A stretch of DNA of 40,480 nucleotides from contig JAUWIN010000012.1 of NCBI GenBank assembly GCA_030605345.1, positions 1 through 40,480 on the forward strand. Reading direction: 5' to 3'. Below, piece by piece: positions 1 to 40,480 of this stretch. This DNA is from Candidatus Brocadiia bacterium. GTDB lineage: Bacteria > Planctomycetota > PUPC01. The notes below the pieces were generated by a model. That model was not told the DNA's origin. It was given only the letters and a program-made list of their open reading frames with translations, and did not search any database. The position numbers and the translations under genes are program-made. The stretch's first letter is position 1, and each line of letters begins with the position of its first letter.

Positions 1-20
1 CGAGAAGTGGAAATAAGACC

Positions 21-914
21 TTGTCGGAAACCAAACACAGCTTCAAGTTCATGATGTCCGGTGTGGATACGGCTGGAGTGCGTGCCCCGGGCCGGCCCGC
101 CTCCAAGTTTACCCACGGCGAATTCTCGCGCCGGGTGCGCAACGAAAAAATCGCCAGCATGTTTAAGAAATTCCTTGTCGCTCGTGTCGAGTTTGACGCG
201 ACCATCGGGATGTTCCGTTCGCCCGAGCGGGTGCGGTTCGAGCCGATCAACACCTTCGTCGAGCGCATCATGTTCGGCCTGAAAGAAGAATGCCACGCCC
301 TTTTCCGCAAAGCAGGCAAACCTGCCGGAGACGTGCTCTACGCCGAGGACTTGTTCGACGTGTTGATTGGCTCCATCTTCCATGAAATGATGAAGATCAA
401 GGAAAACTGTTACATACTGGAGCACTACGGTCCGACGTACAGGTCAATGGCGAACATCGCCCAGCGCCGCATCCGGGTGCCCGCATACGAGCGCCTGTTC
501 TTCCGCGCCTGCAAGCGAATCATCGAGCGAGCATCCACTGCCGCCTACGAGGATATCGGCTCGGCGGAACAATTGTTCGAGGACGCAACCGAACACCTGG
601 TAAACATCCTGCCCAGCTTCGCCAACAACGGCCTGGTCACCAGGATGTTGGTCGAGAACCGGCAACTCGTCGAAACGGTCTATGGCGAGGGCGGCCTGCA
701 AAAGGTGCTGCTGAAGATGTACGAAGGCCGGCTTGCGAACGCCTACCTCCACGTTGCCAGCACCTACATGGCGGCCGGCCGAATCAAGGAAGCCGCCAGG
801 TGGTGTGAAAGAAGTCTGGAGGAAGAGCCGGACAACGCCGGGGCGCATCGCCTGATGAAGACGATCCGGGGAAAAGCTGACCCTGGTGGCCCGCCGCCGC
901 TCCACTTGCATTAG
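21..914 (+). CDS. Hypothetical protein with a C-terminal TPR-like segment
   Basis: I do not recognise the family. The product is about 297 residues, mostly charged and helical, with no signal peptide or membrane segment. Around residues 235-285 one TPR-like helix pair is visible (ANAYLHVASTYMAAGRIKEAARWCERSLEEEPDN), so a protein-protein contact role is the only inference I would make. The start is uncertain: the frame is open to the window edge, a TTG at 21 is possible, and two adjacent ATGs lie at 51 and 54, none with a clear ribosome binding site. The gene may therefore begin before the window. It ends 29 bp before hisS, whose promoter overlaps its 3' end. Confidence 0.6.
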   Translation: MSETKHSFKFMMSGVDTAGVRAPGRPASKFTHGEFSRRVRNEKIASMFKKFLVARVEFDATIGMFRSPERVRFEPINTFVERIMFGLKEECHALFRKAGKPAGDVLYAEDLFDVLIGSIFHEMMKIKENCYILEHYGPTYRSMANIAQRRIRVPAYERLFFRACKRIIERASTAAYEDIGSAEQLFEDATEHLVNILPSFANNGLVTRMLVENRQLVETVYGEGGLQKVLLKMYEGRLANAYLHVASTYMAAGRIKEAARWCERSLEEEPDNAGAHRLMKTIRGKADPGGPPPLHLH

Positions 915-934
915 TCGCCCGTTCTGCCTAAAAT
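906..934 (+). promoter_or_regulatory. Candidate sigma-70 promoter of hisS
   Basis: TTGCAT (906-911), 17 bp, TAAAAT (929-934). The predicted transcription start at about 941 is only about 3 nt before the hisS ATG at 944, and there is no ribosome binding site, so a leaderless message is likely. Confidence 0.45.
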
Positions 935-943
935 GCTCCAGCT

Positions 944-2272
944 ATGGGAGCAATCGAACCAAGAATCCTCAAGGGCTTCCGCGATTGTTTGCCCCAGCAG
1001 ATGATCGCGAGACAACGGATGCTCCGCGCCATCGAAGGGGTGTTTGAACGGTACGGCTTTTCTCCGCTCCAAACACCGGCGCTCGAATACTCCGACATCC
1101 TGCTCGGCAAATACGGCGACGACGCAGAACGCATGCTGTACCGGTTTGCCGACAAGGGCGGCCGCGATGTCTGCCTTCGTTACGACCTTACTGTCCCGCT
1201 GGCCAGGGTCGCCGCCCAGTACGGCAATCTGCCGATGCCGTTCAGGCCATACCAGATCGGGCCGGTCTGGCGCGCAGAGAAGCCTGGCAGAGGACGATAC
1301 CGGGAATTTCTCCAGTGCGACGTGGACATCGTGGGGAGCCCAAGCCTGCTGGCCGACGCGGAATGTATGGCCGTGGACAACGACGTGCTGTCGGCCCTGG
1401 GGGTTACCAACTTCACCATCAAGCTCAACAACCGCAAGGTGCTGACCGGCCTGCTGGAATCGCTCGGGCCAGCGGCCAGCTCCGGCGAGAACGCGAATGG
1501 AATCCTGCGGACCATAGACAAGCTCCCAGCAGCGGGCGAGAAAGCTGTCCGTCGTCTCCTTGCTACTGACAACGGACTCGACCAGAGCACAATCGGCCGT
1601 ATCTTCGAGTTTCTCGGCATCGAGGGAAGTAACGAGCAGATGCTGGCGGGCGCCAGGCGGTTCTTCGGCCCGTCCGAAGCCGGCGCTGAGGGCATATCGG
1701 AACTCAGCGACGTGCTCGCTCGCGCCGCAGGACTGGGCGTGCCGGAGGACCGGGTCCGCATCGACTTCAGCATTGCGCGGGGCCTCGACTATTACACCGG
1801 CTCGGTCTTCGAAACGTTTCTGCTTGACCTGCCTGGCTTCGGCAGCGTGATGAGCGGCGGGCGGTACGACGACCTGATCTCGATGTTCGTCGGGCGGGAG
1901 ATGCCCGCCGTCGGTATCTCGGTGGGTGTGGACAGGCTGTTTTCCGCCATGGCCGAACTCGGGCTGATAAAGCCCTCGAAGTCCGTCACGCGGGTGCTGG
2001 TTGCGCCGATGAGCACCGAGGCGGTTCGTCCGGCCCTCGAATCCGCCAGCCGGATGCGCGCTGCCGGGCGGGCCACCGAGGTGTACCTGGAACAGGCAAA
2101 ACTCAAAAAGCAACTCAAGTATGCCGACCAGCGCGGCATCGAAGCCGTCGTCATACTCGGCGCCGATGAGCTCGCGGCGGGCGAGGCGACTGTCAGACTG
2201 ATGACCGAGGGAGAGCAGATACAGGTTCCGCTGGGCGACCTCCCCGCCAGGGTTGCCTCACTTTTGGGCTGA
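944..2272 (+). CDS. hisS: Histidyl-tRNA synthetase
   Basis: Class II aminoacyl-tRNA synthetase that charges tRNA-His in the cytoplasm. At 442 residues it has the usual bacterial length. The N-terminal motif-1 region (residues 1-60) is followed by motif 2 around residues 105-130 (GPVWRAEKPGRGRYREFLQCD), the HisRS-specific RGLDYYTG motif near residue 280 and motif 3 near 324-332 (GISVGVDRL). The C-terminal anticodon-binding domain runs from about 345 to 435. The ATG at 944 gives the expected N terminus (PRILKGFRDCLP). There is no Shine-Dalgarno sequence, which fits the promoter almost abutting the start. It converges on tatC, 26 bp away. Confidence 0.97.
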   Translation: MGAIEPRILKGFRDCLPQQMIARQRMLRAIEGVFERYGFSPLQTPALEYSDILLGKYGDDAERMLYRFADKGGRDVCLRYDLTVPLARVAAQYGNLPMPFRPYQIGPVWRAEKPGRGRYREFLQCDVDIVGSPSLLADAECMAVDNDVLSALGVTNFTIKLNNRKVLTGLLESLGPAASSGENANGILRTIDKLPAAGEKAVRRLLATDNGLDQSTIGRIFEFLGIEGSNEQMLAGARRFFGPSEAGAEGISELSDVLARAAGLGVPEDRVRIDFSIARGLDYYTGSVFETFLLDLPGFGSVMSGGRYDDLISMFVGREMPAVGISVGVDRLFSAMAELGLIKPSKSVTRVLVAPMSTEAVRPALESASRMRAAGRATEVYLEQAKLKKQLKYADQRGIEAVVILGADELAAGEATVRLMTEGEQIQVPLGDLPARVASLLG

Positions 2273-2298
2273 CCGGCCCTGCCCTGAACACAGCATCC

Positions 2299-3144
2299 CT
2301 AACGCCTGGGCCGACCCTGCCGCTTCCCTGCAACCGACCGCGAAAGCAGGATGCTGCACTCGTAGAGCACCAGCATCGGCAGGCACATCGCGATCATGGT
2401 GAAGGGGTCAGGCGGGGTGAAAAAGGCCGCAAGGATACACATGACCAGGATGGCGTGCCTCCGCCTTCGGATGAGACTGGCGGGTTCGACAATACCGAGT
2501 TTGGTCAGGAACAGCACGACCAGCGGCATCTGGAAAATCAGACCAAACCCGAGAAGCAGCCACAGCACAAACGGCAGGTATTCCCGAGCCATCAGCACCG
2601 CCTTCAGGTCAAGGGTGTAACCTTGTTCCAGCAGAAAGACCACCGCGACCGGTAATACGACGAAATACGCCAGTGCGGCGCCCGCCACAAAGAGGAAGAA
2701 TGACGCCGGGCCGTAAACCAGTGCATACTTTCGCTCGTGTGCGTAAAGTCCCGCCGAAACGAACGCCCAGACCTCGTAAACTATCACCGGCAGGGCAAGC
2801 AGAACTCCGACAATGAGGGATATCTTGAGCCGGAGCATGAGCGGGTCTATCAACGAACGGGTGTGTAACTGGCTCTCGGCGGGCGACGCGGCACCTTCGG
2901 ATGCCTTGACCGCGCTCCGGTGATGTTTCGCCAGGAGCCTCAGCAGCGGGGTGTTCAGCACGAAAGGGTTGTCCGCCTTTTTACCTTCAATGGCATCGAG
3001 AGGCGCTCTGATTATGGGGTAGAACACGTCCGGGCAGTAGATGTAGGCAAGGACCATCCCCAGTGCTATCGTCAGAATGCAGATGATGACCCGCGCCCGC
3101 AATTCGGTCAGGTGCTCTGAGATCGGCATTCGCATTTCGCCCAT
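2299..3144 (-). CDS. tatC: Twin-arginine translocase subunit TatC
   Basis: Polytopic inner-membrane receptor of the Tat pathway, which exports folded proteins with twin-arginine signals. The 281 residues show the N-terminal SEHLTELRARV motif, six membrane segments, the VYEVWAFVSAGLYAHERK loop and the FFTPPDPFT motif before the last segments, all typical of TatC. The first periplasmic loop (residues about 38-105) is some 25-30 residues longer than in Escherichia coli TatC and carries a charged Ala/Ser/Glu-rich insert. No tatA or tatB lies in the window. It is a single gene facing hisS and divergent from the ABC transporter genes. Confidence 0.95.
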   Translation of the reverse strand: MGEMRMPISEHLTELRARVIICILTIALGMVLAYIYCPDVFYPIIRAPLDAIEGKKADNPFVLNTPLLRLLAKHHRSAVKASEGAASPAESQLHTRSLIDPLMLRLKISLIVGVLLALPVIVYEVWAFVSAGLYAHERKYALVYGPASFFLFVAGAALAYFVVLPVAVVFLLEQGYTLDLKAVLMAREYLPFVLWLLLGFGLIFQMPLVVLFLTKLGIVEPASLIRRRRHAILVMCILAAFFTPPDPFTMIAMCLPMLVLYECSILLSRSVAGKRQGRPRR

Positions 3145-3280
3145 ACCCCGCAGCGTCCTGTTGCGTGGTATGGCAATCTAGCACAATGGGGCTGCGCCCG
3201 CAATAAAGAGCACACCGCGTAGTTGTTCCGAAGGTTGCGTGATTTCTTCTCGGGACGTAGTGCCACCGACACGTCTCCGA

Positions 3281-3309
3281 TTGTTGCGCGGGATGGTTCG
3301 TAGTATAAT
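3281..3309 (+). promoter_or_regulatory. Candidate promoter of the ABC transporter operon
   Basis: Perfect TATAAT at 3304-3309, with a weak TTGTTG 17 bp upstream at 3281-3286. It lies 58 bp before the GTG start of the ATPase gene. Confidence 0.4.
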
Positions 3310-3367
3310 AAATGTCGTAGACGAGGTGTTGTAGGGCGTTGGTGTTCACCACGAAGGGGCGATAGTC

Positions 3368-4312
3368 GTGCCTACGGTTATCGAAGTCCATAAGTTGACT
3401 CGCCGCTTCGGCGAACTTCTGGCGGTCGATCACGCGGAGTTCCAGGTTGAGCAGGCTGAGGTATTTGGTTTCCTCGGCCCAAACGGAGCTGGCAAGACTA
3501 CCACAATCCGCATGTTGACCGGTGTGATTGATCCCACGGAGGGCACCGCCTCCATCCAGGGACACGACATCCGGACTGAGCCGCTGCTGTCTCGAGCACA
3601 CCTGGGGATTGTGCCCGAAGATGCAAACGTCTATCTCGACCTCAGCGTCTGGCGGAATACCATGCTAATGGCGGAGTTACATGGTGTACCGCGCCGGCAG
3701 CGGATTCGCGATGCGGAACGCCTGCTCGATTTAGTGGGGCTGGCGGGCCGGAAACAGCAGAAAGCCCGAACGCTGTCCAGAGGGCTCCGTCAGAGGCTTA
3801 TGCTCTGTACGGCCTTGGTAACCAGGCCCGAGGTGTTGTTTCTCGATGAGCCCACCACCGGGCTTGACGTTCAAAGCGCCCGGTTGATCCGTCAGACCAT
3901 CCGCGAGCTGAACCGAGGAGGCCTGACCGTGTTCCTGAGTACGCACAACATGGACGAGGCCGAAGGAATGTGTTCGCGTGTGGCTATCATCAACAAAGGT
4001 CACATTGCGGCCATAGATACTCCTGACAGACTCCGCTCGGCCATGCGGTCCAGCCAGTATGTCGAAGCTGGTTTTGCCGAGCCGGCCCCCGATGCAATGG
4101 ACCTTGAAAAGCTGGCTGGCGTGTCCCGGGCTATCTGTGAACGGGAGAACGTCCGATTGTACACCGAAACTCCCGGCCAGGTGGCGGCGGAGGTGGTTAG
4201 GTTTGCTGACACAAACCGTCTGCAAATCGTCCAGCTGTGTACGCGCAAACCGAGCCTCGAGGACGTCTTCCTCCAATTCACGGCCAGCAGCAAGGTGGAG
4301 GCCGAAGAATGA
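3368..4312 (+). CDS. ABC-2 type exporter, ATP-binding subunit
   Basis: Cytoplasmic ATPase of 314 residues driving the membrane subunit encoded next. It has Walker A (GPNGAGKTT, near residue 37), the degenerate signature LSRGLRQRL, Walker B with catalytic Glu (VLFLDEPTTGLD) and the switch His (STHNMDEAE). The Q-loop position reads VPEDANVY, as in many drug/Na-export-type ATPases. A C-terminal regulatory tail of about 90 residues ends in the usual PSLEDVFLQFT. The GTG at 3368 is the only sensible start. Its stop overlaps the permease start by ATGA, so the two are translationally coupled. The substrate cannot be read from sequence. Confidence 0.92.
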   Translation: MPTVIEVHKLTRRFGELLAVDHAEFQVEQAEVFGFLGPNGAGKTTTIRMLTGVIDPTEGTASIQGHDIRTEPLLSRAHLGIVPEDANVYLDLSVWRNTMLMAELHGVPRRQRIRDAERLLDLVGLAGRKQQKARTLSRGLRQRLMLCTALVTRPEVLFLDEPTTGLDVQSARLIRQTIRELNRGGLTVFLSTHNMDEAEGMCSRVAIINKGHIAAIDTPDRLRSAMRSSQYVEAGFAEPAPDAMDLEKLAGVSRAICERENVRLYTETPGQVAAEVVRFADTNRLQIVQLCTRKPSLEDVFLQFTASSKVEAEE

Positions 4313-5079
4313 CGGCCTACACGGAGAAAGCTCAAACCTGGCGGCGCCAGTTCCACCGAGCCTTGGTGATGGTTAAGAAGAATGCCCGGTTGTACTACCT
4401 TAAGCCGCCGGTGCTGATCTTCGGTATTCTTTTTCCCGTGTTCTTTTTTCTGGCGTTCAAGATCGGCCGCCCCGTCCCGCCTGAGGACATTGTGCCCGGC
4501 ATGGTTGCGATGGCGCTGTGGTTCACGGCAAGCGCCATAGGCCCGCTGGTGACCCCATGGGAGCGGCAGGCGAAGACCTACGAGCGCTTGATCTCCACCC
4601 CGGTTTCTCTGAAGGCGATCCTTGCCGGTGACGTGATCAGCGGGTTGATTTTTGGGGCCTGTCTTTCGCTCATTCCCATTGTCCTCGGGCTGGCACTGAC
4701 TGACGCGCATGTCGCCAGCGTCCCCTTGCTGGCAGCTGGGGTTCTGCTTGGTGGGCTCAGTTTCGCCTCCATGGGCATCCTGCTGGCCGCGCCCCACGCC
4801 AGCAGCCCATCGAACATTATGTTGTTGTCCAATTTGGTCCGTCTGCCGCTGCTTTTTGTGAGCGGGATATTTGTCCCCATCTCCCAAATACCGGCCTGGG
4901 CGCGGTGGGCCGCGTGGGTTTCACCGTTGTCGTATGCCGGCGGCGTCATTCGCCGCGGCTTTGGTCTGCGCGCCTACTTCCCTATTTGGCTCAGTGTGCT
5001 CATGCTTTTGGTGTTTACCGCTGGGCTGATATGGGCTGCGTGCAGATTTCATCGGCGCTCGCGGGCAAAGGGATTGTGA
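4309..5079 (+). CDS. ABC-2 type exporter, permease subunit
   Basis: A 256-residue integral membrane protein with an N-terminal cytoplasmic amphipathic stretch (residues 1-25) and about six membrane segments. It includes the typical ABC-2 motifs PLVTPWERQAKTYERLISTPVSL and the late LFVSGIFVPISQIPAWARWAAWVSPLSYAGGVIR. It pairs with the upstream ATPase to form an exporter whose cargo is unknown. The ATG at 4309 overlaps the ATPase stop; an in-frame upstream extension would overlap the ATPase further and reads like non-coding sequence. It lies tail to tail with the Hsp20 operon. Confidence 0.92.
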   Translation: MTAYTEKAQTWRRQFHRALVMVKKNARLYYLKPPVLIFGILFPVFFFLAFKIGRPVPPEDIVPGMVAMALWFTASAIGPLVTPWERQAKTYERLISTPVSLKAILAGDVISGLIFGACLSLIPIVLGLALTDAHVASVPLLAAGVLLGGLSFASMGILLAAPHASSPSNIMLLSNLVRLPLLFVSGIFVPISQIPAWARWAAWVSPLSYAGGVIRRGFGLRAYFPIWLSVLMLLVFTAGLIWAACRFHRRSRAKGL

Positions 5080-5141
5080 TGCCGATGCTCCTGCCATGAC
5101 CTACAGAGTCAAAGATTGGTCCGTGACTCCACCAGGCTACT

Positions 5142-5163
5142 CGCCGTGCAGTTGTGGACGGCG
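5142..5163. terminator. Possible hairpin terminator between convergent genes
   Basis: Arms CGCCGT (5142-5147) and ACGGCG (5158-5163) with a 10-nt loop. The hairpin is followed on the plus strand by a short T-rich run. It sits between the end of the ABC permease and the end of the Hsp20 operon. A weaker inverted repeat, GAGTCA/TGACTC, lies at 5106-5129. Confidence 0.35.
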
Positions 5164-5168
5164 CTTTG

Positions 5169-5663
5169 TTAGTGCACTTTTACCCTGACTCGTCGCGCCT
5201 TGGCGGTTTCGGTTTTCGGGAGCCGCAGCTGCAACAGGCCGTCACGGTACGACGCCTCGGCCTTGTCCGGCAGCACCTCGCAAGGGAGCGGGATGACGCG
5301 CGAGAACGAGCCATAGTTACATTCGGTGTAGGTGTGGTCGCGACGGCGTTCTTGGTGGTGAGATTTCCTTTCGCCGCTGAGATGCACGCGCCGCCCCTCA
5401 GCCTCGACCCTGAAATCCTCGGGCGATAGCCCCGGTAACTCGGCGACCACCCGCAGTGCATCATCCTCATCAATCACATCGACCAACGGCCCGAAACCTG
5501 GGGGCTCGAAAAGGCTTGACCAGGCATCGCGCGTTCTGGGCGGCTCGGCGGCGGGCCCGGCACCCCGCCGGGTGAGCCGTCGCGTCACCGCCCGCTCGAT
5601 CTGGTCGTGCAACGCCTTGAGCCAGTTCCTTTGCGGACCGCGCACAGCAATTTTGCGTGCCAT
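5169..5663 (-). CDS. Hsp20/alpha-crystallin family small heat shock protein (third of three)
   Basis: ATP-independent holdase chaperone of 164 residues. A basic N-terminal arm (residues 1-60, rich in Arg) precedes the alpha-crystallin domain (about 65-155), which contains VVAELPGLSPEDFRVEAEGRRVHLSGERK and ends DGLLQLRLPKTETAKARRVRVKVH. The C-terminal VRV serves as the IXI-type tail. The ATG at 5663 has a clear AAGGAG ribosome binding site 8 nt upstream; a longer open frame upstream is not needed. It is the last gene of a three-gene operon and the most divergent of the three paralogues, with the most basic N-terminal arm. Confidence 0.92.
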   Translation of the reverse strand: MARKIAVRGPQRNWLKALHDQIERAVTRRLTRRGAGPAAEPPRTRDAWSSLFEPPGFGPLVDVIDEDDALRVVAELPGLSPEDFRVEAEGRRVHLSGERKSHHQERRRDHTYTECNYGSFSRVIPLPCEVLPDKAEASYRDGLLQLRLPKTETAKARRVRVKVH

Positions 5664-5740
5664 GTTTGCATCTCCTTTTGGTCGCAGGCATCGGCGGCCA
5701 AGGCCGTTCGCAGCCAGCCGCAGACCAGCAAGTCGCCCGG

Positions 5741-6148
5741 TCACTGCTTCACCTCGACCTCGATCCGCTTGGGCTTGGTCCGTTCTGACTTGGGTACATG
5801 AAGCGTCAACACACCGTGCTTTGTCTCAGCCTGGATTTTCTCCTGATCCACCTCCTCGTTCAGGTGGAACTGCCGGAAGTAATTGAGGAGGTCGTACTCT
5901 GCATAGGCGGGGTTGGCGCGCTGAGGATGGGAAATCTGCCCCCTGATGGTCAGCACGTCATCCTCTACCCGGACATCCAGGTTGTGCTTCTCTACGCCGG
6001 GCAGGTCGGCGACGATTGTGAGGCCCTCGTCGGTCTCGTAGATATCAACGGCTGGAAGCAGGTACCGCTCTACCTCGCGTGTCGCCTGCGGCCGTTGGCC
6101 GCCGCTCTGGCCCGGCACCGCGCGCCGGGTAATTGTATCGTCGGGCAT
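5741..6148 (-). CDS. Hsp20/alpha-crystallin family small heat shock protein (second of three)
   Basis: A 135-residue small heat shock protein. The alpha-crystallin domain runs from about residue 32 to 125 (VDIYETDEGLTIVADLPGVEKHNLDVRVEDDVLTIRG, then the GVLTLHVPKSERTKPKRIEVEV end). The tail motif is IEV. An AAGGAG ribosome binding site precedes the ATG. It lies 36 bp downstream of the first Hsp20 gene and 77 bp upstream of the third. The short N-terminal arm suggests a different oligomer size from its neighbours, and mixed oligomers among the three are possible. Both of these are inference. Confidence 0.93.
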   Translation of the reverse strand: MPDDTITRRAVPGQSGGQRPQATREVERYLLPAVDIYETDEGLTIVADLPGVEKHNLDVRVEDDVLTIRGQISHPQRANPAYAEYDLLNYFRQFHLNEEVDQEKIQAETKHGVLTLHVPKSERTKPKRIEVEVKQ

Positions 6149-6184
6149 GGGTATTTGCTCCTTTCTTCTCGGTGCGCCACGGGT

Positions 6185-6646
6185 TCACTCGACGCTGACC
6201 GCGATCTTCTTGGGTTTGGCGCGCTCGCTCTGGGGCAGGGTGACCATCAGGACGCCGTTTTCGTACCTGGCATCGATGTTGTCCTGGTCCACTTCGCTGT
6301 CGAGTTGGAGCGTGCGAGCGAACCTGCCGGTAGCGCGCTCGCTGCGGTGGTACGCTTCGTCGTCCACCTCCGGCAGAGGTTTCTTCTCGCCGGCAAGGGT
6401 CAGGGTGTTCCCTTTGACCGACACCTCGAGCGAGTCGGTGTCGAGCCCGGGTGCAAGAGCCTCGACGTGGATAGCCTCTGAGTCTTCATAGATATTGACC
6501 AGAGGATAGCCACGGGCGGAGCGTCCGGGCAGGAACACCGAGCGGAGGCGGCGACTCCAATCGCCCGGCTGGAAGCCCTCGAAGACGTGGTCAATCTCGC
6601 TACGCAATGCCTGCATTTCACGCAAAGGATTCCAATCTCGCCACAT
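6185..6646 (-). CDS. Hsp20/alpha-crystallin family small heat shock protein (first of three)
   Basis: A 153-residue small heat shock protein and the first gene of the Hsp20 operon. The N-terminal MWRDWNPLREMQALRSEIDHVFEGF is a classic bacterial class-A Hsp20 start. The alpha-crystallin domain spans about 48-145 and ends ENGVLMVTLPQSERAKPKKIAVSVE with an IAV tail motif. The ATG is preceded by a full AAAGGAGG ribosome binding site. The leader of about 80 nt runs back to a sigma-54 type promoter at 6737-6753. I saw no CIRCE element, ROSE element or anti-Shine-Dalgarno thermometer in the leader. Confidence 0.95.
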   Translation of the reverse strand: MWRDWNPLREMQALRSEIDHVFEGFQPGDWSRRLRSVFLPGRSARGYPLVNIYEDSEAIHVEALAPGLDTDSLEVSVKGNTLTLAGEKKPLPEVDDEAYHRSERATGRFARTLQLDSEVDQDNIDARYENGVLMVTLPQSERAKPKKIAVSVE

Positions 6647-6736
6647 CGTATCACCCTCCTTTCAACAGTATTTTGTGCGACCTCTCGACGTCCGACCGGG
6701 TTTCACCTGTCCCGGCCACAACTCAGTCTTCGCATA

Positions 6737-6753
6737 AGCAAAAACCGTGCCAA
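6737..6753 (-). promoter_or_regulatory. Sigma-54 (RpoN) type -24/-12 promoter of the Hsp20 operon
   Basis: On the minus strand the sequence reads TTGGCACGGTTTTTGCT. This fits every position of the RpoN consensus YTGGCACGRNNNTTGCW, with GG and GC exactly 10 bp apart. The predicted start is near 6726, about 80 nt before the first Hsp20 ATG. No sigma-70 promoter was found for this operon. Confidence 0.65.
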
Positions 6754-6783
6754 AGCGAGCCAGCCGGATACCATAAAATGTTC

Positions 6784-6798
6784 GGCACCTTAAGTGCC
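6784..6798. repeat. Inverted repeat GGCAC-N5-GTGCC upstream of the sigma-54 promoter
   Basis: Perfect 5-bp arms lie about 60-70 bp upstream of the predicted sigma-54 start. This could be an enhancer-binding-protein site, or chance. Confidence 0.3.
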
Positions 6799-6996
6799 TG
6801 TGCTGTAAGGACTTATCCCAGCGGCTCGCCGGGTCGACTGCAAAACTGTGCCAAACACTGAAGTCAGAATTGCAGGGGCAAGACTGTCATAATGGCAGGA
6901 TTTGGGAGGCGTTGATAAAATCCCTCGCATCAGCCGTCACCATCATAGAACCGACCACCGGCAAAGTAAAACAAACGGGACCCGTACCGGACCATC

Positions 6997-7572
6997 TCAG
7001 ATTTCTTTATCTATGCTGGTACATTTTCGTGCTCTATCTGGATTTGAGGGATTCTCGCAACCTCGTAGTCTCGCCCTTTCCTCCGGTCTGCTGTTGACCC
7101 ATTCCGACCAGTTGTTTGCTGTCGTTGTCAAGGTGAACCATTTGATCTCGGGGTCCCTCGAGTACTTCTCAAGGTAGCGCTTGCTCATCTTCCAACTTGA
7201 TGCGGTCTGACCTTTCGGGAAAAGCTTCAGCAGATGTTTCATTGAAAGGAGGAACGCTCGGACCATGTTTCCGGCGTCCACCACAATGGCGAAGTACGGA
7301 ACGCACTCGAAGACATCACACGCTTGTTTAGCTTTGTCAAAGTTCGAGTTTTTGATGCTCACGTGTTCTTCCTCTGCACCTTCGTTTCGGCTGCGGCTCT
7401 TGACTGAGATCCCCATGATGTCCGGGGTATGGGGTTTCCGGGCGATAATGTCAATTCCCGTGTGGTCAACGACAGCACATTCGAAACCGTGCTTCGACAG
7501 CCAGTAGACGACGACGGATTCGCCGAAGTCGCCCGTGATCTTCGAGTGACGTGTGCTCTTCTTGATTTTCAT
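6997..7572 (-). CDS. PD-(D/E)XK nuclease-like protein, orphan
   Basis: A 191-residue soluble protein. Residues 11-115 look like a restriction-endonuclease-fold domain: a helix with GDFGES (Glu18), a strand with TGIDIIARK (Asp41) and a strand with GISVKSRSR (Lys58), then alternating helices and strands (YFAIVVDAGNMVRAFLL). The usual Glu/Gln two residues before the Lys is Ser56 here, so metal binding may rely on Glu18 and Asp41. The C-terminal 75 residues are basic and unlike anything I know. The ATG at 7572 has a TAGGAGG site. No methylase, helicase or other defence gene adjoins it. DNA processing or defence is inference only. Confidence 0.65.
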   Translation of the reverse strand: MKIKKSTRHSKITGDFGESVVVYWLSKHGFECAVVDHTGIDIIARKPHTPDIMGISVKSRSRNEGAEEEHVSIKNSNFDKAKQACDVFECVPYFAIVVDAGNMVRAFLLSMKHLLKLFPKGQTASSWKMSKRYLEKYSRDPEIKWFTLTTTANNWSEWVNSRPEERARLRGCENPSNPDRARKCTSIDKEI

Positions 7573-7653
7573 GTCTGGGGGCCTCCTACCGACAGGATAT
7601 CGCAGCTCGTCTCTCTCATCAATTTCCTTGAAAGAACTTGGTTCTCCATCTCC

Positions 7654-7692
7654 TTGACGTTCGTGAGGGCGTCACGAGCAGCGGAACGTCAA
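7654..7692. repeat. Nested inverted repeats between the toroid gene and the nuclease gene
   Basis: Outer arms TTGACGTT (7654-7661) and AACGTCAA (7685-7692) enclose inner arms TCGTGA (7661-7666) and TCACGA (7672-7677). On the minus strand the RNA could fold into a long bulged hairpin after the toroid gene stop, but no U tract follows. It may be a terminator, processing site or operator. A separate AGAAC-TTG-GTTCT palindrome lies at 7633-7645. Confidence 0.4.
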
Positions 7693-7747
7693 ATAAACGG
7701 AACGTCTGCTGGACCGCCCCAGACTCAGGCGAGCGACAATCTGGCGG

Positions 7748-10006
7748 TTAGCCGCCGAGCTTGACCACGTCGCCTTCCTTGAACTCGCCCGTTGAGTACC
7801 GCTCGAGTATCTTCCCGATGGCAATGACCCCCTTGACCGAGAGGACGTTGATCCGGCCGATGTACCTGTCGCCGCGATAGACGTTATACTTCTCGGTCGC
7901 CTTGGCCAGCCCGGGCTTCCCAGTGCTGAACGCCACCAGGCCCTTGTCGGCACGCACGCTGAGGACGAGCCACACGGGCGAACTCTTCGCCGTCACCACG
8001 CCATTCTTTTGGTTCTCCCACCACTCGCTCCACTTCCTTATCGCCTCTTCGCGCTCCCGCGCGGGCGTCTCCGGCTCGAAGCCGAAGGATACGTTGGCGT
8101 ACTGCCGGAGCGCCAGCGCCGCCTGGCGCGCCACGGTGGGCTTTTCATCCCGCAGCGAATGGATAAAGACCGGCACCAGCCCCTGCCCCATCATCGGCAT
8201 CATTGCCCTGAGGGCGCGATATCGCTCCCACTGGTTCGACGACCGCAGCTGGTTGAGGAGCGGGCCGATGGCAGCGGGGTCTTTTCTGGCGGCAAGCGCA
8301 AGGGAGGCCTCCATCGCCATGGCATGGTCGTAGCTGTGGGCTAACCGGAGCAGGAAGTTATGTGCCTTGCGGTCGTCGAATTTGCCCAGCAGGCGGACCG
8401 CCTGCGCCGCGTTGGTCTGGTTGTCCCCCTCGGCCGTTTCGATCAGGGCATCGACCGTTTTGATGGTGCCTCCGCTGTATAGCGGGAGGTAGCGATAGTA
8501 GATTTCCAGGTTCAGGATATTCAGCGTGGTGGCGTACATCCGGCCGCCGATCTTGCCCCAGAAGTTGTTGGGCGGGTCCCAACTGCCATCGAGGCATCCG
8601 CCGCGGCGCTGATGGAGGAGCAGTTGCTGTTTCAGCTGCGAGTTCCATCTGTCCCACGCCTGCCCGCCGGTCTGGAAAAGCGCGATGGTGGCGTAGTACC
8701 AGTAGTAAATGGAATTGAGCGAGGGCTGATCATCCAGTTTCCCCCAGTCGGGCGGATGGCTGAGTATGATGGAGATCTGCCACTTGGCGCTGCGGGTGTG
8801 GTCGGAGAATCCGAGGAATTGAGCCGAGGCCAGGCCGACGGCTGCCATTCCCTGGCCCCGTCGGCCGGCTCCCGGGGCCTTGTTTGCATAAATCACCTCA
8901 CCTGTGGGCAGGGTGACATTGGCGAGGAACCGGGCCAGTTTGTAGATAGTGTAAGGGGGGATTTCAACGCCTGCGGCCTGGGCCGACTTGAGCGCCATCA
9001 CCTGCCAGCCGGTAACGGACGTGTCGTAACGGCCTGTCTTGGCATCGGTATAGTCCCACCCACCTGACATCTGCTGAGCCCTGACGATGAACTTCACCGC
9101 CTTTTCAACTGTCGGCCTGAGGCTCTGGTCGCCGGTCATGGCGCACAGTTCAGCCAGAGCAAACGTTGCTATGCCTTGGTTGTACATCATGTAGTAGTTC
9201 AGCGCCCGTGGGAATTCTCCGAACTGGCCGTTCTTGGTCTGTATCCGGCGCAAGTACTCGATGGCTGCGGCGACGTTGTCCTTGAATTCGCCTTTCCGGT
9301 GAGTGATGTTGGAGGCGCAAAAGCACAGCACGGCGAGGCCGGTGATTGCCGGGTCGAGTTTGGTGGGGGAGAAGCCGGTGCCTCCGCACTTTGGGCCACC
9401 GGGTTTGCAGTGCCTGTCGAAATGTGTCCGGCTCCATTTGCCGTCGTCGTCCTGATGCCTCACCAGCCACTTGAGCCCGCGGCGTACAGCGGACTCGGTT
9501 TTTGCATTACCCCCGTATTTCCCGAGGGCTTTCCGCTTGGCGGCGGCGCGGCGGTTGCTGAAGAGGCTGCTGGGACCGGGGCCGGTGTCCCTGGTGGCGA
9601 TGATGCCGACCTGCTGGTGCGCGTTGTCGGTTTCAGCAGGCCCGGCGGGCTTCTCGTTCAGGGCCTTGACCGTGGCGGGCGGCTCCTCTGCTGGTTTCTG
9701 TTCCTTCTCCGGTTTTTGAGGCTTTATCTTCGGCTTCTTTTTTTCCGGCTCGATTTTCTGCTCGCCGCGGTCCTTATCCTCTACATCCCCCTCCAGGTTT
9801 ACCAGGCCGAGCATAATTGGGGCTTTTTCCTCTTGTGGTGGGCGGACCATATACTCGATGGCATCGGCGAGTACGAGGCATGACGCGACAATGCCTATTG
9901 CGATTAGAAATGTATTCAGCCGCCGGACAGGGTCGGGCTCGACTGGCTCGGCCGCGCGGTAATTTACCACGCTGTCCTGTCGCATGTTTTTGCGGTTTTT
10001 GCCCAT
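7748..10006 (-). CDS. Membrane-anchored alpha/alpha-toroid (prenyltransferase/squalene-cyclase fold) protein with HEAT repeats
   Basis: A 752-residue protein with one N-terminal membrane segment (about residues 30-52). A Lys/Glu/Pro-rich linker resembling that of TonB follows (about 70-125). A long alpha/alpha-toroid region (about 160-500) contains repeated motifs such as AVRRGLKWLVRHQDDDGKWS, AIEYLRRIQTKNGQFGEF and AVKFIVRAQQMSGGWDY. A HEAT-repeat stretch lies near 525-640, and a C-terminal segment of about 95 residues ends with a small beta-rich domain (NVYRGDRYIGRINVLSVKGVIAIG). The DXDD motif of true squalene cyclases is absent, so catalysis is doubtful and a periplasmic binding or scaffold role is likelier. 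Similar proteins are common in planctomycetes. It is transcribed alone. Confidence 0.8.
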   Translation of the reverse strand: MGKNRKNMRQDSVVNYRAAEPVEPDPVRRLNTFLIAIGIVASCLVLADAIEYMVRPPQEEKAPIMLGLVNLEGDVEDKDRGEQKIEPEKKKPKIKPQKPEKEQKPAEEPPATVKALNEKPAGPAETDNAHQQVGIIATRDTGPGPSSLFSNRRAAAKRKALGKYGGNAKTESAVRRGLKWLVRHQDDDGKWSRTHFDRHCKPGGPKCGGTGFSPTKLDPAITGLAVLCFCASNITHRKGEFKDNVAAAIEYLRRIQTKNGQFGEFPRALNYYMMYNQGIATFALAELCAMTGDQSLRPTVEKAVKFIVRAQQMSGGWDYTDAKTGRYDTSVTGWQVMALKSAQAAGVEIPPYTIYKLARFLANVTLPTGEVIYANKAPGAGRRGQGMAAVGLASAQFLGFSDHTRSAKWQISIILSHPPDWGKLDDQPSLNSIYYWYYATIALFQTGGQAWDRWNSQLKQQLLLHQRRGGCLDGSWDPPNNFWGKIGGRMYATTLNILNLEIYYRYLPLYSGGTIKTVDALIETAEGDNQTNAAQAVRLLGKFDDRKAHNFLLRLAHSYDHAMAMEASLALAARKDPAAIGPLLNQLRSSNQWERYRALRAMMPMMGQGLVPVFIHSLRDEKPTVARQAALALRQYANVSFGFEPETPAREREEAIRKWSEWWENQKNGVVTAKSSPVWLVLSVRADKGLVAFSTGKPGLAKATEKYNVYRGDRYIGRINVLSVKGVIAIGKILERYSTGEFKEGDVVKLGG

Positions 10007-10089
10007 GAAAACCTCGGTTGCTCAGTCGCTCCCTACTACCATTTTATAATATACCTCCGCATGAAGGAAGGGATTTGGACTTCTGCGAG

Positions 10090-10117
10090 TTGACTTTCGG
10101 GGGAATTGGGATATACT
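10090..10117 (+). promoter_or_regulatory. Candidate sigma-70 promoter of the traR/dksA-lspA pair
   Basis: TTGACT (10090-10095), 16 bp, TATACT (10112-10117), with the start expected near 10124. This leaves a leader of about 95 nt. Confidence 0.55.
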
Positions 10118-10219
10118 TATGTGTTCTGGCTTGACTTGCGTTCGCCTCGATGTTGCTGGTTGTGGGCGGAGCTCCGACTGAAGCGGCGAAAGGGTGGCAG
10201 CGCAGGAGGGCTGGCAGAT

Positions 10220-10594
10220 ATGCCCATGACGAAAAAAGAGATTGAGTGGTTCCGGAACCTGCTGTTGGCGAAGAGGCAAGCGTTGGCCGGCGACGCCAAT
10301 CACTTGGAGGATGAGGCAGTCCGGAAGTCCAAGGACGAGGCTGCGACGACCGACATATCCAACTTCGCCGACCTGGGAACGGACAACTACGAACAGGAGT
10401 TTGACCTCAGTATGCTCGAACACCAGAGCCAGACGCTTCGGCAGATCGACGAGGCCCTGGAACGGATAGAGAATAAGTCGTTCGGCATTTGTGACTCCTG
10501 CGGTAAGGCCATACCCAAGGCCCGGCTGGCGGTCAAGCCTCACGCTAGGTTTTGCATTTCATGTCTCAGCAAGCAGGAAGAAACAGGATTCTGA
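10220..10594 (+). CDS. TraR/DksA family zinc finger regulator
   Basis: A 124-residue relative of DksA, which binds the RNA polymerase secondary channel and modulates initiation with ppGpp. The N-terminal helices (residues 1-75) are followed by a C4 zinc finger with spacing CXXC-X17-CXXC (CDSCGKAIPKARL...CISC). The two acidic-tip aspartates of DksA are not clearly conserved. The ATG at 10220 lies 10 nt after AGGAGG; a second ATG two codons on is less well placed, and the open frame further upstream reads like non-coding sequence. lspA begins inside its last codons, so the two are coupled. This pairing occurs in many bacteria. Confidence 0.9.
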   Translation: MPMTKKEIEWFRNLLLAKRQALAGDANHLEDEAVRKSKDEAATTDISNFADLGTDNYEQEFDLSMLEHQSQTLRQIDEALERIENKSFGICDSCGKAIPKARLAVKPHARFCISCLSKQEETGF

Positions 10595-11094
10595 GACGGG
10601 GCCGTGCATATTTCTGGGGCATTGCGGCGCTGGTGGCCGCAGCGGACCTACTGACCAAGCATCTCGTTTTTCGCCGACTGCCCGAGGGGCAGTCTGCGCC
10701 CGTCGTAGTCGTCAGCGGCTTCCTGCGCCTGGTCCACAGTGAGAACCGGGGCGGCGTTTTCGGCCTGGGTCAGGGCAACGCCGCCTGGCTCATCTTCGGC
10801 GTGGCCGCCGGCGCACTGGTCATCTGGTTTGCTTACAGCAAGGGGGGCAGATCAATACTGGTGCAGGGCGCGCTCGGCCTAGTGCTCGCTGGCGCTGTGG
10901 GTAATGTTTTCGACCGACTGGTTTTTGGTCACGTTCGGGATTTTATCGATGTATGTTACTGGCCTGGCAAGCACTGGCCGGCATTCAACGTTGCTGATTC
11001 CGCCATATGTATCGGGGCGGGCTGCCTGGCGATCTACGCGTTGTTCTTCGCGCCCAAGACACAAAAAAAGCCGGGCAGGGGCAAGAAGCGCTAA
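10561..11094 (+). CDS. lspA: Lipoprotein signal peptidase (signal peptidase II)
   Basis: Inner-membrane aspartic protease that removes signal peptides from diacylglyceryl-modified prolipoproteins. The 177 residues have four membrane segments and all family motifs: AADLLTKH, VHSENRGGVFG, GNVFDRL with a catalytic Asp near residue 118, and FNVADSAICIG with the second catalytic Asp near 145. A basic tail follows. The ATG at 10561 overlaps the upstream zinc finger gene by 34 bp. Its stop is interlocked with that of convergent pyrE, sharing 4 bp. Likely lipoprotein substrates are encoded nearby at 12.9 and 14.1 kb. Confidence 0.95.
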   Translation: MSQQAGRNRILRRGRAYFWGIAALVAAADLLTKHLVFRRLPEGQSAPVVVVSGFLRLVHSENRGGVFGLGQGNAAWLIFGVAAGALVIWFAYSKGGRSILVQGALGLVLAGAVGNVFDRLVFGHVRDFIDVCYWPGKHWPAFNVADSAICIGAGCLAIYALFFAPKTQKKPGRGKKR

Positions 11095-11654
11095 GGAACT
11101 TGTACCCCCAGGTCCCGGACGGTGAAGACGGGGGTGAACCGGTAGTTCCGGCCTGCGAACGCCTCAGCCGCCCCGGACAGCCGATCGACCATTGCGATGA
11201 TGCGCACCACCACCGCGCCGAGTTCCTCGATGGCATCAATGGCGCGGAGGGTGCTTCCGCCGGTGGTCACCACGTCTTCCACCAGCAACGCTCTGTCTCC
11301 GGGCGCCAAGTTCCCCTCCACCAGTCTGCCGGTTCCGTGGTTCTTTCGCTCTTTTCGGCAGATGAAGCCTTTGAGTTCTTGTCCGCCGGTCGCGTCGGCG
11401 AGGGCCAGCACGGCCCCCACGATGGGGTCGGCGCCTATGGCCATCCCCCCGACTGCGTCTATGTGCTCGCCCTCCATCATTCCCAGGATAACGCGCGCCA
11501 GGGTGTGGACGCCATCGGACGAGAGCGTCAGCAGGCGGCCGTCGATGTAGTAGGTGCTTTTCGCTCCGGAGGCAAGGGTAAAGTCGCCCAGCTTGAACGC
11601 GCGGCGCTTGATGAGTTTGAGGAGCTTCGCCTTATCGGCTTGTAGATGGCTCAT
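11091..11654 (-). CDS. pyrE: Orotate phosphoribosyltransferase
   Basis: Makes orotidine 5'-phosphate from orotate and PRPP in pyrimidine synthesis. The 187 residues show the TLASGAKSTYYIDGR substrate region (about 26-40), the flexible catalytic loop with basic residues (FICRKERKNHGTG) and the PRPP-binding motif LLVEDVVTTGGST (about 123-135). The ATG at 11654 has a modest AAGG site. A clear promoter lies 32 bp upstream. It is convergent with lspA and apparently monocistronic; no other pyr gene is in the window. Confidence 0.95.
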   Translation of the reverse strand: MSHLQADKAKLLKLIKRRAFKLGDFTLASGAKSTYYIDGRLLTLSSDGVHTLARVILGMMEGEHIDAVGGMAIGADPIVGAVLALADATGGQELKGFICRKERKNHGTGRLVEGNLAPGDRALLVEDVVTTGGSTLRAIDAIEELGAVVVRIIAMVDRLSGAAEAFAGRNYRFTPVFTVRDLGVQVP

Positions 11655-11685
11655 CGGCCTTGCCCTGCACTTTCTTTATGGAAGG

Positions 11686-11713
11686 ATTTTACTGTCCTCA
11701 GGCCGAGAGTCAA
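11686..11713 (-). promoter_or_regulatory. Candidate sigma-70 promoter of pyrE
   Basis: On the minus strand TTGACT (11713-11708), 16 bp, TAAAAT (11691-11686). Each box matches the consensus at five of six positions. The predicted leader is only about 25 nt, too short for a PyrR-type attenuator. Confidence 0.55.
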
Positions 11714-11811
11714 CATCCCTGGCACGTGAAGATTACCAGCCGCGTGACGGACATGCTGGAGAAGAGCCGGAAGATGTAGCGGCGGGACTTAGTTGTTGCG
11801 CGTGGGGCGAA

Positions 11812-12636
11812 TTAGTCCGCCGAATTCCCTACCTTCGAGAGATTCTTGGCCAGCGACATCGTCTGGCTTTGCGCCTTTATGATGGCGCTCTGGACCGACC
11901 GCATCTCGCGTTCGAGGGTATCACATTTGCGGTTGACAAGCGTTCGCACGTGGTTGATCTGCGCCCGCAGCTTTTTGGTGACCGAGTACGCCGCGGCGCG
12001 CTCCTCGGTGATGGGGCCGGCCGCCGGATCAAGCAGAGACATCGCCTCGTCCGCGAGGCGCCGGGCAAGCAGAACCGCCGGACGAAGCGCCCGGCAGCCC
12101 TTCTGCGGGTTCTTCCTCAGGCAGGTCATAGCGGTGGACCATTGGAACTCTAGGCGGTGCCCCGAGCCGCACTCCAGGCCGATCCAGGAAACGTCCTTCC
12201 AATTGCGCAGGCCGGTGTGCTCGTCAAGTGCCTTGAACAACGTCTGGTGCACAACAGGCGCCACGGAGCTGTCGGCGGGCCCAGCCGGCTCATCTTCGTC
12301 GTTGCCCACGTCCGGCTCGACCAGCTCGATTACTTGGTTGAGCGCGGCGGCAAAGTCGCGCACCATCGAACAGATAGTGTGAGCCGAGGCCGGTGCGTTG
12401 TTGACGTAATCGCTGTCCTGGTCCTCCCCGCTGCCAAGCCCGGAAGTGGACAGGGCCAGCGCGGCGCGATACAGCACATCCAGCGAAGTGCACAGGTCGT
12501 CGCATAGGGCCAGTCTTCGCCGGGTGCGGTACTGGTGACTGCGCAGCGAAAGCAGCAGACGTATTTCGGGCATCTCCGGCCGGGTTGCTGACTCTGAAGC
12601 CTGCCCGGCCTGGGTTGGGTCAGACCGCTTTGTCAC
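11812..12636 (-). CDS. Hypothetical protein, predicted coiled coil
   Basis: I do not recognise this 274-residue protein. It has no signal peptide or membrane segment. Residues 20-60 and 185-270 are strongly helical, and the last 60 residues (RAQINHVRTLVNRKCDTLEREMRSVQSAIIKAQSQTMSLAKNLSK) look like a coiled coil. The middle contains an acidic stretch (EPDVGNDEDEP). The GTG at 12636 is chosen because an AGGGG ribosome binding site precedes it by about 8 nt; that site lies inside an inverted repeat. It stands alone, 157 bp from pyrE. A structural or adaptor role is only a guess. Confidence 0.6.
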   Translation of the reverse strand: MTKRSDPTQAGQASESATRPEMPEIRLLLSLRSHQYRTRRRLALCDDLCTSLDVLYRAALALSTSGLGSGEDQDSDYVNNAPASAHTICSMVRDFAAALNQVIELVEPDVGNDEDEPAGPADSSVAPVVHQTLFKALDEHTGLRNWKDVSWIGLECGSGHRLEFQWSTAMTCLRKNPQKGCRALRPAVLLARRLADEAMSLLDPAAGPITEERAAAYSVTKKLRAQINHVRTLVNRKCDTLEREMRSVQSAIIKAQSQTMSLAKNLSKVGNSAD

Positions 12637-12643
12637 GGTTTAT

Positions 12644-12656
12644 CCCCTGACAGGGG
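12644..12656 (-). promoter_or_regulatory. Inverted repeat covering the ribosome binding site of the 274-residue gene
   Basis: CCCCTG (12644-12649), A, CAGGGG (12651-12656). On the minus-strand transcript CCCC could pair with the GGGG that serves as ribosome binding site, or the palindrome could be an operator. Confidence 0.3.
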
Positions 12657-12850
12657 TTGATTGATATCTCAAGGCTGCAAGTCCTGCAGCACAAGTATTT
12701 ATCGGCAGGCACAAGCACGGGGTTAGCCACAAAATTGCCGCCTTGCCTCTGCACTCGAGCGATTTGCTCTGTTCGGAAGTACTTGTGTGGCGGGGAGTAA
12801 GGAGCGGCTCAAAAAGCTCTTGCCCAGATGGGGAGGTGAAATGTTATCGT

Positions 12851-12876
12851 CCGCCCGATTTAGAGACCTCGGGCGG
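12851..12876 (-). terminator. Hairpin terminator after the cysteine peptidase gene
   Basis: Perfect 8-bp GC-rich arms CCGCCCGA (12851-12858) and TCGGGCGG (12869-12876) with a 10-nt loop, 6 bp past the stop of the peptidase gene. No U tract follows, so efficiency is uncertain. Confidence 0.5.
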
Positions 12877-12881
12877 CTGAC

Positions 12882-13448
12882 TCACTTTTCGACCAGCAGC
12901 GTGAGGAAGTCGGCGCGGCCCCATTGGAGCTGGAGCTGTCGGTAGGACATGGTGTCGAACGGCGTATCACCGCTGTGCAGGATTACTTCCCGCTCGCCGT
13001 CGTCGTAGCCCACCGCGACGACATAGTGTGCCCGGCGTTTCCCCGTGATGCTGACGATGGCGGGCATCGGATGGAGCATCAGGATAAGCGGCCTCCCGGC
13101 GAGTATCCTCCGCCGAAGGTCGTTGATCCCGCCTTCATACATCTTCACCCGGAACCCGTTCTTGCGGGCGCCGTAGATCATCTCGACCACCAACGTGCCG
13201 CCGCCGGTGGTCTGTTTGAGTTGAGCCTTGACGTCGGGCAGCGTAAGGTTAGAGCCGCAGTGTCTCATGAGCGTTGTAAGGCAGGCCGGGCCGCAATCGG
13301 TCTGGCCCTCCTGCGGGGTGTAGGCGACCTGGCGAAGTGTGACTTTCGTTTGTGGGAGCGGATCCAGTGGCGGAACAGTGACAAAAAGAGCGCAGCCCTG
13401 GCACAGCGCTGCAGAGAGTATCACGGCGGACGCTAGGGCGGGGTTCAT
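12882..13448 (-). CDS. C39-like cysteine peptidase, predicted lipoprotein (PA2778-like)
   Basis: A 188-residue exported protein. The N-terminal hydrophobic stretch ends in CQGC (Cys19), a plausible but non-ideal lipobox. The peptidase-like domain has GQTDCGPACLTTL with Cys52 as nucleophile, His141 in RRAHYVVAVGYDD and Asp161 in HSGD, the full papain-like triad of C39/double-glycine-peptidase relatives. No ABC transporter is attached. It lies 62 bp after a PA2779-like gene; in proteobacteria the PA2778-type peptidase and PA2779-type membrane protein also occur side by side. The substrate is unknown. Confidence 0.78.
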   Translation of the reverse strand: MNPALASAVILSAALCQGCALFVTVPPLDPLPQTKVTLRQVAYTPQEGQTDCGPACLTTLMRHCGSNLTLPDVKAQLKQTTGGGTLVVEMIYGARKNGFRVKMYEGGINDLRRRILAGRPLILMLHPMPAIVSITGKRRAHYVVAVGYDDGEREVILHSGDTPFDTMSYRQLQLQWGRADFLTLLVEK

Positions 13449-13510
13449 TTCCGCGAACAGCCGAGAAAGCGGCGCGATAACGATTCAGTCACGCGGTGAG
13501 GGGTCAGTTC

Positions 13511-14038
13511 TCATTCTGCCGGCGGCGCTTCGGCCTCAGGAGCCGGCGCCGGTTCAATCGGCTCTTCAATGGCCACAAAATACCAAGAAACGCCAACAGC
13601 CACCAACACCAACAACGTGACCAAGATAACAGTGCAAACTCCGGTGCCGGCGGTCATGGCGGCCGGGTCATCTGCCAGTGTGGCAATTTCGTCGGCGGTC
13701 AACACGGCCAGCCGTTGGTCAACTTCGGGCTTCGTGTAGCCTGCAGCCATCATGCGGGCGGTGAGCCTCGCCTCGGGGGTGCTGTTTTTGACCATGTTGC
13801 CGAGCTTTTCGCGTTGCTCGGGGGAGAGTCTTGCGAGCATGGCCTTGAATTTCTCGGCGGAGATTCCGGTCTTGGCAAGGGCTGCTCGCCCCTCCTTAGT
13901 GTCAATCATCCTCTCCACGTCAGATAAATTGACTTTCTCGGTGGCGGCGAGGAGAACCTGCGGCTGGCCCAGCGCCAGCGAGAACGCAGCAAAGGCCGCC
14001 AAAAACAAACCCAAACAGTGCAAATACTTCCCGTTCAC
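13511..14038 (-). CDS. PA2779-like membrane protein
   Basis: A 175-residue protein with a signal peptide (residues 1-32, cleavage near LLAA-TEK). It has a helical periplasmic region with two repeats of an L-X-hydrophobic-SPEE motif (GISAEKFKAMLARLSPEQREKL and GYTKPEVDQRLAVLTADEIATLA), a single membrane segment (about 133-156) and a Pro/Glu/Ala-rich acidic tail. The EVDQRLAVLTADEIATLADDP part followed by a membrane helix is the hallmark of the PA2779 family, which is of unknown function. The GTG start has a strong GAGGAGG site. It neighbours a PA2778-like peptidase, strengthening the call. It may be cotranscribed with the upstream lipoprotein, 89 bp away. Confidence 0.65.
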   Translation of the reverse strand: MNGKYLHCLGLFLAAFAAFSLALGQPQVLLAATEKVNLSDVERMIDTKEGRAALAKTGISAEKFKAMLARLSPEQREKLGNMVKNSTPEARLTARMMAAGYTKPEVDQRLAVLTADEIATLADDPAAMTAGTGVCTVILVTLLVLVAVGVSWYFVAIEEPIEPAPAPEAEAPPAE

Positions 14039-14127
14039 GGTTTTGCCCTCCTCAAAACAGACCTATAACTATAAGCCGAAACTTCACCTCAGGACTATAA
14101 CGCGAGTGTTCACCAAGGCGGAACAAA

Positions 14128-15666
14128 TCAGTCACCAGCCGACTCGCCCGGCTCGAGTTCCCGCATCGGCTCGACATACGAGACCCGCTTCCGGGGCATC
14201 TCCGACCAAGGTTCGAGCCGTCGTCGGCCGAATGAAACTACAGCCAGCGGCTTGTCGAACTTGATGAACAGCGACCGCTGGTCGAAAAGCTTCACGACCC
14301 AGGCTGCCACCGAACCCAGAGGCGCATCCACCTTGTCAAACGCCCCGGTGGCCTCGCAAAGCTCGGTGTTGCCACGCAAAGCCCAGACCCGTGCCATACC
14401 GTAAGGATTGGTTGTGATGACCGTCGTGAGGAACCTGACCGGGTCGGTCTCGCGAGGATTGTTCCAGATGACGACATAGGCCATTTCGCCTTCGAGCAAG
14501 GCGCCGATTACCTGAGAGCGGATGCTCGTGACACGGATAGTTTCAAGCGAAACTGGCGGAAGGCCGGCTCGAATGGCTTCTGCCCGGTCACCGCGCCCGA
14601 GCTCGACGGTGCGCGTCATCCCCCAGGGCTCCTTGAGCGCTTCCTCCTGCTCGGTGGTCGGCCTGACGATGTCAGTCAGTCCGATGTCCTGCACAAGGTC
14701 GATGGCAGGCACCGCGCGTTTGCCGTAATAGGTGGTGTCAAATGTGAGGATTTCTGCGTAGAACTTCAGCGTCGCCAGGTTGACGAGCTTTTTCTCAACG
14801 TTCTTCACCATCAGGTGGCGGAGGATAACGTCATCAAGGAAATCTACCTGGGTGGACCGAATCTCGGGCTGGCGGATGAATAACTCGACAAAGTCCTTTA
14901 TCAGACGCCAGAATACCGGCACGTCCTCGTGCTTCGGGGTTCCACCAAGCCTGACCCATTTCACGTCTCTCAGAACGACCCCCTCCCTGACCCATTCGCA
15001 TATCTGAGCGAGTTGTTCTTTGGAGAGGAACGACTTGAGCCACGATTCGACCTCTGCCGGCGAAGGCGATTTGGGGGCTTCCAGCAACGCCTTGAAGTCC
15101 TTGGCGGCCATCTCCTGAACAGCCGGCCTTACCTCCTTCAGTACACCCTTGAACTTGTCCCCAAGGTTGTAAAGCACGTCAGCCAGCACGCCTACGGGCA
15201 GACGGGTCAGCGCCTCCAGCGTCCGGCCAGCGTGCCACAACCGAACAATTTCCTGGTGCTTGACCGGCACCACCTCACGCAGGTACCGGACCTCGACCAT
15301 GCTGGAGGGTGTTTTGGGGTATGTGGTCATGACCGACAGGTCGAAGCAGGCCCTGTATTTCCTGGGGAAGAAAGTGACTGCCGAGTCGAGCCAATTGCTT
15401 TCGGCTTCAAGCTCCATCTCACAGGGGTTCCCTCTCTCCACTGTTTTCAGGAAAAGCTTGTTCCACCTGGTTCCCCAGTCTGGCCCGCAGCCTCCAAACC
15501 ACTTCGCTTTCTCGTAGAGTTCCACCCGCGCCCCCACCGGCTGGTCCACGCTCAGGGCAACGGTTTCACAGCCCGTGGCGAGAACCACCAGAGCGGCCAA
15601 AAGCACCGCCGGCGAACGACAACGACCTGCTGTTACTCCGAATGAGCCCTGCAACCAGTGAAACAT
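14128..15666 (-). CDS. Large lipoprotein of unknown function
   Basis: A 512-residue protein with a clear lipoprotein signal: Arg-containing N terminus, hydrophobic core LLAALVVLATGC and lipobox Cys33. I do not recognise the rest. It is rich in helices between about 140 and 300 (FKGVLKEVRPAVQEMAAKDFKALLEA). A beta-rich segment near 390-490 (IRSQVIGALLEGEMAYVVIWNN, RFLTTVITTNPYGMARVWALRG, RSLFIKFDKPLAVVSFG) resembles a small sandwich domain. The ATG has an AAGGAG site. It is preceded by a consensus promoter and a leader of about 115 nt. It is probably the first gene of an envelope operon with the PA2779-like and cysteine peptidase genes. Confidence 0.7.
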   Translation of the reverse strand: MFHWLQGSFGVTAGRCRSPAVLLAALVVLATGCETVALSVDQPVGARVELYEKAKWFGGCGPDWGTRWNKLFLKTVERGNPCEMELEAESNWLDSAVTFFPRKYRACFDLSVMTTYPKTPSSMVEVRYLREVVPVKHQEIVRLWHAGRTLEALTRLPVGVLADVLYNLGDKFKGVLKEVRPAVQEMAAKDFKALLEAPKSPSPAEVESWLKSFLSKEQLAQICEWVREGVVLRDVKWVRLGGTPKHEDVPVFWRLIKDFVELFIRQPEIRSTQVDFLDDVILRHLMVKNVEKKLVNLATLKFYAEILTFDTTYYGKRAVPAIDLVQDIGLTDIVRPTTEQEEALKEPWGMTRTVELGRGDRAEAIRAGLPPVSLETIRVTSIRSQVIGALLEGEMAYVVIWNNPRETDPVRFLTTVITTNPYGMARVWALRGNTELCEATGAFDKVDAPLGSVAAWVVKLFDQRSLFIKFDKPLAVVSFGRRRLEPWSEMPRKRVSYVEPMRELEPGESAGD

Positions 15667-15787
15667 GCCTGGCTCCTTTCATGACAAATAGGCCGGGGCC
15701 GGCCCTTTTTGTTACCTGACGGGCCAAACCCACGCCACCGGAAGACAATTACAAAGACACCCAGAGCGGACGAAAATATTGTCCATG

Positions 15788-15815
15788 ATTATAGCCTGGC
15801 CCTGGGACCTGTCAA
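15788..15815 (-). promoter_or_regulatory. Consensus sigma-70 promoter of the lipoprotein gene
   Basis: On the minus strand TTGACA (15815-15810), 16 bp, TATAAT (15793-15788). Both boxes are perfect. The start is expected near 15781, giving a leader of about 115 nt that begins with a GGAC/GTCC inverted repeat. Confidence 0.65.
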
Positions 15816-15859
15816 GGCTTTTCGACGCCCAAAATTTCGCCGTCAGTGACCGCAGGGCA

Positions 15860-16045
15860 CTACTTGAACTTGCATGCGAGAAGCACGACCAGCGTGACCG
15901 CCGATATCGCACCCAGGGCATACGTAACTACCATCAGCGTCTCCCTGAGCACGGCGCCCGGCCGGACCTTACGAGCCAGTGCATACACCAGCGATACTAG
16001 CAGGCACAGCAAGAGGCCCGCGACGTATTGCGCCAGATTACTCAT
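15860..16045 (-). CDS. Small membrane protein of unknown function
   Basis: A 61-residue protein with two predicted membrane helices (YVAGLLLCLLVSLVYAL and TLMVVTYALGAISAVTLVVLLA) separated by a short basic loop (RKVRPGAVLRE). The ATG at 16045 overlaps the end of the upstream DUF6677-like gene by a few bases, so it is translationally coupled. A longer frame reaching back to 16108 would overlap further and is less likely. It is the last gene of a three-gene operon. Physical association with the upstream membrane protein is inferred from the coupling alone. Confidence 0.6.
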   Translation of the reverse strand: MSNLAQYVAGLLLCLLVSLVYALARKVRPGAVLRETLMVVTYALGAISAVTLVVLLACKFK

Positions 16046-16418
16046 CCATCTCGTCCTGTGTCTCTCCGGCGCCGCTGCGGTAAAAAGCATCAGCGATGAG
16101 AAGGACATTTAGCGCACCGGCAACTAATGTGAGGAGCATTCCGAAATCACTCATCCTCGAGGCCGGCAGTTCCGGCGATCCATAACTCAGCACCACAGCC
16201 GCTCCGGCTACCAGGCCCTCGAACATTTGCAGCATCAAAGCATACGGGTGCCGCCCAAGGTCAACACACCCGCCGTCCGTCAGCAACACCCCCAGCGTAA
16301 ACAAGGCGACCAGAAGGAAACAGAAAATGACGCCCTTTACCCGCTGCCCGACGTACCAGTGCCCGCCCCCCGGCAGGAGCCACGCAAACAAAACTGCAAG
16401 GGCCGGCGACTTGTTCAT
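16038..16418 (-). CDS. DUF6677-like small membrane protein
   Basis: A 126-residue protein with four hydrophobic segments. It opens with LAVLFAWLLPGGGHWYVGQRVKGVIFCFLLVALFTLGVLL, a TM2-like hairpin: helix, PG-X-GH-turn, helix. This pattern matches the planctomycete family I know as DUF6677; I assign it from memory of the motif. The C-terminal tail is acidic. The ATG has no good ribosome binding site, which suggests coupling to the TPR gene 36 bp upstream. Function is unknown; an envelope role is inferred from topology. Confidence 0.65.
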   Translation of the reverse strand: MNKSPALAVLFAWLLPGGGHWYVGQRVKGVIFCFLLVALFTLGVLLTDGGCVDLGRHPYALMLQMFEGLVAGAAVVLSYGSPELPASRMSDFGMLLTLVAGALNVLLIADAFYRSGAGETQDEMDE

Positions 16419-16454
16419 ATTGCCAGAACGATGGCGCCCCAGGAGATGAAGGAA

Positions 16455-16865
16455 TTAGGATTCAGCACCCAAGGACCCCAAGGAGCATCTTATCCTGTTA
16501 ACTGTTTCCGCGTAACGCGGATCGGAGCGAATATTATCTAAGTCCTCGTCCTGGTCCATATGATCCACATCCCGGTATCCAAGGTCTATTGCCCTGGTAA
16601 GTGCCTCGAACGCCTTGTGCACTTCGTCCAACAGCGCATAACTGCAGGCGAGGTTGTAATGAACAATCGGGTCGCCTTTTTTCAGCGTGGCGAGGCGTTC
16701 GTCCACTTCCAAGCCCCTGCTATACATCTTCTTCCTGGTGTACAGGCCTCCCAGGACCATCAGGACTTCGACGTAGTTTGGGCTACGCTTGAGGATATCC
16801 TCGTAAAATTGAATTTGCCACTTGGTCCCGCCCACAGGTTGCTGGTCAGAAACAAGATCGCCCAT
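16455..16865 (-). CDS. Tetratricopeptide repeat protein
   Basis: A 136-residue soluble protein with at least three TPR units: WQIQFYEDILKRSPNYVEVLMVLGGLYTRKKMYSRGLEVDERLATLKKGDPIVHYNLACSYALLDEVHKAFEALTRAIDLG, ending in a DEDLDNIRSDPRYAETV capping helix. It is likely a protein-interaction module. An upstream in-frame TTG at 16904 is rejected because it lies at or upstream of the predicted transcription start (about 16901), whereas the ATG at 16865 follows a GGAG site. It is the first gene of the operon with the DUF6677-like and 61-residue membrane proteins. Confidence 0.8.
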   Translation of the reverse strand: MGDLVSDQQPVGGTKWQIQFYEDILKRSPNYVEVLMVLGGLYTRKKMYSRGLEVDERLATLKKGDPIVHYNLACSYALLDEVHKAFEALTRAIDLGYRDVDHMDQDEDLDNIRSDPRYAETVNRIRCSLGSLGAES

Positions 16866-16907
16866 CGCCCATCTCCGATGGTCATGAACAAAACCCGAGA
16901 CCAAATA

Positions 16908-16936
16908 ATTATATTCCCCAACACCGCGCGCGTCAA
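16908..16936 (-). promoter_or_regulatory. Strong sigma-70 promoter of the TPR operon
   Basis: On the minus strand TTGACG (16936-16931), 17 bp, TATAAT (16913-16908). It gives a leader of about 36 nt and decides the ATG at 16865 as start of the TPR gene. Confidence 0.65.
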
Positions 16937-17025
16937 GCCGGGCAAAGGCGAAAGCCGGAACTGAGCAGGTACATCATACATCCGGAGGAGGGCTACTTCG
17001 TCACTGGGCGAGCTCTTTGCAAATA

Positions 17026-17034
17026 TGTTATACT
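17026..17034 (+). promoter_or_regulatory. Candidate extended -10 element for arfB
   Basis: TGTTATACT, an extended -10 (TGN plus TATACT at 17029-17034), lies 30 bp before the arfB ATG. No -35 box is visible. Confidence 0.35.
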
Positions 17035-17064
17035 CGTAGCGTTGGTCGCGTTACAGAGAGAGGT

Positions 17065-17490
17065 ATGATCGAGATCACGAAAAGTCTCTCCATTCACCAG
17101 AGCGAACTGGAGTTTGCGACGTCGCGAAGCAGCGGGCCGGGAGGACAGAACGTCAACAAGGTGGAGACCCGCGTCACCCTCCGGTTCGCCGTGGCCAACT
17201 CGCCGAGCCTGTCCGCCCGGCAGAAGCGGCGGATCCTGTTGCGGCTCAAGACGCGGATCAACAAGCGCGGGGTCCTGACGGTCAGTTCGCAGCGGCACCG
17301 GAGCCAGTCCGCAAACCGCGAGGCAGCAGTAGGCCGGTTAGCTGAGCTCCTCCGCAAAGCGCTCAAGCAGCGCCGCGTGCGTAAGAAGACCAGGCCGCCA
17401 CGCGCTGCGAACGAGCAGCGGCTGGAAGCGAAAAAGCGGCGCGGACGCCGCAAAAAATTGCGGTCAGAAGATATTTCGCGGGACGACTGA
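17065..17490 (+). CDS. arfB: Alternative ribosome-rescue factor / peptidyl-tRNA hydrolase ArfB
   Basis: A 141-residue release-factor-like protein that hydrolyses peptidyl-tRNA on stalled, non-stop ribosomes. The catalytic GGQ lies at residues 26-28 in the SRSSGPGGQNVNKVETRVTLRF motif. The C-terminal tail (residues 105-141) is extremely basic (KQRRVRKKTRPPRAANEQRLEAKKRRGRRKK), as needed to enter the empty mRNA channel. The ATG at 17065 follows GAGAGG and gives the standard N terminus (IEITKSLSIHQSELEF). No tmRNA or smpB gene is in the window. Confidence 0.93.
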   Translation: MIEITKSLSIHQSELEFATSRSSGPGGQNVNKVETRVTLRFAVANSPSLSARQKRRILLRLKTRINKRGVLTVSSQRHRSQSANREAAVGRLAELLRKALKQRRVRKKTRPPRAANEQRLEAKKRRGRRKKLRSEDISRDD

Positions 17491-17562
17491 ACATACGAAG
17501 GAGCAACCGGTAACCGGTAGAATGTGAGCAGTTGAACCCGTTGTCTGAAAGGAGGAATCGAG

Positions 17563-18084
17563 ATGGAGTTTTTCGACGTAATCGAGAAGCGCCGAAGCGT
17601 GCGGAACTTTAAGCCGGGTGACGTGCCGGAGAGCGATGTCGAGAACATCCTGGAAACTGGCCGGGCCGCCCCGTCCGGAGCCAACATGCAAGACAGGGAG
17701 TTCATCGTCATCCGCGACCGGGACACCATCGCGAAACTAAACCAAATTCAGCCCGGGTTCGATAACGGCCCGGTGGTGATTGCGGTCGTGATGTCCACGG
17801 CCGCAACTCGCTGGGGAAGTTTTTGGGTCGAGGACTGCGCCGCGTGCGTGGAAAACATGCTCCTCGCGGCCACCGCGCTCGGGTACGGCTCGGTATGGAT
17901 CGAGGGCACGCTGCTGAAGAAGGAGCAATGGGCGAAGAAACTGCTCGGCGTGCCTGACGACCGGCGGCTTTACGTGCTGTTACCCGTCGGGCATCCGGCC
18001 GAGGCCGGAAAGCAGGCGCCCAGACGCACGCTTGACGAGATGGTTCACTACGAGCAATACGGCGGCCAGAACCCGAAGTCCTGA
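17563..18084 (+). CDS. Nitroreductase family flavoprotein
   Basis: FMN-dependent oxidoreductase of 173 residues, near the short end of the family. It opens with MEFFDVIEKRRSVRNFKPGDVP, with the RRSVR phosphate-binding motif, followed by AAPSGANMQDREFIVI, a central helix ENMLLAATALGYGSVWIEG and VLLPVGHPAE near the end. The strong AAAGGAGG site confirms the ATG. The physiological substrate cannot be told; quinones, nitroaromatics or flavin reduction are all possible. It faces a sugar-phosphate isomerase gene, only 18 bp away tail to tail. Confidence 0.9.
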   Translation: MEFFDVIEKRRSVRNFKPGDVPESDVENILETGRAAPSGANMQDREFIVIRDRDTIAKLNQIQPGFDNGPVVIAVVMSTAATRWGSFWVEDCAACVENMLLAATALGYGSVWIEGTLLKKEQWAKKLLGVPDDRRLYVLLPVGHPAEAGKQAPRRTLDEMVHYEQYGGQNPKS

Positions 18085-18102
18085 GGGCGCCCATCAGTTA
18101 CT

Positions 18103-18921
18103 TTACGCGTTCTTGGCCAGCTCGGCTGCTGTCTTGTCGAAGTATTCGACGCATTTGGCGATTTCGGGTACAGATGTTTCCCAGTGGTATTCGTACTCGA
18201 TGGAGAACACTGCCTCAACGCCCTGCCGCAGTAGTTCGGCGAGGAGTGCCTTGACGTTGGCCTGTCCCTCACCCCAAGGCACGTCGTGCGTCCCTTCTTC
18301 ACCATAATGGTTGAGGTCTTTGACGTGGAGACTCTTGATGCGGCCTTCGAGCATCTTGAGCGCATCGAGCGGGTTAATGTTCGACCGCATCCAGTGGCCG
18401 GTGTCGGAGCAGGAACCGATGCGTTTGCTATGACCTTCGCAAGCCGCGAGAACAATGTTCGGGTCCCAGTAAGTTGACGGCTTCGGGTGGTTGTGAATGG
18501 CGATGTTGATCTTATATTCTTCGCAAAGTTTGTCGAGCAGGTCGAACGAGCCGGCCGACGGTTCGCTCACGATGGTCTCGACGCCCATCTCTGCGGCAAA
18601 ATCGAACACCGTGCGTCCTTCCTTCTCATCCTCGGTCAGACTGATCACACCGTAGCAGGCGGGCCTGACGCCGGCCGCGTCGAGCTTCTGCTTGACCTCC
18701 TGCCGCGCGGACTTGTCCATCTCGTGGTCCACCTTAACATCCGGATTGTCGGCGCTGGCCTGCTGGCCGGGGAAGATCTCGATGTAGTGAAGGCCGAGCG
18801 ATTCCGTCTTATCTACCGCTTCATAAAAAGTGTAATGATTGAATGTATAGGCCTGGACACCAAGGTGCCAGCCGAGTTTTTCCGCCGCTGGTGCTCCATT
18901 TGCGACACGTGATTTAGCCAC
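18103..18921 (-). CDS. Sugar phosphate isomerase/epimerase family protein
   Basis: A 272-residue TIM-barrel protein of the xylose isomerase-like/AP endonuclease 2 superfamily. Metal-site candidates appear in order: VSEPSAG (Glu), AIHNHP (His), CSDTGHW (Asp, His), LHVKDLNHYG (His) and FSIEYEY (Glu). No signal peptide is visible. A GTG start at 18921 is chosen for its AAGGAGG site 7 nt upstream. A strong promoter and a stable leader hairpin precede it. Such proteins in planctomycete-like genomes often act in inositol or keto-sugar metabolism, but the substrate is unknown here. Confidence 0.88.
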   Translation of the reverse strand: MAKSRVANGAPAAEKLGWHLGVQAYTFNHYTFYEAVDKTESLGLHYIEIFPGQQASADNPDVKVDHEMDKSARQEVKQKLDAAGVRPACYGVISLTEDEKEGRTVFDFAAEMGVETIVSEPSAGSFDLLDKLCEEYKINIAIHNHPKPSTYWDPNIVLAACEGHSKRIGSCSDTGHWMRSNINPLDALKMLEGRIKSLHVKDLNHYGEEGTHDVPWGEGQANVKALLAELLRQGVEAVFSIEYEYHWETSVPEIAKCVEYFDKTAAELAKNA

Positions 18922-18964
18922 AGAAAACCCTCCTTCTTCTCCATCATAAGGGGCCGGAAATATT

Positions 18965-18982
18965 GGCGGATACTCATCCGCC
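18965..18982 (-). promoter_or_regulatory. Stable hairpin in the leader of the sugar isomerase gene
   Basis: Perfect 7-bp arms GGCGGAT (18965-18971) and ATCCGCC (18976-18982) around a 4-nt loop. It lies between the predicted start (about 18989) and the ribosome binding site. It may be a transcript-stability element, attenuator or operator. Confidence 0.45.
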
Positions 18983-18995
18983 GCCAGCCGGGAGC

Positions 18996-19024
18996 ATAGT
19001 ATGTGGTTCCATTTTCCTTGTCAA
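18996..19024 (-). promoter_or_regulatory. Sigma-70 promoter of the sugar isomerase gene
   Basis: On the minus strand a perfect TTGACA (19024-19019), 17 bp, TACTAT (19001-18996). It is back to back with the TSUP promoter; the two -35 boxes are 26 bp apart. Confidence 0.6.
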
Positions 19025-19050
19025 GCTCCGGCTGTTTTTGCAGTTCATGT

Positions 19051-19079
19051 TTGAGTTCGCAAGTCAGGTCAGTTATGCT
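19051..19079 (+). promoter_or_regulatory. Candidate promoter of the TauE/SafE gene
   Basis: TTGAGT (19051-19056), 17 bp, TATGCT (19074-19079), giving a leader of about 40 nt. Confidence 0.45.
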
Positions 19080-19123
19080 TGGCCCGCAACCGGCGTTGAG
19101 TTCTGCGACAGAGAGGCCTCCGT

Positions 19124-19864
19124 ATGTCCGATTTCACTGTGACGACGTGGGCAGTCCTTTGCTTCTACGGGTTTCTGGTGGGGGTCTCAAAGAACGGCAT
19201 CCCCGGCATAGGCATATTGGTGGCGGTGCTGATGTTGTTCACAATGGAGCAGGCAAAGGAGGCGGTCGGCTTTCTGCTGCCGATGCTGATTGCGGGCGAT
19301 ATTTGCGCCCTGACATATTACCGCCGGCATGCGGTGTGGGCGCATGTTCTTAAGCTGCTGCCATGGGCGATGGTAGGTATTCTGATAGGATACTTCGCAC
19401 TCGGCACGGTGGGAAACAATCAACTCAGGCACATCATCGGGCTGATAGTGATAACGCTGCTCGGCATTGACTTCTGGCGAAACACCAAAGGGGAGGTACA
19501 CGTCCCCACACAGTGGTGGTTTGCGGGCATTATCGGAGTGCTGGCCGGCATTATGACGGTGATGGCGAACGCGGCCGGCCCGCTGGTTATGATCTATTTC
19601 CTCGCCATGCGCCTCGACAAACACGAGTTCATCGGCACAGGTGCCTGGTGTTTTTTCATCATCAACTGGCTCAAGGTCCCCTTGTTCTGGAGCCGGGGCA
19701 TGATTACGCTGGATTCGCTCAAAGGCAACCTGGTGGTCTTGCCCGCCGTCGTCCTCGGTGCGGTAGCGGGGATACTCGTGCTCCGGCGCATCCCGCAGAA
19801 ATGGTTTGTGATTGTGGTAAAGGTCCTTGCCGTTGCCGCAGCGCTCAAGTTGCTTTTTTCATGA
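19124..19864 (+). CDS. TauE/SafE (TSUP) family membrane permease
   Basis: A 246-residue integral membrane protein with about seven to eight helices, arranged as two related halves: the first opens FYGFLVGVSKNGIPGIGILVAVLML, the second GIIGVLAGIMTVMANAAGPLVMIYFL. This repeated glycine-rich loop is the signature of the TSUP family, which exports or imports sulfite, sulfoacetate and other organosulfur or carboxylate anions. No sulfur genes adjoin it, so the substrate is open. The ATG follows GAGAGG. It is divergent from the sugar isomerase gene with its own promoter. Confidence 0.92.
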   Translation: MSDFTVTTWAVLCFYGFLVGVSKNGIPGIGILVAVLMLFTMEQAKEAVGFLLPMLIAGDICALTYYRRHAVWAHVLKLLPWAMVGILIGYFALGTVGNNQLRHIIGLIVITLLGIDFWRNTKGEVHVPTQWWFAGIIGVLAGIMTVMANAAGPLVMIYFLAMRLDKHEFIGTGAWCFFIINWLKVPLFWSRGMITLDSLKGNLVVLPAVVLGAVAGILVLRRIPQKWFVIVVKVLAVAAALKLLFS

Positions 19865-20005
19865 TTGAGCGGTTATAAACTTTACCTACGGATGCCCATA
19901 CATATTGAGTTGGTGACGCATAAGGCGGGTCCACCTCCGGCTCCTGTTACATGAGAATTAGAGGCAGCCGGCTCACTGACGCATCACCGGAAAGAACGAC
20001 TGCGA

Positions 20006-21034
20006 ATGACGAACGACGAGAACTACCTGCGGGCGGTTGAGTTTCGGCGCCCCGAATGGATCCCGGTCAACATCAGCATCATGCCCGCCACGTGGCAAAA
20101 ATACCGCGAGGCACTCGAAGACGTCGTGCTCCGCCATCCTGTCCTCTTCGGTCCGATGGAAAAAGGCGAGCGCGATTTTGACCACCTCCCACATGACTAC
20201 CGTCAGGGCGAGTGGACCGACGACTGGGGATGCGTCTGGAGGAACCTCAGCGACGGAATGATTGGCCAGGTCGTCGGGCATCCACTGGCCGACTGGGACA
20301 ACTTCGACAGCTACACCCCGCCCGACCCGCTCGGTGGGGTGGACTGGGACGAGCAGAAGCGGAACTTCGACGAGGCGAAGAAAAGAGGCAACCTCGCTCG
20401 CGGCTCGGTCGGGAACCTGTTCCACCAGAGCACCTTCCTTCGCGGTTACGAAGGGCTGATGACGGACATCGCAGCCGACTCTCCCGCTATCCACCAACTC
20501 CTCGCAATGCTGACCGAATACATCATGAAACAAGTCAGGAAGCAACTCGAAATCGGCGCCGACATGGTCGGCCTCGGCGACGACCTCGGGATAAACGACC
20601 GGCTGGCGATAAGCCCGGCCCACTTCCGCCGCTACTTCGGCCCGTGCTACGCGACCATCTTCGGCGCCTGCCGCGACGCCGGAGCACACGTCTATCTCCA
20701 CACCGACGGCCGTATCGTTGACATCATGGAAGATTTAATCGACTACGGCGTGACTGTGCTGAACCCCGAAGAGCAGCCCAACGGGCTCGACGAAATCGCC
20801 GCACGGTGCAAAGGGAGAATCTGTATCGACCTGACAGTCGCACAGCAGCGGATGCCGTTCATGACTGCCAGCGAGACCTTTAGTTACTTCAAGGAAATTG
20901 TCACCAAGCTCGGCTCGAAGGAAGGCGGTTTGATATTACTGGTCGAAATTGAGCCCGATGTCCCGCTCGAAAATATCAAGTGGATTCTCCAGGCGGCAGA
21001 GCGCTATCGGACTTGCTGGTCTTCTGCACCATAG
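20006..21034 (+). CDS. Uroporphyrinogen decarboxylase-like (URO-D superfamily) protein
   Basis: A 342-residue TIM-barrel protein related to UroD and to MtaA/CmuA-type corrinoid methyltransferases. Typical parts are ADMVGLGDDLGINDRLAISPAHFRRYFGPCYATIF (central), HVYLHTDGRIVDIMEDLIDYGVTVLNPEEQPN and the C-terminal EGGLILLVEIEPDVPLENIKWILQAAERYR. It lacks the N-terminal Arg-rich motif of true HemE. Residues His-X-Asp (HTDG) could bind zinc as in MtaA. The ATG has only a weak GGAAAG site. No corrinoid protein gene is nearby. A methyltransferase-like or sugar-linked role is open. Confidence 0.82.
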   Translation: MTNDENYLRAVEFRRPEWIPVNISIMPATWQKYREALEDVVLRHPVLFGPMEKGERDFDHLPHDYRQGEWTDDWGCVWRNLSDGMIGQVVGHPLADWDNFDSYTPPDPLGGVDWDEQKRNFDEAKKRGNLARGSVGNLFHQSTFLRGYEGLMTDIAADSPAIHQLLAMLTEYIMKQVRKQLEIGADMVGLGDDLGINDRLAISPAHFRRYFGPCYATIFGACRDAGAHVYLHTDGRIVDIMEDLIDYGVTVLNPEEQPNGLDEIAARCKGRICIDLTVAQQRMPFMTASETFSYFKEIVTKLGSKEGGLILLVEIEPDVPLENIKWILQAAERYRTCWSSAP

Positions 21035-21085
21035 TTGCTCTCTTGACCGTCCTCCCAATCCTGGCAATCACTAGAGCAAGCCCTT

Positions 21086-22420
21086 TTAGGGCCATATTGA
21101 GCGTAATTCGTGTATGACCAGCGAACTGAGCTTGGCGCACTCGCCGACGGCATAGAACTCGAGCGGCGCGTCCCGCGCCTCCGGCAGGAAGCAGAATGAC
21201 GCTGAACTTTTCCCGCTATTGGCGAACAGCTCCAGCGACGTCCGATCCACAAGCACACGGAACTCCAGCCGGCCGTCAACCGGCTCGGCCGGAATATCTC
21301 TGCCGAGATAGGTGAACTTCCTCTCGGCGGCATGGTATTTCAAGTCGATCCCGCGGATGATGGCGCCGAAGGCCTCGGCATCGCCGAGCTCGACCTCCGC
21401 CCGCACGTCGAACAGGTCCCAGTCTGTCTCCGGAACGAGGTTCTCATTCGGTCGAATAGTATGATTTTCCCACGTGTGCGCCTTGCCATGCAGCGACTCA
21501 ATCTCTCGGACCGGCTGGCGGCACATGCGGATGCCCTCAGGGAACGCCCGCAGCGTCAGTTCCACAGGGAACGACATCTGGTGGTTGAACGGCATCGAAG
21601 GATACTTGCCGCCCGCCATCCAGGAGACCTGGATTCGTCGGCCGTCCGCAGGCAGGATGTCGCTCCACGTCTGTGCGGCGTAGCCGTTGGCGCCACGCTC
21701 GGCGTGAAGTGACTCCGTTTCGGGAGCGAAGGTCGTGCCGTCAAACGTCCCAATGCGATAGACGCCGGCGCCTCCCCAGAAGACCCACCTGGTGTTGTCA
21801 GGGTCGTCATCGACGGGCAGTTCGAAGAAATCCGGACACTCGCCGGTATCGGCCACCACGACATCGCAAAGGCGGCCCCATTTTTTCAGGTCCTTCGAGC
21901 CGAACAGGGCGTAGTCATTCCCGTCGAGGTAAAGCGCCATCACCCATTTCTGCGTTGGCTTGTGCCAGATGACTTTCGGATCGCGGTTGCTCCCGCGGAT
22001 ATGCCCCAGGACGGGGTTCCCTTCGTATTTCGTGAAGGTGCGGCCGCGGTCGTTACTGTAGGCGATGGACTGGGTGAATGGCTCGCCGGCGGACGTGTAG
22101 ATGCAGACAATCACTTTCTCGTCCCCCGTCTGGAACCCGGCCGTATTATCCCAGTCCACGACGGCGGAGCCGGAGAAAATAGTGCCGAGCTCGTCAGGAT
22201 AGAGCGCGTGGTCGAGCTGCGTCCAGTGCACGAGGTCGGGGCTGACGGCGTGGCCCCACGTCATGTTGCCCCAGTTAATCCGCTCGGGATTATGCTGGAA
22301 GAACAGGTGGTATTCGCCCTTGTAGAAGATCAGTCCGTTCGGGTCATTCGTCCAGTTTTTCTGCGGGGAGAAGTGGAACTGCGGCCGATGGAGTTCGTGG
22401 TAGAATTGTGTTTTCTGCAT
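21086..22420 (-). CDS. Glycoside hydrolase family 32 (fructan beta-fructosidase/levanase type)
   Basis: A 444-residue cytoplasmic enzyme that cleaves fructosyl bonds in sucrose or fructans. The nucleophile Asp26 lies in WTNDPNG (the common form is WMNDPNG). The transition-state motif RDP is in GSNRDPKVIWH, and the acid/base Glu is in ECPDFFELP. A five-bladed propeller (residues 1-320) is followed by a beta-sandwich domain. The ATG at 22420 has an AGGA site; an alternative ATG at 22447 adds nine residues with a poorer site. There is no signal peptide, so the substrate is an imported oligosaccharide or sucrose. No sugar transporter adjoins it. Confidence 0.93.
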   Translation of the reverse strand: MQKTQFYHELHRPQFHFSPQKNWTNDPNGLIFYKGEYHLFFQHNPERINWGNMTWGHAVSPDLVHWTQLDHALYPDELGTIFSGSAVVDWDNTAGFQTGDEKVIVCIYTSAGEPFTQSIAYSNDRGRTFTKYEGNPVLGHIRGSNRDPKVIWHKPTQKWVMALYLDGNDYALFGSKDLKKWGRLCDVVVADTGECPDFFELPVDDDPDNTRWVFWGGAGVYRIGTFDGTTFAPETESLHAERGANGYAAQTWSDILPADGRRIQVSWMAGGKYPSMPFNHQMSFPVELTLRAFPEGIRMCRQPVREIESLHGKAHTWENHTIRPNENLVPETDWDLFDVRAEVELGDAEAFGAIIRGIDLKYHAAERKFTYLGRDIPAEPVDGRLEFRVLVDRTSLELFANSGKSSASFCFLPEARDAPLEFYAVGECAKLSSLVIHELRSIWP

Positions 22421-22476
22421 AGTGACAATCCTCAAGCCCTTGCTCATTCATAATACTTACCTTGCGGCGGCGGGAT

Positions 22477-22505
22477 AATCTACCGGGTTCTACACCTGCC
22501 GTCAA
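22477..22505 (-). promoter_or_regulatory. Candidate promoter of the GH32 gene
   Basis: On the minus strand TTGACG (22505-22500), 17 bp, TAGATT (22482-22477). Confidence 0.5.
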
Positions 22506-22597
22506 CAAGAGCAGAGGCGGGTAGGGCTTCCGGCAGTTGTGAAGAAACGCCCGGCAGTCGTGTTGGAGGACCGGGGACTGCCAACTGAACAGTGGCC

Positions 22598-23050
22598 TCA
22601 GGCCGTCCCCGTATGGCCGAACCCGCCGCTGCCTCGGTCGGTGCCGGGGAGATTTTCGGCTTTCTTGACGACGGCCCGGGCGACGGGCTGGATGGTCATC
22701 TGGGCGATGCGGTCGCCGCGATTGACGGTAAATGGCTCGGAACCGAGGTTGGCCAGGATGGCCTTGACTTCGCCGCGGTAATCGGCATCGACGGTGCCCG
22801 GCGCGTTGAGCACGCTGATGCCGTGCTCGATTGCGAGGCCGCTGCGCGGCCGGATTTGTGCGTCGTAACCGGGCGGCAGGGCCATGCGGAATCCGGCCGG
22901 CACCAGCGCCCGCTCGCCGGGCGCAATCACGACCGGCCCGTCCACCGCGGCATACAGGTCCATCCCGCTGGCGTGCAGGCTCATGTATTGGGGGAGGGGA
23001 AGGTCCTCACAGCCTTCACGAACCTGTATCAGTACTTCGACTTTTTGCAT
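22598..23050 (-). CDS. dut: dUTP diphosphatase
   Basis: Trimeric dUTPase, 150 residues, converting dUTP to dUMP and pyrophosphate. All five motifs are present: SGMDLYAA (1), PRSGLA (2), [15 protein letters not shown] with the catalytic Asp and uracil-binding loop (3), GDRIAQM (4) and the C-terminal [11 protein letters not shown]-loop-like arm (5). Its start overlaps the coaB stop by ATGA. It is the last gene of the nine-gene pheA operon. A GGCAGTC/GACTGCC inverted repeat at 22553-22582 downstream may help terminate the operon. Confidence 0.97.
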
Positions 23051-23691
23051 CAGGAGTTCTCGGCTGCGCTGTCGGCGGCCATTCGTCTGACCGCGGCGAT
23101 GATTCGTCTGGCGATCTCGGATTTTGGCCGGTTCTCCAATGTTTCACTTTCGCCCGAGGCGAAGATAAGTTCGACGGTTGCTCGCTGGGCGCCTATGGCG
23201 GCGGGGCTGTTGGCAACTACGAGGTCGAGGTTTTTGCTGCGCAGTTTGCTGACAGCGGCCTCGGTGCGGTTTTCGACATCGAGTGCAAAGCCGACCAGGA
23301 CCTGTTCGCCTTTCTGCCTGCCCAGCTCAGCCAGTATATCGGGGGTTCTGGGCAGCGGCAGGACGAGTTCGCGGCGGGCCTTTTTTCTCTTGCCGGGCGG
23401 TCGTTCGGCGGGGCGGTAGTCGGCAACGGCCGCGGCCATGATGACGACGTCGGCCTTCGGCGCCTGGTGGAGAACGGCGTCGTGCATTTCCTTGGCCGAA
23501 ACCACCGGGATGAGTGTATCGCCCTCCGGTGCTTCGCATTCGAGGTGGCCGCAGACGAGTGTGACGTGGTCGCCCGCCTCCTTGGCTGCTCGGGCCAGGG
23601 CGCAGCCCATCCGCCCGGTGGAGGCGTTGCTGATATAGCGCACATCGTCGATGAACTCTCGTGTGGGGCCTGCGGTGATGAGGGTCCTCAT
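23050..23691 (-). CDS. coaB: Phosphopantothenate-cysteine ligase (CoaB), separate from CoaC
   Basis: Condenses 4'-phosphopantothenate with cysteine in coenzyme A synthesis. The 213 residues begin [27 protein letters not shown], the nucleotide-binding and dimer motif, followed by [13 protein letters not shown] and the [30 protein letters not shown] region. In most bacteria CoaB is fused to CoaC as CoaBC; here it is a separate gene. The ATG at 23691 overlaps the coaC stop by ATGA; a GTG two codons upstream is also possible. It is coupled to dut downstream. Confidence 0.94.
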
Positions 23692-24233
23692 TCGCACGCG
23701 GTCTCGATGGCGTGGATGATTTCTGCGACCTCAGCCATCCGACCGAGCCCCCGCTTGCCGGAGGCGAGCCAGCCCTCACCGGGGCCAAGCACTCGGCAGC
23801 CGAGGTCAGTGAGGGTATTTACGTTGCGTCGGACGACTGGGCTCGCCCACATCCCGGAGTTCATCGCTGGGGCGACCAGCACGGGCACGGAAGCAAACGC
23901 CGCCATCACGGTCGCTGTCACGAGGTCGTCGGCGATGCCGGCGGCGAGTTTGCCGATGAAGTTCGCGGTCGCCGGCGCCACAATGATGACCTGGGCGCGC
24001 TCGGCAAGCGAGACGTGCTGGAGCGGGCGCGTGTTCGGCGCCGGCCAGAGGGTAGTGGCGACCTGGTTGCCGGAGAGTGTCTCGAAGGTGAGCGGTGAGA
24101 CGAATCTTTGGGCCGATTCGGTCATGGCGACGGTAACGTTTGCGCCGCGCTGCCTGAGTTTTGAGGTTAGGTCAGCCGCCTTGTATGCGGCGATCCCGCC
24201 GGTCACGCAAACAACGATTTCCCGGCCCTGCAT
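23688..24233 (-). CDS. coaC: Phosphopantothenoylcysteine decarboxylase (CoaC), separate from CoaB
   Basis: FMN enzyme that decarboxylates phosphopantothenoylcysteine to 4'-phosphopantetheine. The 181 residues show VTGGIAAYKAADL (FMN phosphate loop), the catalytic His in LQHVSLAE, APATANFIGKLAAGIADDL, the PAMNSGMW substrate motif and the GWLASGKRGLGRM flap with a Gly-rich turn. The usual flap Cys (CG) is replaced by LASGKRG. It stands directly after rpoZ, the same order as the fused coaBC in many bacteria, which supports a split of one ancestral gene or an unfused ancestral state. Confidence 0.93.
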   Translation of the reverse strand: MQGREIVVCVTGGIAAYKAADLTSKLRQRGANVTVAMTESAQRFVSPLTFETLSGNQVATTLWPAPNTRPLQHVSLAERAQVIIVAPATANFIGKLAAGIADDLVTATVMAAFASVPVLVAPAMNSGMWASPVVRRNVNTLTDLGCRVLGPGEGWLASGKRGLGRMAEVAEIIHAIETACE

Positions 24234-24256
24234 CAGGGTTCCTTTTCTGCCGTGGT

Positions 24257-24496
24257 CTATTCCTCGGCGTCTTCTTCGCGCGGGGCTATGATTTCCTTAC
24301 CGTTCGGCGTGGTGAGTTGGAATCCGCCCTTGGCGATTTCTTCGACCACCAGGCGGACCGGCCGGCCGCCGCTGTTTTGGGTAAACAGTTCGTTGTGTTC
24401 GTTCACCAGCTGCACCAGGCGTTTCTGTACCAGCGATGTGAACTTGAACCTGCCGCCCATTTTCGCAGAGAGTTCGTGCAAAAGAGCTTCGTCCAT
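24257..24496 (-). CDS. rpoZ: DNA-directed RNA polymerase omega subunit
   Basis: A 79-residue small subunit that helps fold and assemble RNA polymerase beta-prime. The core reads GGRFKFTSLVQKRLVQLVNEHNELF, matching the RFXLXXLVXKRXXQL pattern of omega. The C-terminal part (GKEIIAPREEDAEE) is acidic. The N terminus is atypical, so sequence alone is moderately convincing; position between gmk and coaC, the classic location of rpoZ, settles it. The ATG at 24496 has a GGAGGA site. Confidence 0.85.
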   Translation of the reverse strand: MDEALLHELSAKMGGRFKFTSLVQKRLVQLVNEHNELFTQNSGGRPVRLVVEEIAKGGFQLTTPNGKEIIAPREEDAEE

Positions 24497-24525
24497 GTGT
24501 GTCCTCCGCAATCGCTTGAGAGACT

Positions 24526-25116
24526 CTATCCGGCGGTCTCACCGCCGGCTATTAGGTGTCTGATTTTCGCCACTGTCTCGTCCAGGTCGTCGTTAATCAC
24601 CTGGTGGTCAAAGTGCATCGTGCTTGCGGTGCCGCGTTCGCGTTCGGCGGTTTCCAATCTTCTGTAGCGGTTCTCGGGGGCTTCGGTATTGCGGCGTTCG
24701 AGCCGGGTTGCTGCGGTCTCTCGGTTGGGCACATCGAGGAAGATGAACATTCCTTCCGGGTACAATTTTCGGAGCTGTGCCGCGCCCTGAACGTCGATCT
24801 CGACCAGCACGGTGCGGCCCTCTTCAAGAGCCTTCTGGAGCGGCTGGCGCGGGGTGCCATACAGGTTGCCGTTGTACTCGGCATATTCGGCGAACCGACC
24901 GTCGCGGACGCGGTGGAGGAACTCGTCCCGGCCGACAAAGTGGTATTGGACTCCGTCCTGTTCGCCGGGCCTCTTGTTGCGGGTGGTCGCCGAGATGCTG
25001 AGCGTGATGTGAGGGTCCGACCGCAGCCGGTCGCACACGGTTGTTTTGCCGGAACCGGACGGGCCGGACACAACGACGATTTTGCCTGTTTGCGGGCCTT
25101 CGCTGCGTTCACTCAT
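24526..25116 (-). CDS. gmk: Guanylate kinase
   Basis: Phosphorylates GMP to GDP with ATP. The 196 residues carry the P-loop GPSGSGKTT (18-26), SISATTRNKRPGEQDGVQYHFV (GMP-binding, with Arg), AEYAEYNGNLYGTP and the lid with LERRNTEAPENRYRRLETAERE. The start overlaps the yicC stop by ATGA, so translation is coupled. The order yicC-gmk-rpoZ is widely conserved. Confidence 0.97.
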   Translation of the reverse strand: MSERSEGPQTGKIVVVSGPSGSGKTTVCDRLRSDPHITLSISATTRNKRPGEQDGVQYHFVGRDEFLHRVRDGRFAEYAEYNGNLYGTPRQPLQKALEEGRTVLVEIDVQGAAQLRKLYPEGMFIFLDVPNRETAATRLERRNTEAPENRYRRLETAERERGTASTMHFDHQVINDDLDETVAKIRHLIAGGETAG

Positions 25117-25991
25117 TCGAGATTGAGCACCTGTTCACGTATTTTATCCACTTCGCCGCGAAGGTCGATAATCAATTTGGTCATGGTCGTGTCGGCTGCT
25201 TTCGACACCATGGTGTTTGCTTCGCGGTCCATCTCCTGCCCGATGAATTCCAGTTTTCGGCCGGAGCGCTCTTCGGCGAGGGCCTCGGTGCAGTGGTCGA
25301 GGTGGGCCTTCATTCGGCAGGTTTCCTCGCTGATGTCCGAGCGTTCGCTGAGCATGATAATTTCGCGTGCCACTGAGCCGGGCTCGAGCGTCTCACCGGC
25401 TTTTTCCATCAAGGCTGAGACCCGTTGGGTGAGCCGTTTGCGGCGCTCTTCGCCGGTTTTTGGAACGCGCGCCTCGATCCGCCGGAGCAATTTGCGCGTC
25501 CGCGTGCAGCACTGCCTAAGCGCCGTGGTGAGGGCCTTCCCCTCAGATGTCTTCATCCGGACGGCTTTTTCGAGAGCTGCGGTGACGGCGGGCCTGATCT
25601 TCCGCCAAACATGGTTCGCGGCGCGATTGGACACTGAGCCGACCTCCATCGCACCAGGGAGCATTGCAACCCTGTCGGGGTGTATCTCGGCGGAAAGGCC
25701 AAGTTTTTTGCTGAGTTTCCCGAGCTGTTCCGCGTAACTGGCGAAAGCCCGGTCGTTGAAGGCCGCCTGGCCGGCGCCGGCCCAATCCAAGCGGAGGGAT
25801 ACATCGACCGTGCCACGCGTCATGTACTTCGGGACCAACGACCTGATGCGCTCGACCACTACGGGCATGTCCGCGCGCAGAGTGACCTTTGTTTTCAGAT
25901 GCTTGCCGTTCACGCTGTGAACTGTGACGTCGGCCGACATTTCGTCGTCGGAGAAACTGGCCTGTCCGAACCCGGTCATGCTGGTGGGCAA
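25113..25991 (-). CDS. yicC: YicC family protein, probable endoribonuclease
   Basis: A 292-residue YicC/YloC protein. The hallmark N terminus SMTGFGQ is followed by a middle helical region and the C-terminal signature LEFIGQEMDREANTMVSKAADTTMTKLIIDLRGEVDKIREQVLNLE. Members have been reported to degrade or regulate small RNAs. The TTG at 25991 is taken as start because AGGAG precedes it by 5 nt, and the four residues before MTGFGQ match the usual spacing of family starts. The internal ATG four codons on is too far from that site. Coupled to gmk. Confidence 0.94.
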   Translation of the reverse strand: MPTSMTGFGQASFSDDEMSADVTVHSVNGKHLKTKVTLRADMPVVVERIRSLVPKYMTRGTVDVSLRLDWAGAGQAAFNDRAFASYAEQLGKLSKKLGLSAEIHPDRVAMLPGAMEVGSVSNRAANHVWRKIRPAVTAALEKAVRMKTSEGKALTTALRQCCTRTRKLLRRIEARVPKTGEERRKRLTQRVSALMEKAGETLEPGSVAREIIMLSERSDISEETCRMKAHLDHCTEALAEERSGRKLEFIGQEMDREANTMVSKAADTTMTKLIIDLRGEVDKIREQVLNLE

Positions 25992-26005
25992 GGCTGCTCC
26001 TCGAA

Positions 26006-26398
26006 TCAGTCGGTTTTTCCTGCCGGCGAGGTCTTGGCACCGACTGCGTCGTTTTCGGTTGCGCCGGCTGGCTGGGTGGATGTCTTGCCTGCTGCCGGCT
26101 CGGTGGTGGCGGCGTCCATTCCCGGACGGGGACCGACCTTGACTTGCGGCGCCTTTGCCTGCAATGCGGGAACGAAAGCCAGGGCCAACGCCGTTGCCAG
26201 GAAGATAGCGGCCAAGACGCCGGTGGCTTTTTCGATTTGAGTTGCGGCGTGGGCGCCGAGCGCGGAATCAGCGCTGCCGATGCCGCCCAAGGCTCCGGCG
26301 AGCCCGCCGCCGCGGCCGGACTGCACCAGCACGGCAAGCACCAGCAATATGCTGTCGAGCACAAAGATTACAAACAGGATTGTCCGGATGGTCTGCAC
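26006..26398 (-). CDS. secG: Protein-export membrane protein SecG
   Basis: Small subunit of the SecYEG translocon. The 130 residues contain two membrane helices (TILFVIFVLDSILLVLAVLVQ and VLAAIFLATALALAFVPAL) flanking the conserved cytoplasmic loop SGRGGGLAGALGG. A long, Ala/Thr/Pro-rich tail of about 50 residues follows, longer than in most SecG. The GTG start directly abuts the tpiA stop (TAGGTG). It is commonly found after tpiA, as here. Confidence 0.93.
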   Translation of the reverse strand: MQTIRTILFVIFVLDSILLVLAVLVQSGRGGGLAGALGGIGSADSALGAHAATQIEKATGVLAAIFLATALALAFVPALQAKAPQVKVGPRPGMDAATTEPAAGKTSTQPAGATENDAVGAKTSPAGKTD

Positions 26399-27157
26399 CT
26401 AGGCCTCCCTTGCCTTGATAATCGCAATAAATGATTCGGCGTCCAGGCTGGCACCGCCCACGAGCGCGCCGTCGATGTCTTCCTGGTGCAGAAGGTCGGC
26501 CGCGTTTTTGGGCTTGACGCTGCCGCCGTATTGTATGCGCACGCGAGCGGCGACGTTGCTGCCCGCCTTCCGTGTCAAGACCGATCGGATGAATGCGTGG
26601 GCCTGTTGCGCCTGGTCGGGCGTTGCGGTTTCGCCCGTTCCGATGGCCCAGATCGGTTCGTAGGCCAGGACGACTTTTTCCACTTCTTCTGGCGAGAGCC
26701 CGCTGAGAGCAGCTTCCACCTGGCCCATGAGCACTTCTTCCGTGCTGCCGGCCCGGCGTTGTTCGAGCGTCTCGCCGACGCACACCAGGGGGTTCAGCCG
26801 GCAGCCGAGTGCGGCCTTTAGTTTGGCGTTCACCCCTTCGTCAGTCTCGCCGAAGAGCTGTCTGCGCTCCGAGTGGCCGATGATGACGTGTGTCGCGCCT
26901 ACGTCGAGGATCATCGGGGCCGAAATCTCGCCGGTGAACGCTCCTTTGGGTTCGGGGTGCATGTTTTGCGCCCCGACAATAACCCTGCTTCCTTTGAGCA
27001 TTTGGGCGACCGGCGCGAGGTATGCGTAGGGCGGGAACACGCCGATGTCTGCGTCGGTGATGTCGTCGGCCTCCGCCTTGAGCCTGTTCACCAGTTCGAG
27101 GGCGCCGGCCAGGTCCTTGTTCATTTTCCAGTTACCTGCGATGAAGGAACGTCTCAC
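26399..27157 (-). CDS. tpiA: Triosephosphate isomerase
   Basis: Interconverts dihydroxyacetone phosphate and glyceraldehyde 3-phosphate. The 252 residues are full length with Lys11 (GNWKMNK), the electrophile His95 (IIGHSERR), the catalytic base Glu167 (VLAYEPIWAIGTG, including the mobile loop 6) and the phosphate motif QYGGSVKPKNA. A GGAGG-type site precedes the ATG. It sits 21 bp after pheA and is immediately followed by secG. Confidence 0.98.
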   Translation of the reverse strand: MRRSFIAGNWKMNKDLAGALELVNRLKAEADDITDADIGVFPPYAYLAPVAQMLKGSRVIVGAQNMHPEPKGAFTGEISAPMILDVGATHVIIGHSERRQLFGETDEGVNAKLKAALGCRLNPLVCVGETLEQRRAGSTEEVLMGQVEAALSGLSPEEVEKVVLAYEPIWAIGTGETATPDQAQQAHAFIRSVLTRKAGSNVAARVRIQYGGSVKPKNAADLLHQEDIDGALVGGASLDAESFIAIIKAREA

Positions 27158-27178
27158 GCTGTCATCTCCTCCAGGGGC

Positions 27179-28240
27179 TCAATCGGCTTTCGGGAAGGAC
27201 CCAAGTATCTTGAAAAAGCTGCACAGTTTTTCGCTTTCCGCCAATCCGGCGACGACCGAGCTGTCCTCGCGATGCCCTTCGAGGTCGAGGAAGAAGAAAT
27301 ACTCCCACGGTTTGTCGCGCGATGGCCGCGGGTACAGGTAGGTCATGTTGAGCCCGTGTTCCTTGAGAACGTTCAGCAGTTTCCACAGGGCCCCGGACTC
27401 GTGTTTGACGGAGCAGAGGACGGAGGTTTTATCGCAGCCGGTACGGGCCGGTTTATCTGCTCCGATGACCAGGAATCGGGTCACGTTTTTTTCGAAGTCC
27501 TCGATGTGGCGGTGGATGACCTTGAGGCCGTAGATTGCGGCGGCCATTTCATGTGCCAGAATGGCGGTGTCCGGGCGCTCCGCCGCCTCCGCCGCGGCGC
27601 GGGCCGTGCTCGTGGTTTCGACCAACTCTGCGTCCGGCAGATGCTCCGCCAGCCAGGAACGGCACTGGGCGAATGCTATCGGCTTCGAGCAGACTCGCCT
27701 GACGCCTGAGAGTTCGCCTTGGCCCATAAGGGTGAGATGTATGGGGAGCACTTCCTCGGACACGATGTTGAGTTCGCTGGTGATGAACATGTCAAGCGTT
27801 TCGCGGACCGCGCCCTCGGAGGAGTTTTCGATGGGCACTACCCCGCAGTGTGCTCGGCCGGTCTCGACGGCGGCGAAAACAGAACGAATGTCGCGGCCGG
27901 GAACATACTCCGCACCGTGGCCAAATATATCGCGGGCAGCGGCGTGGGTAAAGGTTGCTTCCGGCCCGAGGTAGGCGACGCGGATCGGCTCCTCGAGGGC
28001 CCGACAGCCGGAGACGATCTCACGGAAGATACTGCGGATGGTTTCGTTGGAAAGCGGGCCGGTGTTGAGCTCCCGCAGACGCTTATAGATTTCTTTCTCG
28101 CGGGTGGGGACGAATGTCTCGTCCGCCGCGCCTGCTTTGCTCTGGCCTATCTTCGCGGCCAGACGTGCGCGGTCGGAGAGAAGTTCCAGGAGCCGCCGGT
28201 CTATCTCGTCGATGCTGCGGCGCCATTCGCCTATGGACAT
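27179..28240 (-). CDS. pheA: Bifunctional chorismate mutase/prephenate dehydratase (P-protein)
   Basis: Converts chorismate through prephenate to phenylpyruvate for phenylalanine synthesis. The 353 residues comprise an AroQ-type chorismate mutase (about 1-85, RRSIDEIDRRLLELLSDRARLAAKIGQSK) and prephenate dehydratase (about 87-270, YLGPEATFTHAAA, VPIENSSEGAVRETLD and the catalytic NVTRFLVIG). A C-terminal ACT domain follows (about 280-353, HESGALWKLLNVLKEHGLNMTYLYPRPSRDKPWEYFFFLDLEGH) that should confer feedback control by phenylalanine. It is the first gene of the nine-gene operon, behind a near-consensus promoter; I see no leader peptide or T-box. Confidence 0.97.
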   Translation of the reverse strand: MSIGEWRRSIDEIDRRLLELLSDRARLAAKIGQSKAGAADETFVPTREKEIYKRLRELNTGPLSNETIRSIFREIVSGCRALEEPIRVAYLGPEATFTHAAARDIFGHGAEYVPGRDIRSVFAAVETGRAHCGVVPIENSSEGAVRETLDMFITSELNIVSEEVLPIHLTLMGQGELSGVRRVCSKPIAFAQCRSWLAEHLPDAELVETTSTARAAAEAAERPDTAILAHEMAAAIYGLKVIHRHIEDFEKNVTRFLVIGADKPARTGCDKTSVLCSVKHESGALWKLLNVLKEHGLNMTYLYPRPSRDKPWEYFFFLDLEGHREDSSVVAGLAESEKLCSFFKILGSFPKAD

Positions 28241-28305
28241 GTCCGCCTCCTGACGTGGCCGACAGGGGTGATAGCTCGCCGCACTGAAACAGCCCTGAAT
28301 CCATC

Positions 28306-28334
28306 ACTATACTCCACCAGTGCTCATGAGTCAA
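28306..28334 (-). promoter_or_regulatory. Promoter of the pheA-tpiA-secG-yicC-gmk-rpoZ-coaC-coaB-dut operon
   Basis: On the minus strand TTGACT (28334-28329), 17 bp, TATAGT (28311-28306). The leader is about 60 nt. No internal promoter was recognised further down the operon. Confidence 0.6.
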
Positions 28335-28380
28335 TTAAAAAGCTGGCCATTTGGCGGGCGGCGGACCGCTCAAGGGTGGT

Positions 28381-28704
28381 TCAGTCCTTGAACAGGTTGT
28401 TGAACTTTTGACGGGCGCTCATTGACTTGGATTGGGAGGGACGGGCCGACTTTGACTTGTCGCCGGACGAAGGAGTTTTCGGTCCTTCGACCTCGCGGAA
28501 CTCGAATTCGTCGCAGTAGTTCCCATGCTCGACGTCGGAGACGTACTCTGTGGTGGAACTCAGACAGTGGTTGTGGGCGTTGGAGGAGTACAGCCGGCAG
28601 TTCTTGCAGCAGTGCAGGAAAGCCTCACAATTGGGGCACAATTCCTTGAACGGTACCTTCTCTCGGGGTGGTAGTTCGGCGCCACATTGAAAACATCTTC
28701 GCAT
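28381..28704 (-). CDS. Cysteine-rich putative zinc-binding protein
   Basis: A 107-residue soluble protein. The first 65 residues hold nine cysteines: CFQC (4, 7), CPNC (23, 26), CCKNC (32, 33, 36), NHC (47) and NYC (64), suggesting two zinc ribbons or an interleaved metal site. A low-complexity Ser/Lys-rich linker follows, then the C-terminal peptide ARQKFNNLFKD, which looks like a docking tail. I believe similar proteins are conserved in planctomycete-like genomes but know no function. GAGGTG precedes the ATG. It is divergent from the DUF2062 gene, with back-to-back promoters. Confidence 0.75.
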   Translation of the reverse strand: MRRCFQCGAELPPREKVPFKELCPNCEAFLHCCKNCRLYSSNAHNHCLSSTTEYVSDVEHGNYCDEFEFREVEGPKTPSSGDKSKSARPSQSKSMSARQKFNNLFKD

Positions 28705-28752
28705 CGGATCACCTCGTGGGAAAAAAGTCCCAGATACGCTAACCCCAGTAAC

Positions 28753-28781
28753 ACCATAACCGACGCCGGCACGAAAGTCAA
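28753..28781 (-). promoter_or_regulatory. Promoter of the cysteine-rich protein gene
   Basis: On the minus strand TTGACT (28781-28776), 17 bp, TATGGT (28758-28753). Confidence 0.55.
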
Positions 28782-28784
28782 GCT

Positions 28785-28813
28785 TTGCGTCTGTGCCGGC
28801 GGTGAGTTATAAT
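28785..28813 (+). promoter_or_regulatory. Candidate promoter of the DUF2062 gene
   Basis: TTGCGT (28785-28790), 17 bp, perfect TATAAT (28808-28813). Its -35 box is only 3 bp from the -35 box of the divergent promoter. Confidence 0.5.
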
Positions 28814-28845
28814 GCGTAAAACATTACAGAAGCCAGAGGCCTCGT

Positions 28846-29454
28846 GTGGTCAAGCCCCGGCATTGGCGCAAGTGGATCTACCGCCGTGTGGTGAAGCTGC
28901 GGAGTTCACCCTATGCCGTGGCCAGGGGAATGGCTCTTGGAGTGATTTTCGGGTGCTTGATGCCGCCGGGTCTTCAGGTTGTGACCGGCATCCCTGTTGC
29001 GTTGCTGCTCGGGGGTAACGTTAGCGCCCTCGTCGCGGGGACGTGCATCTCCAACCCGGTGACGTTTGTGCCGTTGTACGTCTTCACCTGCCAGATTGGG
29101 CAGGTTTTTCTCAACGCCTTCGGGTATAACCTTCATCTGGGGGCGGACCTGGAGGCGGCGGTTCAGACGGTGCTCCAATTAGACCTTATGGACTTTTTCT
29201 TGCACCGGCTCCGCCCGCTGATTTCATGCTGGATATGCGGCGGGCTGCTGGTGGGGCTCGCCGCGTCGGTGCCGACCTACTACGTCACTTACATTGTCGT
29301 CGTGGAAGTACAGAGGCTGCGCCAGTTCAGCCATGCGCGCCGCGCCGCCCGCAGGGAAGCACTCCGTGCTCGTGCGGCAGCGCGCCCGGCACCGACGACC
29401 TCCGATTCGGACGAAGAAACACCTGCCGAGCAATCGCCGCCACGTCCACAATAA
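28846..29454 (+). CDS. DUF2062 family membrane protein
   Basis: A 202-residue membrane protein. The core SSPYAVARGMALGVIFGCLMPPGLQVVTGIPVALLLGGNVSALVAGTCISNPVTFVPLYVFTCQIG is the DUF2062 signature (ARGFAIGXFXGXXPXXGXQ and NPXT motifs). Three to four membrane helices are followed by a cytoplasmic tail rich in Arg/Ala and ending acidic/Pro-rich (DEETPAEQSPPRPQ). The GTG at 28846 follows AGAGGC. Family function is unknown; some members are attached to glycosyltransferases. It is convergent with the HIT gene. Confidence 0.88.
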   Translation: MVKPRHWRKWIYRRVVKLRSSPYAVARGMALGVIFGCLMPPGLQVVTGIPVALLLGGNVSALVAGTCISNPVTFVPLYVFTCQIGQVFLNAFGYNLHLGADLEAAVQTVLQLDLMDFFLHRLRPLISCWICGGLLVGLAASVPTYYVTYIVVVEVQRLRQFSHARRAARREALRARAAARPAPTTSDSDEETPAEQSPPRPQ

Positions 29455-29536
29455 ATTAGCTGAGCACGTACTCTTGCCGGCGATTGGCCGCGCGGAAATC
29501 TCGCTATCCCCCGGTCAAAATGAGATGCCAGGGCAT

Positions 29537-29965
29537 TCAGAAGGCGGCGCGAACTGCCTCCGCGGTCTTGCTCAGGTCGTCCTCGATCGGGCCGCCGAGG
29601 GCAGACCTGAACCCTAACCCGATGCCGTCTCCGCTGTTCCTGGGAACAATATGGAAATGGATGTGAAAGACCATCTGGCCGGAGCAGGGGCCGTTCGACT
29701 GGAGGACGTTGAAGCCCTCGGCACCTGTCCCCGTCACCACCGCGCTGGCGACTTTTGGCAGCGCCGCGACGAGGGTCTGGAGCATTTCCGGCGGCGTGGA
29801 AAGCAGCCCGTCATAGTGCTGTTTGGGGATGAGCAGCGTATGGCCTCTGCTGCTGGGATGGATGTCGAGGAAGGCGAGGACCTCGTCGTCCTCGTACACC
29901 TTCTCGGCCCCTAGTTCGCCAGAGACTATCTTGCAGAAAATGCAATTCGGGTCCTTTTCCGCCAT
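29537..29965 (-). CDS. HIT family nucleotide-binding hydrolase (HINT-like)
   Basis: A 142-residue histidine-triad protein that typically hydrolyses nucleoside phosphoramidates or adenylates. It opens DPNCIFCKIVSGELGAEKVYEDDEVLAFLDIHPSSRGHTLLIPKQHY and carries the catalytic triad MVFHIHFHIVPR. The CXXC near the N terminus may bind zinc. The ATG at 29965 is set by AGGAGG 7 nt upstream; the frame upstream lies in tilS territory and is non-coding. It is 23 bp after tilS and cotranscribed. Confidence 0.95.
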   Translation of the reverse strand: MAEKDPNCIFCKIVSGELGAEKVYEDDEVLAFLDIHPSSRGHTLLIPKQHYDGLLSTPPEMLQTLVAALPKVASAVVTGTGAEGFNVLQSNGPCSGQMVFHIHFHIVPRNSGDGIGLGFRSALGGPIEDDLSKTAEAVRAAF

Positions 29966-29988
29966 TGTCACCCCTCCTGGTTCAGGTT

Positions 29989-31407
29989 TTAGTCTTGAGC
30001 CTTCCCGGCCGACAGTTTCAACACACGCCTGGTCTTCGGAGTTACCTTCGTCCGTTCGTCGATGCGCTGGCCGACCACCCATACCGGCTCTCCGCCTGCG
30101 GCAAGAACCAGCACGGCGTCGCGCTCCCGTGCGGGGACCTTGCGGTTGGTGAGGAAATCGCCCACCTTTTTCCGTCCGGCGGCGCCCAGCGGCTGGAACC
30201 TGTCGCCGTGGCGCCACGGCCTCACAACCAACGGCTCCGAGAGGGCGTCGAAATCCATCGCCTCGTCGTAGCGCGTTTTCGCCCTCAGAAAGGCACCCAG
30301 GTCGAACTCCGGCCGGTCAACCAGCTCGGCCTTTACCGTCATTCCCCCGGTGGCAGTTTCCCCGGGGACTGGCAGCTGTGCCTCGGTGCTCTGCACCGGC
30401 TGTTGCTCCCCCGCCTTGGTGAACGTCAGTGTTCCCCTGGACCGCACGGCGCTGATTCCGCCCGGCAGGTGAACCCGGGAGTTGGGCTCGCCTTCCAGCG
30501 CCAACTGGGTTACTGCATCGTAGTGCGCCGCGTCGAATTGCGGGCAGTCCGCCTCCACAAAGGCGACGGCGCAGCCGATGACGAGGGGCTTCACTGCCCG
30601 GTGCACCCTCCGGAACTTCTCTATGTCTATTGTCCCCTCGCCGACGCACTCCGCCGCCTCGGCGCTTGCCACATCGAACAGCAATTGGTACGCATCGGAA
30701 GCCGAGCGGGACAGCCGGAGGACGGAGTGGCCGAACTCCGGGTTGTAGTCTGATTCGAGCAGCAGCAGAAGTTCGTTCCGGATTCGGTTGCGCGTGAACG
30801 TCACGTCGCGGTTCGAGGAGTCCTCGCGAAACGACAACCCACGTTCTCGGAGATGCTGGAGCACTTCGCTTCGCCTGGTGCGCAGAAGCGGGCGGATAAG
30901 GCGGACCGATGAGCCGTGCTCGAGCGGCCGGACAAGCGACATGCCGCACAGGCCCTTCAGCCCCGAGCCGCGTATCATGTGTTGGAGGACAGTCTCAATC
31001 TGGTCATCGGCGTTGTGGCCGACGGCGACTGCCTCGGCCCCGGCTTGTCGAGCGACCGAAGCCAGAAAGCCATAGCGTTCGCGGCGTGCGGCTTGCTCCA
31101 CCGAGCCGCCCGTTCGCTCCCGCGCAGCGGCCACGGCCCGCCTCTCCACGGCTATGGGCACACCATGACGCCCAGCCAGTTCGCAGGCGAAACGTTCGTC
31201 CTCGTCAGACTCCGCCCCTCGAAGCTCGTGGTTGAGATGCGCCGCGTGAACCACCGTCCCCACCTCACCCCGCTCGGCCATCAGCACCAGCAAGTCGAAC
31301 AGGCAGACAGAATCCGGGCCGCCCGACAGACCCACCACAGTTGTTCTCACGCCGTCCAGCAACTTCTGCCGCCGGACCAACTTCAGCACGTCGGAATAAA
31401 CAGACAT
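29989..31407 (-). CDS. tilS: tRNA(Ile)-lysidine synthetase
   Basis: Modifies C34 of the AUA-decoding tRNA-Ile to lysidine using ATP and lysine. The 472 residues show the N-terminal PP-loop SGGPDS (28-33), HLNHELRGAESDEDERF, AVGHNADDQIETVLQHMIRGSGLKGLCGM, and RPLL-R-EV-L--RGL-FREDSSNRD--FTRNRIRNELL, followed by the TilS substrate-binding domain and the C-terminal domain (RPWRHGDRFQPLGAAGRKKVGDFLTNRKVPARERD). Its presence implies AUA codons are read by a lysidine tRNA. First gene of a tilS-HIT operon. Confidence 0.96.
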   Translation of the reverse strand: MSVYSDVLKLVRRQKLLDGVRTTVVGLSGGPDSVCLFDLLVLMAERGEVGTVVHAAHLNHELRGAESDEDERFACELAGRHGVPIAVERRAVAAARERTGGSVEQAARRERYGFLASVARQAGAEAVAVGHNADDQIETVLQHMIRGSGLKGLCGMSLVRPLEHGSSVRLIRPLLRTRRSEVLQHLRERGLSFREDSSNRDVTFTRNRIRNELLLLLESDYNPEFGHSVLRLSRSASDAYQLLFDVASAEAAECVGEGTIDIEKFRRVHRAVKPLVIGCAVAFVEADCPQFDAAHYDAVTQLALEGEPNSRVHLPGGISAVRSRGTLTFTKAGEQQPVQSTEAQLPVPGETATGGMTVKAELVDRPEFDLGAFLRAKTRYDEAMDFDALSEPLVVRPWRHGDRFQPLGAAGRKKVGDFLTNRKVPARERDAVLVLAAGGEPVWVVGQRIDERTKVTPKTRRVLKLSAGKAQD

Positions 31408-31437
31408 ATCCTACTCAAACAGGCCTGGGGGAAAATC

Positions 31438-31466
31438 ATTTTTGCGCAAAGGCCGGAGGTAGTCAA
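31438..31466 (-). promoter_or_regulatory. Candidate promoter of tilS-HIT
   Basis: On the minus strand TTGACT (31466-31461), 17 bp, AAAAAT (31443-31438). The -10 box is weak. Confidence 0.35.
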
Positions 31467-31588
31467 GCAAGCCGGACAGTAAGCTATGTTTGCTCTGTCG
31501 AAAAGCGCTCAAGTTCAGGGTTCAGGGATTTCGATACATAGCAAGGCCGGTGGCCGACGAAGCGTGGACGACCATCAAGGTCAATTGA

Positions 31589-31616
31589 TTGACACCCGCA
31601 GAACGCCCGCTAACAT
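31589..31616 (+). promoter_or_regulatory. Promoter of the malic enzyme gene
   Basis: Perfect TTGACA (31589-31594), 16 bp, TAACAT (31611-31616). The predicted leader is about 27 nt. Confidence 0.55.
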
Positions 31617-31649
31617 GGCGGACCTGTCGGGCAGAACGGAGGTGGTCTG

Positions 31650-33641
31650 GTGCCGGAGGAGAGAGAAGAACGTGGTTTGGCGCTGCGGGAGAAACTGGGC
31701 GGTCTAATAGGGGTCAAGGCCAAGATTCCGGTCCGCGACAATTATATGCTGAGCATCATTTACACCCCCGGGGTGGCGGAGCCGTGCAACGAGATCGCGC
31801 GTGACGGCGGCCTTTCATACAAATACACCTGGCGCGGTAACGCCGTGGCGCTGGTCGGAGCCGGGCTCCCGTCCTTGCCACGGCTCGAATCAATGGCTGG
31901 GATGCTCAAGTTGCTGGCGGGCATTGACGCAGTGCCGCTGGTTGTTGCGGCCCGCGACTCCATCTGCACGGCCGAGGTGATTCGTCTGATCGCTCCGACG
32001 TTCGGCGCCGTCTGGCTGGCAGCGTTGGAGCCGCGGGATACGGGCAAGACGATTGAGGCGCTCTCCGACCTCGAAATCCCCGTTATCCGGCCGCCGCGTG
32101 AGGGGGAGGGCTGCCTCGGTGAGCCATCGGTATACCCGGGCCTGCTGCGGGCTATGCTCGACCTCAGATTGAAGCGCCTGGACGAGCGTATTGTCGCCGA
32201 AGCGGTGGCCGCCGGCGCGGGCGCGGGACTCTCGTTTTGCTCCGCGCCCCGCGTGGCGAGGGCAGTTGCACGCAAGGCTATCGACCTGGGCCTCTCGCAA
32301 CACACAGTAACGCCCGAGGCAGTTGAGGCGCGGTTGGCGGGGTACCTGGAGACCGGCAGGCTGCGGCCGTTTGTCGAGCCCGCAGACTGGCTGACTGCGG
32401 AGTCCCCGCGTGAGACTGCCCTGCGTCTGCACGCCAGCCTTGCCGGGACGCTTGAGATGAAGCCGAAGGTCGAGCCGCACGACCCGGAAAGGGTGCTGTC
32501 GGTGTTCGACAGCGGTGATGCCGCCGCAGCAGCAATATCGGATTCGCCCGAGCGCGCCAGGAAGTTGACGTGCAAGGCCAACACAGTTGCGGTGGTGACA
32601 GACGGCACCGCAGTTTTGGGCTTGGGTGACATCGGTGCAGCGGCTGGCCTGCCGGTGATGCTCGGTAAATGCGTCCTGTTCAAATGTTTCGCAGGCTGTA
32701 ACGCGGTCCCCATCTGCATAGATTCAAGGGACCCAAAAGAGATTGCCGACACGGTAGAGGCGGTTGCACCGTCCTTCGGCGGGATCAACCTCGAGGATAT
32801 CTCCGCGCCCAGGTGCTTTGAAATCGAGGACCAGTTGAAGCGGCGGCTGGATATCTTCGTTTTCCACGACGACCAGCACGGGACTGCGGTGGTGACCCTC
32901 GCTGGCCTGCTCAGCGCGGCCAGGCTGTGCGGACGCGGTTTGGACGAACTGACCGTTACATTCAACGGCGCAGGGGCGGCGGGCATCGCGGTCACAAGAC
33001 TTCTGCTCGCCGCAGGTGTGCGAGATGTGATACTTTGCGACCGCGCCGGCCCGATTTACGAAGGCCGGACGAAGAACATGAACCGGGCGAAGGAGGAAAT
33101 CGCCGCGTTCACAAACCGTGACCGTGTCAAAGGCACCCTCGCAGACGCGGTGAAAGGTCGGGACGTGTTCGTCGGCCTTTCGGTCGGCGGTGTTCTGACC
33201 GGCGAGATGATACGGACGATGGCGAAGGCCCCCATCATCTTCGCCATGGCAAATCCGGTGCCGGAGATCACGCCGGCGGAGGCGTATGCCGCGGGCGCGG
33301 TGGCGGTTGCAACCGGGCGGGCGGACTTCCCCAACCAGATCAACAACTGCCTCGGGTTCCCAGGCATCTTCAGGGGCGCCCTGGACGTGCGTGCGAAGTC
33401 CATAAATGATAAGATGAAGATGGCAGCAGCCGACGCAATCGCAGGGCTGGTTGGAGAGGGCGAACTAAGGCCGGATCACTTTATGCCAGACGCGATGGAC
33501 CTCCGAGTTCCCCCGGCGGTTGCCAGGGCGACTGCGGCGGCGGCGCTGGAGACAGGTGAGGCCCGCGTCAAGGCCGACCCCGCCGAAATCGCCGCTCGCA
33601 CCAAATGGTCCCTTTATTCAGGAGGGTCCAACGGAGGGTGA
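31650..33641 (+). CDS. NAD(P)-dependent malic enzyme with an internal degenerate duplication
   Basis: Oxidative decarboxylation of malate to pyruvate is expected. The 663 residues are much longer than the usual 390-440. Residues 1-60 are a normal start with the catalytic Tyr38 (IIYTPGVAEPC). Residues 62-215 are a degenerate copy that has lost the metal ligands. A complete core resumes at 306: VAVVTDGTAVLGLGDIG, the catalytic Lys340 in LPVMLGK, GGINLEDISAPRCFEIE and FHDDQHGTAVV (metal), NGAGAAGIAV (NAD(P)) and FAMANPVPEI. It does not have a phosphotransacetylase tail. The GTG at 31650 has a GGAGG site. It is monocistronic behind its own promoter. Confidence 0.92.
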   Translation: MPEEREERGLALREKLGGLIGVKAKIPVRDNYMLSIIYTPGVAEPCNEIARDGGLSYKYTWRGNAVALVGAGLPSLPRLESMAGMLKLLAGIDAVPLVVAARDSICTAEVIRLIAPTFGAVWLAALEPRDTGKTIEALSDLEIPVIRPPREGEGCLGEPSVYPGLLRAMLDLRLKRLDERIVAEAVAAGAGAGLSFCSAPRVARAVARKAIDLGLSQHTVTPEAVEARLAGYLETGRLRPFVEPADWLTAESPRETALRLHASLAGTLEMKPKVEPHDPERVLSVFDSGDAAAAAISDSPERARKLTCKANTVAVVTDGTAVLGLGDIGAAAGLPVMLGKCVLFKCFAGCNAVPICIDSRDPKEIADTVEAVAPSFGGINLEDISAPRCFEIEDQLKRRLDIFVFHDDQHGTAVVTLAGLLSAARLCGRGLDELTVTFNGAGAAGIAVTRLLLAAGVRDVILCDRAGPIYEGRTKNMNRAKEEIAAFTNRDRVKGTLADAVKGRDVFVGLSVGGVLTGEMIRTMAKAPIIFAMANPVPEITPAEAYAAGAVAVATGRADFPNQINNCLGFPGIFRGALDVRAKSINDKMKMAAADAIAGLVGEGELRPDHFMPDAMDLRVPPAVARATAAAALETGEARVKADPAEIAARTKWSLYSGGSNGG

Positions 33642-33668
33642 GCAGTATTTCGAACTGTGGTGCGAGAA

Positions 33669-33974
33669 CTACTGAGGTGACGGTTTGTTGTCGGGTGAAC
33701 TGGTCTCCTGCGTTTGCATGTGAGTGGTGATGGAGCGAAGTTCGGCCCACCCGAAGTTAAACCGGTCGTCCATGGCATACTGGATCATCGTCGAAATGAG
33801 TTCTTCTTCTCTGCCTTTGGCATACACAAAGCAGTAGCGGTGCCTGCCGCAGAAGACGAGTATGAACGGCGTTCGGGGCATGACGGTCCTTTCGTGGGCG
33901 TTGTACGCGTTTTCAACCGTCTCAAACAACGGGGCCTTAGGCTCCGGACTAGTTATCGGTAGCAAATCCGCCAC
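33669..33974 (-). CDS. Hypothetical protein
   Basis: I do not recognise this 101-residue protein. The central part (PFILVFCGRHRYCFVYAKGREEELISTMIQYAMDDRFNFGWAELRSI) reads as two strands, a helix and a final amphipathic segment, a compact small domain. The ends are polar and Pro/Ser-rich. Start choice is open: a GTG at 33974 gives a natural-looking N terminus but has no ribosome binding site. The ATG at 33881 has AAAGGA 5 nt upstream and would give 70 residues. It faces the malic enzyme gene tail to tail, 27 bp away, and is divergent from pdxB. Confidence 0.6.
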   Translation of the reverse strand: MADLLPITSPEPKAPLFETVENAYNAHERTVMPRTPFILVFCGRHRYCFVYAKGREEELISTMIQYAMDDRFNFGWAELRSITTHMQTQETSSPDNKPSPQ

Positions 33975-34052
33975 CTTTAGGGTTTAGAGTCTTTAATAAA
34001 TGTAGCCCCGGGTTTCCCCGATGATCCGTAGGATTGGCATCAGGCTGCGGTT

Positions 34053-35198
34053 ATGAAGATTATAGCAGACAGCAACATCCCGTTCGCGAAGGAAGCCTTC
34101 TGTGGGATCGGCGAAGTAGAGACGGTGAAGGCAGCCGAACTTTCGCCCGAGCGGCTTCGTGACTGCGACATCCTTCTTTGCCGGTCCACCCGCAGGATTG
34201 GCGCCGAACTGCTCGAGGGCACAAATGTCCGTTTCGTCGCTACGGCCACCATCGGCACTGACCACTTCGATTTTGATTACCTCCAACGCCGAGGCATCAG
34301 GTTCGCCAGCGCCCCCGGCTGCAATGCAAATTCGGTATCCGAATACGTCACGTCGGCGCTGCTGGTATTGGCGGAGCAGAAGGAGCGGCGGCTGCGCCAG
34401 ATGACGCTCGGTGTGGTAGGAGTCGGCAACGTCGGCGGCCGCGTGGTGAAAAAGGCTGAAGCACTGGGGATGAACGTCCTCCAGAACGACCCGCCTCTCC
34501 GGTGGTTGGCCTCCGGTCCGGCTAAGGAGCGGTTCAGGCCGATCGAGGAACTGATGGTCGCTGACGTGATCACTTTCCACGTCCCGCTGACGCGGCAGGG
34601 GCCGGATGCCACATACCACATGGTCAGTGATGCGTTCCTCGAGCAGGTGAAGCCCGGCGCCATTCTGATTAATTCGTCGCGCGGCGCAGTGGCCGAAACC
34701 GGCGCCCTTCATCGGGCCATCGACAGCGGCAGGCTGGCGGCCGCCGTGCTCGACGTTTGGGAGAACGAACCGCTCATCGACACCGACCTCCTGGCGAAGG
34801 TCGCCATAGGCACGCCGCACATCGCAGGGCATTCCTTCGACGGCAAGGTGGACGGCACCAGGATGGTGTATGAGGCCGTGTGTGACTTTCTGGGGCTGCA
34901 GCCCGGCTGGGACCCCCGCACGGTTTTGCCGCCGCCGGATGTCCCCAGGATCAGTCTCGACGCCCTCAGGCGAGACCACGAAGACGTGATACGCGAGGCT
35001 GTGCTCACCCTGTATGACCTCCGGCGCGACGACGCCGAACTGCGCAAGACCCCACACGGCGAGGCACGCGGCGAATACTTCAGTTCGCTCAGGCGCAACT
35101 ACTGGCGCCGGCGCGCCTTCCATAATACCGTGATTGACGTTGCCGGGGGCTCATCAGAACTTCGCGCAAGGCTCGCCGGCCTTGGCTTCCGGCTGTAA
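34053..35198 (+). CDS. pdxB: Erythronate-4-phosphate dehydrogenase
   Basis: Second step of the DXP-dependent pyridoxal 5'-phosphate route, oxidising 4-phosphoerythronate. The 381 residues comprise an N-terminal MKIIADSNIPFAKEAFCGIGEV typical of PdxB, and ATIGTDHFDFDYLQRRGIRFASAPGCNANSVSEYV. The Rossmann motif VGVGNVGGRV (near 120) is followed by the catalytic Arg (NSSRGAVAE), Glu (DVWENEP) and His (PHIAGHSFDGK). A C-terminal PdxB-specific dimerisation domain of about 90 residues completes it. The length and these extras separate it from serA or ghrB. No clear ribosome binding site. PLP supply fits the downstream PLP enzyme alanine racemase, but linkage is not shown. Confidence 0.95.
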   Translation: MKIIADSNIPFAKEAFCGIGEVETVKAAELSPERLRDCDILLCRSTRRIGAELLEGTNVRFVATATIGTDHFDFDYLQRRGIRFASAPGCNANSVSEYVTSALLVLAEQKERRLRQMTLGVVGVGNVGGRVVKKAEALGMNVLQNDPPLRWLASGPAKERFRPIEELMVADVITFHVPLTRQGPDATYHMVSDAFLEQVKPGAILINSSRGAVAETGALHRAIDSGRLAAAVLDVWENEPLIDTDLLAKVAIGTPHIAGHSFDGKVDGTRMVYEAVCDFLGLQPGWDPRTVLPPPDVPRISLDALRRDHEDVIREAVLTLYDLRRDDAELRKTPHGEARGEYFSSLRRNYWRRRAFHNTVIDVAGGSSELRARLAGLGFRL

Positions 35199-35351
35199 TC
35201 ACCAAATTAATTGTTCCTGCCGTTGTTTCTGAGATCGGGCTAAAGTTTTGTCCCCGACATGACGAAATATTAAATGAGGCACTTTTTTGCCCGTGGCGAG
35301 GTTGTATCAACGTCGTGTCCGCGCGGTCACTCGCAGGCACAAGACCCTACG

Positions 35352-36029
35352 ATGAAGATTGTTGCAATAGAAACATCCTCCGCCCGGGGCGGCGTAGCTC
35401 TTCTGGACGACGACCGGCTTGTGGCCGAGAGGAAGTTCAAAAAAGGTGCCCGGCATGGCCGCGAACTCCTGCCGTGCGTCGAGCAGCTCCTCGGCGGCGA
35501 GCCGAAGAGCATCGGCCTGATAGCGGTCAGCGCCGGCCCCGGCTCATACACCGGCCTTCGGGTCGGTATTACTTTCGCCAAAACATTCGCCGTGCAATCG
35601 GGGACGCCCGTGGTGAGCGTGTCGTCGCTGGACGTCATCGCGGCGAACGTGACACAGCGCCGCGGGGTTTGTGTAGTCGTCGACGCCAGGCTCGGGCGGG
35701 TCTACGCGGCTATGTACGACGCCGACAGGAACAAGGTCATGGATGACGCCGCTGTCTCGCCCGATGAGGTGGCGGCGCGGCTTATACCCGACATCCTCGT
35801 AATCGGCGACGGGTTGAGGCGCTACCGAGGGACTTTCGCTGCTGTGGCGGAGGTGGTGGACGATGAATCAACCTGGTGGCCCCAGGCCGCGAATGTCGGG
35901 CGTCTCGGTAGGGCCAGGTTTGCAGAGGCAGGCGGTGAGGACCCGCACGGCCTGACCCCCAGATATCTCGCCCGGGCGCAGGCGGAGGTGAAATGGGAAG
36001 AGTTGCGGAGCGCGTCTGGGCCGAAATAG
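35352..36029 (+). CDS. tsaB: tRNA threonylcarbamoyladenosine biosynthesis protein TsaB
   Basis: A 225-residue ASKHA-fold partner of TsaD in making t6A37 in tRNAs that read ANN codons. It begins MKIVAIETSSARGGVALLDDDRLVAERKF and has the AVSAGPGSYTGLRVGITFAKTFA signature (about 65-90) and CVVVDARLGRVYAAMYD. The ATG at 35352 is chosen because MKIVAIETS is the family start; a frame reaching back to 35274 reads as non-coding. There is no good ribosome binding site. Its last 37 bp overlap alr, so the two are cotranscribed. tsaD, tsaE and tsaC are not in the window. Confidence 0.95.
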   Translation: MKIVAIETSSARGGVALLDDDRLVAERKFKKGARHGRELLPCVEQLLGGEPKSIGLIAVSAGPGSYTGLRVGITFAKTFAVQSGTPVVSVSSLDVIAANVTQRRGVCVVVDARLGRVYAAMYDADRNKVMDDAAVSPDEVAARLIPDILVIGDGLRRYRGTFAAVAEVVDDESTWWPQAANVGRLGRARFAEAGGEDPHGLTPRYLARAQAEVKWEELRSASGPK

Positions 36030-37207
36030 AGCTCAACGCGATAGCACACAATCTAAGGTACGCGCAGGTCCGCGTCGGCAGTTCGGTCGCCATCCTGGCT
36101 GTTGTAAAGTCGGACGCTTACGGCCACGGTGCGGTTGAAGTTGCCCGTGAGGCCTTGGACAACGGCGCGCGGGCCTTGGGGGTGGCCACTCCAGCGGAGG
36201 GGGTCGAACTCCGCGAAGCAGGTGTCAATCGGCCGATAGTTGTTATCGGCTCGTGCTTGGAAGAGGAGATCGAGGCGGCGGTTGAACACGGCGTATCGCT
36301 CTCGCTGTCACCGGGTGAGATGTTGTGGCCAATAGTCGAAGCGGCCAAGAGACTTGGCCGCCCCGCCGGCGTGCATCTGCTCGTCGATACCGGCATGTCG
36401 CGTGACGGGGTCACCGGGCCGGAGGCGATTGAACTGGCGGAGCACGCAGCGGACACACCGAAGATTCACCTCGAAGGGACTTACACCCACCTGGCCACCT
36501 CGGTGCTGGCCGACAAGACGTTCTGCCACGAACAGCTCAATCGGTTCAACCAAGTAATAGATGAACTGTTTTCCCGCAATATCGACCCCGGTTTGATCCA
36601 TTGCGCCAACAGCGGTGGCCTGTTCACACTGCCCAGCTCTCACTTCGACATGGTGCGCCAGGGCCTGACGCTTTACGGCCTTGCGCCGTCCGAGCACGTC
36701 GCTTCTGAGGCCGATCTTGCGCCGGCGATGTCGGTGAAGACCCGCGTTATCGGGCTCAAACACATCAAGTCGGGCGAAAGCGTCGGGTACCTGCGCCTGT
36801 TCGTCGCCGACCGCCCAACGCGCCTGGCGACCATCTCGATGGGCTACGCGGACGGGCTGCGGCTGGCGCTGTCAAACAAGGGGCAAGTCCTCATCAACGG
36901 CTGGCAGGCACCGCTCGTGGGGCGGATTATGATGGATTGTGCAGTGGCTGATGTCACCAGCTTGCCCGGTATCCGGCTGGGCGACGAGGTGGTTGTCATC
37001 GGGAAGTCGGGCCGCCGTCGCATCACGGCGACTGATGTCGCGAACCTGTGCGACTCAAGCCCCTACGAAGTCCTCTGCTCCTTCGGGCAGCGTGTCAGGC
37101 GCATCTACACCCGCAACGGCAAGCGCGCCATCCTGCCCCAGACCAGCGCCCAGCCGCTGCGAGCGAGGAACAGGGCGAGCGACCCCACTCAGCAACTTAC
37201 CCCATAG
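35993..37207 (+). CDS. alr: Alanine racemase
   Basis: PLP enzyme that makes D-alanine for peptidoglycan. The 404 residues carry the PLP Lys39 (LAVVKSDAYGHG), the catalytic Tyr near residue 285 (SMGYADGL), THLATSV, IHCANSGGLFTLPSSHFDMVRQGLTLYGLAPS and the late GRIMMDCAVADVTS and GDEVVVIG. About 25 extra basic residues follow the normal C terminus (PQTSAQPLRARNRASDPTQQLTP). The ATG has a strong GGAGGTGAA site inside tsaB. It implies a peptidoglycan cell wall, relevant if the organism is planctomycete-like. Confidence 0.97.
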   Translation: MGRVAERVWAEIELNAIAHNLRYAQVRVGSSVAILAVVKSDAYGHGAVEVAREALDNGARALGVATPAEGVELREAGVNRPIVVIGSCLEEEIEAAVEHGVSLSLSPGEMLWPIVEAAKRLGRPAGVHLLVDTGMSRDGVTGPEAIELAEHAADTPKIHLEGTYTHLATSVLADKTFCHEQLNRFNQVIDELFSRNIDPGLIHCANSGGLFTLPSSHFDMVRQGLTLYGLAPSEHVASEADLAPAMSVKTRVIGLKHIKSGESVGYLRLFVADRPTRLATISMGYADGLRLALSNKGQVLINGWQAPLVGRIMMDCAVADVTSLPGIRLGDEVVVIGKSGRRRITATDVANLCDSSPYEVLCSFGQRVRRIYTRNGKRAILPQTSAQPLRARNRASDPTQQLTP

Positions 37208-37273
37208 TGCCCTGCCGTCTCAGAAGTTATAATAAGCAGTTGTTCTGTGCGGGGTTAGCGAGGCTTTCGGCCA

Positions 37274-40111
37274 ATGGGTAAGAAAATGGGCAGGGGGAAG
37301 AAGGCCCTGCTGATTGGCGGGGTTATTCTCGCGGTCATTGCTCTCCTCGCCGTGGGTGGCGGAACGATTCTTCTCGCGCGGTTGCCGGAAATCGCGGTCC
37401 GCGAACTTGAGCAGACATTCCCCTTCGCGGCGGAACTCGGCAGCGTGACCCTCTCGTGGTCGGGCAAGGTCACGCTGGAGGACATTACACTCCGCCGCAA
37501 CTCCGACCGCAGCCGCGTTGCCTCGGTCAAACGAATGGTCGCACAGTGCAGCCTCAGGCAAATACTTGCCGCTAGGGTGGGTCTGGAGTCCCTGCTGATC
37601 GAGGGCGTGGAACTTTCGCTCAGGGAAGGTGACCGGGATGCGTTCGGGGCTGGCTTGGAGCTGCCGGACTACCCAATCCAGGTGCGCGGGCTGGCTGCGG
37701 AGGTCAGGCGGGCGGATGGCGCTGACAGCAAGGCGTGCCTGAGGCTGTCCGATGTCGCCTTCACCCTGAAGCCGCAGACCACGGGGTGCATGGCGGGGGA
37801 GGGGTCGGGGAACAGCACCCCGATGGGCGGCAGGGTCAGGGTCAGTGGGATTTTGGGCGGCGACGTGCTCGACAGTCGCCTCGATATTTGCTTCCCTTGT
37901 GTTCAACTTACCCCCGAGGTCGGCAGGGTTTTGCCCCGGCGGGCGGCCGCGGTGTGGGATGAACTCGAGCTTTCGGGCACGGCGGCCCTGGCGGCGGAAC
38001 TCTCCTGGCCGGAGGCGGCCTTAGACTCCATAGCGGAACTCGATCTCGATTTGCAGGTCTCGGTGCGCGACGCTTCCGTCAGGCCAGAGTGGTTCCCATA
38101 TCGCCTCCACAAGATCAGGGGCGCCTTCAGCGTGGGCCTTGACGAACTGGTGATTACCAGGCCGTTAGTTGGCTGGCACGATGGCGGCAGCGTCAAGGTA
38201 ACCGGAAGGGTCGCGCTGAGCGATGGCGGCGGCCAGGGCGGCTCTGAACTGGTCCTGGAGGCTCGCGGGATCAGCGTAGATGAAGAACTCCAGGCAGCGG
38301 TCGCGGCTGCCGGCGAGGAAGCGAAGAAGGTCTGGGAAGACTATAACTTAGAGGGCGGAACACTTGATGCCTCGCTCACTATCAATGGGTCTTTCGCGCC
38401 GGGTGGCCGCCGCGAGTGGGCCGCCCGGGTGTCAGTTGACGGCTGTTCGGGCTCCTACCGCAAGTTCCCTTACGCTTTGACAGGCCTCACCGGCGGGGTA
38501 GAGGTGCGGCCTGCAAAGGTCTTTATCAGGCACCTCACCGGCTGGCACGGCGATGCGACGGTGCGGGTCGGCGGGTGGGTGAGCACGCTCCCGGGGCGCA
38601 ACGAACTCAACGTCGAAATCCGCGGCACGAGGGTAAGGCTCGACGATGACCTTGCCTCCGCACTCGGCCCACGGAACCGGGGGGCATGGGACCGGTTTCA
38701 ACCGGCGGGCATGGCGGACATTGACGTGGTGCTATCGACGCCGACGAGGAAAGACGTGAACCTGGACGTGCGAGTAGACGCGGCGCTCAGGAACTGCTCT
38801 GCCACTGTGCCCATACGCAACAGACGGCTCGCGCTGTCGGACGTAACCGGGCGGCTCGAATTCTTTGGGGATGTCTGCCGCATCAGTGGGCTACGTGCCA
38901 GGTGCCTGGGCGGGAGCGCGACCGCCAGCGGAATCGCTGTTGAAACAGAAAACTTCACCAAGTTCAAGGGCGAACTGGCTGCCGACAGACTCTCCGCCGA
39001 TGAGGTCATCTCACTGCTGCCACAGAGCACCGCTCGAAAATTGCGGCTCCTGGGGCCGGCAGGAGAGGTGAGCATCAGGAAATTGAGTATCGATGTAATC
39101 CGCCGCCGCGGACAGGAGCCGGATATCGAGTACTGCTGCGCCGGATACCTTCACGATGCCCGGGTAGCGATTCCCGTCTGGCCCGGTGGTGACGATAAAG
39201 ACGACGCTCATCCTGCCTCGCTCGAACTGGCCGAAATCAACGGCAGGTTTGATTTTAGAAATCAACGCGGACAAGCGCCAAGCGGGGCCTTCGAACTGGA
39301 CAAGCTACGCGTTGGCGACGGGACAATCCGCGACGTCGTGGGGCGGATTAAAAAAACCGGTCCGGTTTTCACCCTGGAAGACATCCGTGGCGAGATATAC
39401 GGCGGCCAAGTGGTGGCCTTGTTCAAGGGGGCCTCGGACCTGCGGTTCTTTACCTGTTGGATGCACGCCGCCGGAGTGGACGTTGCCCGGCTGGGCCGCG
39501 AGACGGGCCTGACGAACAAACAGGTCCGGGGCGACCTGAGAGCCACTATACAGTTAAGCGGGGAGCGGATCGCGAGCAAAGGCAAACGCCCCACCTGGCG
39601 CCTCAACGGGAGCGGGTCGATTGATATCGACCGGGCCAACCTTGGCCGGACCACGCTGGTGAGGAGCCTCCTTAGCTACAAGGCGTTCTTCCTGGGAGAA
39701 GAGGCTGTGGTGAAGTCCGCAAAAGTGAACTTTGACATCAATTCCAAAAAGTGCCTTGTTGACGAACTGGTATTGAGCGGCCCCTTGGTCAGAACGCGCG
39801 GGGTCGGCTGGGTCAGCCATGGCAGAGACATGAAAGTGGACTTATACTTTTACAGAAAGGCCAAGGGCAGCCTGCTGCCGGAGCTCCCGATTATCGACGT
39901 GCTGGGCAAGGGCCTGAACTGGATTGTGGACCAGATACAGAACCGGATTGTGGTGGTGCACGTCACCGGTACGCTTCGGCGACCGGAGATTTCTCCGGCG
40001 GTATTGAAAGACCTCGGAGCACCTGTCATACGCTCCATAGCGGCGGGCCTGTGGCAAGAAGAAAAGGAGCCGCAAAGCACCTCGCAGGCTGAACCCCCCA
40101 CAAAGGACTGA
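37274..40111 (+). CDS. AsmA-like envelope protein
   Basis: A 945-residue protein with a basic N terminus and one membrane anchor (about residues 10-35, ALLIGGVILAVIALLAVGGGTILLA). It is followed by a very long periplasmic region of beta-strand repeats. The start (ELGSVTLSWSGKVTLEDITLRR) and the end (LYFYRKAKGSLLPELPIIDVLGKGLNWIVDQIQNRIVVVHVTGTLRRPEISPAVLKDL) are typical of AsmA/YhdP/TamB-like bridge proteins, thought to move phospholipids between inner and outer membranes. A TATAAT lies at 37228-37233 without a clear -35. It implies a diderm envelope. A glycosyltransferase follows 42 bp later, probably cotranscribed. Confidence 0.85.
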   Translation: MGKKMGRGKKALLIGGVILAVIALLAVGGGTILLARLPEIAVRELEQTFPFAAELGSVTLSWSGKVTLEDITLRRNSDRSRVASVKRMVAQCSLRQILAARVGLESLLIEGVELSLREGDRDAFGAGLELPDYPIQVRGLAAEVRRADGADSKACLRLSDVAFTLKPQTTGCMAGEGSGNSTPMGGRVRVSGILGGDVLDSRLDICFPCVQLTPEVGRVLPRRAAAVWDELELSGTAALAAELSWPEAALDSIAELDLDLQVSVRDASVRPEWFPYRLHKIRGAFSVGLDELVITRPLVGWHDGGSVKVTGRVALSDGGGQGGSELVLEARGISVDEELQAAVAAAGEEAKKVWEDYNLEGGTLDASLTINGSFAPGGRREWAARVSVDGCSGSYRKFPYALTGLTGGVEVRPAKVFIRHLTGWHGDATVRVGGWVSTLPGRNELNVEIRGTRVRLDDDLASALGPRNRGAWDRFQPAGMADIDVVLSTPTRKDVNLDVRVDAALRNCSATVPIRNRRLALSDVTGRLEFFGDVCRISGLRARCLGGSATASGIAVETENFTKFKGELAADRLSADEVISLLPQSTARKLRLLGPAGEVSIRKLSIDVIRRRGQEPDIEYCCAGYLHDARVAIPVWPGGDDKDDAHPASLELAEINGRFDFRNQRGQAPSGAFELDKLRVGDGTIRDVVGRIKKTGPVFTLEDIRGEIYGGQVVALFKGASDLRFFTCWMHAAGVDVARLGRETGLTNKQVRGDLRATIQLSGERIASKGKRPTWRLNGSGSIDIDRANLGRTTLVRSLLSYKAFFLGEEAVVKSAKVNFDINSKKCLVDELVLSGPLVRTRGVGWVSHGRDMKVDLYFYRKAKGSLLPELPIIDVLGKGLNWIVDQIQNRIVVVHVTGTLRRPEISPAVLKDLGAPVIRSIAAGLWQEEKEPQSTSQAEPPTKD

Positions 40112-40153
40112 ACAAGTTCCGCTCGAGTGGCATGAAACTCTAGGACGTGAGCA

Positions 40154-40480
40154 GTGTTCTCGCTCGTCCTCCCGACTTATAACGAGGCTCCAAACCTGCC
40201 GGCCTGTGTCGAAGCAGTCTGCCAAGCGCTGGCGGGCCGTGAGTTTGAAATCGTGGTGGCTGACGACGACTCGCCCGACCGCACGTGGGAGGTGGCCGAG
40301 AGGCTGGGCAATCGCCACGTCCGGGTGCTCCGCAGGACAGGCAGGCGCGGCCTCTCAGCTGCTGTGGTCGAAGGTTTTGATTTCGCCGGGGGGAATCTGC
40401 TCGGCGTGATGGACGCCGACATGCAGCACGACGAGTCTATCCTGCCGCAAATGATAGATGCGCTGGAGAGGAACGAATTC
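40154..40480 (+). CDS. Glycosyltransferase family 2, dolichyl-phosphate mannose synthase-like (partial)
   Basis: Only the first 109 residues are in the window; the frame is open at its right edge. The visible part is FSLVLPTYNEAPNLPACVEAV, FEIVVADDDSPDRTWEVAERLGN, VRVLRRTGRRGLSAAVVEGFDFAGGNLLGVMDADMQHDESILPQMIDAL. It contains the DXD (DAD) metal and nucleotide-sugar motif and the DDDSPD loop of polyprenyl-phosphate mannosyl- or glucosyltransferases. The GTG at 40154 follows AGGA by about 8 nt. It likely transfers a sugar from a nucleotide donor to undecaprenyl phosphate for envelope glycans. Confidence 0.88.
   Translation, partial: MFSLVLPTYNEAPNLPACVEAVCQALAGREFEIVVADDDSPDRTWEVAERLGNRHVRVLRRTGRRGLSAAVVEGFDFAGGNLLGVMDADMQHDESILPQMIDALERNEF

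Follow-up and report, generated by a model that had tools for sequence, protein, structure and literature searches.

A tandem malic enzyme from Planctomycetota with catalytic residues divided between two fused copies

The window analysed here, a stretch of 40,480 nucleotides, is contig C5 of a 2.28 Mb Planctomycetota genome in 141 contigs. At 31650-33641 on the plus strand, where the preliminary description had already placed it, lies a 663-codon open reading frame with a GTG start, the sole malic enzyme gene found in this genome. Its neighbours encode TilS, a 4-phosphoerythronate dehydrogenase-like protein, a TsaB-like protein and an alanine racemase, while the corresponding gene of a second genome (G002) lies beside those for rubrerythrin and URO-D. 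Since the neighbours differ, the operon gives no functional clue, and a conserved operon was discarded as a guide to function. The adjoining 4-phosphoerythronate dehydrogenase-like gene (34053-35198, plus strand; vitamin B6 pathway), which carries a C-terminal DUF3410, is ordinary, as is a gene for a bifunctional chorismate mutase/prephenate dehydratase with an ACT domain (27179-28240, minus strand), adjoined by a triosephosphate isomerase gene (26399-27157, minus strand). A 393-residue open reading frame at 24556-25737 (plus strand) has no Pfam match at 1e-4. The features of the malic enzyme gene, which has tandem relatives in five other genomes, are as follows.

31650-33641, plus strand: whole gene of the tandem (pseudo-dimeric) malic enzyme, 663 residues
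31671-32357, plus strand: copy 1 (residues ~8-236), an N-domain fused straight to the C-terminal helices with the NAD domain deleted (blastp, Smith-Waterman, hmmsearch, Foldseek)
31761-31787, plus strand: copy-1 catalytic Tyr arm, Y38-TPGVAEPC-46, with Y38 aligned to MaeB Y52
31893-31895, plus strand: Met82, at the copy-1 position of the lost catalytic Lys (residue table)
32097-32123, plus strand: junction where copy 1 misses the NAD domain (residues ~150-158; profile gap, and low pLDDT at 151-156)
32121-32357, plus strand: copy-1 C-terminal helices (residues 158-236), matching copy-2 residues 567-658 (alignment, profile, model)
32406-33569, plus strand: copy 2 (residues ~253-640), a full malic enzyme core (phmmer to 5cee, E 5e-117; Foldseek)
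32505-32507, plus strand: Phe286, at the copy-2 position of the lost catalytic Tyr (residue table)
32667-32669, plus strand: Lys340 of copy 2, general acid/base, aligned with MaeB K107 (6zn4 alignment) and invariant in all six tandem proteins
32793-32798, plus strand: Glu382-Asp383 of the LEDI motif, E382 aligned with MaeB E149 (residue table, 6zn4 alignment)
32868-32873, plus strand: Asp407-Asp408 of the FHDDQHG motif, D407 aligned with MaeB D174 (residue table, 6zn4 alignment)
32880-33506, plus strand: the single NAD-binding domain, PF03949 (Pfam)

Pfam finds the malic enzyme N-domain (PF00390) of the 663-residue protein in three stretches and the NAD domain Malic_M (PF03949) once, both above their curated cut-offs (97.7 bits against 23.1, and 85.3 against 23.5). 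The Pfam search gave no match to a PTA domain, and the protein ends about 25 residues past the malic core; because the PTA domain is missing, a hybrid PTA-type (MaeB) enzyme was ruled out. Judged by its domains and residues the protein is a malic enzyme, though its architecture sets it apart from the ordinary small type, in which each subunit has a single N-domain and a single NAD domain and the same copy holds both Tyr and Lys. Here the N-domain is present twice and the NAD domain once, and Tyr and Lys sit in different copies.

The gene consists of two head-to-tail copies derived from a small bacterial malic enzyme. In a blastp comparison of residues 1-270 with residues 271-663, 58-123 align with 305-381 (E = 6e-8) and, in a second separate block, 149-193 align with 561-604 (E = 2e-5), and Smith-Waterman alignment of the two halves gives Z values of 11-13 against 500 shuffles. 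The resemblance of residues 62-150 to 308-407, pointed out in the preliminary description, holds up, scoring 79 where no shuffle exceeds 46. A profile of ordinary malic enzymes (47 sequences, mostly planctomycete; length 411) matches copy 1 in all six tandem proteins by hmmsearch (E 4e-31 to 3e-41). For f1, the window's family, this match covers profile positions ~5-161 and then ~327-409, leaving the NAD domain (162-325) out of copy 1 altogether; in the second family (f46) the C-terminal block of the match is weak. Searched against solved structures, the profile of copy 1 hits malic enzymes only, and in 1ww8 and 5cee it recovers both blocks. The repeat starts near residue 8, and not at residue 62 as first described, because the Tyr38 arm is a piece of copy 1 and has its counterpart in an N-terminal arm of copy 2 (residues 253-306), in which the Tyr has become Phe286. 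This decayed arm makes the protein a tandem repeat rather than a core interrupted by an insert; the earlier picture of an N-terminal catalytic segment cut off from its core by some 245 inserted residues has to be given up, and a module inserted between Tyr and core was ruled out on the same ground.

The two copies have lost complementary parts of the active site. The arm Tyr is present in all 47 ordinary enzymes and in all six copies 1, where it sits in an invariant YTPGVAEPC, and in none of the six copies 2, which have Phe at this position in the three f1 members (the window's included) and Ala in the three f46 members. The EGK lysine and the LED and HDD metal motifs are intact in every copy 2 (6/6) and in no copy 1 (0/6), bearing out the reported loss of LEDI, FHDDQHG and the NAD domain from copy 1; the copy-1 Lys position is occupied by M, Y and Y in f1 and by E in all three f46 proteins. 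Ordinary enzymes have 71 positions with conservation of 95% or more; of these, 61-65 are retained in copies 2 and 18-22 in copies 1. A structure described for the small/MaeB-type malic enzyme has its active-site Tyr (MaeB Y52) supplied by the partner subunit (PMC7902834). A gap-free alignment to 6zn4, in which published numbers and chain positions differ by a constant offset of 11, maps Y52, K107, E149 and D174 to Y38, K340, E382 and D407. One chain therefore holds one full catalytic set, Y38 from copy 1 and K340, E382, D383 and D407/D408 from copy 2, divided exactly at the subunit boundary of the ancestral dimer. Read from the residues, one site of that dimer would be complete, with Tyr from copy 1 and the rest from copy 2, and the other would be lost on both sides, copy 2 lacking the Tyr and copy 1 lacking the Lys, the metal ligands and the NAD domain.

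In an AlphaFold2 model of the full chain, run on an alignment of the six proteins, pLDDT is 85.8 and pTM 0.88, values at which the position of each half relative to the other is a confident prediction. By Foldseek, copy 2 superposes on 5cee at a TM-score of 0.95. The copy-1 model alone gives 42 matches at E <= 0.001, malic enzymes only, with a best TM-score of 0.67 by query length; a different fold for this part, which the preliminary description had named as evidence against its reading, was thus not what the model gave. The Tyr arm (residues 21-50) has block pLDDT values of 60-87 in the full chain and 28-51 in copy 1 alone, that is, it is predicted to be ordered in the full chain, at moderate confidence, and disordered in the lone copy. 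Such predicted disorder would fit an arm that is swapped and packs against the other half.

The search for the same architecture elsewhere, which had been suggested along with the original description, led to six tandem proteins in two Planctomycetota families. Full-length relatives with 61-63% identity come from two further genomes of f1, and others with 40-43% identity from three f46 genomes, which belong to another small Planctomycetota class. Among 391 genomes drawn from the phylum plus the window's, the tandem form is found in only six, and every genome of the two families has a single tandem gene without any further match to malic enzyme. In two other classes, represented by 29 and 398 genomes, a search confined to matches above the score range of ordinary enzymes found none. 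A scan of a genome collection with two patterns, which are specific to the window's family so that the result does not speak for other phyla, returned only two Planctomycetota records (the MAGs CSSed10_192R1 and B1Sed10_114) and ordinary archaeal enzymes. Six other genomes of the window's class (G003-G008), some of them of 7-9 Mb, have no malic enzyme match at E <= 0.001 (0/6), and within this class the tandem form seems to be the only malic enzyme. In another family, f36, several genomes (e.g. G196, G293 and G346) carry at least two malic enzyme genes on separate contigs, and some f36 enzymes are the top scorers among ordinary enzymes against the tandem profile.

Purifying selection acts on both copies. 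By the Nei-Gojobori method, dN/dS in three sequence pairs, the third with high dS, is 0.07, 0.21 and 0.17 for the copy-1 Tyr arm, 0.29, 0.46 and 0.44 for the decayed copy-2 arm, and 0.08, 0.15 and 0.13 for copy 2 outside its arm. Selection is complementary, the constrained arm being the one predicted to work, that of copy 1. In f1 the copy-1 body shows rapid evolution (dN/dS 0.52 between the window and G002, a rough value since dS is near saturation).

These observations bear on whether the gene is sound and on how often it arose. The many conserved residues lost from copy 1 might indicate a decaying or artefactual gene (a misassembly, a pseudogene or a frameshift fusion), but open frames of 650-770 residues in six genomes of two families, the purifying selection in both copies and a tree that groups all copies 1, which misassembly could not produce, make this hardly conceivable; misassembly and pseudogene were ruled out by the six intact tandem proteins together with the selection on them. 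That the two families lie in different classes and have replaced the copy-2 Tyr differently, by Phe and by Ala, could suggest that each gained the architecture by a separate duplication. In a mixture-model tree, however, copies 1 form one clade (support 100/99) and copies 2 another (93/82), and trees that force copy 1 and copy 2 together within each family are rejected (AU p = 0.001 and 0.003), so that independent duplications were set aside as very improbable. A single duplication before the split of the two families is therefore supported, with the caveat of long copy-1 branches, and the different replacements place the divergence of the residue at the lost-Tyr position after that split. Tree support for copy 1 and copy 2 as each other's closest relatives is only 43.

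The protein is very likely a fused pseudo-dimer of a small (5CEE/MaeB-type) malic enzyme with one working site, in which copy 1 gives Tyr38 to copy 2. An ancestral small malic enzyme gene would have been duplicated head to tail and then fused, and the halves would have been free to specialise because in the ancestral dimer the catalytic Tyr of each site was donated by the opposite chain. Copy 1 would then have become a Tyr donor and structural partner, losing the Lys, the metal ligands and the NAD domain, and copy 2 the catalytic core (Lys340, Glu382, Asp407/408 and the NAD site), whose own Tyr would be dispensable because the site that it formerly completed is dead. On this basis we infer that Tyr38 would reach the copy-2 active site within one chain and that the protein would be active as a malic enzyme with one site per chain. 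Two observations count against this reading, the moderate predicted confidence of the Tyr arm and the rapid evolution of the copy-1 body in f1.

Two other arrangements have to be weighed against this intramolecular one. Copy 1, having no catalytic core of its own, could be a regulatory or oligomerisation module (for ligand sensing or higher oligomers), with copy 2 either self-sufficient or paired with copy 2 of another chain, and there are other enzymes in which a duplication was followed by the conversion of one half into a regulator. This is quite unlikely, given that no part of copy 1 is better conserved than its Tyr arm and that all six copies 2 lack the Tyr, so a dimer of two copies 2 would have no catalytic Tyr. 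The suggestion in the preliminary description that this segment is a regulatory or oligomerisation module was half right: copy 1 is most likely a fused partner subunit supplying the Tyr, because the Tyr of small/MaeB-type enzymes comes from the other chain (PMC7902834), and a regulatory role has no specific support. Alternatively, copy 1 of one chain might complete copy 2 of another, in a homodimer of 663-residue chains with two sites. Small malic enzymes are domain-swapped between chains (PMC7902834), and the single-chain AlphaFold model is compatible with such an exchange; but the single chain is already predicted to be confident and compact with its arm ordered, and duplication and fusion make an exchange between chains unnecessary, which leaves this arrangement unlikely.

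Literature searches, which covered papers readable without subscription, turned up no pseudodimeric malic enzyme and, in the leading results of a broader search, no malic enzyme duplicated in this manner. The tandem proteins probably represent an undescribed malic enzyme class, so far from two small Planctomycetota classes: an obligate domain-swapped homodimer fused into a single-site chain with its catalytic residues split and the Tyr donor tethered, possibly a monomer free of subunit cooperativity. In a fused shared-site dimer each half may lose what the other supplies, and with both losses complete in 6/6 proteins this would be a clean natural case of subfunctionalisation within an active site. 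The swapped-Tyr mechanism of small malic enzymes becomes directly testable in one chain, and single sites of the tethered dimer can be mutated without symmetry.

The nearest homologs are the small NAD(P) malic enzymes of bacteria and archaea (5CEE, 2A9F, 1WW8/2DVM, 1VL6), to which copy 2 is 44-46% identical with structural alignment over the full chain; they have the same catalytic Lys and metal ligands as copy 2 and share the N-domain and Tyr arm with copy 1. Their subunit is a single copy of ~40 kDa, whereas the tandem protein has both halves in one chain, with one NAD domain lost and the catalytic residues divided. Hybrid MaeB (6ZN4, 6ZNG, 9KRW) has a malic domain with the catalytic Y52 swapped from the partner monomer (PMC7902834), but it carries a PTA domain, while the tandem protein has its extra part at the N-terminus, in the form of another malic enzyme copy. 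Eukaryotic-type malic enzymes (human ME2, pigeon 1GQ2) catalyse the same reaction with a homologous core but are far more distant (TM-score ~0.5); a single chain provides their Tyr together with the remainder of the site, and no description of an internal duplication in them was found in the literature covered. As an event, the closest precedent is monomeric NADP isocitrate dehydrogenase (Yasutake et al. 2002, Structure 10:1637, as cited in PMC5979607), described as a case of protein monomerisation by domain duplication, in which a shared-site dimer became a single chain with one site lost. The tandem malic enzyme corresponds to it in having a duplicate of the dimer partner within the chain and a single intact catalytic set; the enzyme families are unrelated, so the likeness is an analogy of event and not homology, and the route taken by monomeric isocitrate dehydrogenase would thereby be seen in a central-carbon enzyme.
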